Below the pieces are notes generated by a model, which saw only the letters and a program-made list of their open reading frames with translations, was not told where the DNA came from and made no database searches. A program made the translations under genes and the position numbers. From Hyphomicrobium facile (lineage in GTDB: Bacteria; Pseudomonadota; Alphaproteobacteria; Rhizobiales; Hyphomicrobiaceae), in NCBI RefSeq assembly GCF_900116175.1, contig NZ_FPCH01000003.1, positions 620,001 to 684,000 of the forward strand: a DNA stretch of 64,000 nucleotides, in the 5' to 3' direction. Below are positions 1 to 64,000 of the stretch, piece by piece. Each line of letters begins with the position of its first letter. The stretch's first letter is position 1.

Positions 1-828
1 TGGCTCTTGCCGAACGAAGTCCGGTTCGAAGGCGAGGGTGCAAATCGCAAGGCCGTCGAGGTTTCGTCCGGGCGTCCGGCCGTGATCGGCAGCATCGAGA
101 AGATGTCGAAGTCCAAGAAGAACCTCGTGGACCCTGACGACATCATCGCCCATTACGGCGCCGATTGCGCCCGCTGGTTCATGCTTTCGGACAGCCCGCC
201 GGAGCGCGACGTCATTTGGACGGAAGCCGGTGTTGCGGGTGCAGGCCGGTTCATCCAGCGCGTCTGGCGGATCGTCGAGGAGATTGCCGAAGCGTATCCC
301 GGCGAAAAAGGCCCGAAACCGGGTTCATTCGGCCCGGAGGCCCTGGAGGTCCGAAAGGCGGCTCACCGGGCTCTCGACGCCGTTGGGCGGGCGATCGAAG
401 CGCTGCGATTCAACGTGGCGGTGGCCAATATCCACGAGTTTTCCAATGTGCTCCAATCGGCTTTATCCAAGCGCGGACCGGACATTGCCTGGGCCGTTCG
501 GGAGGCCGGAGACCTGCTGATTGTCATGATCGGCCCGATGATGCCGCATTTGGCTGAAGAATGCTGGGCGCGGCTCGGATACAACACGCTGGTTGCGAAT
601 GAACCTTGGCCAGCCCCAGAACCCGAGCTGCTCGTTGACGATCAAGTGACCATTGCCGTACAGGTTAATGGTAAGCGACGGGACGAACTTGTGATTTCGC
701 GTAGTGCGAAGTCCGAGGAAGTTGAAGCGGCGGCGTTGCAGCTTGGATCGGTGGTGCGTGCGTTGGACGGGCGACCGCCGAAAAAAGTTATCGTCGTTCC
801 GCAGAGGATCGTGAATGTCGTTGGTTGA
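1..828 (+). CDS. leuS: Leucyl-tRNA synthetase, C-terminal part (partial)
   Basis: These are the last 275 residues of leucyl-tRNA synthetase, which charges tRNA-Leu in the cytoplasm. The frame is open from base 1 and the start lies upstream of the window. The class I signature KMSKS is encoded at bases 100-114, followed by KKNLVDPDD and GADCARWFML, which lead into the helical anticodon-binding domain. Near bases 650-690 the typical C-terminal stretch AVQVNGKRRDE is present. The stop codon overlaps the start of lptE by 14 bases, which suggests co-transcription and translational coupling. The leuS-lptE-holA order is common in Hyphomicrobiales. Nothing in the visible part looks broken. Confidence 0.97.
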   Translation, partial: WLLPNEVRFEGEGANRKAVEVSSGRPAVIGSIEKMSKSKKNLVDPDDIIAHYGADCARWFMLSDSPPERDVIWTEAGVAGAGRFIQRVWRIVEEIAEAYPGEKGPKPGSFGPEALEVRKAAHRALDAVGRAIEALRFNVAVANIHEFSNVLQSALSKRGPDIAWAVREAGDLLIVMIGPMMPHLAEECWARLGYNTLVANEPWPAPEPELLVDDQVTIAVQVNGKRRDELVISRSAKSEEVEAAALQLGSVVRALDGRPPKKVIVVPQRIVNVVG

Positions 829-1387
829 GGGGCGGGTTGGGAGACGTAGCGTGGGCAGCCGGTGGGTTGCACGCTGCCTTTTGGCGTCTTCGGTCTTCAT
901 TGCCGTTTCAGCTTTGGGCGGTTGCGGCGACGGCGGTTTCCGTCCCCTTTACGGCTCGGCGTTGATCAACGGTTCGGCCGTCACCGAAAGAATGGCTACC
1001 GTCGACATCGCGCCCATTCCGGGCCGCGTCGGCCAGCGGATTCGCAACGAACTGATCTTCCAGGCTACCGGCGGGGGCGCTCCGAAGCCGCCGCAGTACC
1101 GTCTCGACGTCGCCATCCGCGAATCCGTCACTTCGATGCTCGTTGCCGTCGACGGCAACGCGGGCAGCCAGATTTACAGCATCGACGCTTCGTTCAGCCT
1201 CATCAGGCTTTCCGACAAGAAGGTCGTGGCGAGCGGCACAAGCTACGGCCGCGCTTCGTTCGATCGCGTGTCGTCGGTTTTTGCCAACGTCGAGGCGCGT
1301 CAGAACGCAGAAAACCGGGCGGCCGAGACTGTCGGCCAGGAAATCCAGACCCGGCTGCTCGCAGTTTTATCGACCGGCAACGTCTAG
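815..1387 (+). CDS. lptE: LPS-assembly lipoprotein LptE
   Basis: The 190-residue protein resembles LptE, the outer-membrane lipoprotein that plugs the LptD barrel and helps insert lipopolysaccharide. The N-terminus has a basic stretch, a hydrophobic segment (about residues 21-34) and a lipobox LGGC with Cys37 as the predicted lipidated residue. FRPLYG follows soon after the Cys, a motif typical of alphaproteobacterial LptE. The rest is a mixed alpha/beta domain without enzymatic motifs. It overlaps the end of leuS by 14 bases and is followed 37 bases later by holA, so the three form one operon. The ATG at 815 is kept because it gives a normal lipoprotein signal. A later start would shorten the basic N-region. 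Confidence 0.88.
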   Translation: MSLVEGRVGRRSVGSRWVARCLLASSVFIAVSALGGCGDGGFRPLYGSALINGSAVTERMATVDIAPIPGRVGQRIRNELIFQATGGGAPKPPQYRLDVAIRESVTSMLVAVDGNAGSQIYSIDASFSLIRLSDKKVVASGTSYGRASFDRVSSVFANVEARQNAENRAAETVGQEIQTRLLAVLSTGNV

Positions 1388-1424
1388 CTCTGGTATCTAG
1401 GCATCGCCCTAGAAGAGCATCACG

Positions 1425-2471
1425 ATGACCGCCGTCAAACCACAACAAGCCCCAGCGTTCATGAAGGCGCCCCCTGCCGATTTGGCGGCTGTGCTCTTCC
1501 ATGGCTCGGATCCTGGCCTCGTCAGCGAACGTGCCGCAGCGCTGGCCAAGAGCCTGGCTGCTCGCGAAAACCCGCCGGGCGAAGTCCTGAAGCTTGACGA
1601 AACGGAACTCGACGAAGACCCCTCACGGCTCGAGACCGAGTTGCAGACACGCCCAATGTTTTCGGGGCGAAGGATAGTCCGCGCTATCGCCGGCCGGCGC
1701 ATTTCAACGGCGCTTCTGAAGCCGCTTCTCAATTCAGGGCCGCTCGAAGGCTTGCTGGTCGTCGAAGCGGGCAATCTCAAAGCGGACGACAGCCTGCGGG
1801 CGCTTTTCGAATCCCAGCCTCATTGTTTTGCCGTCGCCTGCTATCCCGACAGCGCCGCCGACATCGACGCGCTGATATCGGAAGTCCTCTCTTCCTTCTC
1901 GTTGACGATCGAAGGCGACGCCCGGGCGTTGCTGCAAAGCCGGCTCGGCGCTGATCGCGCTTTGTCGCGAGCGGAGATCGAGAAGCTCGCGCTTTTTTGC
2001 CTCGGCCGTCGATCGATCACGCACAACGACGTCGATGGGTTGGTTGGTGATGCGGCGGGGCTGGCGCTCGAACGGATTGCAGAAGCCGTCGCCGAGGGCC
2101 GTACGAAAAGCGCGATCAGCGATTTCGGCCGCGCGCTGGCGTCGGGCGAGAACGCGCAAGTGATCATCTCGATCGTGCAGAGATACTTCCTGAAGCTGCA
2201 TCGCGTCAGAAGCGACGTCGATGGAGGCCTGCGTCTCGACGATGCGCTGAAGTCCATTCGGCCGCCGCTGTTCTTCAAGCAAAAGGACAGCTTTTCGCGG
2301 CAAGTGCGAAGCTGGTCACGTGGACAGCTCGATCAGGCGCTCAGGCGGATTTCGGAAGCTGCGAAAGCGGCACGTCTCACGTCGAGCCTCGAAGACGTTA
2401 TCGCCGAGCGCTTGATTCTGGCTCTCGCATCGATGGCCGCGGTGTCGGCGGCTGCGGCGGGCGGCCGCTAG
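1425..2471 (+). CDS. holA: DNA polymerase III delta subunit
   Basis: The 348-residue protein matches HolA, the clamp-loader subunit that opens the beta sliding clamp. The N-terminal part reads AAVLFHGSDPGLVSERAAAL, the degenerate AAA+ start typical of delta, which keeps the fold but lacks a working P-loop. The middle holds the helical lid region (LALFCLGRRSITHNDVDGLV) and the C-terminal collar helices include QVIISIVQRYFLKLHRVRS. Length is normal for the family. It follows lptE closely in the order leuS-lptE-holA. The start ATG at 1425 is preceded by an AGAAGAG stretch that can act as a ribosome binding site. Confidence 0.92.
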   Translation: MTAVKPQQAPAFMKAPPADLAAVLFHGSDPGLVSERAAALAKSLAARENPPGEVLKLDETELDEDPSRLETELQTRPMFSGRRIVRAIAGRRISTALLKPLLNSGPLEGLLVVEAGNLKADDSLRALFESQPHCFAVACYPDSAADIDALISEVLSSFSLTIEGDARALLQSRLGADRALSRAEIEKLALFCLGRRSITHNDVDGLVGDAAGLALERIAEAVAEGRTKSAISDFGRALASGENAQVIISIVQRYFLKLHRVRSDVDGGLRLDDALKSIRPPLFFKQKDSFSRQVRSWSRGQLDQALRRISEAAKAARLTSSLEDVIAERLILALASMAAVSAAAAGGR

Positions 2472-2534
2472 CGGGCGGCTTGCGACCGTCTCTCGCGTCC
2501 CTATAGTGCCTGCGCAAATGGCAAGGGGGACGAC

Positions 2535-3533
2535 ATGACTGACGCGCGTTACGACGTAATCGGGATCGGTAACGCGATCGTCGATATCATTGGGCGCTGT
2601 AACGACGCCTTTCTTTCAGAGATCGGCGTCACCAAAGGCAGCATGCGCCTCGTCGACGCCTACGAGATCAAAAAGATCTATTCGTCAATGGGACCCGCCG
2701 TCGAGATTTCCGGCGGCTCGGCCGCCAACACGATCGCGGGTGTCGCCTCGTTCGGCGGACGCGCTGCATTCGTCGGCACCGTTGCAGACGACGATTTCGG
2801 CAAAGTCTTTTCGCACGACATCCGCTCGATCGGCGTGGCGTTTACTTCGCCCGCCGTTACCAATGGCGCACCGACATCGCGTTCTCTCATTCTCGTTACG
2901 CCCGACGGCGAGCGCACGATGAATACGTTCCTTGGCATTTCGACGAGCCTTGGCGAAACGCAGCTCGATTTGGAAATGATCCGCGCGGCTTCAATTCTTT
3001 ATCTCGAAGGATATCTATTCGACGAACCGCAAGCGAAACGCGCATTTCGCGCGGCGCATCAGGCTGCGAAAGGCGCGGGCCGAAAAACTGCGCTGACACT
3101 TTCCGATGGCTTTTGCGTCGATCGCCACCGCGGGGAATTTCTCGATCTCATTCGTTCCGGCGTCGATATTCTTTTCGCCAATGAAAATGAGATCAAATCT
3201 CTTTATCAAACGAACTTGTTCGAGGTTGCAGCAGAAAACGCGCGAAATGACGCGAAACTCGCCGTTCTGACGCGTAGCGGCAAAGGCTCGGAGATTCACA
3301 GCGAAGGCCAATCCATACGGATATCGGCATTTCCGGTCGATAAAGTCGTCGATACGACCGGTGCGGGCGATTTATATGCCGCCGGATTCCTATTCGGATA
3401 TGCGAGGGGATTAAATCTCGAAATTTGCGGCCGCCTGGCCAGTCTCGCCGCTTCGGAAATAATCAGCCACATCGGCGCACGGCCATCCGTTTCGCTGGCC
3501 GAATTCGCGAAGCAACACGGCATTATTTCGTAA
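2535..3533 (+). CDS. PfkB-family carbohydrate kinase, probably adenosine kinase
   Basis: The 332-residue protein is a ribokinase/PfkB-family kinase. The N-terminus (YDVIGIGNAIVDII) and the glycine-rich SGGSAANTIAGVASFGG are family signatures. The catalytic motif DTTGAGDLYAAGF begins at residue 273 and carries the base Asp of the GAGD loop. In alphaproteobacteria this subfamily is usually annotated as adenosine kinase, which makes AMP from adenosine. The exact substrate cannot be read from sequence, so other nucleosides or sugars remain possible. A strong ribosome binding site (AAGGGGG) lies just before the ATG. The last third uses more AT-rich codons than its neighbours. Confidence 0.85.
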   Translation: MTDARYDVIGIGNAIVDIIGRCNDAFLSEIGVTKGSMRLVDAYEIKKIYSSMGPAVEISGGSAANTIAGVASFGGRAAFVGTVADDDFGKVFSHDIRSIGVAFTSPAVTNGAPTSRSLILVTPDGERTMNTFLGISTSLGETQLDLEMIRAASILYLEGYLFDEPQAKRAFRAAHQAAKGAGRKTALTLSDGFCVDRHRGEFLDLIRSGVDILFANENEIKSLYQTNLFEVAAENARNDAKLAVLTRSGKGSEIHSEGQSIRISAFPVDKVVDTTGAGDLYAAGFLFGYARGLNLEICGRLASLAASEIISHIGARPSVSLAEFAKQHGIIS

Positions 3534-3602
3534 CTCGCGGACATGCGATCGCTTATCGTCGAATGGGTTTGAAATACCTATTTCTGATGAACGGCGTTCA
3601 TA

Positions 3603-3671
3603 TGGAGAATGTTTAGGGGGTGAAACGTGTCCAATTCGGACTCAAATTTATTCTCCCTGGAATTGGAGAAT
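3603..3671. promoter_or_regulatory. Operator-like inverted repeats upstream of the small DNA-binding-like gene
   Basis: The heptamer GGAGAAT occurs at 3604-3610 and 3665-3671, and its reverse complement ATTCTCC lies at 3650-3656, forming an inverted repeat with an 8-base spacer. A second, interlocked inverted pair is TCCAATTC (3630-3637) with GAATTGGA (3660-3667). The stretch is more AT-rich than its surroundings and sits 55-120 bases before the gene at 3726. This looks like a regulator-binding site, perhaps an autoregulatory one, but that is inference. Confidence 0.3.
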
Positions 3672-3725
3672 GTATTCGCGCAGTCTCGGAATTAACGAAT
3701 CGCTTCGTTTCGAGGTTCGCTCAAA

Positions 3726-4019
3726 ATGCTTCACTCTCCCATTCGCCGTGGCCGTCCGAAAGGTACCGGTATCGATGATAGCGACCGTATTGCACGGCTG
3801 GACGAGTTGCTGAGGGTACACCCCGAATTGAGACCGACGACCGCAATTCGGTTGATGGGATATTCAAACCCGTCGGCGATCCGTCGCCTTCGCGACAAAT
3901 ACAAAGTCTTTGCCTTGAAGACCCGTATCGAGTTTTCAAAAGACCTTCGGGGAACCGCACCGGTATCGTCCGGACACGCCTCCGAGCAGACGGCTCAGGC
4001 GATGCAGCCAAGTCGCTGA
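3726..4019 (+). CDS. Small hypothetical protein with AT-hook-like N-terminus and HTH-like segment
   Basis: This is a 97-residue protein I cannot assign to a named family. The N-terminus has RRGRPKGTG, an AT-hook-like RGRP core. Residues about 38-60 (PTTAIRLMGYSNPSAIRRLRDKYK) read like a compact helix-turn-helix with many basic residues. The C-terminal 30 residues are low in hydrophobics and probably disordered. It is flanked by operator-like repeats upstream and a strong terminator downstream, so it looks like an independent transcription unit. No clear ribosome binding site precedes the ATG. A reading frame on the opposite strand covers the same bases, but the plus-strand protein has the more plausible composition. 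A small DNA-binding protein is the best guess. Confidence 0.6.
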   Translation: MLHSPIRRGRPKGTGIDDSDRIARLDELLRVHPELRPTTAIRLMGYSNPSAIRRLRDKYKVFALKTRIEFSKDLRGTAPVSSGHASEQTAQAMQPSR

Positions 4020-4076
4020 ACCTTTGCCGACCTAATCGACAATTCGATTTCTGAACTCATCCTGTGAATCACTCGC

Positions 4077-4106
4077 GGGCCGCTTCCCCAGGCGGCCCCT
4101 TTTTTT
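4077..4106 (+). terminator. Rho-independent terminator
   Basis: A 7-bp GC stem (GGGCCGC with GCGGCCC) and an 8-base loop are followed by seven T at 4100-4106. It ends the plus-strand small gene at 3726-4019. It lies 6 bases from the end of convergent coaA. Confidence 0.85.
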
Positions 4107-4111
4107 CGCCG

Positions 4112-5110
4112 TTAAAGCTTGCGGAGCGACGCCGCCTCAACGCGATGGCTCTCGCCTTTTTGCAGAATGAGCTGGGCGCGGCGGCGCGTCGGAAGAATGT
4201 TTTCTTCGAGGTTCTTCAGGTTGATTTCGCGCCATAGCTTCAGCGCGATGCGGCGCACCTCGTCAGGCGCGAGGGCTGCATATTTATGGAAGTAGGCGCC
4301 GGGATCGCGAAACGCGGTGCTTCTGAGGCGCATGAAGCGCGTCAGATACCATTTCTCGATCACTGCCGGGTGGGCGTCGATATAAATCGAGAAATCGATG
4401 AAATCGGAGACGAATGGAATTGTGCTGCCGTCTTTCGGCATCTCCGCAGGCTGGAGAATATTCAGTCCTTCGATAATGAGGATATCGGGCTGATGAACCT
4501 CCACTTCGGCGCCGGCAAGAATATCGTATTGGAAGTGCGAATAGACGGGTGCCGCAACGCTCGATACGCCAGATTTCACGTCACCTAGAAAGCGCAGAAG
4601 GCGTTCGGTATCGAAGCTTTCGGGAAAGCCCTTGCGCTCCATGAGGCCGCGGCGCTCAAGCTCGGCGTTGGGAAAAAGAAAGCCGTCGGTCGTCATCAGG
4701 TCGACGCGCGGATGATCCGGCCAACGCGCAAGCAAGGCTCGCAACACACGTGCGGTCGTGCTCTTGCCGACCGCGACAGAGCCAGCGACACCGATGATGA
4801 AAGGGACTTTCGTATCTTTGCGCCCGAGGAATTCCGAGCTGACGGAATGCAGTTTTTGCGCGGCTGCGACGTAGAGATTGAGAAGGCGCGACAGGGGCAA
4901 ATAGATCTGCTCGACCTCGTCGACGGAGAGTTCCTCGATGATACCCGACAGTTGCTCCAGCTCATTCGACTGCAGCGTCATCGGTGTGTCGGCACGAAGC
5001 CTCGCCCATTCCTCACGGGTAAAGACCCGGTAAGGCGAAAACGGAACGCCCTCGGAGCGCACCTCTTCGCGCGCCCTCGACTTCTTGCGACGATTGGCGC
5101 GAGGCTTCAC
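4112..5110 (-). CDS. coaA: Type I pantothenate kinase
   Basis: The 332-residue protein matches CoaA, which phosphorylates pantothenate in the first step of coenzyme A synthesis and is normally feedback-inhibited by CoA. The P-loop [12 protein letters not shown] is at residues 107-118. It is followed by the family motifs [12 protein letters not shown] and KGFPESFD, and by IIEGLNILQ and the YFHKYA region further on. The N-terminus has about 20 extra basic residues compared with E. coli CoaA. The start overlaps the stop of hisE by 4 bases (ATGA), so hisE and coaA are translationally coupled. This hisE-coaA pairing is recurrent in Hyphomicrobiales. Confidence 0.95.
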
Positions 5111-5439
5111 GATGCACCCTTGGTGCGGGATGCCTTTTCTTCGAGACCCGACGTGCCCATGCGTCCGTCGAGGACCTTCAGCACCTCATCGAGCGACACG
5201 TCGCGGGATTCGAGCAAGACAAGAAGGTGATAGAGGACATCCGCGGCTTCGGCTTTGAGAGCGGCGGTATCGGTTCCCATCGCGGCGATGACGGCCTCGA
5301 CCGCTTCTTCGCCGAACTTCTTGGCGCAGCGCTCGGTACCGGCGGTCAACAGCTGAGATGTATATGACTTTCCACTCGTATCGGATCGCCGCGAGCGGAT
5401 GAGCGCGGCGAGACGCTCCAACGTATTCACTTCACTCAT
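5107..5439 (-). CDS. hisE: Phosphoribosyl-ATP pyrophosphatase
   Basis: The 110-residue protein is HisE, which hydrolyses phosphoribosyl-ATP to phosphoribosyl-AMP in histidine biosynthesis. The MazG-like all-alpha metal-binding motifs are visible: [14 protein letters not shown] (about residues 41-54) and [14 protein letters not shown] (about 64-77). These carry the acidic residues that bind Mg2+. The C-terminal 20 residues are charged and variable. No other his gene is within the window. Immediately upstream lies a full-length palindromic repeat (5451-5555) whose hairpin ends only about 11 bases before the start codon. Confidence 0.93.
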
Positions 5440-5450
5440 TTTTGTGTCTC

Positions 5451-5555
5451 GAGCGCTTCCGGTCCTGATAGTATCAGGACCGGCGCTCTATCTCTTTGTT
5501 TCATCGCATTTTCTATACGCAAACCGGTGCCCCACTTTGCCTGAAAATGCTCTAG
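5451..5555. repeat. Palindromic repeat element, long copy (copy A)
   Basis: Two hairpins make up this element. The first is a perfect 12-bp inverted repeat CCGGTCCTGATA / TATCAGGACCGG (5459-5470 and 5472-5483), extended by GAGCG/CGCTC on the outside. The second spans 5506-5550 with arms GCATTTTC and GAAAATGC, followed by TCTAG. The second half recurs at 8112-8171 and 46205-46263. From memory, sequences of this kind are abundant in Hyphomicrobiales genomes. Reading the minus strand gives the peptide pattern GTGLRIENAMKQ, comparable with the other copies. Confidence 0.8.
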
Positions 5556-5600
5556 TTCGATTGGGCTCGGAGCCCCGAGCCTTTCGGTGCGCACAGCATC

Positions 5601-5631
5601 AAGCCGCCGCGACAGCGTCAAGCGGCGGCTT
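5601..5631. terminator. Strong hairpin after parB, probable terminator
   Basis: A perfect 10-bp stem AAGCCGCCGC / GCGGCGGCTT with an 11-base loop lies 28 bases beyond the parB stop. Neither side has a long T tract, so termination strength is uncertain. A smaller hairpin (GCTCGG/CCGAGC) follows on the hisE side, near 5566-5581. Confidence 0.5.
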
Positions 5632-5658
5632 CAGAATTGCGATAAAAAGCTTAAAAAC

Positions 5659-6534
5659 TCAACCTCCGCCAAGGCGTTGGCGGATGTAGTCGAGCTGGTC
5701 GAAGTTGCCGTACCTGATCGTGAGGGTGCCGGTTTCGCCTGATCCGCGGCGGACTTCGACCTTCAGGCCGAGGAGGTCGGTCAGTTCCTTCTCGAAGGCT
5801 TTCGTATCGGCATCCTTGTCGCGGGCGCGGCGGTTGCCGCCGGTCGAACCTTCTTCCCCGAAGGTTTGGACAAGCGCCTCCACGTCGCGGACGTTCAAGC
5901 TATCGTCGATGATCTTCTTGGCCAGCGCCTCGGCATCGGCGCGGCCGATCAAAGCGCGCGCGTGGCCAGCTGTGAGCTGACCCTGCTGGACGAGCGATTG
6001 CACGCCCGTCGGCAGTTTCAGCAGCCGGAGCGTGTTGGCGACATGGCTGCGGCTCTTGCCGATGATTTCCGAGAGCTGCTCCTGGCTGTAGTCGAAGCGC
6101 TCGACCAGTTCGCGATAGCCAGAGGCTTCTTCAATTGCGTTCAGGTCCTGGCGCTGGACGTTCTCGATGATCGCCAGCTCGAGGACTTCGCGGTCGGTGA
6201 GCTCGCGGATGATCACCGGGATGTTATGCATCCCAGCCTTTTGCGCCGCGCGCCAGCGGCGTTCGCCGGCGACGATCTCGTACCCGCCCGACATGCCGTT
6301 CGGACGAACGACGATCGGCTGGACGAGGCCTTTGGTGCGGATCGATTCAGCGAGTTCCGCGAGTTCATCTTCGCGGAAGTCCTTGCGGGGATTGAGCGGG
6401 CTGGATTTGACCTCGGCGATCGAGACCATGCGCTGCTCGCCTTCCGGCGGAAGGCGGTGTCCGAGGGGTGCCGGTTCTCCGATCAGAGAGGCAAGGCCAC
6501 GGCCCAGGCGGCTCTTCGGCACTACGGAATTCAT
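5659..6534 (-). CDS. parB: Chromosome partitioning protein ParB
   Basis: The 291-residue protein is chromosomal ParB, the CTP-dependent clamp that loads at parS sites and spreads to organise the origin for segregation. The N-terminal ParA-activating peptide SRLGRGLASLIG is present at residues 8-19. The CTP/arginine-patch motif GERRWRAAQ is at 90-98. The central helix-turn-helix includes EIIGKSRSHVANTLRLLKLP, and a C-terminal dimerisation domain ends the protein (LTIRYGNFDQLDYIRQRL). It lies 66 bases downstream of parA in the same orientation. Candidate binding sites are seen between 8.9 and 14.9 kb. Confidence 0.97.
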   Translation of the reverse strand: MNSVVPKSRLGRGLASLIGEPAPLGHRLPPEGEQRMVSIAEVKSSPLNPRKDFREDELAELAESIRTKGLVQPIVVRPNGMSGGYEIVAGERRWRAAQKAGMHNIPVIIRELTDREVLELAIIENVQRQDLNAIEEASGYRELVERFDYSQEQLSEIIGKSRSHVANTLRLLKLPTGVQSLVQQGQLTAGHARALIGRADAEALAKKIIDDSLNVRDVEALVQTFGEEGSTGGNRRARDKDADTKAFEKELTDLLGLKVEVRRGSGETGTLTIRYGNFDQLDYIRQRLGGG

Positions 6535-6600
6535 CTGCTTCTTCGTCCCCTGCTTGTCAGTTTATAGCTGCAAAACCCCAGTGAATTCGGCCGTTCGCGA

Positions 6601-7446
<846 letters not shown>

Positions 7447-7449
7447 GGG

Positions 7450-8121
7450 TTATCCCTCCGTCCTTGGGTTCAACGCTTTGAGCAACACAACACGGCCGCC
7501 CTCTTCCGTAACGCTTGGAATCAGCTCAAAGGCAAACTGCCAGTCTTGAGCTGCATTCTCGATTTCAGCCGTTACCTCACGGCCCTTCAAGAACATGCCA
7601 AGCGTAGAAGACGCAAAATAAGGTGCCGCGATCTCGACCAGCCGAGAGAGTGGAGCAAGAGCGCGCGCGGTAACGCAGTCGGCCTTGCCTACCTTAGCGT
7701 GAGTCTCGGCATTTTCGATCCTCATGCACTGGATGTCCACAGCAACGCGGGTCTGGCGGGCAACCTCCCGCAGAAATGCGGCTTTCCGGCTGTCGCTCTC
7801 GACCAGGATATGGCGCGTCCCGCCGGTTTCGGAAGCCATGATCGCCAGGACGAGGCCCGGAAAACCGGCGCCGGACCCGAGGTCGAGCCACGTACGGGCG
7901 CCTTCCGGCCGGTACTGCCAGAGCTGGGCACTATCGGCGAAATGACGGTGCCAGATCTCGTCGAGCGTGCTCGGCGCGACGAGGTTGATCGTTTTCTGCC
8001 AGCGTTTGAGAAGGGCTGCGTAAGTCTCTAGCTTTTCACGGACTTCACGTGAAATTCCGAAACGCCGCTGAAATTCTTCCGGGGTATCGATGCGCGGCAG
8101 GGCCGTAGCTATTTGTTTCAT
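7450..8121 (-). CDS. rsmG: 16S rRNA (guanine527-N7)-methyltransferase RsmG
   Basis: The 223-residue protein is RsmG (GidB), which methylates G527 of 16S rRNA. The SAM-binding motif WLDLGSGAGFPGLVLAI starts near residue 78. NLVAPSTLDEIWHRHFADSAQL before it is highly typical of the family. I chose the ATG at 8121 (protein starts MKQIATALPRID) because the longer frame to 8211 runs back through mnmG. The start codon itself is supplied by the palindromic repeat copy B, whose other end supplies the mnmG stop. No clear ribosome binding site other than AAAGAAAA is seen. The coding sequence also contains a weak parS-like core at 8041-8056, within the ISREV residues. Confidence 0.93.
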   Translation of the reverse strand: MKQIATALPRIDTPEEFQRRFGISREVREKLETYAALLKRWQKTINLVAPSTLDEIWHRHFADSAQLWQYRPEGARTWLDLGSGAGFPGLVLAIMASETGGTRHILVESDSRKAAFLREVARQTRVAVDIQCMRIENAETHAKVGKADCVTARALAPLSRLVEIAAPYFASSTLGMFLKGREVTAEIENAAQDWQFAFELIPSVTEEGGRVVLLKALNPRTEG

Positions 8122-8171
8122 CGCATTTTCTTTACGCAAACCGGTGCCCACTTTGCTCGAAAATGCTCTAG
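8112..8171. repeat. Palindromic repeat element at the mnmG-rsmG junction (copy B)
   Basis: This is a 60-base copy of the repeat family, with arms GCATTTTC (8123-8130) and GAAAATGC (8159-8166). It differs from copy A at only a few positions in the shared half and lacks the second, GGTCCTGATA-type hairpin. On the minus strand its CTAG end (8168-8171) supplies the TAG stop of mnmG, and its CAT at 8119-8121 supplies the rsmG ATG. It therefore fills the whole intergenic gap. Confidence 0.85.
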
Positions 8172-10159
8172 GCGCTCTTGCTATCGGTCTGGCGGCCAGC
8201 CTGGTGATCACCCCTGTTTTCCCTCGTCCCGTCCTTGGCCGCTTTGAGCCGGGCGAGCAGGGTCAGAAGTGCGGCAGGGGTCATGCCCTCGAGCCGTCCG
8301 GCCTGGGAAATCGTTGCCGGGCGGTGGCGAGCCAGCCTCTGCCGGATCTCGGCGGACAGGCCCGGAATGGCGGCGTAATCGAAGTCGGCGGGAATGCGAA
8401 CGGCCTCGTCCCGCTTCAGCTGGGCGACGTCTTCGTCCTGGCGCCGCAGATAGGCGGCATACCGGCCATCAACCTCGAGCTGGGCAGCCACGGCCGAATC
8501 GATCTTGCCGATCTCCGGCCAGACGGCCTTCAGGCGGTCCAGCGAGATTTCCGGAAAAGCCAACAAATCGAAGGCCGTACGGCGGCGGCCGTCGCGGTTG
8601 ATCGCGAGGCCATGGCGGGCGGCTTCAGTCGGGGTCATGGTGAGCTCGTTCAAAAGGTTCAGGCCGTCCGCGAGGGCCTGGGCCTTGGCTTCGAACTTCG
8701 CGCGACGCTCAGGGCCGACGCAGCCGAGGGCTATGCCTTCGGGCGTCAGGCGTTGATCGGCGTTGTCGGCGCGCAGCTTCAGCCGGAATTCGGCCCGCGA
8801 CGTGAACATGCGATAGGGCTCGGAAACGCCGCGGGTGATGAGGTCATCGACCATGACGCCAAGGTAGCCGGTGGTACGCGAAACGGCATACGTTTCACGT
8901 GAATCCTTGACATCTGTTGGATTTGTTTCACGTGAATCCGTTTCACGTGAATCGCTGGAGGTTGAATCGCGCGTCGTTCGGCTTGCCGTCAGGGCGGCGT
9001 TGATGCCGGTGAGAAGGCCTTGGGCGGCGGCTTCCTCATATCCTGTCGTTCCGTTGATCTGACCGGCGAGGAAGAGGCCGGGCAGCCGCTTGACCTCGAG
9101 TCCCGGGGTCAGCTCGCGCGGATCGACGTAGTCGTATTCGATGGCATAGCCCGGACGCTTGATCACGACGTTTGCCAGCCCCGGCATCGTTTTCAGGAAG
9201 GCTTCTTGGACTTCGACGGGGAGCGACGTCGAGACGCCGTTCGGGTAGATCGTGTCGTCGTCGAGACCTTCGGGTTCGAGGAAAATCTGGTGGGCGGCGC
9301 GATCGGCGAATCGCACGACCTTGTCTTCGATCGACGGGCAATAGCGCGGGCCGACGCTTTCGATTTGGCCGGAATACATGGGCGAACGGGCGAGATTCGC
9401 GCGGATGATGTCGTGCGTCGCCTCGGTCGTGTACGTGATCCCGCAAGCGATTTGCGGGGTCTTGATGGCCTCGGTCAGAAATGAAAATGGTACCGGATCG
9501 TCGTCGGCCTTTTGCATTTCGAGGCTCGCCCAATCGATCGACCTGCCGTCGAGGCGCGCTGGGGTGCCGGTCTTCAGACGGCCGAGCTTCAACCCGAGCC
9601 CATAGAGCCGGTCGGACAGCTTGAGGGCGGGCGCTTCGCCAGCCCGGCCGGCCGGGATCTTCTGCTCGCCCATATGGATGAGGCCATTCAGGAAGGTGCC
9701 GGTCGTCAGAATGACGGCGCCTGCCCCGAGGTGCCGGCCGTCGGCGGTGATCACCCCCTGGACGCGGCCATTGTTAACGATGAGGTCTTCGACTCCGCCT
9801 TCGATCACGTCGAGGTTTCGGATGGCGGCGATTTCGGCCTGCATGGCCTGGCGGTAAAGCTTGCGGTCCGCTTGGGTGCGGGGGCCGTGGACTGCCGGGC
9901 CTTTCGAGCGGTTGAGCAGCCTGAACTGGATGCCCGCTAGGTCCGCGACGCGGCCCATCAGACCGTCTAGGGCATCGATTTCGCGGACCAGATGGCCCTT
10001 TCCGAGGCCGCCGATGGCCGGATTGCACGACATTTCGCCGATCGTTGCGAGCGCATGGGTGACGAGCGCCGTCCGGGCACCCATCCGCGCCGCGGCTGCG
10101 GCCGCTTCGGTCCCTGCGTGGCCGCCGCCTACTACGATGACGTCGTACGTGCTGTTCAT
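8168..10159 (-). CDS. mnmG: tRNA uridine-5-carboxymethylaminomethyl modification enzyme MnmG, with a parS-encoded insert
   Basis: This is MnmG (GidA), the FAD protein that acts with MnmE to form cmnm5U34 in tRNA wobble positions. The FAD motif [12 protein letters not shown] starts near residue 9, and later come [17 protein letters not shown] and the [10 protein letters not shown] / [11 protein letters not shown] region. The C-terminal domain ([17 protein letters not shown] onward) is complete. I start at the ATG at 10159 (663 residues, [13 protein letters not shown]). Upstream frame to 10273 has no family-like residues. Between GINAALTAS and GYLGVMVDD there is an insert of roughly 30 residues with DSRET at 403-407, 408-412 and 419-423. 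Each DSRET is encoded by GATTCACGTGAAAC, a parS-like site. This loop is normally much shorter. The stop comes from repeat copy B. Confidence 0.96.
8891..8954. promoter_or_regulatory. Cluster of three parS-like sites inside mnmG
   Basis: I compared each 16-mer by eye with the widely conserved parS consensus TGTTTCACGTGAAACA. The site at 8891-8906 matches 13 of 16, 8924-8939 matches 14 of 16 and 8939-8954 matches 13 of 16. All share GTTTCACGTGAATC. The last two form a tandem with a 15-base period. They lie 1.4-2.4 kb upstream of the parA start and about 9 kb from the predicted oriC, where ParB-binding sites are expected. Confidence 0.75.
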
Positions 10160-10270
10160 GGCGTTGATCATGGGCCTGGACCTAGCGCATCCGGGGATCG
10201 CGCAAAAGGCGGTATGTCGCCGGCGTTGCCCACAGGAGTCTGAAAAATGGGGGCTTGCGAATCCGGGAAT

Positions 10271-10286
10271 CATTTCACGTGAAACC
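10271..10286. promoter_or_regulatory. parS-like site in the mnmE-mnmG gap
   Basis: CATTTCACGTGAAACC matches the parS consensus at 13 of 16 positions and is centred on the perfect palindrome TTTCACGTGAAA. It lies between the mnmE stop (10295) and the mnmG start (10159), in otherwise noncoding DNA of 135 bases. Confidence 0.65.
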
Positions 10287-10294
10287 TTTTGGAC

Positions 10295-11608
10295 TCACTT
10301 GCCGATGCAGAATCGACTGAAAATTTGGTCAAGGACGTCCTCGACGTCGACCCGGCCGGTGATCCGGCCCAGCGCATGTGCGGCGCGGCGCACGTCTTCA
10401 GCCCGAAGTTCGATGGCATCTGCGGGGCCGTTAAGGAAAACGCCGATATCTTTCAGGGCATTTTCCAGGGCTTCGCGGTGTCGGGCTCGCGTCAGCGCCG
10501 GTTCAGTCCCCGAGCCGACCGCCGCATGAGCGCGGCGGGCAATCTCGGCGATAAGCTGGTCGATGCCGGCACCGGTTTTGGCCGAAATCGCTAAGCCACT
10601 GATTTCCGACTCAAATCCAAGATCCTGTTTGGAACGGATTTCAAGACTTGTTTCACGTGAAAAACTAAGTGGCGGAATCGATTCATAATTTTCCGTTAAC
10701 CACAGCACCAGGTCGGCGTCGCGAGCGGCGGCGAGGCTGCGCCGGATGCCCTCGCGCTCGATGTCGTTCGCGGCTTCGCGAATGCCTGCGGTGTCGGAGA
10801 CGATGACCGGGAGGCCAGCGAGATCCAGCCGAACCTCGATGACGTCGCGGGTCGTACCTGCTTCAGCGGAGACGATTGCGGCTTCGCGGCGGGCGAGGAC
10901 GTTCAGCAGACTCGACTTTCCCGCGTTCGGCGGCCCCAACAGGGCGACGCGAAAGCCATCGCGAAGGATCTCGCCTCGATGGCCGTCGTCGAGATGTGCG
11001 GCGACTTCCTTTTGCAGCGATGCTGCGCGTTTTCTGGCTTCGGCGAACGATGACGCCGAGACGTCGCCTTCATCGGAGAAGTCGATTGCCGCTTCGGTCA
11101 GCGCGGCAATCTCGATCAATCGCGTCCGCCAGCTTTCGTAGATTTTCGAGAGAGAGCCTGCCGTTTGCGCCAGCGCCTGGCGGCGTTGGGCGTCGGTTTC
11201 TGCGTCGATCAGATCGGCCAGACCCTCGACCTCGGCGAGGTCGAGCTTGCCATTTTCGAAGGCGCGACGGGCGAATTCGCCGGGCTCCGCTAAGCGGCAT
11301 CCGGCTATTTTACCAAGCGCGGATAGGATCGCGGCAATGACGGCGCGACTTCCGTGGATCTGGAACTCGGCGATGTCCTCGCCTGTTTCGGTCGAAGGCG
11401 CCTTGAACCAAATGACGACTGCTCTATCGAGCGCTTCTCCGGTCGTTGGATGCTTGATGGTCCGGTAAGCAGCGAAGCGCGGCTTCGGCAATGGTCCGGA
11501 CATCATTTCGAGAGCAGCTTGAGCGGCCGGACCCGATACGCGGATCACGGCGACGCCGGCGCGTCCCGGTGCGCTCGATAGCGCGAAGATAGTTGAAGCC
11601 TCATTCAT
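10295..11608 (-). CDS. mnmE: tRNA modification GTPase MnmE
   Basis: The 437-residue protein is MnmE (TrmE), the GTPase partner of MnmG in wobble-uridine modification. The N-terminal tetrahydrofolate-binding domain starts [21 protein letters not shown]. The G domain has [24 protein letters not shown] and DTAGIREA. The C-terminus ends FCIGK, the catalytic Cys motif (C-x-G-K) needed for modification. The switch-distal segment contains SFSRETS (SRET at 317-320), encoded by the best parS match in the window. The start at 11608 is divergent from the plus-strand YyaL-family gene, with about 70 bases between them. Confidence 0.97.
10649..10664. promoter_or_regulatory. parS-like site inside mnmE (best match)
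   Basis: TGTTTCACGTGAAAAA matches the consensus TGTTTCACGTGAAACA at 15 of 16 positions, the best in the window. It lies in the mnmE coding sequence and is read on the minus strand as FSRET, in the variable segment after the G4 region. Confidence 0.75.
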
Positions 11609-11680
11609 TTGGTTCGCGTACTCGTAGACGCCGTCGGGTGCAACTCGATCACGAAAACCCTCCTAACGCCACTGAGTGCA

Positions 11681-13723
11681 ATGAGCGAAAACCGGCTGAA
11701 GTACGAGACGAGCCCTTATCTCCTGCAGCACAAAGACAATCCCGTGCATTGGTGGGCGTGGGGTCCCGAAGCGCTTGCCGAAGCGAAGCGGACGGGGAAA
11801 CCCATTCTGCTCTCCGTCGGGTACGCTGCATGCCACTGGTGCCATGTGATGGCGCACGAAAGTTTCGAGGATGCAGCGACGGCGGAGGTGATGAACAGCC
11901 TCTTCATCAACATCAAGGTCGATCGCGAGGAACGTCCCGACATCGATGCGATCTACATGGGCGCGCTGCATCGGCTCGGCGAGCAGGGTGGATGGCCGCT
12001 GACGATGTTCCTCGACAGCGAGGCAAAACCCTTCTGGGGCGGCACGTACTTTCCACGTGAATCACGCTACGGGCGTCCGGCGTTCGTGACCGTTCTTCTT
12101 CGTATCGCGGAGGCCTATCAGAACCAGCCCGATAACGTGCGCAAGAATACCGAGGCGCTTCTCGCTTCGTTGAAGGACGATGCCGTCACGCAGTCTCGCG
12201 GGAATGTGCCAGGTCCCGACGTTCGCGATCTCGTTCAGCGCATCGCGCGTGCGGTCGATCGTGAACATGGCGGTCTCTCGGGCGCGCCGAAGTTTCCGCA
12301 ATGGAACATCTTCTGGCTGCTGTGGCGTGGAGCCATTCGGTTCAACGAGCAGACTGCGAAAGATGCTGTCGTCACGACGCTTCGTCATATCTGCCAGGGC
12401 GGGATCTACGATCATCTCGGCGGAGGCTTCGCGCGCTATTCCGTCGATGAGCGCTGGCTCGTGCCGCACTTTGAAAAGATGCTCTACGACAATGCGCTGC
12501 TGATCGATCTCATGACGGAGGTTTGGCGCGAGACGCAGGAGCCGCTGTTTGCGACCCGCATCGCCGAGACCGTCGCGTGGCTCGAACGCGAGATGATCGG
12601 TGAAGCCGGCGGGTTCGCGGCTTCGCTCGATGCCGACAGCGAAGGCGAAGAAGGCAAGTTCTACGTCTGGAGCGCGGCAGAAATCGTGGAGATCCTCGGC
12701 GCAGAGGATGCGGAATTCTTCGGACGCATTTACGGCGTGACGCCCAACGGCAATTTCGAAGGGCACACAATTCTCAATCGTCTCGACTCGCTCGCCTTGC
12801 TTTCGGATGCGGAAGAAGAGCGACTGCTTGAGATGCGTGCGAGGCTTCTGTCGCGTCGCGCGCTGCGCATCCGTCCCGGCTGGGACGACAAGATCCTCGC
12901 CGACTGGAACGGGCTGATGATCGCTGCGTTGTCGCGCGCTGCAGTCGTGTTCGAAAATCCGGAATGGCTTGCTCTCGCCGAACGCGCTTTCACGTGTATC
13001 ACGACGAAGCTCTCAGCCGGCGGCGATCGTCTTTTCCATTCCTATCGTGACGGTCTCGCGAAGGCACCGGCGACTGCATCCGATTATGCGAACATGACCT
13101 GGGCCGCGCTTCGCTTGTTCGGCGCGACGCAATCGGAAACCTATCTCGCTCAGGCGCAGCGCTGGGCTGAGGTTCTCGATCGGCATTACTGGGATGGCGA
13201 GGGCGGCGGCTATTTCACGGCGGCCGACGACACGACCGATGTCGTCGTGCGCCTCAAAACGGCGATGGACGATGCAGTTCCGAGCGCCAACGCGATCCAG
13301 CTTTCCAATTTGATCGTGCTCAACGCTCTGACTGGCGAGAGCCGATACGATGACCGGGCGCGGGAACTCACACGTGCCTTTGCGGGCGCGGAGGCTCGGT
13401 CGCCAACCGGGCACTGCGGTCTTATCGCCGCGGAACTCGATTTGGATCGTCTGGTTCAGGTTGCAGTCATCGGCGCCGGCGATGATCGTCTCGCGACGGT
13501 TTTGCGCCATATTTCGTTGCCCGGTGACGTCGAGTTCATTGCCGCAACGGCTGCGCCGTTAAACAGTCAATCGGCTCTCGGCGATAAGTCCAGCATCGGA
13601 GGTAGATCAACGGCTTATGTGTGCACGGGTCCGACCTGCAGCGCGCCTTTGCACGAGCCTGACGAATTCCTCGAACGGCTCAGGGCAGCGCGTGGCGAAA
13701 CGAGAGATGCAACTTTTCGATGA
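11681..13723 (+). CDS. YyaL/DUF255 family protein with thioredoxin-like N-terminal domain
   Basis: The 680-residue protein belongs to the DUF255/YyaL (spermatogenesis-associated protein 20) family. The first about 170 residues are a thioredoxin-like domain with the CHWC motif at residues 51-54 and the signature [16 protein letters not shown] before it. The remaining 500 residues are an (alpha/alpha)6-barrel-like region resembling glycosidase/epimerase folds ([20 protein letters not shown], then [13 protein letters not shown]). The physiological role of the family is unclear, and it has been described as an uncharacterised thioredoxin-domain protein. I use the ATG at 11681 because [15 protein letters not shown] matches family starts. 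The reading frame continues 72 bases upstream to mnmE. It is probably a single-gene unit. Confidence 0.85.
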
Positions 13724-13816
13724 CTCTCTTTACCGCGTTGAAACGTCTCAGAGTTCAAACGCTTGGCTGAAGCAGCCCGGGAGCGATATAGAGGCTGTGT
13801 GGAAAGGCCGCGCCGC

Positions 13817-14785
13817 ATGAAATATCTCCGTGAAGTCGTTCGATACGGATACGCCCCCTTCATGATGTTCGGGCTGACCGCGGCCGCCTACTGGGTTGTC
13901 AGCGAGCTCGTCGTCGCGCGGGGCAACAGCTGGGCCTATCTCTGGCTTTTACCGCTGCTCGCAATCGCCTATGCAACTTCATTCGCGGCCGAGAAGATCG
14001 CCCCGTTTTTCGATGAGTGGAACGAACACTCCGAACACGGCGACATGGCCGCCAATACCGCGCACATCGCGGCGTATGAATTGTCGGCGATGAATGGCGT
14101 CTTCCTGATCCCGGTCATCTGCTGGCTTTTCCCGTTCCAGGGTATCTGGCCGACAGAGTGGCCGATGTGGACGCAGGTGCTGATGGCGTTCCTCGTCGCC
14201 GACTTCGCGTTCATGATGATGCATTACCTCAGCCATCGGTATGCGCCGCTCTGGAGGCTGCATGCGGTCCATCACGGTGTCGGCCGGCTTTATGGCTACA
14301 ACGGCGTCATCCGCCATCCCATCCATCAGGTCATCGATATGGTCGTCGGCAACATGCCGCTCGTGATCATCGGCATGCCGGTTCCGGTCGCGGTGGTGCT
14401 GGGCTTCCTGATCTCGGTGACGCTGATCGTGCAGCACTCGAATGTCGATGCGCGGCTCGGTCCGCTGCAGGGACATCTGTCGATTGGCCGTCTCCATCAC
14501 ATGCATCACGTGAACTGGGGCACCGAAGGCGACTGCAATTTCGGCCTGCTTCTGACGATCTGGGATAAGATGCTCGGCACGTTCAACGACAAGCCGAAGC
14601 GCGAGATCACGTCCAAGGATATGGGCATCGACGAGCTGCCGAATTTCCCGAAGGGCTACGTCGAGCAGCTGCTGCTGCCGTTCTACTACGAGCCCGGCAA
14701 GGGTGAGCCCGAGCGCTATAAGAAGCTCGCCGCCAAGACCCCGGCGCAGGAAGCGCGCGAGCAGATCGTTCACGCGGCGGAGTAG
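13817..14785 (+). CDS. Sterol desaturase / fatty acid hydroxylase family membrane protein
   Basis: The 322-residue integral membrane protein belongs to the fatty acid hydroxylase superfamily, which uses a di-iron centre held by eight or more histidines. The clusters HYLSH (residues 136-140), HAVHH (149-153) and HHMHH (near 235) are present in order, and four hydrophobic segments surround them. The substrate is not known. Lipid, hopanoid or carotenoid-type hydroxylation are all possible. I chose the ATG at 13817, preceded by GGAAAGG. The longer frame to 13763 adds a charged segment without membrane character. A bidirectional terminator follows. Confidence 0.82.
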   Translation: MKYLREVVRYGYAPFMMFGLTAAAYWVVSELVVARGNSWAYLWLLPLLAIAYATSFAAEKIAPFFDEWNEHSEHGDMAANTAHIAAYELSAMNGVFLIPVICWLFPFQGIWPTEWPMWTQVLMAFLVADFAFMMMHYLSHRYAPLWRLHAVHHGVGRLYGYNGVIRHPIHQVIDMVVGNMPLVIIGMPVPVAVVLGFLISVTLIVQHSNVDARLGPLQGHLSIGRLHHMHHVNWGTEGDCNFGLLLTIWDKMLGTFNDKPKREITSKDMGIDELPNFPKGYVEQLLLPFYYEPGKGEPERYKKLAAKTPAQEAREQIVHAAE

Positions 14786-14807
14786 GACTCCGCATTCCTT
14801 CAGCAAT

Positions 14808-14838
14808 AAAAAAGGCCGCTCGATTGGGCGGCCTTTTT
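14808..14838. terminator. Bidirectional terminator between the desaturase gene and rho
   Basis: AAAAAAGGCCGC and GCGGCCTTTTT pair around an 8-base loop, giving A tracts and T tracts on both sides. It serves the plus-strand gene ending at 14785 and the minus-strand rho gene ending at 14863. Confidence 0.85.
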
Positions 14839-14849
14839 CACGTGAATCT
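14834..14849. promoter_or_regulatory. parS-like site next to the rho terminator
   Basis: TTTTTCACGTGAATCT matches the parS consensus at 13 of 16 positions. It begins within the T tract of the terminator hairpin at 14808-14838. It is the parS-like site nearest the predicted oriC, about 3 kb away. Confidence 0.5.
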
Positions 14850-14862
14850 TTTTTTTTCGCGG

Positions 14863-16128
14863 CTACGTGTTCATCGACTGGAAGAACTCGCCGTTGGTCT
14901 TGGTGGACCGGAGCTTGTCGATCAGGAACTCGATGCCATCCATCGTACCCATCGGGTTGAGGATACGGCGGAGGACGTAGACCTTCTTGAGCTGATCCTT
15001 TGGCACGAGCAGGTCTTCTTTGCGCGTACCCGAGCGCGATACGTCGATCGCGGGGAAGACGCGCTTGTCGGAGACCTTGCGGTCCAGGATGATTTCCGAG
15101 TTGCCGGTACCTTTGAACTCTTCGAAGATGACCTCGTCCATGCGCGAACCGGTATCGATCAGCGCGGTGGCGATGATGGTCAGCGAGCCGCCCTCTTCGA
15201 TGTTACGGGCTGCACCGAAGAAGCGCTTCGGCCGTTGCAGGGCGTTACTGTCGACGCCGCCGGTCAGAACCTTGCCGGAGGACGGAACGACGGTGTTGTA
15301 GGCACGACCCAGGCGCGTGATCGAGTCGAGCAGGATGACGACATCCCTCTTATGCTCAACAAGACGTTTAGCCTTCTCGATGACCATTTCCGACACTTGG
15401 ACGTGGCGCGACGGCGGTTCGTCGAACGTCGAGGAGATGACCTCGCCTTTGACGTTGCGCTGCATATCGGTGACTTCTTCCGGCCGCTCATCGATGAGCA
15501 GAACGATCAGGTAGCATTCCGGATGGTTGGCCGTGATTGAATGGGCGATGTTCTGGAGAAGAACGGTCTTGCCGGTGCGGGGCGGCGCCACGATCAGGGC
15601 GCGCTGGCCTTTGCCGAGCGGCGAGACGATGTCGATCACGCGGGACGACAGGTCTTTGATGGTCGGGTCTTCGATTTCGAGCTTCAGCCACTGCGTGGGA
15701 TAGAGCGGCGTCAGGTTATCGAAGTGGCTCTTATGTTTGGTCTTCTCGGGGTCTTCGAAGTTGATGTTCGAGACCTTGAGGAGGGCGAAGTAGCGTTCGC
15801 CGTCCTTGGGCGATCGGATCTGGCCTTCGACCGTATCGCCGGTGCGGAGGGCGAAACGGCGGATCTGCGAGGGTGAGACATAGATGTCGTCGGGACCGGG
15901 CAGATAATTCGCGTCGGGCGACCTTAAAAAGCCGAAGCCGTCCTGGAGGACTTCAACCACACCGGTCGCAGTAATTTCGGTTTCCTGGGTCGCGAGCTGC
16001 TTCAGCGTCGCGAACATCAATTCCTGCTTACGCAGGGTCGAGGCGTTTTCGACACCGGCCTCTTCGGCGAAGGTGACGAGCTCGGCGGGGGATTTCCGCT
16101 TCAAATCCTCGAGCTTCATTTGCTTCAT
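14863..16128 (-). CDS. rho: Transcription termination factor Rho
   Basis: The 421-residue protein is Rho, the hexameric RNA-dependent ATPase helicase that ends transcription. The N-terminal helix bundle ([15 protein letters not shown]) is followed by the OSB RNA-binding domain ([23 protein letters not shown]). The Walker A region is [15 protein letters not shown]-loop and R-loop motifs are present, including [21 protein letters not shown] start at the ATG at 16128, giving MKQMKLEDL, because the frame extended to 16200 adds an unrelated proline-rich leader. Length matches the alphaproteobacterial norm. A 202-base leader with a strong hairpin precedes it. Confidence 0.96.
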
Positions 16129-16206
16129 TGAAAAAGAACTCCACGGAGCGCCGCATTTGAGCGGAATCGGGTGGTGAGGTGGGATGAATGAGCCTGGCAT
16201 GACGGC

Positions 16207-16226
16207 GACGAGGCGGGCGCCTCGTC
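16207..16226. other. Hairpin in the rho 5' leader region
   Basis: GACGAGGCG and CGCCTCGTC form a 9-bp perfect inverted repeat with almost no loop, inside the 202-base gap between hemJ and rho. It could be the end of hemJ transcription or part of a leader for rho, whose expression is often autogenously controlled. No T tract follows on the minus strand. Confidence 0.3.
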
Positions 16227-16330
16227 ATGGACCGGCGGGCGTTGACGCATCAAAACGTCGAAACGTGCCGTCTGCCAAAATCCTATGAGGACTGATTTTT
16301 CATAGCAGATCGGCGCGGTTCTGGAAAGTC

Positions 16331-16873
16331 TCAAAATGGCTTTACAATCACAAGGATGACAATGCCGATCATCAGCACCGCCGGGACCTCATTGATAATC
16401 CGCCAGTGACGCGCGGGTTTCGTGTTGCGATCTTCACGAAAGGCGCGAGCGGACGCCGAAAGATAGCCATGCAACCCGGAGAGGATGAGGACCAGCGTAA
16501 TTTTGGCGTGCAACCAAGGTGCTGACCAGAAGTGGCCCGTGGTCGCGAGCCATAGGCCGAGCACCCAGGCGATTATCATCGACGGCGTCGCGATGATGTT
16601 GAGAAGCCGGCCCTCCATCACCTTGAAGCTTTCGGACTGCGGGGAGCCGACAGGCGCCTCGGCGTGATAGACGAAAAGCCGCGGCAGATAGAGCATGGCC
16701 GCCATCCAGGCGATGATGGCGATGACGTGGAAGGATTTGATCCAGAGATAGGCGTCGGCCGGGAAGATGACGACGAAAGCCGTGGCCAGAAGAATGGTCA
16801 CCACCAGCGCAATCGCGGCGCGGCGCGCTGGGGAGCCTGCCGAAGGCGAGACGGTGGAGGGAGCGTCTGACAT
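16331..16873 (-). CDS. hemJ: Protoporphyrinogen IX oxidase HemJ
   Basis: The 180-residue protein matches HemJ, the membrane enzyme that oxidises protoporphyrinogen IX in heme synthesis in most alphaproteobacteria. After a polar N-terminus of about 18 residues come four to five hydrophobic segments. The signature WIKSFHVIAIIAWMAAMLYLP has His49, the position expected for the conserved heme-binding histidine, and LPRLFVYH follows. It lies 3 bases from hemE in the same orientation, and hemE makes the pathway intermediate upstream. That position supports the assignment over a generic CopD-like protein. hemJ ends 203 bases before rho starts. Confidence 0.85.
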   Translation of the reverse strand: MSDAPSTVSPSAGSPARRAAIALVVTILLATAFVVIFPADAYLWIKSFHVIAIIAWMAAMLYLPRLFVYHAEAPVGSPQSESFKVMEGRLLNIIATPSMIIAWVLGLWLATTGHFWSAPWLHAKITLVLILSGLHGYLSASARAFREDRNTKPARHWRIINEVPAVLMIGIVILVIVKPF

Positions 16874-16876
16874 GCT

Positions 16877-17950
16877 TCAGTTTCCCTTTTCGCGGACCCT
16901 TTGAACAAGCCGGGCGACGTTCTCGGGCGGCGTTTCCGGTACGATGCCGTGTCCGAGGTTGAATACGAATGGCAGGCCAGCCATCGCCTCGCAGATTGCA
17001 CCGGCGCGGGCGTCGAGCGCGTCGCCGCCGGCGACGAGAAGCAGGGGATCGAGATTGCCCTGGACGACTTTGCCTGTTTTCGCGATTGCCTGCATCACGC
17101 TCAGTGGGCAGGCCGTATCGCAGCTGACGCCATCGACATTGGTTCCGTCGATGTATTTCTGAAGGCTTGCTGCGGCTCCGCGCGGGAAGCCTATGATCGG
17201 GACTTTCGGGTGACGCCGCCGGATCTCGGTTACAATACGCGCCGTCGGAGCAATGACCCAGCGCTCGAATTCGTCGTCGGCGAGACTACCAGCCCAGCTG
17301 TCGAAAATCTGCAGAGCGTTGGCGCCGGCTTCCACCTGGTTGGAAAGGTACACAATCGAGGCTTCGGTCAGCAGATCGATGAGCTGTGAGAAGCCCTGCC
17401 GGTCGCGATAAGCCCAGCTTCGCGCTGCGGCCTGGTCGGTCGATCCGCGGCCTTCCGCCATGTACGTCGCAACGGTCCAAGGTGCCCCACAAAATCCAAT
17501 CAAAGCCGTCTCGCGCGGCAGCTCTCGGGCGAGCAGCGCGACCGTCTCGCAAACTTTTGCGAACTTGTAGTGGGTGTTCGATAAGGTGAGTCGGCGCAGA
17601 TCATCAACCGACTTTATCGGCTCGAGGCGGGGACCTTCGCCTTCGGCAAATCGGACGTTTTGGCCAAGTGCGTCGGGAACGACGAGGATGTCGGAAAACA
17701 GGATTGCGGCGTCGAAGCCGTAGCGCCGGATCGGCTGCAGCGTCACTTCGGCAGCGAGCTTCGGCGAGTAGCACAGGTCGAGGAAGGTCCCGGCTTCGGA
17801 CCTGATTTTGCGGTATTCCGGCAGATAGCGGCCGGCTTGGCGCATCAGCCAGACGGGAGGTGGTTGAACGGCCTTGCCCGAAAACGGGGTCAGGAAGCGC
17901 TTCAGGGGCTGGTTGGCATTCGGGTCGTGCAACGTCGTTCTTCCCTTCAC
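16877..17950 (-). CDS. hemE: Uroporphyrinogen decarboxylase
   Basis: The 357-residue protein is HemE, which decarboxylates uroporphyrinogen III to coproporphyrinogen III. The N-terminal family signature PPVWLMRQAGRYLPEYR carries the conserved Arg residues that bind substrate carboxylates. The second signature IGFCGAPWTVATYMAEG is present near residue 145, and FNLGHGIVPETPPENV closes the C-terminus. The start at 17950 is accepted because MKGRTTLHDPNANQP is typical of a short polar leader. The gene reads away from the predicted oriC immediately upstream, the classical hemE-oriC arrangement of alphaproteobacteria. Confidence 0.97.
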   Translation of the reverse strand: MKGRTTLHDPNANQPLKRFLTPFSGKAVQPPPVWLMRQAGRYLPEYRKIRSEAGTFLDLCYSPKLAAEVTLQPIRRYGFDAAILFSDILVVPDALGQNVRFAEGEGPRLEPIKSVDDLRRLTLSNTHYKFAKVCETVALLARELPRETALIGFCGAPWTVATYMAEGRGSTDQAAARSWAYRDRQGFSQLIDLLTEASIVYLSNQVEAGANALQIFDSWAGSLADDEFERWVIAPTARIVTEIRRRHPKVPIIGFPRGAAASLQKYIDGTNVDGVSCDTACPLSVMQAIAKTGKVVQGNLDPLLLVAGGDALDARAGAICEAMAGLPFVFNLGHGIVPETPPENVARLVQRVREKGN

Positions 17951-18383
17951 TTCAAATCAGATAAGTTTTCTTGAAGCTTATTTTTTAGACTCTTAGGGCA
18001 GCGAGGATCGGGGATGACGAAATCGTCCACATGCTGTCCACAAGGTTTCAGTCAGTCAGATCGTGTAGCACGAGCGATAGGGCTTGTGGGGCGCCTAGCG
18101 CAATAGGGCGATAAGGCGTCCATTAATCAATGACTTGCGAACGACCTGCAACGGCAACCCAGAAGGGTTGTTTGTTGAAAACCGCAGGACTGAGGCTGGA
18201 GAGGCCCGTTGTCCCTTGGGATGGCCATTTGTCGAACAACATCTTTCCCTTTTGCCCGGATGTGGGTATCGCCGTGGGTGAGCCGATGGTTGTTCTCTCA
18301 ACCCGAAAGGCGCCCACCGGGTCCGGGGATAACGTCGGGGTTTTGAACAGGCTGCCGCCCGTCAGTCGCAAGAGATCGATGTC
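17951..18383. other. Predicted chromosomal replication origin (oriC)
   Basis: This 433-base gap has no convincing gene. It lies between hemE and the PPSR gene, exactly where Caulobacter and many other alphaproteobacteria have oriC. Genes diverge from it on both sides. An AT-rich stretch sits at 17952-17995. DnaA-box-like 9-mers with 7 of 9 matches to TTATCCACA are at 18023-18031 (TCGTCCACA) and 18034-18042 (CTGTCCACA), with one on the other strand at 18261-18269 (TGTGGGTAT). A GANTC methylation site (GACTC) is at 17989-17993. Degenerate boxes are normal in this group. Exact limits are unknown. Confidence 0.65.
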
Positions 18384-19235
18384 ATGACGTTGCCGAGCCT
18401 GTTTCATATGCACCTCGTTTCCGATGCGACCGGTGAAACGCTGGCGGCGATCGCGAAAGCGGCGATCGTGCAGTATCAGAACATTCGGGCGATCGAACAC
18501 GTTCACCCATTGGTGCGGACCCAACGGCAATTGAAGCGCGTGCTTGCCGACATCGAGGCCGAGCCCGGCATCGTTCTTTATACCGTCGTCAACAATGCGC
18601 TTGCGGTCGAGCTCGAGCAGCATTGCCAGCGATTGAAGATTCCTTGTCTCGCGGTCTTGAGGCCGATCATGCAAGTTTTCGAGAGCTATCTCGGCGCGCC
18701 GCAAACGCCGACGGTTGCAGGACAGCATGTTCTCGATGCCGATTACTTCCGGCGCATCGATGCGATGAATTTCACGATGGCGCACGACGACGGCCGGCTG
18801 CCGGACAATCTCAGCGATGCGGACATCATATTGCTCGGCATTTCGCGGACGTCGAAAACTCCGACAAGCCTCTATCTCGCGCAGCGCGGCTACAAGACGA
18901 CCAACCTGCCGCTCGTCCCGCAGGTGTCGCTGCCGGAGCAACTGTTCCGGCAGCACTCGGCATTTGTGGTGTGTTTGATTGCAAATGTGGATCGAATTGC
19001 AGACGTGCGTCGCAATCGCGCGATCCTCATGGCCGACCGGGACCTCGAAACGTATGTCGATCGTGATACGATATCGGCCGAAATCGCCTATACGCGGAAG
19101 ATCGCCGCTCAGTACGGTTGGCCGATCATCGACGTGACGCGACGGTCCATCGAAGAATCTGCAACGATGATCCTGAAGCTCTTGAACGACCGGAAGGCCG
19201 GATCGAAACCGGACACGGACCCGGTCAATGTCTGA
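18384..19235 (+). CDS. Pyruvate,phosphate dikinase / PEP synthase regulatory protein (DUF299)
   Basis: The 283-residue protein belongs to the DUF299 family, bifunctional kinase/phosphorylases that regulate pyruvate phosphate dikinase or PEP synthase by threonine phosphorylation. The N-terminal signature FHMHLVSDATGETLAAIAKA and the P-loop-like motif GISRTSKTPTSLYLA (about residues 152-166) are both present, with DVTRRSIEE near the C-terminus. It corresponds by position to the first gene right of oriC in Caulobacter, where it was once called RP001-like. Its stop overlaps maf by 8 bases. Which of the two target enzymes it regulates cannot be read here. Confidence 0.9.
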   Translation: MTLPSLFHMHLVSDATGETLAAIAKAAIVQYQNIRAIEHVHPLVRTQRQLKRVLADIEAEPGIVLYTVVNNALAVELEQHCQRLKIPCLAVLRPIMQVFESYLGAPQTPTVAGQHVLDADYFRRIDAMNFTMAHDDGRLPDNLSDADIILLGISRTSKTPTSLYLAQRGYKTTNLPLVPQVSLPEQLFRQHSAFVVCLIANVDRIADVRRNRAILMADRDLETYVDRDTISAEIAYTRKIAAQYGWPIIDVTRRSIEESATMILKLLNDRKAGSKPDTDPVNV

Positions 19236-19839
19236 CGTGACCCAGTTGATCCTCGCTTCGGCCAGCGTTGCGCGCCGGGCATTGCTCGAAGCAGCGGGCC
19301 TCGAATTCGAGGTCATTCCCGCGGACATCGACGAGACGGCCATTCGAGACGCTATTTTGGAAAAGACATCGGGCGCGGAAGCGGCAGATGTTGCGAGCGT
19401 GTTGGCGGCGGAAAAAGCGCGGGTCGTTTCCGTCGAACATCCAGATGCTCTCGTCATTGGCGCCGATCAGGTGCTGGCGCTGGGCCCCAAGATTTTTTCA
19501 AAGGCCGGGAGTGTTAGCGAGGCACGCGAACATCTCGTCATGCTGCGCGGGCGCACACACGATCTCGTTTCCGCGGTTGCGCTGGCTCGAAACGGCGTCG
19601 TCCACTGGCAAGCGACATCGACGGCTGCGATGACCATGCGGAATTATTCCGATGAATTTCTCGGCGCCTATCTGAAGCGCGCGGGAGATCGCGTTCTCGG
19701 CAGTGTCGGCTGCTATGAATTGGAAGGTTTGGGCGTGCAACTCTTCGAACAAATCGAGGGCGATTATTTCACGATTCTCGGCATTCCGCTGTTGGCGCTT
19801 CTCGCGCGTCTTCGCGAAGAACAGATGATCACAGCATGA
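19228..19839 (+). CDS. maf: Maf-family nucleotide pyrophosphatase
   Basis: The 203-residue protein is a Maf/YceF-type NTP pyrophosphatase, thought to remove non-canonical or excess nucleotides such as dTTP, UTP or m7GTP. The N-terminus LILASASVARRALLEAAG has the conserved Ser-Arg start. IGADQVLAL carries the catalytic Asp, and later comes KRAGDRVLGSVGCYELEGLG. The gene overlaps PPSR by 8 bases and aroE by 4. It is the second member of the PPSR-maf-aroE-coaE-dnaQ run. Substrate subclass is uncertain. Confidence 0.92.
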   Translation: MSDVTQLILASASVARRALLEAAGLEFEVIPADIDETAIRDAILEKTSGAEAADVASVLAAEKARVVSVEHPDALVIGADQVLALGPKIFSKAGSVSEAREHLVMLRGRTHDLVSAVALARNGVVHWQATSTAAMTMRNYSDEFLGAYLKRAGDRVLGSVGCYELEGLGVQLFEQIEGDYFTILGIPLLALLARLREEQMITA

Positions 19840-20666
19840 AGCGAGCCTGTGTCATCGGGTGGCCGATCGCGCACTCGCGCTCGCCGCTCATTCATCAGTA
19901 TTGGCTGCGCAAGTACGGGATCGAGGGCACGTATACGAAAGAGCCGGTTCGCGCCGAGGAGCTGCCGCAGTTTCTCGCGTCATTGAAGAATCGCGGATTT
20001 GCAGGCTGCAATGTGACCGTGCCGCATAAGGAAGCGGCGTTTGCGGCTGCCAAGATTCAAGCTCCTGCGGCCATTGCGGTTGGTGCCGCGAACACGCTCT
20101 GGTTCGAGGGCGAGGCGCTGGCGTGCACCAATACCGACACCTATGGCTTCATGGCCAATCTCGATCAGTCTGCGCCGCATTGGAAGCAGTCGCCGGGCTC
20201 CATCATGATCCTCGGTGCGGGAGGATCAGCGCGGGCGGTGATCCATGGATTTCTGGAAGCCGGCCGCGACGACATTCGCGTTTACAACCGGACAGTCGAG
20301 CGGGCGCAGGAGATAGCGCGTCACTTCGGCGCGCGTGTTTCCGCTTGGCCTTGGGACGTCCGGAATGATCATATCACGGACGTTTCCGTCATCGTTAACA
20401 CGACGACGCTTGGCATGAACGGCGCGGGGGATACGGGCATCGATTTTTCTCGGGCACCCAACACTGCAGTTGTCGCGGATCTCGTTTACGTCCCGTTGGA
20501 GACCGGATTGTTAAGTTCCGCTCGCACATATGGGCTCGTTGGCGTGGACGGCCTCGGGATGTTGCTACACCAGGCCGTTCCCGGGTTCGAGAAGTGGTTC
20601 GGAGTTCGCCCGGAGGTGACGCCCGAACTTTACAGGCTTGTTGCAGAAAATATTCGAGAGGCGTGA
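19836..20666 (+). CDS. aroE: Shikimate dehydrogenase
   Basis: The 276-residue protein is AroE, which reduces 3-dehydroshikimate to shikimate with NADPH. The shikimate-binding part reads GWPIAHSRSPLIHQYWL, and NVTVPHKEAAF carries the catalytic Lys. The NADPH-binding segment is ILGAGGSARAVIHGFLEAG, followed by VYNRT. The C-terminal GVDGLGMLLHQAVPGFEKWFG is also typical. It overlaps maf by 4 bases, and its TGA shares one base with the ATG of coaE. Nothing unusual is visible. Confidence 0.95.
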   Translation: MKRACVIGWPIAHSRSPLIHQYWLRKYGIEGTYTKEPVRAEELPQFLASLKNRGFAGCNVTVPHKEAAFAAAKIQAPAAIAVGAANTLWFEGEALACTNTDTYGFMANLDQSAPHWKQSPGSIMILGAGGSARAVIHGFLEAGRDDIRVYNRTVERAQEIARHFGARVSAWPWDVRNDHITDVSVIVNTTTLGMNGAGDTGIDFSRAPNTAVVADLVYVPLETGLLSSARTYGLVGVDGLGMLLHQAVPGFEKWFGVRPEVTPELYRLVAENIREA

Positions 20667-21280
20667 TGCTTGTCGTTGGATTGACGGGTTCGATTGGCAT
20701 GGGCAAATCGACCGCAGCGGCACGGTTCCGTGCGCGCGGAATTAGCGTTTTCGATGCGGACGCAGAGGTGCACCGGCTCTACGCGGGCCCGCTGAGCGAG
20801 GAGATCGAGCGGGCTTTTCCGGGATCGGTTGCTGGTGGCGTTGTCGATCGCGGCAAGCTCGCAGCGCAGCTCGTCGCCGACCCTCATCGCTTCAAGGATC
20901 TCGAAGCGATCGTGCATCCTCGCGTTCATGAGGCGGAGCGCCGCTTCCTGCAAGACGAGAAGACGCACGGCGCAGCGATGGCAGTTCTGGAAATTCCGCT
21001 CTTCTTCGAGGGTGGGCGCGACGAGCATGTCGATGCCATCGTCGTCGTTACGGCATCGCCCGAGCTGCAGCGCGAGCGTGTGCTGGCGCGTGCAGGGATG
21101 ACGGACGCCAGGTTCGAGGCGGTGGTTGCGCGGCAGCTTCCAGAGGCCGAAAAACAATCGCGCGCCGATTTCATTGTGGACACCAACGGACCGGTCGAAA
21201 ACTGCAACAGCCAAATCGACCGCATCATCACTAAGCTACTCCCCCTGAGCGCCACGGCTTACGACAAGTATTGGCGATAG
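20666..21280 (+). CDS. coaE: Dephospho-CoA kinase
   Basis: The 204-residue protein is CoaE, which adds the 3'-phosphate in the last step of coenzyme A synthesis. The P-loop GLTGSIGMGKST lies at residues 5-16 and is followed by GISVFDADAEVHRLY, with the conserved DAD substrate site. EIPLFFEGGRDEHVD is the expected CoA-domain motif. I start at the ATG at 20666, which overlaps the aroE stop by one base. The longer frame back to 20594 is inside aroE. Together with coaA at 4112 the window holds two steps of the CoA pathway. Confidence 0.94.
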   Translation: MLVVGLTGSIGMGKSTAAARFRARGISVFDADAEVHRLYAGPLSEEIERAFPGSVAGGVVDRGKLAAQLVADPHRFKDLEAIVHPRVHEAERRFLQDEKTHGAAMAVLEIPLFFEGGRDEHVDAIVVVTASPELQRERVLARAGMTDARFEAVVARQLPEAEKQSRADFIVDTNGPVENCNSQIDRIITKLLPLSATAYDKYWR

Positions 21281-21331
21281 CTCTTGGCGCTCGACGGCGC
21301 CCGACGACGCCTCCTGGGGGAAACGGACTAA

Positions 21332-22048
21332 ATGCGCGAAATCGTACTCGATACCGAAACGACCGGCCTCGATCCGAAGAAGGGTCATCGCCTCATCGAA
21401 GTCGGCGGCATCGAAATAATCAATCGCATTCCGACGGGCCGAGAGTTCCATCGCTTCATCAATCCGCAACGCGATGTGCCGCGGGAAGCACAAGAGATCC
21501 ACGGGATCGCGACGGAATTCCTGTACGATAAGCCGTTGTTCCGCGATGTCGTGCGCGAGTTCCTGGCGTTCGTCGGTGACGATGTTCTCGTCATTCACAA
21601 CGCTCAGTTCGACATCATGTTCTTGAACTACGAGCTGGGCCTCGTCGGCGAAAAGGCTCTGAGCTTCGATCGCGTGGTAGATACGCTCGCGATTGCGCGG
21701 CGACGGCATCCTGCAGGCCCGAATACGCTCGACGCGCTTTGCAAACGGTATTCGATCGACAATTCGCAGCGCACGAAGCACGGCGCGCTCGTCGACAGTT
21801 TGCTTTTGGCGGAAGTGTACGTCGAGCTGCTCGGCGAGCGGCAAGCGACGTTCGGTTTGCAGTCGTCGAGCGCTAACGCGTCGGGCAACCAGCGCGGCGG
21901 CGCACGGCGTGCGGCCGCAGCCGTTCGGTCGCAGCCGCTACCGTCCCGGATTGGAGAGGCGGAGGCCGATGCTCATCGTTCGTTCGTCGAGAAGATGAAA
22001 ACGCCAGCGCTCTGGCTGCGTTTCTGGGATGAAACGCCAGCTTCGTAG
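21332..22048 (+). CDS. dnaQ: DNA polymerase III epsilon subunit (proofreading exonuclease)
   Basis: The 238-residue protein is DnaQ, the 3'-5' exonuclease of replicative polymerase III. It is a DEDDh exonuclease: motif I is LDTETTGLD (Asp7, Glu9), motif II is HNAQFD, and motif III is KHGALVDSLLLAEVY with the His and Asp. The C-terminal 50 residues after LLGERQATFGL are polar. In other species this part binds the polymerase alpha subunit, and here it is arginine- and alanine-rich. The ATG at 21332 follows a GGGGGAAA ribosome binding site, 51 bases after coaE. Confidence 0.94.
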   Translation: MREIVLDTETTGLDPKKGHRLIEVGGIEIINRIPTGREFHRFINPQRDVPREAQEIHGIATEFLYDKPLFRDVVREFLAFVGDDVLVIHNAQFDIMFLNYELGLVGEKALSFDRVVDTLAIARRRHPAGPNTLDALCKRYSIDNSQRTKHGALVDSLLLAEVYVELLGERQATFGLQSSSANASGNQRGGARRAAAAVRSQPLPSRIGEAEADAHRSFVEKMKTPALWLRFWDETPAS

Positions 22049-22060
22049 ACTCAGAGAAAA

Positions 22061-22080
22061 GCCTGAGATCGATCTCAGGC
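22061..22080. terminator. Bidirectional hairpin between convergent dnaQ and secB
   Basis: GCCTGAGATC/GATCTCAGGC is a perfect 20-base palindrome in the 49-base gap between the convergent stops of dnaQ and secB. AGAAAA lies just before it on the plus strand, giving a short T tract for minus-strand transcripts. Confidence 0.6.
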
Positions 22081-22097
22081 TCAGATCGCATTCGGGT

Positions 22098-22604
22098 TCA
22101 GGCGTTGGCCCGGCCCGATCCCTGGCTTCGCTGCTGCTGGCGGCGCCTGTAAAGGTCGCCGAAGTCGATCGGATCGAGAAGCAGCGGCGGGAATCCGCCT
22201 TCGCGCGTTACGTCGGCGACCAGGCGGCGGAGGAACGGGAAGATCATCGCGGGGCCGGAGATCAGAAGAAACGGCTCCAGCGCGCCTTCCGGCATGCTTT
22301 CGATCTTCAACAGGCCCGCGTAGACCGTCTCAAGCACATAGATCGTACCGATGTTGTTCGTGGCGGTGGCTTTGAACTCGATCGACGTTTCGAAGAGATC
22401 ATCTTCCATTTTCTGAGCGCCGACGTTGACCTCAACCTTGAGGGTCGGCTGGTCGCCCGCAGACGCAATCAGCTTGGCGACGTTCGGATTTTCGAACGAC
22501 AGATCCTTGATGTATTGATTGACGATCTTGGCCTGGATGGCCACTTGGCCTTCGGGCTTTTGCGCGGCGGCAGCGCCGTTGCCATTGTTTCCCTGTTCGG
22601 CCAT
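22098..22604 (-). CDS. secB: Protein-export chaperone SecB
   Basis: The 168-residue protein is SecB, the tetrameric chaperone that holds preproteins unfolded and passes them to SecA. Family motifs QAKIVNQYIKDLSFENPN and ETVYAGLLKIE are present. The C-terminal half reads PFLRRLVADVTREGGFPPLLLDPIDFGDLY, which is highly conserved. The N-terminal 16 residues are asparagine- and alanine-rich and the tail is glutamine-rich. dnaQ-secB convergence next to the origin is conserved with Caulobacter. Confidence 0.95.
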   Translation of the reverse strand: MAEQGNNGNGAAAAQKPEGQVAIQAKIVNQYIKDLSFENPNVAKLIASAGDQPTLKVEVNVGAQKMEDDLFETSIEFKATATNNIGTIYVLETVYAGLLKIESMPEGALEPFLLISGPAMIFPFLRRLVADVTREGGFPPLLLDPIDFGDLYRRRQQQRSQGSGRANA

Positions 22605-22721
22605 CGTGCCCTCTTCAATCTATCCATGGATCGAGAAATTCGGAGCGCGGTCGCTAGCACGCCGCGACGGGTCGCGCAACGGAGAGCGCATCAGCCGCGT
22701 TACGCGCGTTCAACGTTCCGA

Positions 22722-22751
22722 ACGTCTCAGTTTCGCGATCGTCTCAGTTTC
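22722..22751. repeat. Short direct repeat at the 3' end of fxsA
   Basis: CGTCTCAGTTTC occurs at 22723-22734 and again at 22740-22751, a 17-base period. The first copy lies just beyond the fxsA stop and the second overlaps the end of the gene. Function unknown; it may be chance. Confidence 0.35.
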
Positions 22752-23274
22752 TGGAACGTCTGGGCTGAACGGCTTTGCCCTGATGCAGCGGGCGTTCGCT
22801 CACGCGCTCATATTCGCCCTCGATGACGACACCCTCATCGCCAGCCGGATTTTCTTCGGTGCCGGCGCGGAAGGTTTCACGGCTGACTTCGGCCTGGTAG
22901 TGGAACAGCGTGACGAGCTTCAAGAGCCCCGTCCGGATGACGAGGTGGCGGACTTGAGGGATGAGCAGGCACAGACCGAGCAGATCCGAGATCACGCCAG
23001 GAAAGATCAGGAGAAGGCCGGCGAGGACCTGCAAAAATCCATCGAAGAGCGGGGGGAAGCCTTCCCGTTCCGTGCCCAATCGCGATAACGCACGCTCGAA
23101 GACGGAAAGGCCGACCCGGCGAATGACGTACGTTCCGAGGACGGCGGTGCCGAGTACGATTACAGCGAGCCACCAGATGCCGATCGCCTGCCCAAGGCGG
23201 ATCAGCAACCCGATTTCCAGCAGCGGCAGGGCTGCGAACGCCAGGATCAGGGCAATTTTGAACGGTTGAGACAT
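22744..23274 (-). CDS. fxsA: FxsA-family membrane protein
   Basis: The 176-residue protein matches FxsA, an inner-membrane protein named for suppressing F-plasmid exclusion of phage T7. Its native role is unclear. Three to four hydrophobic segments are seen: IALILAFAALPLLEIGLLI, WWLAVIVLGTAVLGTYVI and VLAGLLLIFPGVISDLLG. The last carries the conserved GLLLIxPGxxSD signature. The polar C-terminal 40 residues have no known motif. I start at ATG 23274 (MSQPFKIALI). The frame also allows 23286. It lies between secB and the divergently read Tim44-domain gene, an arrangement common in Hyphomicrobiales. Confidence 0.85.
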   Translation of the reverse strand: MSQPFKIALILAFAALPLLEIGLLIRLGQAIGIWWLAVIVLGTAVLGTYVIRRVGLSVFERALSRLGTEREGFPPLFDGFLQVLAGLLLIFPGVISDLLGLCLLIPQVRHLVIRTGLLKLVTLFHYQAEVSRETFRAGTEENPAGDEGVVIEGEYERVSERPLHQGKAVQPRRSRN

Positions 23275-23570
23275 AAGCGCTCGCAAAACTATTGCGGCAC
23301 CTTAGCGCGGATGGGCGTCAGCGGCCATCGACCATCAGGAAGCAGGGCCCCATGTTCAACGATATTCACATTATCGGGCCGGTCTTTGCCCTCCGCATTC
23401 CGGCCCTGAAGGCCAGCGGCGACAGGCGGCAGACGCCGGATGCTTAAGGTGTTATAGAAGTTCTATCTTCAAATCGTCCGTCCGGGCCCTTAGATAGGGG
23501 TACTAGGGTGGCGGGCCATCCAACAGAAGCCTTTTTGGCACCACGTCACCCGGAGGCGCTGACCTTTAGT
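23275..23570. other. fxsA / Tim44-domain gene divergent intergenic region
   Basis: The 296 bases between these divergently read genes must contain promoters for both. I could not place -35/-10 boxes with confidence. AT-rich patches occur near 23445-23480, followed by a longer open frame (from 23508) upstream of the chosen Tim44-domain start. A 31-codon frame at 23353-23448 has no support. Confidence 0.3.
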
Positions 23571-24326
23571 ATGAACGGTCAATTCGATCTTATTACAATC
23601 ATTGCTCTCGTTATCGCGGTTGCAGCGATCATCAAGCTTCGGAACGTGCTCGGCCACCGTACGGACGATGACGAGAAGCGCGTCGAGCGGTTGAAAACGC
23701 GTGAGCGGGAAGCGGGCCAGCGCCCGGCCACGGAGACGGCGTCGGCCGACGTCATCACGATGCCGCGGCGCGACCGCGAGCCATTAGCTCCCGTGTCCGC
23801 GCCTGAAGCAGCCGCAACCAATGCGGAAGCGCGCATCAGGGCGTATCCTGTTTCGGATCCGGCCGTAACTACGGGTTTTCTGGATATTGCCAAGGTTGAT
23901 CCGACGTTCGACCCAGACGCCTTCGTGGCCGGCGCTGGCCGGGCGTATGAGATGATCGTGTCGGCGTTCGCGGAAGGAAACCGCAAGGCGCTGAAGGACC
24001 TTTTGAGCAAAGAAGTCTACGACGGTTTCACGGCCGCCATCGCGGAGCGGGAAGCTCGCGGCGAGACGATCGAGCAGCAGTTCGTCGGCATCCGGAAGGC
24101 CGATGTCGTCGAGGCGGAACTCAAGAATGGCGTGGCCTCTGTAACGGTGCGCTTCGTCAGCGAGCTGATCTCGGCAACGCACGACAAGGCCGGTGAGGTC
24201 ATCGCGGGCGACGCCCAGAAGATCACAGACGTGACCGATATCTGGACGTTCAGCCGCGATATCTCGAACGCCAAGGCCCGAAGCAACCTGAATTGGCGGT
24301 TGGTTGCAACTCAGGCCCCAAATTAA
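23571..24326 (+). CDS. Tim44-like domain protein, membrane-anchored
   Basis: The 251-residue protein has an N-terminal membrane segment (FDLITIIALVIAVAAIIKL) and a polar linker. Its C-terminal Tim44-like domain (about residues 120-250) includes VDPTFDPDAFVAGAGRAYEMIV and LKDLLSKEVYDGF. Related proteins in alphaproteobacteria (TimA in Caulobacter) sit at the inner membrane and may take part in membrane-protein or Sec-linked transport. Its position beside fxsA and secB fits an envelope role. I chose the ATG at 23571 (MNGQFDLIT). The frame extends to 23508 but the extra residues have no family character. Confidence 0.85.
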   Translation: MNGQFDLITIIALVIAVAAIIKLRNVLGHRTDDDEKRVERLKTREREAGQRPATETASADVITMPRRDREPLAPVSAPEAAATNAEARIRAYPVSDPAVTTGFLDIAKVDPTFDPDAFVAGAGRAYEMIVSAFAEGNRKALKDLLSKEVYDGFTAAIAEREARGETIEQQFVGIRKADVVEAELKNGVASVTVRFVSELISATHDKAGEVIAGDAQKITDVTDIWTFSRDISNAKARSNLNWRLVATQAPN

Positions 24327-24391
24327 GAAAAGATTAACAGGCGCGATGTGACCGTGTGGGCGGGGTATGCCGCTTCGCACGGAGAAGCGTC

Positions 24392-25705
24392 ATGCGTTCG
24401 TCAGGCACCTCATGGGCGTTCAGCCCGCAATTTTTCAACCCCGTTCGTCTCGTCGCGCTATTATTCTCTCTCGTAGCGATGCAGATTGCGCATGTTCCCA
24501 CGTTCGCAAAATCGTCGTCCGAAAAATCATCGTCCGATAAGTCTCAGAACAAAGCTCAGCCTCGAATGGCTTCGAACCCAATCTCCTTCGAGCCCATTTC
24601 GTTCGACGATCTTCCCGCCTGGAAAGAGGACGATCATCTCGCTGCCTGGAAAGCATTCCTGGCGTCGTGCGGGCCGTTGCTGAAATCGGGCCCGCGCGAG
24701 CCGACGCCCGGAAGCGCAGGTTTACCGCAAGAGCTTCTCGATGTTTGCTCGCGGGCGGTTGCGTTGTCGAAGTCGAAGACCCCGCAAACGCGGCAGGGCG
24801 CGCGGCAATTCTTCGAGGCTCATTTCCAGCCCAATCGGGTCGTGGGCAACGACCACGATGGATTGCTCACCGGGTACTTCGAGCCGGACATCAAAGGTTC
24901 GCGGACGCCGGACAAGACCTTCAAGGTGCCGGTCTACCGACGGCCGCACGACCTCGTAAATATGGTTCCGGAAAGCGAGCGCGGCGCCAAGTCGGCGGGC
25001 CTCACGCATCAGCGCAAGACGGACCGGGGCCTCGAGCCATATCTTACGCGCACCGAGATCGAGGAGGGCGGATTAGCCGGCTTGGGTCTCGAGCTCTTTT
25101 ACCTCAAGGATGCGGTCGACGTTTTCTTCATGCAGGTCCAGGGATCCGGCCGTATCGAATTGCCGAACGGCGACAAAGTTCGGATTACCTATGACGGCAA
25201 GAACGGTTATCCCTATAACTCGATCGGACGATTACTGATTGACGAAGGTCATCTAACGGCGGACGAGATGTCGTTGAAGTCTTTGAAGAAATGGCTGAAG
25301 GCCGACAAAGACCGGGCGAAACCCGTGATGCGGAAAAATCATTCCTACGTTTTCTTCAAGGAGCTGTCGGGCGAGCAAGCCAAGGCGCCGATGGGCGTTC
25401 ACTGCATTCCACTGCAGCCTTTGCGAAGTCTCGCTGTCGATACGACGTATTACCCGATCGGGATTCCGATCTATGTCGACGCTCCGCAAATCACGCATGC
25501 AACCCCATCGCGGGAATTTCACAGGCTGATGATTGCCCATGATGTCGGCTCAGCGATCAAGGGATCGGAGCGCGGCGATATTTTCTTTGGTTCGGGCGAT
25601 GCGGCGGGAAGGCTAGCGGGCGTGACGAAGCACCCGGGCCACCTTTACGCGCTGCTGCCCCTCGTCGGATCGCACGCGCATAAGACTGCGGGCGATGGGC
25701 CGTGA
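24392..25705 (+). CDS. mltA: Membrane-bound lytic murein transglycosylase A
   Basis: The 437-residue protein is an MltA-family lytic transglycosylase, cleaving peptidoglycan to leave 1,6-anhydromuramic ends. A hydrophobic signal segment (LVALLFSLVAMQIAHVP, residues about 20-36) is followed by a Ser/Lys-rich linker. Family motifs are LLTGYFEPDIKGS, FFMQVQGSGRIELPNG, IGRLLIDEGHLT and, at the 3D domain, AHDVGSAIKGSERGDIFFG with the catalytic Asp. No lipobox Cys is seen, so it may be released or held by an uncleaved signal. The stop overlaps the Smr gene by 4 bases. Confidence 0.92.
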   Translation: MRSSGTSWAFSPQFFNPVRLVALLFSLVAMQIAHVPTFAKSSSEKSSSDKSQNKAQPRMASNPISFEPISFDDLPAWKEDDHLAAWKAFLASCGPLLKSGPREPTPGSAGLPQELLDVCSRAVALSKSKTPQTRQGARQFFEAHFQPNRVVGNDHDGLLTGYFEPDIKGSRTPDKTFKVPVYRRPHDLVNMVPESERGAKSAGLTHQRKTDRGLEPYLTRTEIEEGGLAGLGLELFYLKDAVDVFFMQVQGSGRIELPNGDKVRITYDGKNGYPYNSIGRLLIDEGHLTADEMSLKSLKKWLKADKDRAKPVMRKNHSYVFFKELSGEQAKAPMGVHCIPLQPLRSLAVDTTYYPIGIPIYVDAPQITHATPSREFHRLMIAHDVGSAIKGSERGDIFFGSGDAAGRLAGVTKHPGHLYALLPLVGSHAHKTAGDGP

Positions 25706-26352
25706 AAAAGCAGAGTGGCGGTGGCAAAGGGCGGGGGTCGGCCGACGACAGCGATCTGGATCACGAAATCTGGCGGCACACCGCTGCAACGATCGAGCCT
25801 TTGAAGCGCGCCAAGGCTCGCTTTCATCCGGCGAGCGATGCTCTCAAAGCAGGCGGCAAAGCTGTCGGCGCATCGAGGCCGAAGGTTTCCACCGAGCCCG
25901 AGAGACCGCCGGCAAAGCCGCGTTCAGCGCACGCTCATCCCGAAATATCGCGGCCGAAGCCGTCCCCGGCGAAAGCTCCCGACCTTGCGCTTTTCGATCG
26001 CAACAGCGTGCGGAAATTACGGGGCGGCCGGACTGAGATCGAAGCGCGCGTCGACCTTCACGGCATGCGCCAGGACGAAGCCCACGTGGCGCTCAGAAGC
26101 TTTCTCTTCAGCTGCCAACGGCGCGGGTTGCGGTTCGTTCTCGTCATAACCGGCAAGGGCAAGACGAACGGCAAAGCCCCTTCGGAAGAGGGATATGGGG
26201 AGCGGGAGCGCGGTGTTCTCAAGCGCAACGTTCCGCGCTGGCTCGATGAGCCCGAGTTAAGGGCGATCGTCGTCAGTTTCACGGTGGCCGCCATTCAGCA
26301 CGGCGGCGAAGGCGCGATGTACGTTCATCTGCGTTCGAAGAACCGGGTGTAA
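25702..26352 (+). CDS. Smr-domain protein
   Basis: The 216-residue protein has a basic, proline-rich N-terminal half of low complexity and a C-terminal Smr domain. The domain starts EARVDLHGMRQDEAHVALRSFL (LDxHG-like motif) and contains VLVITGKGKTNGK, the TGxG-type motif. VPRWLDEPELRAIVVSFTVA and GGEGAMYVHLR follow. Standalone Smr domains are often DNA nickases or RNA-binding proteins linked to repair or ribosome rescue. The exact role here is open. GTG start overlaps the mltA stop, so the pair is co-translated, as in other Hyphomicrobiales. Confidence 0.88.
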   Translation: MKKQSGGGKGRGSADDSDLDHEIWRHTAATIEPLKRAKARFHPASDALKAGGKAVGASRPKVSTEPERPPAKPRSAHAHPEISRPKPSPAKAPDLALFDRNSVRKLRGGRTEIEARVDLHGMRQDEAHVALRSFLFSCQRRGLRFVLVITGKGKTNGKAPSEEGYGERERGVLKRNVPRWLDEPELRAIVVSFTVAAIQHGGEGAMYVHLRSKNRV

Positions 26353-26353
26353 C

Positions 26354-26887
26354 TTAGAAGCAGGTTTCCTGAAGCTTCTGCAGCGCCTGTCCGATGCCGT
26401 TCAGGGAGTATGTGTCGGTGACGTTCGCGCCGCGATCGGATGAGATCGCGACCGTCATCGTGTTGCCTTTCCGCATGGCCTCGACGAGCTTCAGTTCCTG
26501 AGTGGAATCGGTGACGTAGGCACGATCGCTCGCGCCGAAAAGCCTGAAGCCTGCGGGGCTGACCGTTGCGGTGCCCTGCGCGCTTTTCTTGATCCGGAAT
26601 CCCATGAGGAAGCTGACTTCGGCGCGGATGCCATCCTTCGGCCACGCCGAGATATAGGCCCGGGGCGCTTCGCGGGGCGTGTCCTGCGGCTCACTCGTTT
26701 TCGGTTCGCTCGTTACGAAGCAGAAGAGGTGCGGGTCATTTGCGTCAGCCATCACGACCCAGTCGCCGAAGGTCGTTACGCGGGTCATCTGCTCTGCGCC
26801 AAATGCCGGCCCCGGCGCTGGGCTCAACGCGACGAGACCAAGAAAAAGAATAAACAAAATGTTCCGCACATTCTGCTTCCCCATCAA
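26354..26887 (-). CDS. Invasion-associated locus B (IalB) family periplasmic protein
   Basis: The 177-residue protein has a signal peptide (residues about 6-30: VRNILFILFLGLVALSPAPGPAFG) and an IalB domain. Typical signs are FGDWVVMADANDPHLFCFVTSEPK, RAYISAWPKDGIRAEVSFLMGF, and the C-terminal FRLFGASDRAYVT plus GLQKLQETCF-like end. Two Cys residues may form a disulfide. IalB was named for Bartonella erythrocyte invasion, but homologues are widespread in free-living relatives, so no virulence role is implied. It overlaps the methyltransferase gene upstream by 4 bases. Confidence 0.85.
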   Translation of the reverse strand: MMGKQNVRNILFILFLGLVALSPAPGPAFGAEQMTRVTTFGDWVVMADANDPHLFCFVTSEPKTSEPQDTPREAPRAYISAWPKDGIRAEVSFLMGFRIKKSAQGTATVSPAGFRLFGASDRAYVTDSTQELKLVEAMRKGNTMTVAISSDRGANVTDTYSLNGIGQALQKLQETCF

Positions 26888-27390
26888 GGCCCCCCCTCAC
26901 CGATCGGGCGATCGGCGAACCGCGCCAAGCTCCTCATGCGATCGTACATCACAATCGCGCCGGCCATCGCGACATTGACGCAAAAGGACGTCGGGATCTT
27001 GACGACATAGTCGCAGCGCTCGATCAGGGGCTCGGATAGCGAACCAAGCTCCGGTCCGAGCACATATGCCGCGCGCAAGGGATGGCGAAAGCTCGGCAGG
27101 TCGATCGCGTCGTCGAGAAGCTCAATGCCGACGAGCTTGCAGCCGCCGGGCAACGCCATATCGTCAAGGGTCGCCCAATTGTAGTGGGGCAGGTGCAATT
27201 GGCTTTTCGATGTGTCCGCGTGGGCTTCCTGGGCCTTATAGGTGGCGCCGACCGTGAAGGTGAAGCTCGCGCCGAAGGCGTGCGCCGAGCGCATCAGATT
27301 GCCGAGGTTCAGCGACTTCGACATCCGCTCGGCTCCGATTGCGAAATAGCCCTTCGGGTGCGGCGGCCATGTGGTCGCTTTTCTTGACAT
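26884..27390 (-). CDS. SpoU/TrmH-family RNA methyltransferase
   Basis: The 168-residue protein is a SPOUT-class RNA 2'-O-methyltransferase. Motif 1 is NLGNLMRSAHAFGA. Motif 2 is AAYVLGPELGSLSEPLIERCD and motif 3 is VKIPTSFCVNVAMAGAIVMYDR, which together form the knotted SAM site. No N-terminal RNA-binding domain is present, so it is a minimal form. The target nucleotide cannot be told. I chose the ATG at 27390 (MSRKATTWPPHPKG). The frame extends to 27534 but that would overlap the divergent qor start. Divergent spacing is 52 bases. Confidence 0.85.
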   Translation of the reverse strand: MSRKATTWPPHPKGYFAIGAERMSKSLNLGNLMRSAHAFGASFTFTVGATYKAQEAHADTSKSQLHLPHYNWATLDDMALPGGCKLVGIELLDDAIDLPSFRHPLRAAYVLGPELGSLSEPLIERCDYVVKIPTSFCVNVAMAGAIVMYDRMRSLARFADRPIGEGGP

Positions 27391-27442
27391 TGTGTTCTGC
27401 TCGTGTGTGTCAGAGGGATATGCAGCGAGTGGGACGTCACAC

Positions 27443-28423
27443 ATGAAGGCAGCTCTTTGCAAGAGCCTTGACGGGGCAAAAAGCCTCGCCGTCGAAACAC
27501 TGCCGGAGCCGGTTGCGGGGCCGGGGCAGGCCATCGTTCAGGTGGCGGCCGTGGGTCTCAATTTTGCCGATACGCTGATCACGCGCGGCAAATACCAGTT
27601 CAAGCCCGAGTTGCCATTTTCGCCGGGCGCCGAGATTGCGGGCGTCGTCGAGAGCATAGGCGCGAACGACGCAGGTATTTCGCCCGGTCAAGCGGTCATG
27701 GCGTATGTCAATTGGGGCGGGGCGTCCGAGAAGATCGCGGTCGACGCCGATAAGCTCATTCCGATCCCCGACGGCGTGGCGATGACGGTCGCGGCGGGGC
27801 TTTCGGTGACGTATGGCACGGCGATGCACGGGCTTGCCGATCGCGGCCGCTTGCAGCCTGGCGAGACGGTTGTCGTGACGGGTGCTGCCGGAGGCGCGGG
27901 GCAGGCTGGTGTCGAGATCGCCAAGCTCATGGGTGCTCGCGTGATCGCGGTCGCCTCGTCGGAAGAGAAGGGTGCGGTTGCGAAGGCCGCAGGCGCGGAT
28001 GACGTGATCCTGTTTCCGGGATCGGATCTCAAGACGAAAGTTCGTGCGCTGACGAACGGCGACGGCGCCGATGTCGTCTATGACTGCATCGGCGGAGAGG
28101 CGTCGGAACCGCTGGTTCGAGCGCTCAACTGGCAAGGCCGGTTCCTGGTCGTTGGGTTTGCAGCGGGGGACATTCCGAAGATTCCGCTCAATCTGCTGTT
28201 GCTCAGGGGCGCGGAGATATCGGGTGTTTTCTGGGGCGAGTCCGTGAAGCGCGATTCCGCAGGACATCGCCGCAACATGGAGCAAATCTTGCGCTGGGTG
28301 CGGGAAGGCCGCCTGCAGCCTCGCATCCACGGTATGTACCCGCTTGAGCAGATCTGCGACGCCCTAGAAGTTCTCGAGCGGCGCGAGGCGACCGGTAAGG
28401 TCGTATTGACGATGTCGTCGTAG
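27443..28423 (+). CDS. NADPH:quinone oxidoreductase family protein
   Basis: The 326-residue protein is a zinc-free medium-chain dehydrogenase/reductase of the quinone oxidoreductase type. MKAALCKSLDG is a typical start, and NFADTLITRGKYQFKPELPFSPGAEIAG is the substrate-side signature. The NADPH-binding part has VTGAAGGAGQAGVEIAKLMGARVIAV and later NGDGADVVYDCIGGE. No structural zinc Cys cluster is present. The substrate may be a quinone or an activated alkene. It is divergent from the TrmH-type gene and ends 10 bases before thpR on the other strand. Confidence 0.88.
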   Translation: MKAALCKSLDGAKSLAVETLPEPVAGPGQAIVQVAAVGLNFADTLITRGKYQFKPELPFSPGAEIAGVVESIGANDAGISPGQAVMAYVNWGGASEKIAVDADKLIPIPDGVAMTVAAGLSVTYGTAMHGLADRGRLQPGETVVVTGAAGGAGQAGVEIAKLMGARVIAVASSEEKGAVAKAAGADDVILFPGSDLKTKVRALTNGDGADVVYDCIGGEASEPLVRALNWQGRFLVVGFAAGDIPKIPLNLLLLRGAEISGVFWGESVKRDSAGHRRNMEQILRWVREGRLQPRIHGMYPLEQICDALEVLERREATGKVVLTMSS

Positions 28424-28433
28424 GCGACGCTCG

Positions 28434-29006
28434 CTACCAGCTCGCTTCGCTGTCGTCGGCGAGAAATCCCAGTCCGCGCATGGGAAAGCGATCCTCTATC
28501 CCATAGGGACCGCCGCCCACGCCGGGCCGCGACGACATCAATACGGTTCGGCCGACGAAGAAGGGTTCGGAACGATAGCCGCCATGGCGCGATAGAAAGC
28601 GGGCGACGGCATCGGCGTTCGAGTGTTTCAATCTTGCGATCGTGACGTGGGGTTTGAATGCGCGCGTATCAGGCGGCAAGCCCGCGTTGCGCGCGGCCTT
28701 CTCGTGCGCCCGCGCCAATTCCTCGAGCTCGGGACGGGTTTCAACCGCGGCGAAAATCGATCGAGGATCATCGCCGCCGAATGCGCCGAGACTCGAGAGG
28801 CGGACTTCGAATCCGTCGGGTTCGATCATGGCGAGGTTTGCGGTGAACTCGCGCGCTTGCTCGTTGTCGATATCGCCGCCGAATCTCAGCGTGATGTGAT
28901 AGCTCTCGGGCAACAGCCAACGCGCGCCGGGCAGCGGCACACGCAAACTATGCAGCTCTTCGCGGATATCGTCCGGCAACTCGATGGCGGTGAACAAGCG
29001 GGGCAT
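28434..29006 (-). CDS. thpR: RNA 2',3'-cyclic phosphodiesterase (2'-5' RNA ligase family)
   Basis: The 190-residue protein belongs to the 2H phosphoesterase superfamily. Both catalytic HxTx motifs are visible, HITLRF (near residue 42) and HVTIARL (near 125). The start MPRLFTAIELPDD is typical of ThpR, which opens 2',3'-cyclic phosphates on RNA and can ligate tRNA halves in vitro. The ATG at 29006 is preferred because it gives this start, while the frame to 29153 runs back into tesA. Its biological role in bacteria is not settled. Confidence 0.9.
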   Translation of the reverse strand: MPRLFTAIELPDDIREELHSLRVPLPGARWLLPESYHITLRFGGDIDNEQAREFTANLAMIEPDGFEVRLSSLGAFGGDDPRSIFAAVETRPELEELARAHEKAARNAGLPPDTRAFKPHVTIARLKHSNADAVARFLSRHGGYRSEPFFVGRTVLMSSRPGVGGGPYGIEDRFPMRGLGFLADDSEASW

Positions 29007-29043
29007 CGGAATGTCCTTGCTCGCAACAGGGGCGAAGGCGCCG

Positions 29044-29766
29044 TTATTTTTTCTGCGCTTCCTTTTGCTCGACGCTTGCGACGAGCGCTTCGACGTCGGG
29101 CATGATGCGCTTGACGATCTCGGCGATCCCGGCTGCCGTCGGATGCAAGCCATCAGGCTGTGTGAACGATCGATCCAAGGCTACGCCCTCGAGGAAAAAA
29201 GGGTAGAGCGGAAGGGCGTATTTCGAGGCGAGGTCCGGATATATCGCGTCGAACGATTTCGCGTATTGGTCGCCCCAATTGTTCGGCGCCTTCATGCCGG
29301 CAAGGAGCACGGGGATCCCCTTGTCCTTCAACGCGGTGAGCATCTTGTCGAGATTGGCGCGCGGTACCTTCGGGTCGATGCCTCTGAGAGCGTCGTTGGC
29401 GCCAAGCTCCAGGATCACAGCATCGGGTTTGGGCTCGAGCGCCCAGTCGAGCCGCGCCACGCCGTCGGACGTCGTGTCGCCAGAAACGCCGGCATTGACG
29501 ACGGTGACCTTGTGCCCCTTCGCCTCAAGCGCCATCTGAAGCTGCGCGGGGAACGAATCGCTGGTTTTGACGCCATAGCCGGCGGTAAGACTATCCCCGA
29601 AGGCAACAATCGTCGCCGGTCGCCCTTGAGCGGCTGCCGGGGACATCATGATGGGAGCGGCCGTGCAGGCAAAAATCGTCATGAGGCAGAGTGCCGCTTT
29701 CGCAAGTAATGGGCTTGGCCGGCCCTGCAGATACATGCGGGGATCAAGGGAAAATCCATCGTTCAT
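29044..29766 (-). CDS. tesA: GDSL-type esterase / TesA-like lysophospholipase
   Basis: The 240-residue protein is a TesA-type SGNH hydrolase, exported to the periplasm. A signal peptide ends near residue 47 (MMSPAAAQG). The catalytic Ser is in AFGDSLTAGYG (block I), with GVSGDTTSDG (block II Gly), ELGANDALRG (block III Asn) and DGLHPTAAG (block V Asp/His). Hydrolysis of acyl esters or lysophospholipids is expected. I start at ATG 29766, and a start at 29736 is also possible. It is divergent from ybbA-ybbP, an order conserved from E. coli (tesA / ybbA-ybbP), so the three probably act together. Confidence 0.9.
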   Translation of the reverse strand: MNDGFSLDPRMYLQGRPSPLLAKAALCLMTIFACTAAPIMMSPAAAQGRPATIVAFGDSLTAGYGVKTSDSFPAQLQMALEAKGHKVTVVNAGVSGDTTSDGVARLDWALEPKPDAVILELGANDALRGIDPKVPRANLDKMLTALKDKGIPVLLAGMKAPNNWGDQYAKSFDAIYPDLASKYALPLYPFFLEGVALDRSFTQPDGLHPTAAGIAEIVKRIMPDVEALVASVEQKEAQKK

Positions 29767-29859
29767 TTTTCGGCCCCACACATCACGCAATTCATGAGCT
29801 GACGTAGAGGCTCGATACGCACGGTACAAGCCCGCCACGACAACCCAAGGCATCTTAGC

Positions 29860-30591
29860 TTGAGCGAACCCATCATCAAACTCGACAATGTGCATCTCTC
29901 TCTGACGAGCCGCGCAGGCCCAGTCCATATTCTGCGCGGGGTTTCGCTTGCGATCCCTCACGGGCAGTCCGCGGCGATCGTCGGGCCATCGGGGTCCGGC
30001 AAGACGTCGCTGCTCATGACGATGGCGGGGCTCGAGCGGGCGACAAGCGGCCAGATCAATGTATCAGGGCGGAGCATCGGGCCTTTGTCCGAGGATGAGC
30101 TTGCCATGCTGCGCGGCGCGCATATGGGCATCGTGTTTCAATCATTTCACCTTGTGCCCACTATGACAGCGCTCGAGAACGTCGCTTTGCCGATGGAACT
30201 CGCTGGCGACAGCAAGGCATTTGAGACGGCGCGCGGTCTTTTGGACGAGGTCGGGCTCGCGGCGCGCGTCGAGCATTTTCCGGCGGAACTCTCGGGCGGC
30301 GAGCAACAGCGTGTTGCCATCGCGCGTGCGCTCAGCCGTTCGCCCGAGATCATTTTTGCCGACGAGCCGACAGGCAATCTCGATGGTCGGACCGGGCGGC
30401 AGATCATCGATCTGCTTTTCGGTCTGCGCGAGCGCCGAAACGCGACGCTCGTGATGGTCACTCACGACAACAAGCTCGCCGCGATGGCGGATCGCATCAT
30501 CCGCATGGCGGACGGCGCGATTGTATCGGATGAGCGTACGGGCGCCTCCGATGCGGGTTCCGGTTCCGCGATGCATGCGGTGTCGTCGTGA
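29860..30591 (+). CDS. ABC transporter ATP-binding protein (YbbA-like)
   Basis: The 243-residue ATPase belongs to the MacB/LolD-type ABC family. Walker A is [12 protein letters not shown], the signature is [15 protein letters not shown], and Walker B is [12 protein letters not shown], followed by MVTHD (H-loop). The start codon appears to be TTG at 29860, giving [15 protein letters not shown]. No ATG in frame precedes the Walker A with good spacing. The stop overlaps the permease by 4 bases. This is the YbbA part of the ybbA-ybbP-tesA set, whose substrate is not firmly known. Confidence 0.92.
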
Positions 30592-33164
30592 CGGTGTCGG
30601 CGTTGGAAAGCGCCCCACCGCAGCAGCGCGCCGGATTGCGCACGATCCTGCGTCTCGGTTTGCGCGAGCTTCGCAATGGGTTCGACGGGTTCCGGATCTT
30701 CATCGCCTGCCTGGCGCTGGGCGTGATGGTGATCGCCGCGGTCGGTGCGCTTGCGGATGCGTTGCGCGCTGGGCTTGCGACGCAAGGCGAAGTTATTCTC
30801 GGCGGCGACGTGATGTTTGCGCGTGCGCACACGCGGGCGGCTCCGGCCGAGCGGGACTTGTTCCAGAGTCTCGGACAGGTCAGCGAAACGGCCACCATGC
30901 GGACGATGGCGCGCCGTCTCGATGGATCGGATCAGGCGCTGGCGGAACTCAAGGGCGTCGACGGTCTCTATCCGCTGGCGGGCGACATCACGCTCAAGAG
31001 CCCCGGCTCGTTTGCGCATGCGATTGCGGGCGGCGGAGTCGTCGCCGACGCGATGCTTCTCGATCGCCTGGGGCTCAAGGTCGGCGACAAGATGCGCCTC
31101 GGCGAAGCCGAGGTCGTGGTCGGCGGCATTCTCGATAACGAGCCCGATGCTGTCGCGGACCGGATGACCTATGGGCCACGGATCTTCGTCTCCCTTGAAA
31201 CGCTCGAAAAGACGGGTCTCGTCAAGCCGGGTACGCTGATACGCTGGCGTTACGCGATCAAGCTTCCAGCGGATACCGTAAGCGACCGGCAAGCGCTCAG
31301 CGACTTGCGGAGAGACATCGCGCTAAAGCTTCCCAATGGCGGGTTCACGAGCGGCGACCGCTTCGATCCTTCGCCCCAGATCACGAGGGTGCTTGAGCGG
31401 CTGCGGCAGTTTCTCATCCTCATTGGACTGGCGTCGCTGCTCGTCGGCGGCGTCGGCATTGCCAATGCGGTTTCGACGTTCATCGACAAGCGGATGAAAG
31501 TGATCGCGACGCTCAGAAGCGTCGGCGCGTCGGGCGCGCAGATCATGGGAATTTTTCTCGTTCAGCTCGGGCTCATGACTGCGATCGGGATCGCGATCGG
31601 TTTGGCGTTGGGCGTTGCCGTTCCGACGGTCATCGATGCGTTCTACGGGGATCTCTTACCGGTCCGCATCGATGTTCAGGTCTCGCCGCAGAGTTTGGGG
31701 ATTGCCGCGCTTTACGGCGCCATCATTGCGTTGCTGTTTGCACTCTGGCCGCTTGGGCGCGCCGAAAATGTGCGCGCGAGCGTGCTCTTTCGCGATTCCG
31801 TCAACTCGCCCGGCGGCAGACCCCGCCCAGCGCTCATCGCGATCATGGGTGTGCTGGCCGCTCTTCTCGTCGGCGTTGCCGTCCTGACATCGGAGCCGCG
31901 CTCGATTGCCCTCTACGTCGTTGCGGGCCTCGTCGTCATGCTGGCGGTGTTCGGTTGGCTTGGCGGCTATCTCTCGCGTCTTGCGGGCCGGTTGCCGCGA
32001 CCGCGGCGGCCCGAACTTGCTCTCGCGCTCCGTAACATCGCGTCGCCGGACGGGTTGACGCGATCCGTCCTCTTGTCGCTCGGCACGGGGCTTTCGTTGC
32101 TGGTTGCGGTGGGGCTCGCCAATGCTGCTCTCGTCGCCGATCTCCAGGAGCGGCTTCCGGCCGAGGCGCCGGACTACTTCCTTCTCGATATTCCGCCTGC
32201 CGACTTCGAAGGGCTCACGGCACGCGTTTCGCAGCATGTGCCCGGTGCGAAGCTCGTCGAAGCGCCGATGCTGCGGGGCCGGATCGTCGCGATAAAGGGG
32301 AAGCCTGTCGAAGAGCTGACGTTCCCCCCAGACACGCAATGGGTTTTGAACAGCGACCGGGGGCTCAGCTACGCCGACACCGTTCCGGAGGGGTCGACGG
32401 TTTCGAGCGGGGCTTGGTGGGATAAGGGGTACGATGGACCGCCGCTCGTCTCGTTCGAGGGCGAGATTGCCAAAAAGCTCGGCATCGGCTTGGGCGACAG
32501 CGTTACGGTCAATGTGCTCGGGCGCAATATCGACGCCAAGGTCGCAAGCCTGCGTGACGTCAAATGGGAAAGCATTGCCCTGAACTTCATCATGGTTTTC
32601 TCGCCCAATACGCTTCGGGCGGCGCCGCACAATCTGCTGGCGACCGTTCGTTTGCCGCCTGGCGGCGAGCCGGGAGCCCAGTCAGACATGGTGCGGGACC
32701 TCGGGAAGGCCTATCCAAGCGTCAGCGCGATCAGGGTTCGCGACGCGATCGACCAGTTCAGCAAGATTTTTGCGAAGGTCATGGTCGCCGTGCAGGTGGC
32801 GGGCAGCGTCACATTGACCGCAGGCGCGCTCGTGCTCGCGGGCGCTTTGGTAACTGCCCAGCGCCGGCGCATTCTGGAAGCCGTTATCCTGAAAACGATT
32901 GGCGCCCGCCGCAGGCAGATCCTCGAGGTTCACGCCTGGGAATATGCAGTTCTTGCCGCCATTGCCGCGCTCGTCGCCATTGCGCTCGGAAGCGCCGTCG
33001 CCTGGGTTGCGGTTACGCGGGTCATGGAACTCGACTACGTCTTCTCTCTCAGTTCCATCGCCGTGAGCCTTGGGCTGGCGGGAGCAATGATTGCCCTATT
33101 TGGCGGGATTGGTACTTGGGCTATCCTGCGGGCGCCCCCGGCGCCGTATCTGCGCTCGGAATAA
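30588..33164 (+). CDS. ABC transporter permease (FtsX-like, YbbP-like)
   Basis: The 858-residue protein is a large permease with two FtsX-type transmembrane halves and a periplasmic region. N-terminal transmembrane segment is IFIACLALGVMVIAAVGAL. The first FtsX domain (about 270-420) includes FLILIGLASLLVGGVGIANA. A linker leads to a periplasmic part around residues 500-690. The last FtsX domain (TLTAGALVLAGALVTAQRR onward) ends at residue 850. It starts with GTG overlapping the ATPase gene by 4 bases. Export of a lipid or toxic hydrophobic compound has been suggested for the family, without proof. Confidence 0.92.
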   Translation: MTVSALESAPPQQRAGLRTILRLGLRELRNGFDGFRIFIACLALGVMVIAAVGALADALRAGLATQGEVILGGDVMFARAHTRAAPAERDLFQSLGQVSETATMRTMARRLDGSDQALAELKGVDGLYPLAGDITLKSPGSFAHAIAGGGVVADAMLLDRLGLKVGDKMRLGEAEVVVGGILDNEPDAVADRMTYGPRIFVSLETLEKTGLVKPGTLIRWRYAIKLPADTVSDRQALSDLRRDIALKLPNGGFTSGDRFDPSPQITRVLERLRQFLILIGLASLLVGGVGIANAVSTFIDKRMKVIATLRSVGASGAQIMGIFLVQLGLMTAIGIAIGLALGVAVPTVIDAFYGDLLPVRIDVQVSPQSLGIAALYGAIIALLFALWPLGRAENVRASVLFRDSVNSPGGRPRPALIAIMGVLAALLVGVAVLTSEPRSIALYVVAGLVVMLAVFGWLGGYLSRLAGRLPRPRRPELALALRNIASPDGLTRSVLLSLGTGLSLLVAVGLANAALVADLQERLPAEAPDYFLLDIPPADFEGLTARVSQHVPGAKLVEAPMLRGRIVAIKGKPVEELTFPPDTQWVLNSDRGLSYADTVPEGSTVSSGAWWDKGYDGPPLVSFEGEIAKKLGIGLGDSVTVNVLGRNIDAKVASLRDVKWESIALNFIMVFSPNTLRAAPHNLLATVRLPPGGEPGAQSDMVRDLGKAYPSVSAIRVRDAIDQFSKIFAKVMVAVQVAGSVTLTAGALVLAGALVTAQRRRILEAVILKTIGARRRQILEVHAWEYAVLAAIAALVAIALGSAVAWVAVTRVMELDYVFSLSSIAVSLGLAGAMIALFGGIGTWAILRAPPAPYLRSE

Positions 33165-33270
33165 AAGACTAACCCCTTTTGTTTACGGGGCTTGAAAGCA
33201 ATCAAATGAAATAACATATGATTGCGCGGGACCCGGCGACTGACCGGACACAATACGAGGATACGAGACC

Positions 33271-34032
33271 ATGGCTGAAGTTTTTACGCGACCAAATAGC
33301 CCGTACGGCGGCGCACGGACTGCTGGCGCGATCGACCAGGGGCTGCGCTCGTTCATGCTCGGCACCTACAACTATATGGCGCTCGGCGTTGCCGGCACTG
33401 CCGTCGTCGTCATGCTGCTGATGGCTAATCCGCAGGTCATGGCGGCCATTGCGCTCGGCCCGATGAAGTGGGTCGTGTTCGCGGGTGTCCTCGGCCTCGG
33501 CTTTTTTGCGCCACGTCTTTTCTTCGGCGGCAGTGACGTTGTCGCGCACGGCGCTTACTGGCTCTACTGCGCTCTCTGGGGCGCTTTGATCGCTCCGATG
33601 GTGTCGCTGTACGTCGGCATGGGCTTGGCTGGCATTGTCGGTCAGGCATTCTTCATCGCTGCTGCGATGTTCGCCGTGACGAGCCTCATCGGTTACACGA
33701 CGAAGAAGGACATGACCGGCTGGAGCGGCTTCCTGTCGATGGCGTCGATCGGCCTGATCATCGTCATGGTGGGCAGCTATTTCTTCATCAACGATGCCGG
33801 CACCAGCAAGATGGTGAGCATGGGCATCTCGGCTGTCGTCGTGTTGCTCTTCTCGGTCATTACGGCCTTCGAAACGCAGGCAATCAAGTCGATGTACATC
33901 GAGCAGGCGTCGTACGGCAATGAAGCCCAGCTGAAGCGTTCGTCGATCTTCGGCGCCTTCATGCTCTACGGTTCGTTCGTGACGCTGTTCATCCACATCC
34001 TGAACCTGTTGGGATTGGCGAGCCGCGAATAA
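33271..34032 (+). CDS. Bax inhibitor-1 / YccA family membrane protein
   Basis: The 253-residue protein has seven hydrophobic segments and belongs to the BI-1/YccA family, including the FtsH-modulating protein YccA of E. coli. The N-terminal polar stretch (residues 1-27) is followed by YMALGVAGTAVVVMLLMAN. FIAAAMFAVTSLIGYTTKKDMTGWSGFLSMA is the family core, and VITAFETQAIKSMY carries the conserved acidic residue. A SD-like GAGGA precedes the ATG. Gating of Ca2+ is known for some members only. Confidence 0.9.
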   Translation: MAEVFTRPNSPYGGARTAGAIDQGLRSFMLGTYNYMALGVAGTAVVVMLLMANPQVMAAIALGPMKWVVFAGVLGLGFFAPRLFFGGSDVVAHGAYWLYCALWGALIAPMVSLYVGMGLAGIVGQAFFIAAAMFAVTSLIGYTTKKDMTGWSGFLSMASIGLIIVMVGSYFFINDAGTSKMVSMGISAVVVLLFSVITAFETQAIKSMYIEQASYGNEAQLKRSSIFGAFMLYGSFVTLFIHILNLLGLASRE

Positions 34033-34057
34033 CGGTCGCGACATCATTTGAATTGAG

Positions 34058-34085
34058 AAAGGCCCCGGTTTCCGGGGCCTTTTTT
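34058..34085 (+). terminator. Rho-independent terminator after the Bax-inhibitor-1 gene
   Basis: AAAGGCCCCGG and CCGGGGCCTTT form an 11-bp stem around TTT, followed by more T to 34085. It lies 26 bases after the stop and can also serve the convergent DUF2794 gene in part. Confidence 0.9.
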
Positions 34086-34147
34086 GTTGGGTTCTCTTTA
34101 TTTAAGCCATTTAAGCCGGCCGGAAGTGCTGATGAGATCAGCGGATA

Positions 34148-34531
34148 TTAGGCGCCGACAACGCCCGGGCGGTCTTCCAGGACGCTCAGAACGCGTTTCA
34201 GGTCCTGACCGCGCTTCATGATCAGTCCGCCGGCGGCGATGACGCTGTACGCCCCCTGCTTGCGGGCCAGGCGCAAGTCTTTCTCGATGCGGTAGAGCGG
34301 ATATTCGCTGGCTTTGCGGTAAACGGAGAAAACCGCCTTATCGCGGAGGAGGTCGATGGCGTAATCGCGCCAAGCTCCAGAAGCTACCTTTCGGCCGTAA
34401 AGATCCAGAATTGCGGTCAGCTCGTACCGATCAAAAGTGGTACGGCGACCGGGCTCCGAAGCGGTGTCGGGAGCCCCGAGCTTGCCCGCAGGCCGCGGGC
34501 GAAAAGCTATCGGTTCGGTTGTCTCGCTCAA
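34148..34531 (-). CDS. DUF2794 family protein
   Basis: The 127-residue protein matches the alphaproteobacterial DUF2794 family. It reads TTFDRYELTAILDLYGRKVASGAWRDYAIDLL, then AVFSVYRKASEYPLYRIEKDLRLARKQGAYSV. There is no signal peptide or membrane segment and the function is unknown. The N-terminal 30 residues are polar and probably flexible. It is followed upstream (34532-34997) by a gene-poor stretch. No operon partner is seen. Confidence 0.85.
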   Translation of the reverse strand: MSETTEPIAFRPRPAGKLGAPDTASEPGRRTTFDRYELTAILDLYGRKVASGAWRDYAIDLLRDKAVFSVYRKASEYPLYRIEKDLRLARKQGAYSVIAAGGLIMKRGQDLKRVLSVLEDRPGVVGA

Positions 34532-34739
34532 ACGGTCTTGTCCATCGTTAGCCCGTTAAAGATCGCGCCAACGCCCGAGGAATGCAAGAGAGCAAGGTTG
34601 ATAATCTTATGATCGAGAATTGCATGGTTGGTGCACGGAAAGACCCTCAGGCGGACAAATTCGCGACTCCGCGGAGGCCACAAACAGCCGTAATAAAACG
34701 CAATAAAGATAACCGTTGCCTTTGGATCAAGCTTCAAAG

Positions 34740-34912
34740 GACCGGCTCTGGACTCATAGCCCCCCAGCCCCCCGGGGCCACAGTTTCGAGGTTGGGTTCA
34801 CAGGCAACTCTTCCCCTCCTGCGTTTTGGCCCCCCGTCCAAGACGAACTTCTTCCCCTGATAGTCCTGACTTCCGGAGAATCGGCCCAAAAAGCCGATTC
34901 TCCGGCTTTATT
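34740..34912 (+). ncRNA. Candidate small RNA ahead of dcp
   Basis: Between DUF2794 and dcp are 466 bases without a convincing gene. The part at 34756-34860 is rich in C runs (CCCCCCAG, CCCCCCGGGG, CTCTTCCCCTCCTG, GGCCCCCCGTCC, CTTCTTCCCCTG). It ends in a very strong intrinsic terminator at 34873-34912. An AT-rich stretch just upstream (34690-34720) could hold a promoter. Because the terminator comes 86 bases before dcp starts, an independent short transcript is likely. C-rich loops resemble anti-Shine-Dalgarno sRNAs, but no family match is shown. Confidence 0.35.
34873..34912 (+). terminator. Strong intrinsic terminator upstream of dcp
   Basis: A perfect 13-bp stem CCGGAGAATCGGC / GCCGATTCTCCGG with a 7-base loop (CCAAAAA) is followed by CTTTATTT. 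No annotated gene ends before it on the plus strand. Confidence 0.85.
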
Positions 34913-34997
34913 TCATTGCCACTGTTTCATTAGTTGTCGCGCGGTTTTGTGCGTATATAAAGTTACATAGCGGGGAAGATTAGAGATTGATCTCAGG

Positions 34998-37076
34998 ATG
35001 ATAGCAAAGCGCAAGGCGGCTCCGAAGCCGCGTTCCAAGCCCAGTATCAATCCACTCATGGCGAAGTGGAACGGCCCATTTGCCATGCCGCCGTTCGCTA
35101 AAATCGAAGCGCGCCATTTCAAACCGGCCCTCGATGCTGCCTTCCGCGAGCACAAGGCCGAGATCGAGAAGATCGCGAAAAACCCGGCGAAGCCGACATT
35201 CGCCAATACCATCGTGGCTTTCGAGAAGAGCGGCTGGCAGCTGTCACGGGTCGCGTCGGTTTTCTGGAATCTCGAGGGTTCCGATTCGACACCTGAGTTT
35301 CAGGAAATAGCGCGCGAGATGGCGCCGCGATTTGCGGCCCATGAAACCCAGATCCTGCTCGACAAGCGCCTCTTCAAACGCATCGACGATCTTAATGAGC
35401 GGCGTAACGCCTTGAAGCTCAGCGAAGAAGATCTGCGCGTCCTCGAACGCCATCACCTCGAATTCGTGCGAGCGGGCGCGAGGCTTTCGGCGGCGGATAA
35501 ATCCCGCGTCAAAGAAATCAATGCACGGCTCGCGACGCTCGTTACGCAATTTATGCAGAACGTGCTCAAGGACGAGCAGTCGTGGCGGCTCGTTCTCGAC
35601 GGCGAGAACGACCTTGCGGGTCTGCCTGACACTCTGAAAGAAAGTGCCGAACGCGCTGCTGCCGATGCGGGTTTCCCCGGCAAGGCGATGATCACGCTCG
35701 CGCGTTCGAGCGTCGAAGGATTTCTCACGTATTCGAGCCGTCGCGATTTGCGCGAGCAGGCTTTCAACGCGTGGACGCGCCGCGGTGCCCATGCCGGCGA
35801 GACGGATAATCGCCAGATCGTTGCCGAGGCGGTGGCGCTGCGCGGAGAATACGCGCGGCTGATGGGCTTTGCTTCGTTTGCCGAATTCAGCTTGCAAGAC
35901 ACGATGGCGAAAACGCCTGGCAGGGTCGACGAGCTTCTTCGCGCGGTGTGGGAGAAAGCGGTCGTTCGCGCAGGCGAGGAGCGCGATGCGCTTACGGCCG
36001 AAGCCGTCAGCAGCGGCGATAACTCGGAGATCATGCCGTGGGACTGGCGGTATTATTCCGAGCGCGTGCGCAAGGCGAAATACGATTTCGATGAATCGAA
36101 GTTGCAGCCCTATCTCGAGCTCGATCAGATGATCCGTGCGGCGTTCGATACGGCATCGCGCTTGTTCGGGTTGAAGTTCCAGGAGCGGAAGGATCTGCCG
36201 CGCTATCACCCGGAAGTCAGGGTGTGGGAAGTGCTCGACAAGAAGGGCGCACACGTTGGCATTTTCATGGGCGACTATTTCGCGCGTCCGACGAAGCGCT
36301 CAGGTGCGTGGATGTCGGCTTTTCGCGCGCAGCACAAGCTCGGCAAAGGCCAGAGCCCGATCATCGTCAACGTGCTGAACTTCGCGAAGGGCGGCGAGGG
36401 CGAGCCGGCGCTTCTGTCGTTCGACGATGCGCGCACGCTGTTTCACGAATTCGGACATGGGCTGCACGGGTTGCTTTCCAACGTGACCTATCCGTCGATT
36501 TCCGGAACGTCGGTGTCGCGGGATTTCGTCGAGCTGCCGTCACAGCTTTACGAGCATTGGCTTTCGACGGCGGAAGTTCTCGAAAAGCACGCGCTGCATT
36601 ACAAAACCGGAAAGCCGATGCCGAAGGTTTTGCGGCAACGGTTAGCTGCGGCGCGTAATTTCAATCAAGGCTTTGCGACGGTCGAATACACGTCGTCGGC
36701 GCTCGTCGACATGGCGCTCTATTCGGCGGAAACGGCATCGATCGCCGACGTCGAAGGCTTCGAGCGCGTGGCGCTTGCGCAAATCGACATGCCGAAAGAG
36801 ATCGTGATGCGGCATCGCCTACCGCATTTCATGCACATCATGTCGGGCTATGCTGCCGGGTATTACAGCTATCTGTGGTCGGAAGTGATGGACGCCGACG
36901 CCTTCGCCGCATTCGAGGAAACCGGAAACGTCTTTCATCCGGGTACGGCGAAGAAGCTTCACGAGTTCATCTACTCGGCCGGAAACCGGCGCGATCCGCA
37001 CGCGGCCTACGTGGCGTTTCGTGGACGGCCGCCGAAGATCGATGGTCTTTTGAAGAAGCGCGGGCTCGCCGCTTAA
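34998..37076 (+). CDS. dcp: M3-family metallopeptidase, peptidyl-dipeptidase Dcp-like
   Basis: The 692-residue protein is an M3 zinc peptidase. The zinc motif FHEFGHGLHGLLS has HExxH, with the third ligand Glu expected 25 residues later, around DFVELPSQLYEHW. The N-terminal segment WNGPFAMPPFAKIEARHFKPAL is typical of Dcp rather than thimet oligopeptidase. Dcp removes C-terminal dipeptides from small peptides in the cytoplasm or periplasm. No signal peptide is visible, only a basic N-terminus (IAKRKAAPKPRSKPS), so a cytoplasmic location is inferred. Confidence 0.92.
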   Translation: MIAKRKAAPKPRSKPSINPLMAKWNGPFAMPPFAKIEARHFKPALDAAFREHKAEIEKIAKNPAKPTFANTIVAFEKSGWQLSRVASVFWNLEGSDSTPEFQEIAREMAPRFAAHETQILLDKRLFKRIDDLNERRNALKLSEEDLRVLERHHLEFVRAGARLSAADKSRVKEINARLATLVTQFMQNVLKDEQSWRLVLDGENDLAGLPDTLKESAERAAADAGFPGKAMITLARSSVEGFLTYSSRRDLREQAFNAWTRRGAHAGETDNRQIVAEAVALRGEYARLMGFASFAEFSLQDTMAKTPGRVDELLRAVWEKAVVRAGEERDALTAEAVSSGDNSEIMPWDWRYYSERVRKAKYDFDESKLQPYLELDQMIRAAFDTASRLFGLKFQERKDLPRYHPEVRVWEVLDKKGAHVGIFMGDYFARPTKRSGAWMSAFRAQHKLGKGQSPIIVNVLNFAKGGEGEPALLSFDDARTLFHEFGHGLHGLLSNVTYPSISGTSVSRDFVELPSQLYEHWLSTAEVLEKHALHYKTGKPMPKVLRQRLAAARNFNQGFATVEYTSSALVDMALYSAETASIADVEGFERVALAQIDMPKEIVMRHRLPHFMHIMSGYAAGYYSYLWSEVMDADAFAAFEETGNVFHPGTAKKLHEFIYSAGNRRDPHAAYVAFRGRPPKIDGLLKKRGLAA

Positions 37077-37080
37077 AGGG

Positions 37081-37127
37081 TGCCGCGCATAGGTTGGACG
37101 GGCGCGGCAGCTCTGGAATTACCAGAG
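37081..37127. terminator. Double hairpin between convergent dcp and the DUF1223 gene
   Basis: Two stems lie in the 57-base gap: TGCCGCGC/GCGCGGCA (37081-37088, 37102-37109) and CTCTGG/CCAGAG (37111-37116, 37122-37127). ACTTATTT follows the second on the plus strand. Confidence 0.5.
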
Positions 37128-37133
37128 ACTTAT

Positions 37134-37907
37134 TTACCAGAGGCCGGCCATCGTCGCTCCGATGATCGGACCGCTTCGTCCTTCCTGAACGAGAACGACG
37201 AGCTTTTGCACGTCGGCCTGCATCATGGCGGCGCGGGGGAGCTGCACTTTCATCGGCATCCCCTTCCAGATGCCGATGGGCGTCAATTCGCGAACGATGT
37301 TGGTATAGGTAAGCGTCTTGCCGGCGTTCTCGCCCTCCTTGACCTGCACCGCTCCCGTCATTTGGACGACGCCAAGCCAGATCGTTGCTTCGCGCGGGCT
37401 GTGTCCGGGCGCATCGGCGCCCAACGTGAAGTTCAGGGTATTGCGCTCCTGCCAAAACCGCACGGGCACCTGCATTGGTCCGCCCGTTTTCATGGTGTCG
37501 TCGATCGCCTGCTGGATCGCGGCATTCGACGCGCCGTTGACGTGCGCCACACCATTGACGATGGCTTGCGGCGTGAAGATCGCGCCGTCGCCGCGGTTGC
37601 GGGCGTAATTTCGCTGGCGCTCGCTGTTGCGCGGTGAGCCGAACGTGTCCTTCCAGCCGAGATAGTTCCAGTAATCGACGGGCAGCGAGAGCGCGATGAT
37701 CGAGGGATCATCCGACAGCGTTTTGAGGAGCGCGTCTGCCGGGGGACAGGACGAGCATCCCTGGCTCGTGAAGAGTTCTATGACGCCTTTTATGGGTTTC
37801 GCTGTCTGGACATCGAGGGAAACTTCCTGTGCCCGCGACGGCGACGCCAAAGCCAACGCTGCGGCGAGGGCCGTCAGAACCAACGGGGCGAGGACACGGA
37901 AACGCAT
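37134..37907 (-). CDS. DUF1223 family secreted protein with CxxC motif
   Basis: The 257-residue protein has a signal peptide (LAPLVLTALAAALALASPSRA, cleavage near residue 26) and a thioredoxin-like DUF1223 domain. VIELFTSQGCSSCPPADALLKTL holds the CxxC motif (Cys52 and Cys55). ALSLPVDYWNYLGWKDTFGSP and FTPQAIVNGVAHVNG follow. A role in periplasmic redox handling is plausible but not proven. It is convergent with dcp and has a 214-base gap on its upstream side. Confidence 0.87.
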   Translation of the reverse strand: MRFRVLAPLVLTALAAALALASPSRAQEVSLDVQTAKPIKGVIELFTSQGCSSCPPADALLKTLSDDPSIIALSLPVDYWNYLGWKDTFGSPRNSERQRNYARNRGDGAIFTPQAIVNGVAHVNGASNAAIQQAIDDTMKTGGPMQVPVRFWQERNTLNFTLGADAPGHSPREATIWLGVVQMTGAVQVKEGENAGKTLTYTNIVRELTPIGIWKGMPMKVQLPRAAMMQADVQKLVVLVQEGRSGPIIGATMAGLW

Positions 37908-38070
37908 CGGGGTAAGCCTTCGAGCCTCAAGTGGCAGGTGCCAGAATAATCCTTTTAGCTCGCCGCCCGTGAATGAAAAAGTGAAAGGCTCGAAAGCCTT
38001 CTCACGAACGGGTGAGCATCGAGACGTTCGCTCTCGCGAGGAGGATCGTTACCGGGAAAAATTCTTAATT

Positions 38071-38110
38071 CGTCCCGGCCTTGGCTCAGGCTTTGGCCTC
38101 GGCCGGGACG
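38071..38110 (-). terminator. Probable terminator of acnA
   Basis: CGTCCCGGCC and GGCCGGGACG form a 10-bp perfect stem, with smaller pairing inside the 20-base loop. On the minus strand AATTAAGAATTTTT follows, giving a T-containing tail. Confidence 0.7.
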
Positions 38111-38121
38111 CAGGCCTGCTC

Positions 38122-40836
38122 TCAGGCCGCCAGGTTTCTCAAAACGTAGTGCAGGATGCCGCCGTTTCGGAAGTACTCGAGTTCGTCGAGGGTATCGATC
38201 CGGCAGAGGACGGGTACGGGGATCGACGTGCCGTCGGCGCGCGTGATCGTGAGCGTCAAGACTTCGCGGGGCTTGATGGTGGCAAGGCCCGGGATGGTGA
38301 CGCGCTCGTCGCCCTTGAGGCCGAGGGACTGCCAGGAAGCGCCTTCGGTAAAGACAAACGGAGCAATGCCCATGCCGACGAGGTTCGAGCGGTGAATTCG
38401 CTCGAACGATTGGGAGATGACGGCGCGGACGCCGAGAAGGTTTGTGCCTTTCGCCGCCCAGTCGCGAGATGAGCCGTTGCCGTACTCGATGCCGGCGAAC
38501 ACCACGAGCGGCACGCCTTCCGCTTCGTATTGCATCGCGGCGTCGTAGATCGCCATTTCCTTGCCCGACGGATAATGGATCGTCAGACCGCCTTCCTTCA
38601 CGTTGCCGTTCACATCCTTCACCATGTGGTTCTTGATGCGGATGTTCGCGAACGTGCCGCGCATCATCACCTCGTGATTGCCGCGCCGGGTGCCGTACTG
38701 GTTGAAGTCGGCCGGTGCGACGCCGTGGTCGAGGAGATACTTTCCTGCGGGGCTCGCGGTTTTGATCGATCCCGCGGGCGAGATGTGGTCGGTCGTGATC
38801 TTGTCGCCGAAGAGACCGAGAACGCGGGCGTTGACGATATCGTTGATCGGCTTCGCATCGCGAGAGATGCTCTGGAAATAGGGCGGGTTCTGAACGTAGG
38901 TCGAGGAACCATTCCAGCCGTAGGTCAGGCCGCCGCTCGTGGCGATGCCTTGCCAATTGCCGTCACCCTTGAAGACGTCGGCGTAGCGAGACTTGAAGAG
39001 TTCGCGCGTGACGTTTTCGATGATGAATTTCTGGATTTCCTGCGACGTCGGCCAGATGTCCTTGAGGAAGACGGGCTTGCCGTCGCTGTCTTCGCCCAAT
39101 GGTTCCTTGGTCAAGTCTTTCTGCACGGAACCGGCGAGCGCGTAGGCGACGACCAGCGGGGGCGAGGCGAGGTAGTTCGCCTGCACGTCCGGGCTGACGC
39201 GTCCTTCGAAGTTGCGGTTGCCGGAGAGCACGGCGGCGGCGACGATGCCGTTGCCGTTGATCGCCTTTGAAATTTCCGGCGCGAGCGGGCCGGAATTTCC
39301 GATGCAGGTGGTGCAGCCGAAGCCGACGAGGTTGAATCCGATCTGGTCGAGGTACGGCTGGAGGCCGGACTTCTCCAGGTAGGCGGCAACGACCTGCGAT
39401 CCCGGCGCCAGCGAGGTTTTGACCCAAGGTTTGCTTTTAAGACCGCGCTTCGCCGCGTTGCGGGCGAGGAGGCCCGCAGCAATCAGAACGCTCGGATTGG
39501 ACGTGTTCGTGCAACTCGTGATCGCGGCGATGACGACATCGCCGTGGCCGATGTCGAACGTCTCGCCTTCGACGGGCACGCGTTTCGCAAGCTCGCCCGG
39601 CTTTTTGTATTCGTCGGCAAGGGCAGTTGCGAAGCCGCTCTTGATGTCGGTCAGCGCGATGCGGCCTTCGGGACGCTTCGGGCCCGCCATTGACGGTACG
39701 ACATCGCCCAATTCCAGAGAGATCGTATCGGTGAAGACCGGGTCGGCGGATCCCGTTTCGCGATAGAGGCCCTGAGCCTTGCAGTAGGCCTCGACGAGCG
39801 CGATGCGATGCGAGTCGCGTCCCGACATCGTCAGATAATTGACGGTTTCCTTGTCGACGGGGAAGAAACCGCACGTCGCGCCGTATTCGGGTGCCATGTT
39901 GGCGATCGTGGCGCGGTCGGCGAGCGACATCGAGTCGAGGCCGGGTCCGAAGAATTCGACGAACTTGTTGACGACGCCCTTCTTGCGCAACATCTGCGTG
40001 ACCGTCAGCACGAGGTCGGTCGCGGTCACGCCCTCGGGGAGCTTGCCGGTCAAGCGGAAGCCGATGACTTCCGGAATGAGCATCGATTGCGGCTGGCCGA
40101 GCATCGCGGCTTCGGCTTCGATGCCGCCGACGCCCCAACCGAGCACGGCGAGACCGTTGACCATCGTCGTGTGGCTGTCGGTGCCGACAAGCGTGTCGGG
40201 ATAGGCGACGGTTTTGCCGTCCGCCATCTCGTTGGTCCACACCGTCTGCGAGAGATATTCGAGATTGACCTGGTGGCAGATGCCGGTGCCGGGCGGCACG
40301 ACGCGGAAATTCTGGAAGGCGCCCTGGCCCCATTTCAGGAAGTTATAGCGCTCGCCGTTGCGCGCATATTCGAGCGCGACGTTATCGGCCAAGGCTTTCG
40401 GCGTGCCGAACTCATCGACGATGACAGAGTGGTCGATGACGAGATCGACGGGCACGAGCGGGTTGATCTTCGTCGGGTCGCCACCGAGCTTCGTCATGCC
40501 GTCGCGCATGGCGGCGAGATCGACGACGGCGGGGACGCCGGTGAAATCCTGCATCAGGACGCGTGCCGGGCGGAAACCGATTTCCTTTTCGGTCTTGCCC
40601 TTATTGCCGATCCATTCGGCCATGGCGACGATGTCGGCTTTGGTGACCGAGCGGCTGTCCTCGTGCCGCAAGAGGTTTTCGAGCAGGACCTTCATCGCGT
40701 AAGGGAGACGCGAAATCCCTGTCAGACCATTCGCCTCGGCATCGGGCAGCGAATAGTAAACGTATTCCTTGCCCTCGACGGTGAGGGTTTTGCGGCAATT
40801 GAAGCTGTCGTCGGACACGGGTGTGTGGGCGCTCAA
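38122..40836 (-). CDS. acnA: Aconitate hydratase A
   Basis: The 904-residue protein is AcnA, converting citrate to isocitrate in the TCA cycle. The [4Fe-4S] ligands are in [12 protein letters not shown] and [48 protein letters not shown] and the C-terminal swivel domain ([18 protein letters not shown]) are all intact. Length is normal for AcnA/IRP1-type. It is divergent from ccmABCD-ccmG, which supplies respiratory cytochromes, and downstream lies its own terminator. The start at 40836 gives [18 protein letters not shown], as in relatives. Confidence 0.97.
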
Positions 40837-41040
40837 GATCAGGCCTCCGAAAGATTAAGACGAAGGGCTGCGCCGCCGGAGTGCCGGCGGATCGAGGTGT
40901 CCCCGCGGCACGAGCTCGTCGGTCCGCGCGACCCCCTCGCTTTTGCGCTAGCGAAGGATACAACGTGCCTTCTATATAATCGTTATAAAAAGAAAAGACC
41001 AATCGCGAGATGGGCAAAATAGCGCGCAAATGCCCCCGTC
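40837..41040. promoter_or_regulatory. Divergent promoter region of acnA and the ccm genes
   Basis: The 204 bases between divergent acnA and ccmA must carry both promoters. A perfect -10-like TATAAT is at 40975-40980, within the AT-rich patch TCTATATAATCGTTATAAAAAG. No good -35 lies 17 bases before it. A hairpin-forming GC stretch (GCCGCCGG ... CCGGCGGA) lies at 40871-40890 on the acnA side. Confidence 0.35.
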
Positions 41041-41709
41041 TTGCTCATTCTCACGCCACGGAATCTCACCGCTGTGCAGCTGATTGCCGAAGACTTGGTC
41101 ATAGATCGCGGTTCACGCCGCATCATCGACGGGCTGTCGTTTGCCGTCAAAGGCGGCGAGGCGCTGGTTTTGACGGGTGCGAACGGTATCGGGAAGACGA
41201 CTTTGCTGCGTACGCTGGCGGGGTTCATCCGGCCGTTCCGCGGGGTCATCCGGCTCGATGGCGGCGACGATGAGCTGACGCTCGGGGAGCAGTCGCACGT
41301 CGTTGGGCATACCAATGCGGTCAAGTCGAGCTTGTCGGTCGCGGAGAATGCGGGCTTTTGGAATACTTATCTCAACGTCGGCCTCGACTCCGGCCAGGAC
41401 CCGGCTTTGCGGATCGCGGCATCGCTCCGCCATTTCGGGCTTGAAGACTTGAGCGACTTTCCCGCGGCTTACCTGTCGGCCGGGCAGAAGCGGCGGCTCG
41501 GACTTGCACGGCTGCTTGTCGCACGCCGTCCGGTCTGGCTGCTCGACGAACCAACCGCGTCGCTTGACACAGCGTCATCGGAGCGGCTTGTCGCTGCGGT
41601 CAACGATCATACGAGTTCCGGCGGCCTTGCCGTCATCGCCACGCATCTGCCGCTCGGTCTCGAGCGCGCGCGGACGCTGGATCTCGCAGCGCAGAGGATG
41701 GCGGCTTGA
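41041..41709 (+). CDS. ccmA: Heme exporter ATP-binding protein CcmA
   Basis: The 222-residue ATPase matches CcmA, which powers release of holo-CcmE during cytochrome c maturation. Walker A is TGANGIGKTTLLRTLAG, the signature region YLSAGQKRRLGLARLL is the altered form typical of CcmA, and Walker B is VWLLDEPTASLD. The start is uncertain: the open frame begins with TTG at 41041, but GTG at 41074 (VQLIAEDLVID, 211 residues) has a slightly better upstream CGGA. The stop overlaps ccmB by 4 bases. Confidence 0.9.
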   Translation: MLILTPRNLTAVQLIAEDLVIDRGSRRIIDGLSFAVKGGEALVLTGANGIGKTTLLRTLAGFIRPFRGVIRLDGGDDELTLGEQSHVVGHTNAVKSSLSVAENAGFWNTYLNVGLDSGQDPALRIAASLRHFGLEDLSDFPAAYLSAGQKRRLGLARLLVARRPVWLLDEPTASLDTASSERLVAAVNDHTSSGGLAVIATHLPLGLERARTLDLAAQRMAA

Positions 41710-42371
41710 AGAGCTTTTGGGCTCTCCTTTCCCGGGATGTGATACTTGCGGTCCGCGAAGGCGGCGCGATCGGGACGGCGCTCGGCTTCTTTCTGGTCGT
41801 CGTGTCGCTCATGCCGCTTGGCCTTGGACCGGATCTCAATCTGCTGTCGCGCATCGCGGCGGGGGTGCTGTGGATCGCGCTGCTGCTGGCGGCGCTTCTG
41901 TCGCTCAACCGGATTTTCGAGGCCGACCACGAGGATGGGACGCTCGATGTGCTCGCGACGGGCCCATTACCTCTGGAATTGGTTACCGTTGCCAAGTCCC
42001 TGGCACACTGGATTACGACCGGAATTCCGCTCGCCATCATGGCGCCGGTGCTCGGCATTTTGCTGAACCTCGATCTTGCAGCGTATCCGATCCTGGTCGC
42101 GACCACGCTTGCCGGAACTCCGGCGGTTAGTTTTCTCGGCGCCATCGGCGCGGCGTTGACGATGAAAACACGTCGCGGCGGCCTGCTGCTGGCGCTCATC
42201 GTGCTGCCGCTTTACGTTCCTACCTTGATTTTCGGGATATCGGCTGTCAGCGCCGGGGCCGGGCCCGCGGGGGTCGGGGCATCGTTTCTCATTCTGGCTG
42301 CGATCTCCCTCGTTGCAATCGTGCTGGGGCCCCTCGCCGCAGCAGCCGCACTCAGGGTCCAGCTACAATAA
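41706..42371 (+). CDS. ccmB: Heme exporter membrane protein CcmB
   Basis: The 221-residue integral membrane protein has six hydrophobic segments and is CcmB, partner of CcmA and CcmC in heme handling. The motif LDVLATGPLPLELVTVAKSLAHW is typical of the family, and FFLVVVSLMPLGLGPDLNLL marks the first half. It starts with TTG overlapping ccmA by 4 bases. A TACAATAATTGTA palindrome overlaps the stop and the 52-base gap to ccmC. Confidence 0.92.
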   Translation: MKSFWALLSRDVILAVREGGAIGTALGFFLVVVSLMPLGLGPDLNLLSRIAAGVLWIALLLAALLSLNRIFEADHEDGTLDVLATGPLPLELVTVAKSLAHWITTGIPLAIMAPVLGILLNLDLAAYPILVATTLAGTPAVSFLGAIGAALTMKTRRGGLLLALIVLPLYVPTLIFGISAVSAGAGPAGVGASFLILAAISLVAIVLGPLAAAAALRVQLQ

Positions 42372-42423
42372 TTGTAATGTGCCTTTCATTGCGCCTTACC
42401 TTGTAAAGTCTTAGATCCCGCAC

Positions 42424-43191
42424 ATGCAGACACTGACGCAACGCCTCGCCAACCCGACCCGCTTCATGGAGCTTTCCGCACGGCTGCTGCCGTGGATTTC
42501 GGGAGCGGCCGCCATTCTGTTGGCCTATGGGCTTTATCTCGCGTTCTTCGCGTCGCCCGCCGACTATCAGCAGGGCGAGACGGTGCGGATCATGTACATC
42601 CACGTGCCGTGTGCGTGGCTCTCGATGATGATCTATGGGCTGATTGCGCTTTCGAGCTTCGGGCTTCTGGTTTTCCGCCATCCCCTGGCGGATGTCTCGG
42701 CAAAGGCCGCCGCACCGCTCGGAGCTGCTTTCACGTTCCTGGCGCTGCTGACGGGCTCCCTCTGGGGTAAGCCGATGTGGGGTACCTATTGGGTTTGGGA
42801 CGCGCGGCTCACGTCGGTCCTGATCCTGTTCTTTCTCTATCTCGGATTGATGGCGCTCCGGTCGGCGCTCGAGGACGAGAGCGCCGCCGCGAAGCTGACG
42901 GCCATCCTGGCGCTCGTCGGCGTGACGATCCTGCCGATCATCAAATTCTCGGTCGACTGGTGGAATACGCTGCATCAGCCGTCGACCGATTTCACATCGA
43001 CGGTCGATCCCAGCATGCGGCTGCCGCTTCTCGTCATGGCGATTGCCTTCACGCTTTTGTTCTTCGCCATGCATCTCAAGGGCATGCGAAATGAAATTCT
43101 GCGCCGGCGGGTGAAAGCTCTCAGAACGCAGGCCGTCGCAGGACGCGACCGGCTCGCGGCACAGGCAGCAAATCAAGGCGCGGCGGAGTAA
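42424..43191 (+). CDS. ccmC: Heme exporter / heme-handling protein CcmC
   Basis: The 255-residue protein is CcmC, which binds heme and passes it to CcmE. Six transmembrane segments are seen. The tryptophan-rich WWD motif region reads WGTYWVWDARLTSVLILFF, and the flanking heme ligands are in IMYIHVPCAWLSMMIYG and WWNTLHQPST. The C-terminal 45 residues are basic and cytoplasmic. It is followed by ccmD after 6 bases. Confidence 0.94.
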   Translation: MQTLTQRLANPTRFMELSARLLPWISGAAAILLAYGLYLAFFASPADYQQGETVRIMYIHVPCAWLSMMIYGLIALSSFGLLVFRHPLADVSAKAAAPLGAAFTFLALLTGSLWGKPMWGTYWVWDARLTSVLILFFLYLGLMALRSALEDESAAAKLTAILALVGVTILPIIKFSVDWWNTLHQPSTDFTSTVDPSMRLPLLVMAIAFTLLFFAMHLKGMRNEILRRRVKALRTQAVAGRDRLAAQAANQGAAE

Positions 43192-43197
43192 TCGATC

Positions 43198-43371
43198 ATG
43201 GATCTTGGACCGCACGCCGCTTTCATCTGGATTTCTTACGCCGCCGTGACGGTGACCATCACCGGGCTCATTCTTTGGCTGATCGCGGATGGCCGGAAGC
43301 AGGCTGCCGATCTCGAAGCTCTCGAGCGGCAAGGCGTGAAGCGCCGTTCGGCGGCGCCAGGAGTACGATAG
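43198..43371 (+). CDS. ccmD: Heme exporter protein CcmD
   Basis: This 57-residue protein has one membrane helix (ISYAAVTVTITGLILWLIAD) and the start MDLGPHAAFIW, which is the CcmD signature. The C-terminal tail is charged. CcmD stabilises the CcmABC-CcmE complex. It is the next reading frame after ccmC and stops 1 base before ccmG. Such short genes are easily missed in ORF-length filtering, but the position, the length and the HAAFIW motif support it. Confidence 0.88.
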   Translation: MDLGPHAAFIWISYAAVTVTITGLILWLIADGRKQAADLEALERQGVKRRSAAPGVR

Positions 43372-43372
43372 A

Positions 43373-43951
43373 GTGACTGACGGCAAGTCGAACTTAGTGC
43401 GCGTTCTACCGGTCGTGATTTTTGCAGTCGTCGCGGGTTTTTTCGCAATGGCGCTCAGGTCCGGCGATCCGTCGCGGTTACCGTCTACGCTCGTCGGAAA
43501 GACAGTGCCTCAGACGACCTTTCCGCCGCTCGAAGGGCTTGAGGTCAACGGCAGCCCGGTGCGGGGGTTCAGCTCTGCCGATCTTGCGAAGGGCAAAGTC
43601 TCGGTCGTCAATTATTGGGCGTCCTGGTGCCAGCCGTGCGTTGAAGAGCATCCGTTTCTCGAACAGCTGAAAGAAGAAGCGGGCGTCGATATCTACGGCG
43701 TCAACTACAAGGACCAGACGGACGCGGCGCGCCGTTTCGTCAGCCGTTTCGGCAATCCTTATTCAGCTGTCGGAACGGACAAAAGCGGGCGCGCGGCAAT
43801 CGACTGGGGCGTGTACGGCACGCCTGAGACCTTCATCGTCAATGGCCGGGGCGAAGTCGTCTACAAGCACGTCGGGCCGATCTCGGCCGACTCTCTAACG
43901 ACGAAGCTTCTGCCAGCCATCGAGAAGGCAAAAGCTGCGCCGGCGCCTTGA
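43373..43951 (+). CDS. ccmG: Thiol:disulfide interchange protein CcmG (DsbE)
   Basis: The 192-residue protein is a membrane-anchored thioredoxin-like protein that reduces apocytochrome c cysteines. An N-terminal anchor (LPVVIFAVVAGFFAMAL) is followed by the active site WASWCQPCVEEHP. GVNYKDQTDAARRFVSRFGNPY and GVYGTPETFIVNGRG are the CcmG-specific GxxPE-like and acidic motifs. The start codon appears to be GTG at 43373. ccmE, ccmF and ccmH are not in this window, so the maturation genes are split in two loci. Confidence 0.92.
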   Translation: MTDGKSNLVRVLPVVIFAVVAGFFAMALRSGDPSRLPSTLVGKTVPQTTFPPLEGLEVNGSPVRGFSSADLAKGKVSVVNYWASWCQPCVEEHPFLEQLKEEAGVDIYGVNYKDQTDAARRFVSRFGNPYSAVGTDKSGRAAIDWGVYGTPETFIVNGRGEVVYKHVGPISADSLTTKLLPAIEKAKAAPAP

Positions 43952-43963
43952 ACGGCGTTCGCC

Positions 43964-44602
43964 TTAGAGCGGATAGAACATTCCGCGCGAATGGTTCAGC
44001 ACGGTCAGCGTTCCCGTTCTGATGTCGAAGTGCGCTCCGTGCAACGCTAAGCGCCCGCGTTCTTCCTGATCGCGAACGAACGGGAACGTCCGCAGGTTTT
44101 TGATCGCCTGCTTGATGCCTTCCTTTTCGAGAGCTTCCTGCTTGATGGCCTGGGGACTGTTTTGATGCGCCGAGAGCACCGAGAGGCGGGCCTCGTCGAG
44201 CATCGACATCCAACGTGAAATGAATTGCGCTTCCGTCTGGATTGCCGCGCTCTGATCGAGAGCCGCCTTGACGCCACCGCATCCGGAGTGGCCCATGATA
44301 ATGAGATTTTTGATGCGAAGGTTCATGACCGCAAATTCGACGGCCGTACTGACGCCGTGATATTTGCCGCCTGTCTCGTAGGGCGGGACGAGGTTTGCCA
44401 CGTTGCGGACGATGAAGAGTTCGCCGGGCATTGCGCTGAAGATCGTTTCCGGATCGACGCGGCTATCCGAGCAGGAAATAACCATCGTCTCCGGGTTCTG
44501 CCCGTAGGTGGCTAACTCTTCATAATGGTCGGCGTTGAGAACGAAGTGGCGGTGCCTGAAGCGCCGATAGCGGTCTGTGAGGGATTCGGGGAAACTGCTC
44601 AT
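43964..44602 (-). CDS. can: Beta-class carbonic anhydrase
   Basis: The 212-residue protein is a beta-carbonic anhydrase, interconverting CO2 and bicarbonate. The zinc ligands are Cys and Asp in VISCSDSRVDPETIF and His and Cys in MGHSGCGGVKAAL. VRNVANLVPPYE and VEFAVMNLRIKNLIIMGH are further family signatures. It is translationally coupled to nhaA, the start overlapping the nhaA stop by 4 bases. The pairing suggests a joint role in pH and bicarbonate balance. Confidence 0.94.
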   Translation of the reverse strand: MSSFPESLTDRYRRFRHRHFVLNADHYEELATYGQNPETMVISCSDSRVDPETIFSAMPGELFIVRNVANLVPPYETGGKYHGVSTAVEFAVMNLRIKNLIIMGHSGCGGVKAALDQSAAIQTEAQFISRWMSMLDEARLSVLSAHQNSPQAIKQEALEKEGIKQAIKNLRTFPFVRDQEERGRLALHGAHFDIRTGTLTVLNHSRGMFYPL

Positions 44603-45813
44603 TTATTCTTATTGCTCCTGACGTCTCGTTCCGACCCGCTTCTAATAAGTACAATGTAACCGACGACCGCCGACAGTAGAGAGCCTGCGAGAACGCCCAG
44701 ACGGACTTCCGCGCTCGCATCAGGTTCGGGAAATGCCAGCATGCCGATGAATAGGCTCATGGTAAAACCGATGCCGCCCAAAATAGCTGTGCCCAAAAGC
44801 TGCATCTGGGAGGCTCCGCGGGGCATTTCTCCTAAACCGGTGGCTAGTACAGTTCTGACGGCGCCGTATATTCCGAGTGGCTTGCCGAGGAAAAGACCCA
44901 AGGCGATGCCAATGGGGATTTGCGACAGCATGTCGTCGGCAGACATGCCGCTGAGAGATAGTCCGGCGTTGGCAAAAGCGAAAGTCGGCACAATGAGGAA
45001 GCTGACCCAGGGGCTCAGCGTGTGCTCAAGTCCCTCGAGCGGGCCCTCGGTACCCTTTTTGTTTCCCGTCAGAGGAATTGCGAGCGCGGTTGCGACGCCG
45101 GCCAGTGTCGCGTGGACGCCGGACTTCAACACGCAGAGCCAGACGAAGGCGCCGACGAGCAAATAGGGCCAAGCGCGGATCACGCCCGAACGATTGAGAA
45201 GGACTAGTCCGGCAACGCCGACGGCCGCGAGCGCCAGGGCCTGCATCGAGAGATCGGCTGTGTAGAAGAAGGCGATGATCAGGATCGCTCCGAGATCGTC
45301 GATGATGGCGAGCGCGAGCAGGAACACCTTGAGCGCCGGCGGCACGCGGCTGCCGAGCGCCGCCATGATGCCGACCGCGAAGGCGATGTCGGTCGCCGCA
45401 GGAATTGCCCAGCCGCGAAGCGCGACGGCGTTATCCCAGTTGATGACGGCATAGATCAAGGCCGGAACGACCATACCGCCCAAGGCGCCGACGATCGGCA
45501 GCAGGGCTGCCCGGCGGTTCGAGAGTGCGCCGCGGATCGATTCGCGTTTGATCTCCAGCCCGACGACAAAGAAGAAGACGGACATCAGTCCGTCGTTGAT
45601 CCAATGGATCACCTCCTTCGTCAGGGCGAACGGCGCAATTCCCAGTTGAACGTGCGTCGCGAGCGTTTGGTCGTAGATGCCCTTGAGCGGCGAATTGGCG
45701 ACAATCAGCGCCAATACGGCGGCGCTCAGCAGAACCAATCCTGCAAGGGCTTCGCGATTGATGCCTTGGGCGCTCGTTTCTGGTTTCATTTCGGCCCTCG
45801 CTCCGACACGCAT
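44599..45813 (-). CDS. nhaA: Na+/H+ antiporter NhaA
   Basis: The 404-residue membrane protein is NhaA, exporting Na+ in exchange for H+. About twelve hydrophobic segments are visible. The family motif FFFVVGLEIKRESIRGAL and the ion-binding Asp pair in FLLALAIIDDLGAILIIAFFY are intact, as is AIPAATDIAFAVGIMAALG. Start could be the ATG at 45813 or the one at 45789. It is coupled to the downstream carbonic anhydrase gene. Confidence 0.94.
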   Translation of the reverse strand: MRVGARAEMKPETSAQGINREALAGLVLLSAAVLALIVANSPLKGIYDQTLATHVQLGIAPFALTKEVIHWINDGLMSVFFFVVGLEIKRESIRGALSNRRAALLPIVGALGGMVVPALIYAVINWDNAVALRGWAIPAATDIAFAVGIMAALGSRVPPALKVFLLALAIIDDLGAILIIAFFYTADLSMQALALAAVGVAGLVLLNRSGVIRAWPYLLVGAFVWLCVLKSGVHATLAGVATALAIPLTGNKKGTEGPLEGLEHTLSPWVSFLIVPTFAFANAGLSLSGMSADDMLSQIPIGIALGLFLGKPLGIYGAVRTVLATGLGEMPRGASQMQLLGTAILGGIGFTMSLFIGMLAFPEPDASAEVRLGVLAGSLLSAVVGYIVLIRSGSERDVRSNKNK

Positions 45814-45856
45814 GGTTTGGGACAGGTATGCAAGCCGAAGCCTGGATCAGCAAGGC

Positions 45857-46771
45857 TTACGGCTGGTTGCGCGCGGATTTGCGCAGCGGGAATGCCTGAA
45901 TTTCGTCCGGCGCGAAGCCGGTTTCCCAGTCCACCAGATGGGGCAGCAGATGATCGCTGCCGCGGGAGACCTCGAGCGTTCGCCGCACGCCCGCGATGGC
46001 GTATCCGAGCGCTTGGCTCGGCGATTGTCCAAGCATCAGCTTGGCCGTCAAGCAGCCTGCGAAAATATCGCCGGTGCCGTGGGGAACATCGTTCCATTTG
46101 GCGACGCTGCCGATGAATGCCTCGTCACCGGCGACGAGCACGGTCGCCAGTTGCGACGGTCCGTCCGGTATCGACGTGCCGGCGACGATCGGGCGGATAG
46201 GTTGTTTGTCTGTCGCGTTTTCTTCACGCGAACCGGTATCCACTTCGCTCGAAAACGCTCTAAGCCTGCAAATCGCTTCAAGGGCATCCGCTCGGGATCT
46301 GACGTCGATCCCGGAGAGCCAGGAAAGCTCGAACCGGTTCGGCGTCAGGACGTCGGCGAGGGGGAGCAACAGGTCACGGGTCGCGCTTGCTGCCTGTTCG
46401 TCGATGTAATGGCCTTTCGGATCATCGCCAAAGATCGGGTCGCAAATGTAAGTCAGCGCGGCATTCGATCCCCGCATGCGCTTGACGGCTGCGGCGACGA
46501 TTTCGACGTGCCCGGCGGACGGGAGATAACCCGAGAAGACGGCATCGAAATTTCCGAGCCAGCCATTTTTCTCGAGCGCCCCGATCATATTGCCGAGAAG
46601 GGCCGGATCGAGCGTCATGCCGGCGATATGGGGCCGTATCGGGTGGTTCGAGAGGACGACCGTCGGCAATCCCACGACCTCGATGCCGGCTTGCTGCAGG
46701 GGCGGCATCGTGGCGGTCAGCCCCACGGGATCGCGGGCGACGTATGAGGAAATCATCAGGATTCGGGACAT
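45857..46771 (-). CDS. pdxY: Pyridoxal kinase PdxY with an in-frame repeat-derived insert
   Basis: The 304-residue protein is a PdxY-type pyridoxal kinase, salvaging pyridoxal to the 5'-phosphate. The N-terminus ILMISSYVARDPVGLTA and YICDPIFGDDPKGHYI are typical. The anion-hole GTGDIFAGCLTAKLM near the C-terminus holds the catalytic Asp. Residues 170-190 are encoded by the palindromic repeat copy C and have no counterpart in the known family, which is normally around 285 residues. The insert lies in a loop before the IVAGTSIPDG segment, so activity may be kept. Orientation is away from the mcl gene. Confidence 0.9.
   Translation of the reverse strand: MSRILMISSYVARDPVGLTATMPPLQQAGIEVVGLPTVVLSNHPIRPHIAGMTLDPALLGNMIGALEKNGWLGNFDAVFSGYLPSAGHVEIVAAAVKRMRGSNAALTYICDPIFGDDPKGHYIDEQAASATRDLLLPLADVLTPNRFELSWLSGIDVRSRADALEAICRLRAFSSEVDTGSREENATDKQPIRPIVAGTSIPDGPSQLATVLVAGDEAFIGSVAKWNDVPHGTGDIFAGCLTAKLMLGQSPSQALGYAIAGVRRTLEVSRGSDHLLPHLVDWETGFAPDEIQAFPLRKSARNQP
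46205..46263. repeat. Palindromic repeat element inside pdxY (copy C)
   Basis: Arms GCGTTTTC (46214-46221) and GAAAACGC (46251-46258) flank a core that aligns with copies A and B (TTCTTCACGCGAACCGGT is related to TTCTTTACGCAAACCGGT). It is one base shorter than copy B at the CAT/TG position. In frame with pdxY it encodes RAFSSEVDTGSREENATDKQ, comparable with [19 protein letters not shown] from copy B. Confidence 0.85.
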
Positions 46772-46942
46772 TTGGCCGGCAAGGTCGTTGGAGGGGTCAA
46801 TGTCCTATACCAGCACGCCGGGGACGTACCCAGCCAGAGCACTATGATTCATGTGAAACGCTGTGAAACCATGGTCCCGCTCAAGGTTGCAAAGCGGGAT
46901 GGTTGCGTTGCACAATCCGGCCATTCATCTCGGAGTCGATCC

Positions 46943-47842
46943 ATGGTCATGAGACCGAGACGCAGTGTTCTCTATCTTCCGGGCGACAACGAGCGGGCGC
47001 TGGAGAAAGCGAGAACGCTGCCCGCGGACGCGATCATCATAGATCTCGAAGACTCGGTCGCTCCAGCGAACAAGGAACGGGCGCGTAATCAGGCGATTGC
47101 GGCCATTCATGAGGGCGGCTTCGGGTCCCGAGAGGTGATCCTGCGCGTCAATCCGATCGAAACGCCCTGGGGGATGGTGGATCTTCACGCGGCGATCGCG
47201 GCGGTTCCAGACGCGATCCTCATCCCGAAGGTTTCAAACTCGGGCGATATCTTGGGTACCGCGAAGGTCGTCAAGGCGGCGGAGGCCGATCCGCGCATCA
47301 GGCTCTGGGCGATGATCGAAACGCCGATGGGCATCATCAACGCCAAGGAAATCGCGGCGTGCGGCCCTGATCCCGACAACCGGCTCGTCTGTTTGGTTCT
47401 CGGCACGAACGACCTTTTGAAGGAAAGCAGGGCGCTCGCCAGCAGCAACCGTTTCGCGGTCGTTCCCTGGCTCGCGATGACGCTCGTCGCGGCGCGCGCC
47501 TACGGGCTCGACGTAATCGATGGCGTGTACAACGATTTCAAGGATGATTTGGGTTTTCGAGCGGAATGCGAGCACGGCCGGACGCTCGGCATGGACGGGA
47601 AAACGTTAATCCATCCCTCGCAGGTGGTGCCGTGCAACGAGGTCTTTTCGCCGACCGAGGAGGAAATTGCGTGGGCGCGCAAGATCATCAGGGCCTTCGA
47701 AGAGCCCGAGAACGCGCGCAAGGGCGTCATCACGGTCGAGGGCCGCATGGTCGAGCGGCTGCACCTCGTCATGGCGAAGCGGGTCGCGGCGATTGCCGAG
47801 GCGATCAGCGCTCGCTCCAAAGTGGAAGAGCCCTGGTTCTGA
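46943..47842 (+). CDS. HpcH/HpaI-CitE family CoA ester lyase (Mcl2-like)
   Basis: The 299-residue protein is a CitE-like CoA ester lyase. It begins RPRRSVLYLPGDNERALEKARTL, with the conserved metal site in IIIDLEDSVAP and LILRVNPIET-like segments, then ILIPKVSNSG and IETPMGIINAKEI. This subtype resembles (3S)-malyl-CoA thioesterase (Mcl2) of Rhodobacter, which works with malyl-CoA lyase in the ethylmalonyl-CoA pathway. A citramalyl- or malyl-CoA lyase activity is the alternative. I chose the ATG at 46943, with GGAG 8 bases before it. The downstream gene mch supports this pathway. Confidence 0.82.
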   Translation: MVMRPRRSVLYLPGDNERALEKARTLPADAIIIDLEDSVAPANKERARNQAIAAIHEGGFGSREVILRVNPIETPWGMVDLHAAIAAVPDAILIPKVSNSGDILGTAKVVKAAEADPRIRLWAMIETPMGIINAKEIAACGPDPDNRLVCLVLGTNDLLKESRALASSNRFAVVPWLAMTLVAARAYGLDVIDGVYNDFKDDLGFRAECEHGRTLGMDGKTLIHPSQVVPCNEVFSPTEEEIAWARKIIRAFEEPENARKGVITVEGRMVERLHLVMAKRVAAIAEAISARSKVEEPWF

Positions 47843-48036
47843 TCAGCGGCGGCCGCTTCCCCCTCCTCCCCTTCTCTCGGGTCTTCTGCGGCCCTAGAGC
47901 GCGTCCTCCAATGGCGAAAAAAGTTGCGGTTGCGGGTGGACATCCCGAAAAAGACTGGCCGAAAAAGGCTGACCGAAAAAGACGTAAATAGCCGAAGCCC
48001 GGTTTCTGGGGCTTTCCGAAATACAAGGCGGGGACG

Positions 48037-49101
48037 ATGGCCGGGACAAAGACCAACGCAGGCAATTTCTTCGAAGATTTCACATACGGCCAAGTCATCC
48101 ATCACGCGACGCCTAGGACCGTCACCGACGGCGACGTCGCGCTTTACACCGCCCTTTACGGTTCCCGGTTCGCCGTCCAATCGGCCGACACCTTCGCGAA
48201 GGCCCTCGGATATCCGAGGGCGCCACTCGACGACATGCTGACGTTTCATGTCGTCTTCGGGAAGACGACGCCCGATATCTCGCTCAACGCCATCGCGAAC
48301 CTCGGTTACGCCGATTGCCGGTTTCTGAAGCCGGTCTACCCTGGCGATACGTTGTCTTCGACGTCGGAGGTCATCGGTCTCAAGGAAAATTCGAATGGCG
48401 AGACGGGCACCGTCTACGTGCGTTCGACGGGACGCAATCAGCACGATGAAATCGTGCTCGAATATTGCCGTTGGGTGATGGTGCGCAAGCGCACCAAGGG
48501 TTCGCCGGCGCCGGAAGCAGTCGTACCGAAGTTGCCCGAACGGGTCGACCCGCAGGACTTGGGCCGCGCCGTGCCGCCGCTCGATATCAGCAAATACGAT
48601 TTCGCCCTGTCGGGCTCGCCGCATCGCTGGGAAGACTACGAGCCGGGCGAGAAGATCGACCACGTCGACGGCATGACGCTCGAAGAAGCCGAGCACCAGA
48701 CGGCGACGCGGCTTTATCAGAACACCGCCAAGGTGCACTTCAATCAGCACACGGAATCCAAGGGGCGTTTCGGCAAGCGCATCGTCTATGGCGGCGTCGT
48801 GATCTCGCTCGTTCGGGCGCTGTCCTACAACGGCCTCGGCAACGCGTTCCATCTCGCCGCGATCAATGGCGGACGTCATGTGGCGCCGACATTCGCAGGC
48901 GATACGATCTACGCCTGGTCGGAGGTGCTTGAAAAAGCTGAAATTCCAGACCGCAAGGACATTGGTGCGCTGCGTGTCCGGCTCGTCGGCGTCAAAAACC
49001 AGGATTGTGCGTCGCTGCCGCTCAAAACCCCGGCGGGCGAGTACGCGGAGGGGGTTGTCCTCGATCTCGATACGTGGCTTTTGCTGCCTCGGCGGGTGTA
49101 A
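48037..49101 (+). CDS. mch: Mesaconyl-CoA hydratase (beta-methylmalyl-CoA dehydratase), MaoC family
   Basis: The 354-residue protein has two MaoC-like hotdog domains. From memory it matches the mesaconyl-CoA hydratase of Rhodobacter closely, from the start AGTKTNAGNFFEDFTYGQ through TPRTVTDGDVALYTALYGSRF and VFGKTTPDISLNAIANLGYA. That enzyme interconverts mesaconyl-CoA and beta-methylmalyl-CoA in the ethylmalonyl-CoA pathway for C2 assimilation. The second half has EAEHQTATRLYQNTAKVHFN with the catalytic-type residues. The symbol mch is also used for a different enzyme in methylotrophs. The gene follows the CoA ester lyase by 194 bases. Confidence 0.9.
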   Translation: MAGTKTNAGNFFEDFTYGQVIHHATPRTVTDGDVALYTALYGSRFAVQSADTFAKALGYPRAPLDDMLTFHVVFGKTTPDISLNAIANLGYADCRFLKPVYPGDTLSSTSEVIGLKENSNGETGTVYVRSTGRNQHDEIVLEYCRWVMVRKRTKGSPAPEAVVPKLPERVDPQDLGRAVPPLDISKYDFALSGSPHRWEDYEPGEKIDHVDGMTLEEAEHQTATRLYQNTAKVHFNQHTESKGRFGKRIVYGGVVISLVRALSYNGLGNAFHLAAINGGRHVAPTFAGDTIYAWSEVLEKAEIPDRKDIGALRVRLVGVKNQDCASLPLKTPAGEYAEGVVLDLDTWLLLPRRV

Positions 49102-49184
49102 GCGGTACTCGGCACTGGGTCAGCGTGAGGCCGTTCGCGGCGGTTCAACCGTCCGGCGGTACGTGATGCAAGGGGAGCAGTCGC

Positions 49185-49712
49185 ATGAAGATCGGAACGA
49201 CGGCAGCTGCAGCGGCGGCGATCTTTCTCCTTGCTGGACTCCCGAAGGCGGAAGCGATTGGTGAAACCGCGGTCGCCGAGATCAAGTTTGCCAACGGCAG
49301 CAGCGCAGGCACCATCACGCTGACGGAAATCGCTGCGGGCGTTCTCCTGAAGATCGATCTCAAAGGATTGACGCCCGGCGCGCACGGACTGCACCTTCAC
49401 GAAGCCGGCAAGTGCGAAGGCGATTTTTCATCCGCGGGCGCCATTTACAACCCGCTCGGGGCGAGGCACGGTTTCCTCAACGAGGAAGGTCCGATGGCGG
49501 GGGATTTGCCGAATGTCGTCGCAGGCCCTGACGGCATAGCATTGGCCGAGATCCTGAGCCCCTACCTGCATCTCACCAAAGATACCGAAGACACGCTTTT
49601 CGATGCCGACGGCTCGTCGCTCGTATTGTTCGAAAAAGCCGACGATTATCAGACCGATCCCGAAGGCGGGGCAGAGCCCCGAATTGCCTGCGGCGTCCTC
49701 AAAGCGCAGTAA
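49185..49712 (+). CDS. Superoxide dismutase (Cu/Zn)-like protein lacking key metal ligands
   Basis: The 175-residue secreted protein has the SodC fold signature HGLHLHEAGKCEG, and a signal peptide (residues about 1-24). Cys77 and Cys169 form the expected disulfide and the C-terminus ends RIACGV, as in SodC. However, three of the metal-binding histidines are replaced. The bridging His (SAGGHFNP in relatives) is Ile87, the zinc His (GPHAGDLPN) is Met104, and the copper His (LVIHxKADDY) is Phe149. His70, His72, His95 and Asp107 remain. An active dismutase is therefore unlikely. A role as a structural or metal-binding protein is inferred. Confidence 0.8.
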   Translation: MKIGTTAAAAAAIFLLAGLPKAEAIGETAVAEIKFANGSSAGTITLTEIAAGVLLKIDLKGLTPGAHGLHLHEAGKCEGDFSSAGAIYNPLGARHGFLNEEGPMAGDLPNVVAGPDGIALAEILSPYLHLTKDTEDTLFDADGSSLVLFEKADDYQTDPEGGAEPRIACGVLKAQ

Positions 49713-49886
49713 GCAACGCCGTCGCCGCCGATTCTTCGTGATTTGTGCGTCGTGATTTGCACGTTGATCACTCGTTTGTCCGGTTCGCTTCGATAACGAT
49801 TGGGCAAGATTTCTTATACAATCTGGCTACGTTGACGCCGGGCTTGCGCCGGCGAGGCGCGCGACGAGCTTCGAAGCGAGACTTCA

Positions 49887-50864
49887 GTGCCAAGCAAAGT
49901 TGCCATTATGGGCGCTGGGATGGCCGGGCTGTCGTGCGCGCGTACGCTTCTGCGGGCGGCCTTTGCCGTCGATGTCTTCGAGCAAGACCGAAATATCGGC
50001 GGTCGCATCGCAACGATCCGCATCGGCAACGATACGTTCGATCACGGGGCGCAGTACCTCTCCGGGCGTTCGGAAGGATTTCAAGCATTTCTCGATGAGA
50101 TTTCCGGCCTCGGCCACGCGGGTCAGTGGGCGCCGCGTGCGACGAGCAACGGGATGCGGGCGGAAGCACAAAGCCAGCCGTGGGTCGTCGGCATGCCCGG
50201 AATGTCGTCGCTTTTCCGGCCGCTCGTCGAGGGGGTGCGCGTGACGACCGGCCGGCACGTTCAGTCACTCGAGCGGCGCGATAGCGGCTGGCACCTTTGG
50301 TTCGAGGATCAAACATCGGCCGGTCCGTTCGATGCCGTCGCCGTTGCGGTGCCTGTGGCGCAAGCGCGGAAGCTTCTCGGGCGCATCGGTGAATTCGCGG
50401 CGCCGCTCGCGGACGTGCACATGACGCCCTGCTGGGCCTCGATGGTGCGGATCGAGGAGAAGGTCTTTCCGGCTCAAGACGTCTTCACGGATATGTCGGA
50501 GACCATCCGGTGGATCGCCCGTAACAATACGAAGCCCGGCCGTAACCCGGCGGGCGAAAATCTCGTCATCCATGCTTCGCCCGCCTGGAGTTCGCAGGCG
50601 GAGGATGCCGATCCCGACGATGTCGCGGCAGAGCTTTGGAGCCAGGTCAGCTACGCCTTGGATCTGCCACCCGTCAGACCGTCGCGGATGACGGCGCATC
50701 TTTGGCGTCAGGGGCTCGTCGATCGGCCGCTCGGGAAGTCGCATCTCTATTCCCCAGAGCACAGGGCCGGCGTTGCCGGTGACTGGTGCCTCGGGGCGTC
50801 CGCCGAGCATGCCTTCGAAAGCGGCGACGGGCTCGGCCGGGCGATCGTCAATTCGCTGGCTTAG
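49887..50864 (+). CDS. NAD(P)/FAD-dependent oxidoreductase (renalase-like)
   Basis: The 325-residue flavoprotein has an N-terminal FAD dinucleotide fold, VAIMGAGMAGLSCARTLLRAA, with the acidic residue at the end of the second strand (FEQDRNIGGRIAT). The pattern NDTFDHGAQYLSGRSEGFQAFL is typical of renalase/amine-oxidase-type proteins. The C-terminal region ends GDWCLGASAEHAFESGDGLGRAIV, the second FAD contact. The substrate is unknown. GTG start at 49887. It lies just before the sdh operon and may be co-transcribed with it. Confidence 0.83.
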   Translation: MPSKVAIMGAGMAGLSCARTLLRAAFAVDVFEQDRNIGGRIATIRIGNDTFDHGAQYLSGRSEGFQAFLDEISGLGHAGQWAPRATSNGMRAEAQSQPWVVGMPGMSSLFRPLVEGVRVTTGRHVQSLERRDSGWHLWFEDQTSAGPFDAVAVAVPVAQARKLLGRIGEFAAPLADVHMTPCWASMVRIEEKVFPAQDVFTDMSETIRWIARNNTKPGRNPAGENLVIHASPAWSSQAEDADPDDVAAELWSQVSYALDLPPVRPSRMTAHLWRQGLVDRPLGKSHLYSPEHRAGVAGDWCLGASAEHAFESGDGLGRAIVNSLA

Positions 50865-50949
50865 TCCGACTCTCTGTGGCATTTGGCGAATTGCCGCGCT
50901 CGCTTCGAGCCGCTACACGTTTGCTCCACACGCATCAGAAGGACGTCCG

Positions 50950-51360
50950 ATGGAGGCTACATCAGGCCGCGGCGTGCGACCCGAGCGGCCGCTTTCGCCA
51001 CACCTTCAAATCTATTCTCCGCTCATCAACATGGTGATGTCGATCCTGCATCGCATCACTGGCGCGGCGCTTTACGCAGGTTCGCTGCTGCTCGCGTGGT
51101 GGTTGATCGCGGCGGCGTCCGGTCCCGACTATTACAACTATGTCTCGAGCTGGTTCGCCACCTGGGCCGGCAAGATCATTCTTCTCGGATATACGTGGGC
51201 TCTCATGAACCACATGCTGGGCGGCTTGCGTCACCTCCTTTGGGATACGGGGCACGGCTACAATCTCAAGACGATCGACATCCTCTGCTGGGGCTCGCTC
51301 GCAGCATCCTTCCTGCTGACCGCCATCATCTGGGCGTTCGTCGCTCTCGGGGGCATCTGA
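50950..51360 (+). CDS. sdhC: Succinate dehydrogenase cytochrome b556 subunit
   Basis: The 136-residue protein is SdhC, a three-helix membrane anchor that holds heme b and the quinone site with SdhD. RPLSPHLQIYSP and SILHRITGAALYAGSLLLAW are family signatures. HMLGGLRHLLWDTGHG carries the heme-ligand His. I start at the ATG at 50950, preceded by AAGGA. The stop shares one base with the sdhD ATG. It opens the sdhCDAB operon. Confidence 0.94.
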   Translation: MEATSGRGVRPERPLSPHLQIYSPLINMVMSILHRITGAALYAGSLLLAWWLIAAASGPDYYNYVSSWFATWAGKIILLGYTWALMNHMLGGLRHLLWDTGHGYNLKTIDILCWGSLAASFLLTAIIWAFVALGGI

Positions 51361-51743
51361 TGAAAACGATGCGCACGCCGCTGAAGAAGGTTCGCTACCT
51401 CGGGTCGGCGAAAGAAGGCGCGGATCACTTTTGGAAGCTGCGCGTGACGTCGGTTGCCAACGTATTCCTCGGCATCTTCCTCGTTTGGCTGATCGTGTCG
51501 CTGCTCGGCGCCGATTACGCGACCGTGCGCCAGAAGCTCGGAAATCCGCTGATCGCGCTGGCGTTGCTTGGGCTCATCCTGTCCGGCACCATTCACATGC
51601 GCCTCGGCATGCAATCGATCATTGAAGACTATGTGCACGCGGAAGGGCCGAAACTTGCAGCCCTCATGCTGAATACATTCTTTGCGATTTTCATCGCGCT
51701 CGCGAGCGTGTTCGCAATTTTGAAACTGAGCTTTGGAGCCTGA
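51360..51743 (+). CDS. sdhD: Succinate dehydrogenase membrane anchor subunit
   Basis: The 127-residue SdhD has three hydrophobic segments and the signature [18 protein letters not shown] with the His and Asp-Tyr typical of the quinone site. [27 protein letters not shown] is the alphaproteobacterial N-terminus. Its start overlaps the sdhC stop by 1 base, and sdhA follows after 5 bases, so C-D-A are tightly coupled. Confidence 0.93.
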
Positions 51744-51748
51744 GACCG

Positions 51749-53596
51749 ATGTCGGCAGCGAATGGCAAAGCCAATGGTGCGATTGCCGCGCCTTCCCAGG
51801 TCGGCAAGGCCTATCCCGTACAGGATCATGTCTACGACGTCGTCGTTGTCGGCGCGGGCGGCGCGGGACTTCGCGCCACGCTCGGCTGTGCCGAGGCGGG
51901 ACTTAAAACCGCGTGCGTGACGAAGGTTTTTCCGACCCGTTCGCACACCGTCGCGGCGCAAGGCGGCGTTGCCGCTGCGCTCGGCAACATGGGTCGCGAC
52001 GACTGGCGCTGGCACATGTACGACACCGTCAAGGGCTCCGATTGGCTCGGCGACCAGGACGCGATTGAATATCTTTGCCGGAACGCTCCCGCCGCCGTTT
52101 ACGAACTCGAGCATTACGGCGTTCCGTTCTCGCGCACCGAAGACGGCAAGATCTATCAGCGGCCTTTCGGCGGCATGACCACCGATTACGGCGAGGGTCC
52201 GCCCGCGCAGCGCACGTGCGCCGCCGCCGATCGCACCGGTCACGCGATGCTGCATACGCTCTACGGCCAGTCACTCCGGCAGTCGGCCGAGTTCTTCATC
52301 GAGTATTTCGCGCTCGATCTGATCATGGATCGCGACGGGGTTTGCCGGGGCATCATGGCGCTCAATCTCGACGACGGCACCGTGCATCGTTTCCGCGCGA
52401 AGAAGACCATTCTCGCGACGGGCGGATATGGACGTACGTATTTTTCGTGCACATCGGCGCATACGTGCACGGGCGACGGCAACGCGATGGTTCTGCGCGC
52501 CGGCCTGCCGCTTCAGGACATGGAATTCGTGCAATTCCATCCGACCGGAATTTACGGCGCGGGCGTGCTGATTACGGAAGGTGCGCGCGGCGAAGGCGGA
52601 TATCTCACCAACTCGAAGGGCGAGCGCTTCATGGAGCGTTACGCGCCGCACGCGAAGGATCTCGCGTCGCGGGACGTCGTCTCGCGCTCGATGACGATCG
52701 AAATTCGTGAGGGCCGCGGCGTCGGTCCGGAAGCAGATCACATCTATCTGCATCTCGACCATCTCGATCCGAAAATTCTAGCCGAGCGTTTGCCGGGAAT
52801 CACCGAGAACGCGAAAGTCTTTGCCGGCGTCGATCTTCGCCGTCAGCCGATCCCCGTGCTGCCGACGGTTCATTACAACATGGGCGGCATACCGACGAAT
52901 TATCACGGTGAAGTCCTGACCAAGAAGGACGGCGATCCAGATCACGTGGTGCCGGGCCTGATGGCGATCGGCGAAGCGGCGTGCGTATCGGTGCATGGCG
53001 CCAACCGCTTGGGCTCGAACTCGCTGATCGATCTCGTCGTCTTCGGTCGCGCGGCCGGGCTTCGCTGCGCGGAGACGATCGAATCGGGCGCGTCGCAGCC
53101 CGATATGGCGAAAGACGCCAACGAGCCGGCGCTCGCGCGGCTCGACCGCTTCCGTTACGCCAAGGGCTCAACGCCGACGGCGGCGCTCAGGCTCCGCATG
53201 CAGAAGACCATGCAAGCGAACTGCGCGGTGTTCCGCGACGGACCGGTGCTGAAAGAGGGCGTCGAGAAGATCAATGCGGTGTGGCGCGACGCTGCCGACA
53301 TTTCGGTCACGGATCGTTCGCTCGTTTGGAATTCGGACCTCGTCGAAACGCTCGAGTTCGACAACTTGATCTCGCAGGCTGCGGTGACGGTCGTCGGGGC
53401 GGAGAACCGCAAGGAGAGCCGGGGCGCACACGCGCGCGAGGACTATCCGAAGCGCGATGACGTCAACTGGATGAAGCACACGCTCACCTGGGCCGATTAC
53501 GCGACGAAGACCGTCAAGATCGACGACAGGCCGGTGCATACCAAGACGATGACCAACGAGGTCAAGTACATCGAGCCGAAGGCGCGGGTTTATTAA
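51749..53596 (+). CDS. sdhA: Succinate dehydrogenase flavoprotein subunit
   Basis: The 615-residue protein is SdhA, with covalently bound FAD, oxidising succinate to fumarate. [20 protein letters not shown] is the FAD motif, and [21 protein letters not shown] contains the His to which FAD is attached. [18 protein letters not shown] and [18 protein letters not shown] are catalytic-site signatures. The C-terminus ends YIEPKARVY. It is normally followed directly by sdhB. Here a 199-residue unknown gene lies between. Confidence 0.97.
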
Positions 53597-53680
53597 GCGG
53601 TTCTGGATGGCGCGAGTACAAATAGCGCCGTCACGGGAAGTCGCCTATGGTGCGGCCGCTACTCAGGAGGCGCATCAGGC

Positions 53681-54280
53681 TTGAGCAAAGTTCCGAGGGA
53701 AGACGCCGACGAGACCGACACGCGGATGTCGCCCGATCCGTTCGCGGCGGTGCTGCCCGCGTTGGCGGCGCTCGGAGCCGTCGCGTCGATCGCGGCCATC
53801 AACTGGTCGGGAGAGGGAAAGCTTGCGACGCGCACGCGAACGAAGCGCAAGACGAGCGCCGCTGTCCGTGATCTCGAAACCTGCTGCATAGGCCTTGTAG
53901 AGATTTTCCGCCGCTTTCAGCGGCACCCCCGCGTTTTTGCGGGCGAAGGCGGCCAGGCGTCGGCACCCCTCAAATTCGGTGTGCACGGGCAGCGCATCCG
54001 GGCCGACGCGCAACGCCTTTATCTGCAACTGATGAACGACATCGCGTCGATGCTGGTTCTGGCCGCCCAGAACGCGTTTGACGTGATGACCGCCATCGAG
54101 GACGGCGATATCGACGCACCTGAAGAGATCTTTTTCGGCTTCGGCGAGCAGCAGGAACGGCTCAACGAAATCATCCAATCGCGGGTGCCGCTGCGGGTTG
54201 CCGTCGATACGGGGGCCGAGATCGCCGATCAGCTGACCGCACTCGTCCGGGAGCTCAAGAAGCACCAGAAAGCCGGTTAA
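53681..54280 (+). CDS. Unrecognised protein between sdhA and sdhB
   Basis: I do not recognise this 199-residue protein. It has one hydrophobic N-terminal segment ([20 protein letters not shown], about residues 20-40) followed by a basic stretch and a mostly helical cytoplasmic or periplasmic part ([27 protein letters not shown]). The C-terminal 60 residues are acidic then basic. It starts with TTG at 53681 behind AGGAGG. A later ATG (residue 16) is possible. It lies 84 bases after sdhA and 106 before sdhB in the same orientation. A role in SDH assembly or in an unrelated insertion are both possible. Confidence 0.65.
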
Positions 54281-54386
54281 GCGAAAGAACCGCGCGCGGC
54301 GGTCCCGCATGTTGACACCGGTGGCCTGTTCAAGCTTCTGTCATTGGACAGTTCATTATCTTTTGCAGACCGGACCCCGAAGTCTC

Positions 54387-55166
54387 ATGGTTCAGCTCAC
54401 GCTTCCGAAAAATTCGAAGATTTCCGAGGGCAAGACCTGGAATAAGCCGGATCATGACGGCGACTGGAAGGAGTTCCGCATCTATCGCTGGAACCCGGAC
54501 GATAGCCGAAACCCGCGGATCGACACGTATCACATCGATCAGAAGCAGTGCGGGCCGATGGTGCTCGACGCGCTCATCAAGATCAAGAACGAGATCGACC
54601 CGACGCTGACGTTCCGCCGGTCCTGCCGCGAAGGAATCTGCGGCTCGTGCTCCATGAACATCGACGGCACAAATACGCTCGCTTGCCTGAAGGGCATCGA
54701 GGAGGTCAAGGGTGCAGTGAAGATCTATCCTTTGCCGCACATGAAGGTCGTGAAGGATCTGATCCCTGATCTGACGAACTTCTACGCGCAGCACGCCTCG
54801 ATCGAGCCGTGGCTGAAGACGGATAGTCCGACGCCGCCGAAAGAGTGGCGCCAATCACGCGACGATCGCGAGAAGCTCGACGGTCTCTACGAGTGCATTC
54901 TTTGCGCGTGCTGCTCGGCATCGTGCCCGAGCTATTGGTGGAACTCCGATCGGTATCTGGGTCCCGCTATTCTGTTGCAGGCCTATCGCTGGGTGATCGA
55001 CAGCCGCGACGAGGCGACAGGCGAACGGCTCGACAATCTCGAAGATCCGTTCCGTCTTTACCGCTGCCATACGATCATGAACTGCGCGAAGGCGTGCCCG
55101 AAAGGTTTGTCGCCTGCAAAAGCAATTGCTGAACTGAAGAAGCTGATGGTGGAACGGCGCGTCTAG
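54387..55166 (+). CDS. sdhB: Succinate dehydrogenase iron-sulfur subunit
   Basis: The 259-residue SdhB carries the three iron-sulfur clusters. The [2Fe-2S] site is [22 protein letters not shown]. The other clusters are in [17 protein letters not shown] and [22 protein letters not shown] use the ATG at 54387 ([12 protein letters not shown]), the usual start. The frame extends to 54309 with no family residues. The gene completes sdhCDAB, separated from sdhA by the unknown gene at 53681. Confidence 0.96.
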
Positions 55167-55210
55167 AAATTCGCGCCGCTCGATCAGACAGCCAGTCGTT
55201 AGGAGCAGCC

Positions 55211-55603
55211 GTGCTGGACATTCTCGATCACATCGGTTTCCCGATTACCGACTACAAGCGGTCACTGAATTTCTACACCAAGGCGTTGGCGCCTTTGGGC
55301 ATCGTGCTCCTCAAGGAAATGAAATTTTCGGAAGAGGATGACGACGGCTACGCGGGCTTCGGGCGCGAGCGTCCGCAATTTTGGATCGGTACCGGAACGG
55401 CGCTGAAGGGCCGGCTGCACGTCGCTTTTTCCGCGCAGAACCGGGCGGAAGTGCAAGCCTTCTACGATGCGGCGATTGCTGCGGGCGGCAAAGACAACGG
55501 ACCGCCGGGGCTCAGGCCGCATTATCACGCCAACTACTACGGCGGCTTCGTCATCGACCCCGATGGGCACAACATCGAGGCCGTTACGCATCTCCCGGAG
55601 TAA
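55211..55603 (+). CDS. Glyoxalase/bleomycin-resistance (VOC) family protein
   Basis: The 130-residue protein is a small VOC-fold metalloenzyme-like protein. LDHIGFPITDYKRSLNFYTKAL is the first half, and GLRPHYHANYYGGFVIDPDGHNIEAVTH is the C-terminal motif with likely metal-binding His and Glu. The substrate is unknown, since the family includes isomerases, dioxygenases and resistance proteins. GTG start at 55211, 44 bases after sdhB. It is followed by the convergent MBL-fold gene. Confidence 0.83.
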   Translation: MLDILDHIGFPITDYKRSLNFYTKALAPLGIVLLKEMKFSEEDDDGYAGFGRERPQFWIGTGTALKGRLHVAFSAQNRAEVQAFYDAAIAAGGKDNGPPGLRPHYHANYYGGFVIDPDGHNIEAVTHLPE

Positions 55604-55621
55604 TCCGTCCGCTCACTCGTG

Positions 55622-56653
55622 CTAGAGGTTGAGCTGGTAGCTGTGCGCGAGCCAGCGGTAGCTGCCGGGCGTGATCGTCTCCACATACCCGAGCGATGGG
55701 AACGGCATATGGTAGCCGATGACCGGCAGGCGATCGGTTGCTGCCATATCGAAGATGCGCCGCCGCGTCGCCGCGCTCTGTTCCTTGTCCGTGTCGAAAA
55801 CGCAGTGCCATTCCGGGTGCGCGAGCGACGCCACCTGATGGTGGGCGCAATCACCCCAGAAGAGAATTGATTTGCCGCCGCTCTCGATCATGTAGGCGAG
55901 GTGTCCGGGCGTGTGGCCGTGGGCTTCGATGGCGCGGATGCCGCTCACCACATCGTCGCCGGGCTTAATGAACGTGTACTTGTCGACGATCGGTTTCGAG
56001 TTTGCCCGGTAGACGCTGGCGAACTTTTCCATGTCGCCCGAGAACTTGCCTTCCGGGGCCCAGAAGTCGTGCTCGATCCCGGCGATCACGTATCGCGCGT
56101 TCGGGAAAAGCGGCTCGCCATTCTCAATGACGCCGCCGATGTGATCGGGGTGGCCGTGGCTCAGCAGAACGATGTCGATGTCTTCGCGCTTGAATCCGGC
56201 CGGTGCCAGCTGGGCTGCGAGCCAACCGCCGTTCGGACGCGGGACAAAGCCATTGGAGCCGTTCCCCGTGTCGATCAGGATGATTTCCTTCCCCGTGTTG
56301 ATGATCGTCGGAGAAAAGCCGGGCTGATATTTCTGTTCGGGCAGAAGGTTGTCGCGCATCAGCTTACGAACGTCGGCTTCCTCGGCGTTTTGACCGATGA
56401 GGGGGAAGGGGCCGTCGATGAAGACTTCCGAATCCGAAATCGTCGTGATTTCGAAGTCGCCGAGCTTGAACCGGTAAAATTTCGGCTGCCAGCCGCCGAG
56501 CAGTGGGCCCGCGGCTTCGGCTCGTGGTGCCGTCGACAGGCTGAGGGCGGGCATCGCCGCGAGACCGAGGCCTGCTGCCAGGAGCTTGCGGCGGTCGAAG
56601 TTCAGCGCGTTGGGCTCTTTGCCCGAGATTTCATTTGCGGTTGTCTTCGACAT
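55622..56653 (-). CDS. Tat-exported metallo-beta-lactamase-fold hydrolase
   Basis: The 343-residue protein has an N-terminal twin-arginine signal (DRRKLLAAGLGLAAMPALS), so it is probably folded before export to the periplasm. The MBL metal site reads LLSHGHPDHIGGVI (HxHxDH), with further ligands in AHGHTPGHLAYMI. The family is close to N-acyl homoserine lactonase- and metal-dependent hydrolase-type proteins, but the substrate is not known. It is divergent from the AraC-type regulator at 56731, 77 bases away. That arrangement suggests regulated expression. Confidence 0.87.
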   Translation of the reverse strand: MSKTTANEISGKEPNALNFDRRKLLAAGLGLAAMPALSLSTAPRAEAAGPLLGGWQPKFYRFKLGDFEITTISDSEVFIDGPFPLIGQNAEEADVRKLMRDNLLPEQKYQPGFSPTIINTGKEIILIDTGNGSNGFVPRPNGGWLAAQLAPAGFKREDIDIVLLSHGHPDHIGGVIENGEPLFPNARYVIAGIEHDFWAPEGKFSGDMEKFASVYRANSKPIVDKYTFIKPGDDVVSGIRAIEAHGHTPGHLAYMIESGGKSILFWGDCAHHQVASLAHPEWHCVFDTDKEQSAATRRRIFDMAATDRLPVIGYHMPFPSLGYVETITPGSYRWLAHSYQLNL

Positions 56654-56730
56654 TTCTGCGGCCCTACGGAGGTGTTAAAGCTCAGGCTAGGCTAGTCGGG
56701 CCAAGCTAGACCGGGAGAGAGGACGCGCGC

Positions 56731-57537
56731 TTGTACGAACCTGCTGCTGGCGCAAATGAGGGCCTCAAGCCGTTGTGGCATGTCGGGGACGGGCAGATGC
56801 TTTTCGCCGGCTGTCTGGGGCGGAACGCACTCCATAGTCACAGCGCTTCAGTGCTTCTCGCGGGGCTCTACGATGATTTTCGATTGAAGCTCGGCCGCGG
56901 CGGCTGGTTTTCCTGCCGGGCCGCGATCATCCGCGCCGGAGACGCGTACGAGTTCGATGCGGGCGGTCGTCCGTTGGCGGTTCTTTACGTTGAGCCGACC
57001 GAAACGTCAGCCGAAGGCCTCGTCGCACTCATCCAGGAGACGCGTGAAGAACAGGGCGCGCTGATCGGTCAGCAGTCGGATCTTGGTCTGCTCCGGGTGA
57101 TCTACGAGGATGCGGCAAGTTCTCGATGGGTCAATGAAGCCCTCGCCGACCTTATCGAATTTTCGAAGGCCGGCACTCGCCCGACGATCGACGTTCGCGT
57201 GGCGCGGGCCATTGAAGCGATGGCCGTGAAGGAGAACCACGAGAGCGAAATGGACGTCGATCGTACACGTCCGCCGAGTGTCGCCGATGCCGCTCGAAGC
57301 TCGGGCCTTTCAATGTCGCGGTTTCAGCATCTCTTCAAACAGGAGACCGGCGTTTCCTATCGCCGCTACGCCGCCTGGGCCAGGATGCGGGCCGCCGTTT
57401 CGGAAGTCGTCGCCGGCAGCAACTTCACGACCGCCGCACATGCCGCAGGTTTTTACGATCAGCCCCACTTCGCGCACGAATTTCGCCGGATATTCGGTGC
57501 GCCCGCGTCGCGCAGCCTCGCGAATGTCAGGTCGTGA
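56731..57537 (+). CDS. AraC-family transcriptional regulator
   Basis: The 268-residue protein has a C-terminal AraC-type double helix-turn-helix (RPPSVADAARSSGLSMSRFQHLFKQ then AHAAGFYDQPHFAHEFRRIFG). The N-terminal 150 residues are a probable ligand-sensing domain without a clear cupin motif. It starts with TTG at 56731 (56-57 bases after a purine-rich GGGAGAGAGG). Its divergent position suggests that it controls the MBL-fold gene and itself. Ligand unknown. Confidence 0.85.
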   Translation: MYEPAAGANEGLKPLWHVGDGQMLFAGCLGRNALHSHSASVLLAGLYDDFRLKLGRGGWFSCRAAIIRAGDAYEFDAGGRPLAVLYVEPTETSAEGLVALIQETREEQGALIGQQSDLGLLRVIYEDAASSRWVNEALADLIEFSKAGTRPTIDVRVARAIEAMAVKENHESEMDVDRTRPPSVADAARSSGLSMSRFQHLFKQETGVSYRRYAAWARMRAAVSEVVAGSNFTTAAHAAGFYDQPHFAHEFRRIFGAPASRSLANVRS

Positions 57538-57614
57538 ACGTTGCCGCGCTTCCCGCTTCCATCTGGCGCGCGAGCGTGCGATAGCGGCTTAGACGCAGCC
57601 TCGACTGTTCGCTG

Positions 57615-58826
57615 ATGAGCCATCCGCTTTCCTCTCTCACATCCGGCGCGATTTCCTCGCCCTTCACGCAGCTTCGGAAGCTTCTTGCCGGCATTCCGCC
57701 TGGCCATGCGAAGCCGATCGAGCTGACGATCGGCGAACCGCGCGAGGCGATGCCGGATTTCATTGCGGCGAAGCTCGACGAGGCGACGGCGCTTTACGGG
57801 AAATATCCGCCGATCCGCGGCGCTGCGGATGCGCGGCTCGCGATTTCCGAGTGGCTTCAGAAGCGTTACGCGTTGCCCTCGGCGGTCGATCCCGAGCGGG
57901 AAGTCCTGATGCTCAGCGGCTCGCGGGAAGGACTGTTCTTCGCTTGTCTTCCGGCCGTTGGGCGCAAGGAGATCAAGGGGCGTCCCGCGATCCTGATGTG
58001 CAATCCCTATTATTCGGCCTACGTCGCCGGTGCTTTGGCGGTCGGCGCTGAGCCCGTCTATCTCAACGCGACGAAGGCGACGGGCTTCCTTCCGGATCTC
58101 GATGAGATTGCGCGCGATAAAAGCCTGCTTGCCCGAACGGCGGCACTTTTCATCAACTCGCCTGCCAATCCGCAGGGCGCGGTTGCCGATACCCGTTACA
58201 TCCTGAAGGCGCTCGAACTCGCGCGCGCGCGCGACTTCATGCTGTTTCTCGATGAATGCTATTCGGAGATCTATACAGAGGCCCCGCCGACGGGCGGTCT
58301 CGAAGTCGCGATCCAAACGCCCGAGCGCTTCCGGAATCTCGTGGTTTTCAATTCGCTGTCGAAGCGTTCGAACCTTCCGGGGCTTCGATCCGGCTTTTGT
58401 GCTGGAGATGAGACCTTCCTCGAGGCCTACGGCGAAGTCCGCAACATGTGCGCTCCGACCGTGCCGCTGCCGGTACAACATGCCTCCGCCGCCATTTGGC
58501 GCGACGAGGCTCATGTTGAGACCTCTCGAGCGGCTTATCGAGACAAATTCCTTATTGCAGACAATGTGTTAGGTGACCGTTACGGCTATAAGCGCCCCGC
58601 GGGCGGCTTCTGTCTCTGGCTTGATTTGAGCCAATTCGGTGGCGGCGCTCAGGCGGCGGTAACCTTATGGCAACGTGCAGGCGTCAAAGTTATTCCCGGC
58701 AGCTTTCTGGCTCAGACGGGACGGGACGGTATCAACCCGGGCGCGGACTATGTGCGCGTCGCGATGGTGCAAGACTCTTCGACGATCCGGGAAGCGCTCG
58801 AACGCACGATTTCCGTGCTGCGTTAA
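57615..58826 (+). CDS. DapC-like PLP-dependent aminotransferase
   Basis: The 403-residue protein is a fold-type I aminotransferase of the DapC/AspC branch. The PLP Lys is in NSLSKRSNLPGLRSGF, and FLDECYSEIYTEAPP holds the ring-binding Asp. INSPANPQGAV is also typical. In alphaproteobacteria proteins of this type are annotated as N-succinyl-diaminopimelate aminotransferase, acting in lysine/peptidoglycan synthesis. Placement before ftsK fits a cell-wall link. A general aspartate/alanine aminotransferase is the alternative. ATG at 57615. Confidence 0.85.
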   Translation: MSHPLSSLTSGAISSPFTQLRKLLAGIPPGHAKPIELTIGEPREAMPDFIAAKLDEATALYGKYPPIRGAADARLAISEWLQKRYALPSAVDPEREVLMLSGSREGLFFACLPAVGRKEIKGRPAILMCNPYYSAYVAGALAVGAEPVYLNATKATGFLPDLDEIARDKSLLARTAALFINSPANPQGAVADTRYILKALELARARDFMLFLDECYSEIYTEAPPTGGLEVAIQTPERFRNLVVFNSLSKRSNLPGLRSGFCAGDETFLEAYGEVRNMCAPTVPLPVQHASAAIWRDEAHVETSRAAYRDKFLIADNVLGDRYGYKRPAGGFCLWLDLSQFGGGAQAAVTLWQRAGVKVIPGSFLAQTGRDGINPGADYVRVAMVQDSSTIREALERTISVLR

Positions 58827-58843
58827 AGAGTACGTTCGCCGTT

Positions 58844-61588
58844 ATGTCGCTTGATACGCGTGGATTGGATCCTCAGCGGCTGCTTCCGCAGTCTCTGGAG
58901 GACCGGCTGTTAGGCTGGGTAGGCCGCTTTGGCGGGGCAATTTTGCTCGGCTCGACGGCGCTCATCTGGGTCAGCCTTGTGTCGTGGTCGGCGCTCGATC
59001 CGAGCCTGACCCACACGACGACCGTTGCCGCTCGCAACTTCGCGGGGCCGGTCGGTGCAATCATCTCTGATCTTCTCTTCCAGATGTTGGGTTTCGGAGC
59101 GGTCATCGCGCTCGTTGCTCCCGTCGTCTGGGGAATCGAGATGCTCAGATCCGAGCGTGTCGCCGAGGGCCGCGTGAAGCTCGGCTTTTATCCTCTTTCG
59201 ATTTTGGCGCTTGCAGGGGCGATCTCTGCCCTGCCGATGATGAGCGGGTGGCCGCTCCGTCATGGCTACGGCGGGCTCCTGGGCGATGGCGTCTATCATT
59301 TGGCGCTCAAAATCTTTGCGCTGCTCAACGAGGAGCGGGCTCCGCTCGCGGCGGGCTGTGTGCTCTTGGCCGCGGCGATCCAGACGTCTGGCAAAGCGAT
59401 CGGGTTCGAGCCCGAGACCGTATTCAAGTCGCTGCTGCGCTCTTTGAGTTCCGGTCTCCGCTACGCGACGAGCAAACGCCGCTGGGAAGAGGCGGCTGCA
59501 ATCGCTCCGACCGTCATGGCGGGTGCCGCCCGCGTTCGAAAGGGCTGGTTCGGTCGATCCTCCGAGCCCGCGGGACCGGCTGACACCTATTCTTCGCTCG
59601 ACGCCTATGCCGATGCGCCGACGCGGACGCTCGATCTCAATCCGGAACGCACCGCGCGTCCGCGCCGGGATACCGATGCCGACGTCCATTCCGATGTGTC
59701 GCTCGATCTTTCGCCTCGCGACGAGATGCATGGTGCCGGGCATGACTTCGACCGGCCTGGCATCACTTCCGGAGCTAATGCGGCGGATGTTCCGCGCGAT
59801 CATTCCGCGGACGATATCCTCAACCGCGAGTTCGATTTCGACGACAGCATCGACAATTCCAGCCGCGAAATCGCAGCGCGCTTTGCGCCCGCTTCCGCAG
59901 GCCGGGACTACGACAGGTCTCCGGTGAGGCCGTCCGACCGGGCGCCTGCGGTCATGCCGCCGCCTATTCCGGCAGCGACGGCTGTTCCTCAGCCGCAACA
60001 GCCTGCTTCACCGGCAAAGCCAGCTGCAACTCAGAGCAATGGGCTTCTCGCAGGTATGGCGCGGGCGCGCGTGCAGCCACAATGGAAACGCCCTTCGCTC
60101 AATATGCTGAAGCGGCCTAGCGCTCAGAAGCCGCGTCCTGAGCTGTCGCAAACGGTCATGCGCGGAAACGCGCGACTGCTCGAGGACGTGCTCGCGGACT
60201 TCGGCATCAAAGGCGAAATCAAGGATATCCGTCCCGGTCCGGTCGTGACGCTTTACGAACTCGAGCCGTCGCGCGGCACGAAGTCTTCGCGCGTCATCGG
60301 ACTTGCGGAAGACATCGCTCGCTCGATGAGTGTCGCGAGCGTTCGCGCCGCCGTCGTTCCCGGCCGCAATGCCATCGGTCTCGAATTGCCGAACACGCGG
60401 CGCGAAACCGTGCTTTTACGCGAAATTCTCGAAGCCGATGCATTCAAGGCGGAAAGCGCAGGCTTGCCGCTCGGGCTCGGTAAATCGATCAGCGGCGATC
60501 CGGTCGTCGCCGACCTTGCGCGCATGCCCCACCTCTTGGTCGCGGGTACGACGGGGTCCGGCAAATCCGTCGGCATCAATTCGATGGTGCTGTCGCTTCT
60601 CTATCGTCATTCGCCCGATGATTGCCGCATGCTGATGATCGACCCGAAGATGCTCGAGCTTTCGGTCTACAACGGCATTCCGCATTTGCTGACGCCTGTC
60701 ATCACCGATCCGCATAAAGCCGTCGCCGCGCTCAATTGGGCCGTGCGCGAAATGGAAGAGCGCTACAAGCGCATGGCCGGGCTTTCGGTGCGCAATATCG
60801 ACGTCTTCAACAATCGCGTGCGCAACGCGAAGAAGCGCGGCGAGATGCTATCGCGCACGGTTCAAACGGGATTCGACAAGTCAGGCCAGGCGCGGTTCGA
60901 GACGCAGAAAATGGATCTCGAGCCATTGCCGCGCATCGTCATCATCGTCGATGAGTTCGCGGACCTGATGATCGTCGCGGGCCGCGAGGTCGAAGCTTCG
61001 GTGCAGCGTCTTGCGCAGATGGCACGCGCCGCCGGTATCCATCTCATCATGGCGACGCAGCGGCCTTCGGTCGATATCATCACCGGAACGATCAAGGCGA
61101 ACTTCCCGACGCGCATTTCGTTCAAGGTCACATCGAAGATCGACAGCCGCACCATTCTCAACGAGCAGGGCGCAGAGCAGCTGCTCGGCCAGGGCGACAT
61201 GCTCTACTCGACAGGGGCAGGGCAGCTGGTGCGTGTGCACGGCGCATTCGTCACCGACGAAGAAGTCGTGGCGTTTGCAGAGGCGCTGAGACAAGAGGGA
61301 TCACCGAAATACGTCGAGGGCATCACAGATGCGCCGCCGCCGTCGGACGTTGCGGGCGGGGTTCGGGAAGCGAGCGACGACGACCTCTACGATCGCGCCG
61401 TCGCCATCGTGCTTCGGGACGGCAAGGCGTCGACGAGCTATGTGCAACGCCGGCTTTCGATCGGTTACAATCGGGCCGCGGATTTGATCGAGCGCATGGA
61501 ACGCGAAGGGCTTATTTCTGCGGCTAACTCCGTCGGAAAGCGCGAAATTCTCGTTCCGCGCGGTGGCGGTACCGACGCTGCGGCGTGA
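58844..61588 (+). CDS. ftsK: DNA translocase FtsK
   Basis: The 914-residue protein is FtsK, which anchors at the division septum and pumps DNA for chromosome dimer resolution. Four to five N-terminal membrane helices (residues about 30-200) precede a proline/alanine-rich linker. The motor domain has GTTGSGKSVGINSM (Walker A) and IVIIVDEFADLMIVAG (Walker B). The C-terminal gamma domain (STSYVQRRLSIGYNRAADLIERME) reads KOPS-type sites. I start at ATG 58844, 17 bases past the aminotransferase stop. An upstream open frame exists but is inside that gene. Confidence 0.95.
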   Translation: MSLDTRGLDPQRLLPQSLEDRLLGWVGRFGGAILLGSTALIWVSLVSWSALDPSLTHTTTVAARNFAGPVGAIISDLLFQMLGFGAVIALVAPVVWGIEMLRSERVAEGRVKLGFYPLSILALAGAISALPMMSGWPLRHGYGGLLGDGVYHLALKIFALLNEERAPLAAGCVLLAAAIQTSGKAIGFEPETVFKSLLRSLSSGLRYATSKRRWEEAAAIAPTVMAGAARVRKGWFGRSSEPAGPADTYSSLDAYADAPTRTLDLNPERTARPRRDTDADVHSDVSLDLSPRDEMHGAGHDFDRPGITSGANAADVPRDHSADDILNREFDFDDSIDNSSREIAARFAPASAGRDYDRSPVRPSDRAPAVMPPPIPAATAVPQPQQPASPAKPAATQSNGLLAGMARARVQPQWKRPSLNMLKRPSAQKPRPELSQTVMRGNARLLEDVLADFGIKGEIKDIRPGPVVTLYELEPSRGTKSSRVIGLAEDIARSMSVASVRAAVVPGRNAIGLELPNTRRETVLLREILEADAFKAESAGLPLGLGKSISGDPVVADLARMPHLLVAGTTGSGKSVGINSMVLSLLYRHSPDDCRMLMIDPKMLELSVYNGIPHLLTPVITDPHKAVAALNWAVREMEERYKRMAGLSVRNIDVFNNRVRNAKKRGEMLSRTVQTGFDKSGQARFETQKMDLEPLPRIVIIVDEFADLMIVAGREVEASVQRLAQMARAAGIHLIMATQRPSVDIITGTIKANFPTRISFKVTSKIDSRTILNEQGAEQLLGQGDMLYSTGAGQLVRVHGAFVTDEEVVAFAEALRQEGSPKYVEGITDAPPPSDVAGGVREASDDDLYDRAVAIVLRDGKASTSYVQRRLSIGYNRAADLIERMEREGLISAANSVGKREILVPRGGGTDAAA

Positions 61589-61782
61589 CATCGAAAACAC
61601 GCGGCGCCGCAACTGAGGATAATCGCCGCGTCAATCCTATCGCGGCTTGCGTGTGACACGTCATTCGCCGTAGGCAACGAATGCATTGGCGTTTCCGCCT
61701 AGTTCTGGACGCAATCTTTGCCGAAACCGTAATCTGCGTACAGAGCCCCGCAATGGGGGCTTCGGGGCTTTGGGGGGCCACG

Positions 61783-62565
61783 ATGGGACGATTCATGAGC
61801 GAAATTCTGCGCGTAGGCGCCTTGTCGGTGGGCTTTGCCCTCGCATCGATCGGAGCTGCCACGGCGCAGGATCCGGACGGGCCGACGAATACGATCGTCA
61901 ATCCGCCGGCCAACGCAGCCAAGCCCGCAGATGCAGCCAATAGTGCCAAGCCCGCCGTCAAGGGTTGGACGGGAGAGGTTTCACCGGCGAATAGCCCTGA
62001 CGGCATCACGCTCGATGCGAATCAGACGAAGCTCGTTGAGCAGGTCAGCGGGTATTTCCAGTCGATCGAGAACTTGAAGGGCCAGTTCGTTCAGACGGAC
62101 GCCGAGAACAAGCGGATGAAGGGGAAGTTCTTCGTCAAGCGACCGGGTCGCTTCCGGTTCGATTACGCGCTGCCGTCGAAACAAGTCATCGTTTCGGACG
62201 GCGAGAACCTTGCCATTCAAGATCTCGATTTGAACAACGAAGATCGGGTGTCACTCGATCAAACGCCTTTCCGGCTGTTGCTGCGTAAAGACGTCAATCT
62301 CATTCGCGATGCGCGCATCATCGAAGTGCAGCAGGCCGACGACCTCATTGTCCTCTCGCTGGAAGACAAAGATCCCAATTCTCCGGGCAAGATAAAGCTG
62401 TATCTCGCAACCAAGCCGGCGTTGGAATTGAAGGAATGGGTGACAACCGATCCGCAAGGCCAAGCCACCCGAATCGAGTTATCGCAGCTTGTCAAAAGCG
62501 ATGAACTCGATGGGAATTTATTTAAAATTCAACCGCTTGGGCCCAAAAAGTCGACCCCATTCTGA
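61783..62565 (+). CDS. lolA: Outer-membrane lipoprotein carrier protein LolA
   Basis: The 260-residue protein is LolA-like, a periplasmic carrier of lipoproteins from LolCDE to LolB. A signal peptide (LSVGFALASIGAATAQ) precedes a proline/alanine-rich linker (residues about 35-75). The mature domain has GYFQSIENLKGQFVQTDAENKRMKG and RPGRFRFDYALPSKQVIVSDG, then DLDLNNEDRVSLDQTPFRLLL. ATG 61783 gives MGRFMSEIL. The ATG at 61795 is also possible. ftsK-lolA order is common in Hyphomicrobiales. Ends 150 bases before a candidate small RNA. Confidence 0.9.
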   Translation: MGRFMSEILRVGALSVGFALASIGAATAQDPDGPTNTIVNPPANAAKPADAANSAKPAVKGWTGEVSPANSPDGITLDANQTKLVEQVSGYFQSIENLKGQFVQTDAENKRMKGKFFVKRPGRFRFDYALPSKQVIVSDGENLAIQDLDLNNEDRVSLDQTPFRLLLRKDVNLIRDARIIEVQQADDLIVLSLEDKDPNSPGKIKLYLATKPALELKEWVTTDPQGQATRIELSQLVKSDELDGNLFKIQPLGPKKSTPF

Positions 62566-62714
62566 GTTTTCCGAAGCAAATCAGGTTGTTGCGCTTTTGA
62601 CGCGACGCAATACCCAACCTGTGGATAAACTCAAGTTTGTCTTCACATTTTCGTGATGTGCCCGCGCAGGCACTATTGAATTCTTTCTGCTTGCGCTTAA
62701 GTCCAGTCATGCAG

Positions 62715-62851
62715 GTGGCGTCACCCTGTATTCGGTAGTGCCCCCCGTCTAGCCGAAGACGCTGCCTCTGGTACCGGCTTCCCTCCCGGTGCCGAGCGCG
62801 ACAAGCGCATAGCGCCCAGTTCCTCCCCCCGGGACTGGGCGCACTCTTTTT
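62715..62851 (+). ncRNA. Candidate small RNA with C-rich loops (alpha-r14/cuckoo-like)
   Basis: The 362-base gap 62566-62927 has no convincing gene but contains three tandem stem-loops. Hairpin 1 is 62731-62757 (TTCGG...CCGAA, loop with CCCCCC). Hairpin 2 is 62770-62793 (GGTACCGG / CCGGTGCC, loop CTTCCCTC). Hairpin 3 is 62812-62842 (GCGCCCAGT / ACTGGGCGC extended by CC/GG, loop TCCCCCC). The last ends with ACTCTTTTT (62843-62851), an intrinsic terminator. Such C-rich loops can pair with Shine-Dalgarno sequences, as known for the alpha-r14/cuckoo RNAs of Rhizobiales and Rhodobacter. The family match is from memory. Confidence 0.55.
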
Positions 62852-62927
62852 CAGCCCCTTTTTTGCCAAGATTTGGACAAGGTCTTCCGCGCCCCAACGC
62901 TGGGTCAGCGTGAGGTGCTGTCAGGCG

Positions 62928-63452
62928 TCAGCCTGGGTGCGCTTCAATGGGGAGATTAGGGCGAACCTGAGGTAGCTGTGGGGCGACGGTTGCACGCTCC
63001 AAGATCGTATCAACAGCTTTCATGTCGTGCGCCAATAGTTTCAGTCGAGTGGTGATGCACGAGGAGAAGTGCCGGGCGAGCTCGGTGTCCTCCTCCATCA
63101 GCTCGTGCATTTTCTGCCGCGTGAGGCGCAATGCTTTCACTTGGCTCTGCGCAATCACCGTCGTCGTGTGCACGAGTTCGATGAACATCGCCAATTCCGC
63201 GATCATCACTCCTTCGGGGAGAGTTTCGCCGCGCGATTTTTGCGGAACGTCGCGATGATCGTTGATGCGGACGCTGGTGCCCGAGACGATGACGATTGCC
63301 GCGTCGCTCGGGTCATCCTCGGCGATGATGGCATCGCCAGGCCGATAGATGATGCGTTCCGCGCGCCGAACGATCTCGGTCAATTGCAATGGCGTTAGAC
63401 CTTGGAAAAGCGGTAACGCCAAAAGCGGTTTGACGAGGGCGTCGATAGCCAT
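62928..63452 (-). CDS. Cyclic nucleotide-binding-fold protein without DNA-binding domain
   Basis: The 174-residue protein has a cNMP-binding beta-roll: LPLFQGLTPLQLTEIVRRAERIIYRPGDAIIAEDDPSD, then VIVSGTSVRIN and a GEGVMIAELAMFIE-like segment. The usual phosphate-binding Arg motif (GELALLxxxPRAATV) is altered (IAELAMFIELVHTTTV), so cyclic nucleotide binding is uncertain. No helix-turn-helix follows, unlike Crp. The C-terminal helices (ELARHFSSCITTRLKLLAHDM) may dimerise. I chose ATG 63452 over 63593. The response regulator gene lies upstream in the same orientation, 197 bases away. Confidence 0.8.
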   Translation of the reverse strand: MAIDALVKPLLALPLFQGLTPLQLTEIVRRAERIIYRPGDAIIAEDDPSDAAIVIVSGTSVRINDHRDVPQKSRGETLPEGVMIAELAMFIELVHTTTVIAQSQVKALRLTRQKMHELMEEDTELARHFSSCITTRLKLLAHDMKAVDTILERATVAPQLPQVRPNLPIEAHPG

Positions 63453-63649
63453 CGTTCTCGAACTCCATGCAGACAGGACAGATTGAACGCGCCAGCGACG
63501 TGGCTTGGCCGCATGCGAGGGAAATTTAAAACATGACTCGCCAGTCCCTGAAACAATCGCCGCGCGAAACGGCGAAGGGGCCTGTGGATGCATCCGATTA
63601 GCAACGGATACGCAGTCGTTGTGCTTCCCGAAGGGTTAATGCAACTCGC

Positions 63650-64000
63650 CTAAGGCGCAAGCTTGTAGCCACCACTCTCGGTAATCAGCAGCTCGGCGTT
63701 GGAAGGATCTTTCTCGATTTTCTGACGCAACCGATAGATGTGCGTTTCGAGAGTGTGCGTGGTGACGCCGGCGTTGTAGCCCCAGACTTCGTGCAGCAGG
63801 ACGTCTCGCGAAACGACCTTGTCGCCGGAGCGATAGAGATACTTCAGGATCGATGTCTCTTTTTCCGTCAGGCGGATCTTGCTGCCGGTCTGATCGATCA
63901 GAAGTTTCGATGCGGGTTTGAAGGTGTAACTGCCGATCGCGAAGACAGCGTCCTCGCTCTGCTCATGCTGGCGGAGCTGAGCGCGAATGCGCGCGAGGAG
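63650..64000 (-). CDS. OmpR/PhoB-family response regulator, C-terminal part (partial)
   Basis: The window ends inside this gene. The last 116 residues, read from base 64000 to the TAG at 63650-63652, form a winged-helix DNA-binding domain. SKIRLTEKETSILKYLYRSGDKVVSRDVLLHEVWGY and VTTHTLETHIYRLRQKIEKD are its signatures, ending ESGGYKLAP. The receiver domain lies beyond the window. The VTTHTLETHIYRLRQKIE pattern is typical of a CenR-like alphaproteobacterial regulator, but that name is only a suggestion. A 197-base gap separates it from the downstream cNMP-fold gene. Confidence 0.88.
   Translation of the reverse strand, partial: LLARIRAQLRQHEQSEDAVFAIGSYTFKPASKLLIDQTGSKIRLTEKETSILKYLYRSGDKVVSRDVLLHEVWGYNAGVTTHTLETHIYRLRQKIEKDPSNAELLITESGGYKLAP

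Follow-up and report, generated by a model that had tools for sequence, protein, structure and literature searches.

How does a protein gene come to carry, in frame, a palindromic repeat that also lies between genes, and what has become of the gene and of the repeat since? The question is raised by a pdxY-like pyridoxal kinase gene in a stretch of 64,000 nucleotides (G000:C3:620001-684000, hereafter the window) of the genome of Hyphomicrobium facile, labeled G000, which is 4.4 Mb long. The answer that we consider very probable is that a repeat whose family spans the order was inserted into a tolerant connector of pdxY, much as the palindromic RPE of Rickettsia are inserted into genes, and was retained there as near-neutral cargo.

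The insertion in pdxY

The gene occupies positions 45857..46771 of the minus strand and encodes 304 amino acids. Its assignment to the pyridoxal kinase family is based on matches to the models TIGR00687 (145.6 bits, for a cut-off of 144.5) and PRK05756, the latter below the cut-off of that model; the protein also scores below the cut-offs of the other equivalog models. Its solved relatives include 2ddm and 5b6a, it shares 94% identity with the pdxY of a Hyphomicrobium MAG, and it retains the stretch PHGTGDIFAG, to which we presume a role in this kinase family.

Residues 171-191, the 21 amino acids RAFSSEVDTGSREENATDKQP, are encoded by an in-frame insertion of 63 nucleotides at 46199..46261 of the minus strand, delimited by protein and DNA alignments and by the comparison of filled and empty sites. 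A homologue was found in 53 of 60 genomes, and the alignment consists of the 30 that have a locus, the own genome included (L001 is a contig identical to one in G020). Four of these 30 genomes, G000, G002, G020 and G015, have the 21 residues, and the 26 others lack exactly these. The DNA of ten of them was compared: four are filled and six are empty, and the extra DNA falls cleanly between ...AICRL and RPIVAG.... In the protein, the join lies after ALEAICRL and before PIVAGTS, the exact edge being ambiguous by a few bases in the alignment. The family model described in the next section places this copy, called copy C, from TA to TA at 46198..46262 (minus strand), with a score of 84.5 bits obtained with copy C itself in the training set, and the flanks CTTAG...CCTAG surround it in two of the four carriers. 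A sequence-only reading of the locus had announced a palindromic repeat in frame inside pdxY, and the empty sites confirm it; the positions it gave, 46205-46263 and residues 170-190, point to the right site with edges that are up to two codons off.

The frame of the host was preserved because the net gain of 63 nucleotides is divisible by three, and because at least one frame of the repeat on the same strand has no stop codon. As for the place of the insertion in the fold, the alignments with PDB relatives are good as far as the join, where they end or drift; we take the join to be the passage from a helix to the next beta strand. A model computed by AlphaFold from two sequences, the protein of the window and one relative, had a pLDDT of 36 and was not used. 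We propose that a short palindromic repeat entered pdxY at this presumed connector, that the reading frame survived, and that 21 residues were gained where the protein could tolerate them. The kinase would have remained functional, and its gene has stayed under purifying selection; the added peptide would be near-neutral cargo, and its hairpin has begun to decay in some carriers.

A repeat family of the order

The consensus of the family, TAGAGCRTTTTCNNGCRAAGTGGNNACCGGTTYGCGTNNAGAAAAYGCGAYNAAACAAANAG, is derived from alignments, and single copies depart from it. The repeat is about 61-63 nucleotides long and combines a nested hairpin with an A-rich tail. With related copies counted separately, 6 and 7 of 15 sequences have G-C instead of A-U, changed on both sides, at two pairs of the stem. 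When the three copies of the window named A, B and C are folded as single-stranded DNA and compared with shuffled sequences, the z-scores are -6.2, -3.1 and -3.9. None of 200 shuffles folds as well as copy C as DNA, and two of 200 do as RNA, with a z-score of -2.9. The hairpin folds in all four carriers, at -10.2 to -13.6 kcal/mol as DNA, the piece from G015 having been cut a few bases off register. Outside the training set of the model, the copy found at another site, E, of genome G013 is 96.5% identical to copy C over 57 nucleotides; moreover, the family pattern has three matches in the own genome, and none when it is read backwards. Since this DNA match, the pattern with its reversed control, and a folding better than that of shuffles all agree, the resemblance of copy C to the repeat family is beyond chance.

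With a covariance model, at least five copies are found in G000. Matches occur in at least 13 of the 22 genomes of the genus, where up to 150 first-look candidates were scored per genome and the training set held copy C and two other pdxY copies, and in at least 34 of a sample of 61 genomes from the whole order, where up to 86 candidates were scored per genome and the own genus is represented by G000 and G001. Plasmid matches amount to 72 records, 29 of them covering at least 80% of the query; by genus, there are 42 records of Sinorhizobium, 21 of Rhizobium, 4 of Bradyrhizobium and one for each of five others, and among the matches listed those on Sinorhizobium plasmids are partial, 33 nucleotides long. 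A set of 226 sequences, mostly Hyphomicrobium loci, contains 153 sequence-distinct copies, and 68 come from 60 loci that belong to four more genomes of this order (G089, G070, G046 and G051). The family is order-wide and mostly intergenic.

The arrangement of copies in G089 deserves a separate mention. Locus L255 contains, at about 600-815, repeat copies in a head-to-tail tandem, three complete and one partial. On the 4.8-Mb contig of the same genome, a pattern representing one subfamily finds copies nearly all in one orientation, 37 forward and 3 reverse, spread along the contig, with 0 in the backward control; the GC skew of the pieces is too weak to mark replication arms.

Besides the site in pdxY, five sites (A, B, D, E and F) vary in the same way, some genomes carrying the repeat and others having an empty site, with six or seven genomes for each; at site E the repeat is present in G013, and the other six genomes of the comparison are empty. 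Across these six sites no target-site duplication is consistent: a duplication of TA or CTAG, hinted at by copies B and C, does not hold over the six. A Y1 transposase of the RAYT type (PF01797) is absent from 21 of the 22 genomes of the genus, G000 among them, and G021 is the only one that has it; the control for this search was positive in 5 of 14 named genomes. The repeat would have moved as a unit, presumably through an enzyme acting in trans.

Copies at gene junctions

Copy A, at 5489..5554 on the minus strand, lies outside genes, and a second palindrome follows it at about 5453-5491. The stretch 5453-5554 of the window can be described as copy A joined to this second palindrome (GGTCCTGAT...ATCAGGACC). 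Because second palindromes come after several copies elsewhere too, the family looks mosaic. With copy A between genes and copy C inside a protein, the view that a single family occupies both kinds of place is upheld.

Copy B, at 8106..8170 on the minus strand, lies exactly between mnmG and rsmG in G000, G002 and G018; the junction is short and has no repeat in nine other genomes, and is not readable in G001. The copy itself provides the stop codon TAG of mnmG, at 8168-8170, and at 8119-8121 an ATG whose frame is that of rsmG. As the sequence-only reading stated, this copy is open in a frame that it shares with copy C. The RsmG protein likely starts at the ATG inside the copy, a choice of start that we infer, and therefore only the tail of the repeat would be coding there. 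On plasmids, an ABC permease of Rhizobium and a helicase of Xanthobacter are annotated as ending with the TAG of the repeat, and one Rhizobium plasmid record has a gene of the opposite strand that begins with an ATG inside the repeat. By providing neighboring genes with stop and start codons where they meet, the family has a quieter route of shaping genes.

A sequence related to the repeat, though diverged from it, is also seen at about 53596-53612 of the window, downstream of the stop of an open reading frame of 615 amino acids (51749-53596) that we take to be sdhA-like; this relative is present in G013, G015, G020 and G016, and absent in G000, G002 and G018.

Reading frames that cross a copy

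Reading frames were counted if they have at least 140 amino acids and cross a copy that is preceded by 45 or more residues and followed by 30 or more. The set of 226 sequences yields 59 rows and 44 distinct frames, and Pfam was run on 30 of these frames; the set of four genomes yields 21 rows and 20 distinct frames, all scanned; the 14 unscanned among the 64 distinct frames comprise 7 that are pdxY or its antisense, in the own and other genomes. The test misses frames cut by the ends of loci, short proteins, and proteins that have no Pfam domain. Among the 50 scanned frames, pdxY is the only one in which an enzyme domain runs through the copy: Phos_pyr_kin extends over residues 87-278 of an open frame of 315 amino acids. 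This single case among 50 does not bear out the proposal of an element that itself evolves as a mobile repeat coding for peptides.

Several candidates were set aside. In L196, FMN_dh begins about 19 residues past the copy; in L302, DAO begins 5 residues past it, and Pyr_redox_2 and Pyr_redox_3, below their cut-offs, begin inside its last residues; in L275, DJ-1 comes after the copies. In all three the copies are read as upstream or N-terminal. The matches in L204 and L202 were not counted, since what they cover is the repeat itself in tandem copies: Pentapeptide_3 scores 25.7 and 28.0 bits for a cut-off of 27, and DUF3924 scores 23.1 and 22.2 bits for a cut-off of 21, so that three of the four matches pass. 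Some plasmid repeats are seemingly in genes. Four of the 72 records were examined: in H3, H4 and H30 the annotated gene shares only the repeat's first bases, and H31 has no annotation.

Evolution of the gene and of its insert

The distribution of the insert is patchy. Both mnmG and the 8-kb segment around pdxY make sisters of G015 and G013, with G018 next, and place G000, G002 and G020 in another group; pdxY taken alone supports the pair G015-G013 at 0.997, and its placement of G018, at 0.346, is unsupported. The insert is found in the group of G000, G002 and G020 and in G015, and is lacking in the sister genome G013 and in G018. The common tail of the four inserts is more alike than in the other copies seen, L051 and L059 coming near, so that a single origin appears likely from these sequences, which then calls for a transfer or for precise loss on two occasions. 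The insert was lost twice or moved between lineages; two insertions are less likely.

Between G015 and, respectively, G020, G000 and G002, the inserts differ at 4, 5 and 7 of their 63 positions. Windows of pdxY average 13.5, 14.3 and 14.8 differences, and those as similar as the insert are 0, 0 and 1.4% of 791; in the 8-kb segment, 7, 13 and 26% of the windows are as similar. These figures lean towards a transfer of the insert that would be younger than the split of the species, although no flanking tract is significant. A recombination tract in G015 was considered, since in the last 25 nucleotides upstream of the insert G015 matches G020 at 23 of 25 positions, versus 18 of 25 for its sister G013, and was rejected: the discordant sites are unclustered, the upstream 45 nucleotides contain 1 of them, and 28% of windows have as many. 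The low divergence of the insert weakens the explanation by near-neutral cargo, because an old single insertion under plain neutral descent does not predict it. A bolder reading, which we consider rather unlikely, is that of a reversible edit of the protein: the 21 residues would have been precisely removed, in G013 and G018, or passed between species, always at the same fixed site, the agent being recombination or some enzyme. If this were true, one protein would gain and lose a peptide coded by a repeat over short evolutionary times.

For the pairs G000-G002, G000-G020 and G002-G020, the insert has 5, 2 and 5 nonsynonymous changes, and 1, 1 and 0 synonymous ones. The changes are few, and they give no sign of constraint at the level of the peptide; the idea of an element evolving through its peptide finds no excess constraint here. 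On the other side, synonymous changes affect 0-1 of about 14 sites in the insert among close carriers, versus 20-27% of the synonymous sites in the body of the gene, which argues, with small numbers, against plain neutrality.

This scarcity of synonymous changes is what one might expect if the inserted peptide, or else the mRNA hairpin, were now functional, in regulation, stability or interaction, and kept by selection. Such a co-option would also agree with a hairpin still foldable in all four carriers, and with a divergence between G015 and the group of G000 that is below that of 98.6-100% of the pdxY windows. However, 12 of the 14 changes among close carriers, summed over the three pairs, are nonsynonymous, and the copies of G002 and G020 have broken stem pairs: they hold three of the five broken-pair cells in the alignment of 15 copies, of which the pdxY copies are three. 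Furthermore, 7-26% of the surrounding 8-kb windows are equally similar, and G013 and G018 manage without the insert. We thus hold co-option to be improbable.

Outside the insert, pdxY is under purifying selection among its three closest carriers: the dN/dS ratios of the three pairs among G000, G002 and G020 are 0.117, 0.134 and 0.116, and those of the pairs against G015 range over 0.14-0.20. If pdxY were a decaying pseudogene, in which the insertion would be harmless, one could understand a score that is barely above the cut-off of TIGR00687 and under those of the other equivalog models, but ratios of 0.12-0.13 among carriers and a full-length open frame in all four largely refute this possibility, to which we give a very slim chance. 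The same ratios, in a host gene still under selection, sustain the likening to RPE made in the sequence-only reading. Finally, connector length varies in the kinase family, and L031 has another insertion nearby, but an ordinary lineage-specific expansion of the loop, merely resembling the repeat, is refuted by the 96.5% identity over 57 nucleotides of DNA to an intergenic copy and by a hairpin and a tail that stand in register with those of the other copies, and deserves practically no credence.

Comparison with known systems

The insertion of a repeat into pdxY, kept as near-neutral cargo, has its nearest counterpart in RPE, palindromic repeats that lie both between genes and, in frame, within them, where they read as peptide (PMC10969869). 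Copy C, too, is a hairpin palindrome, in frame, in a gene under selection; the likeness is one of features. RPE are about 150 nucleotides long and belong to Rickettsia, whereas copy C has 63 nucleotides and belongs to another bacterial order; RPE have many in-frame insertions in unrelated genes, whereas the Hyphomicrobium repeat has one case inside a domain among 50 frames scanned.

Other short palindromes, the REPs, are in part located inside coding genes of several species; some of those tagged GTAG/CGTC give the neighboring gene its TAG stop codon, and RPE-4 and RPE-6 correspond to CGTC-tagged repeats (PMC3733652). The Hyphomicrobium repeat is likewise a short palindrome, in a gene, and gives a TAG stop. 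In none of the 15 aligned copies does GTAG precede the unit, and in none of the 15 is CGTC at either end of it; CGTC occurs just downstream in three of the 15, where the second palindrome starts, and also inside some diverged copies. The Y1 transposase, lacking in 21 of the 22 genomes of the genus, is a further difference from the GTAG type.

The same order has intergenic palindromes, RIME (Rhizobium-specific intergenic mosaic elements) and Bru-RS of Brucella. RIME are mosaic, and the Hyphomicrobium repeat, with its second palindrome, looks mosaic too. One of the diverged copies, L091, has a partial match to RF02599, an sRNA model from Brucella, with 41.7 bits (E = 4.6e-8), far below the gathering score, and the copies of the window give no match to RF02599. 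Like MITEs, the repeat is short, non-coding, and mobile by the evidence of empty sites. Over the six sites its target-site duplication is not consistent, flanks of CTTAG...CCTAG being seen around copy C in two carriers, and no parent transposase was identified.

In the part of the literature that was accessible to the search, the repeat family was not found reported in Hyphomicrobium or in pdxY, and in a text search its six core words occur in three unrelated papers only. In-frame palindromic inserts are already known from RPE and REPs, and the pdxY case is a further example. It extends this kind of insertion to Hyphomicrobium, a free-living genus. As the empty sites of close relatives are clean, one can test directly what the insert does to an enzyme that is simple and assayable, and the patchy distribution makes the loss or the transfer of such inserts testable as well.
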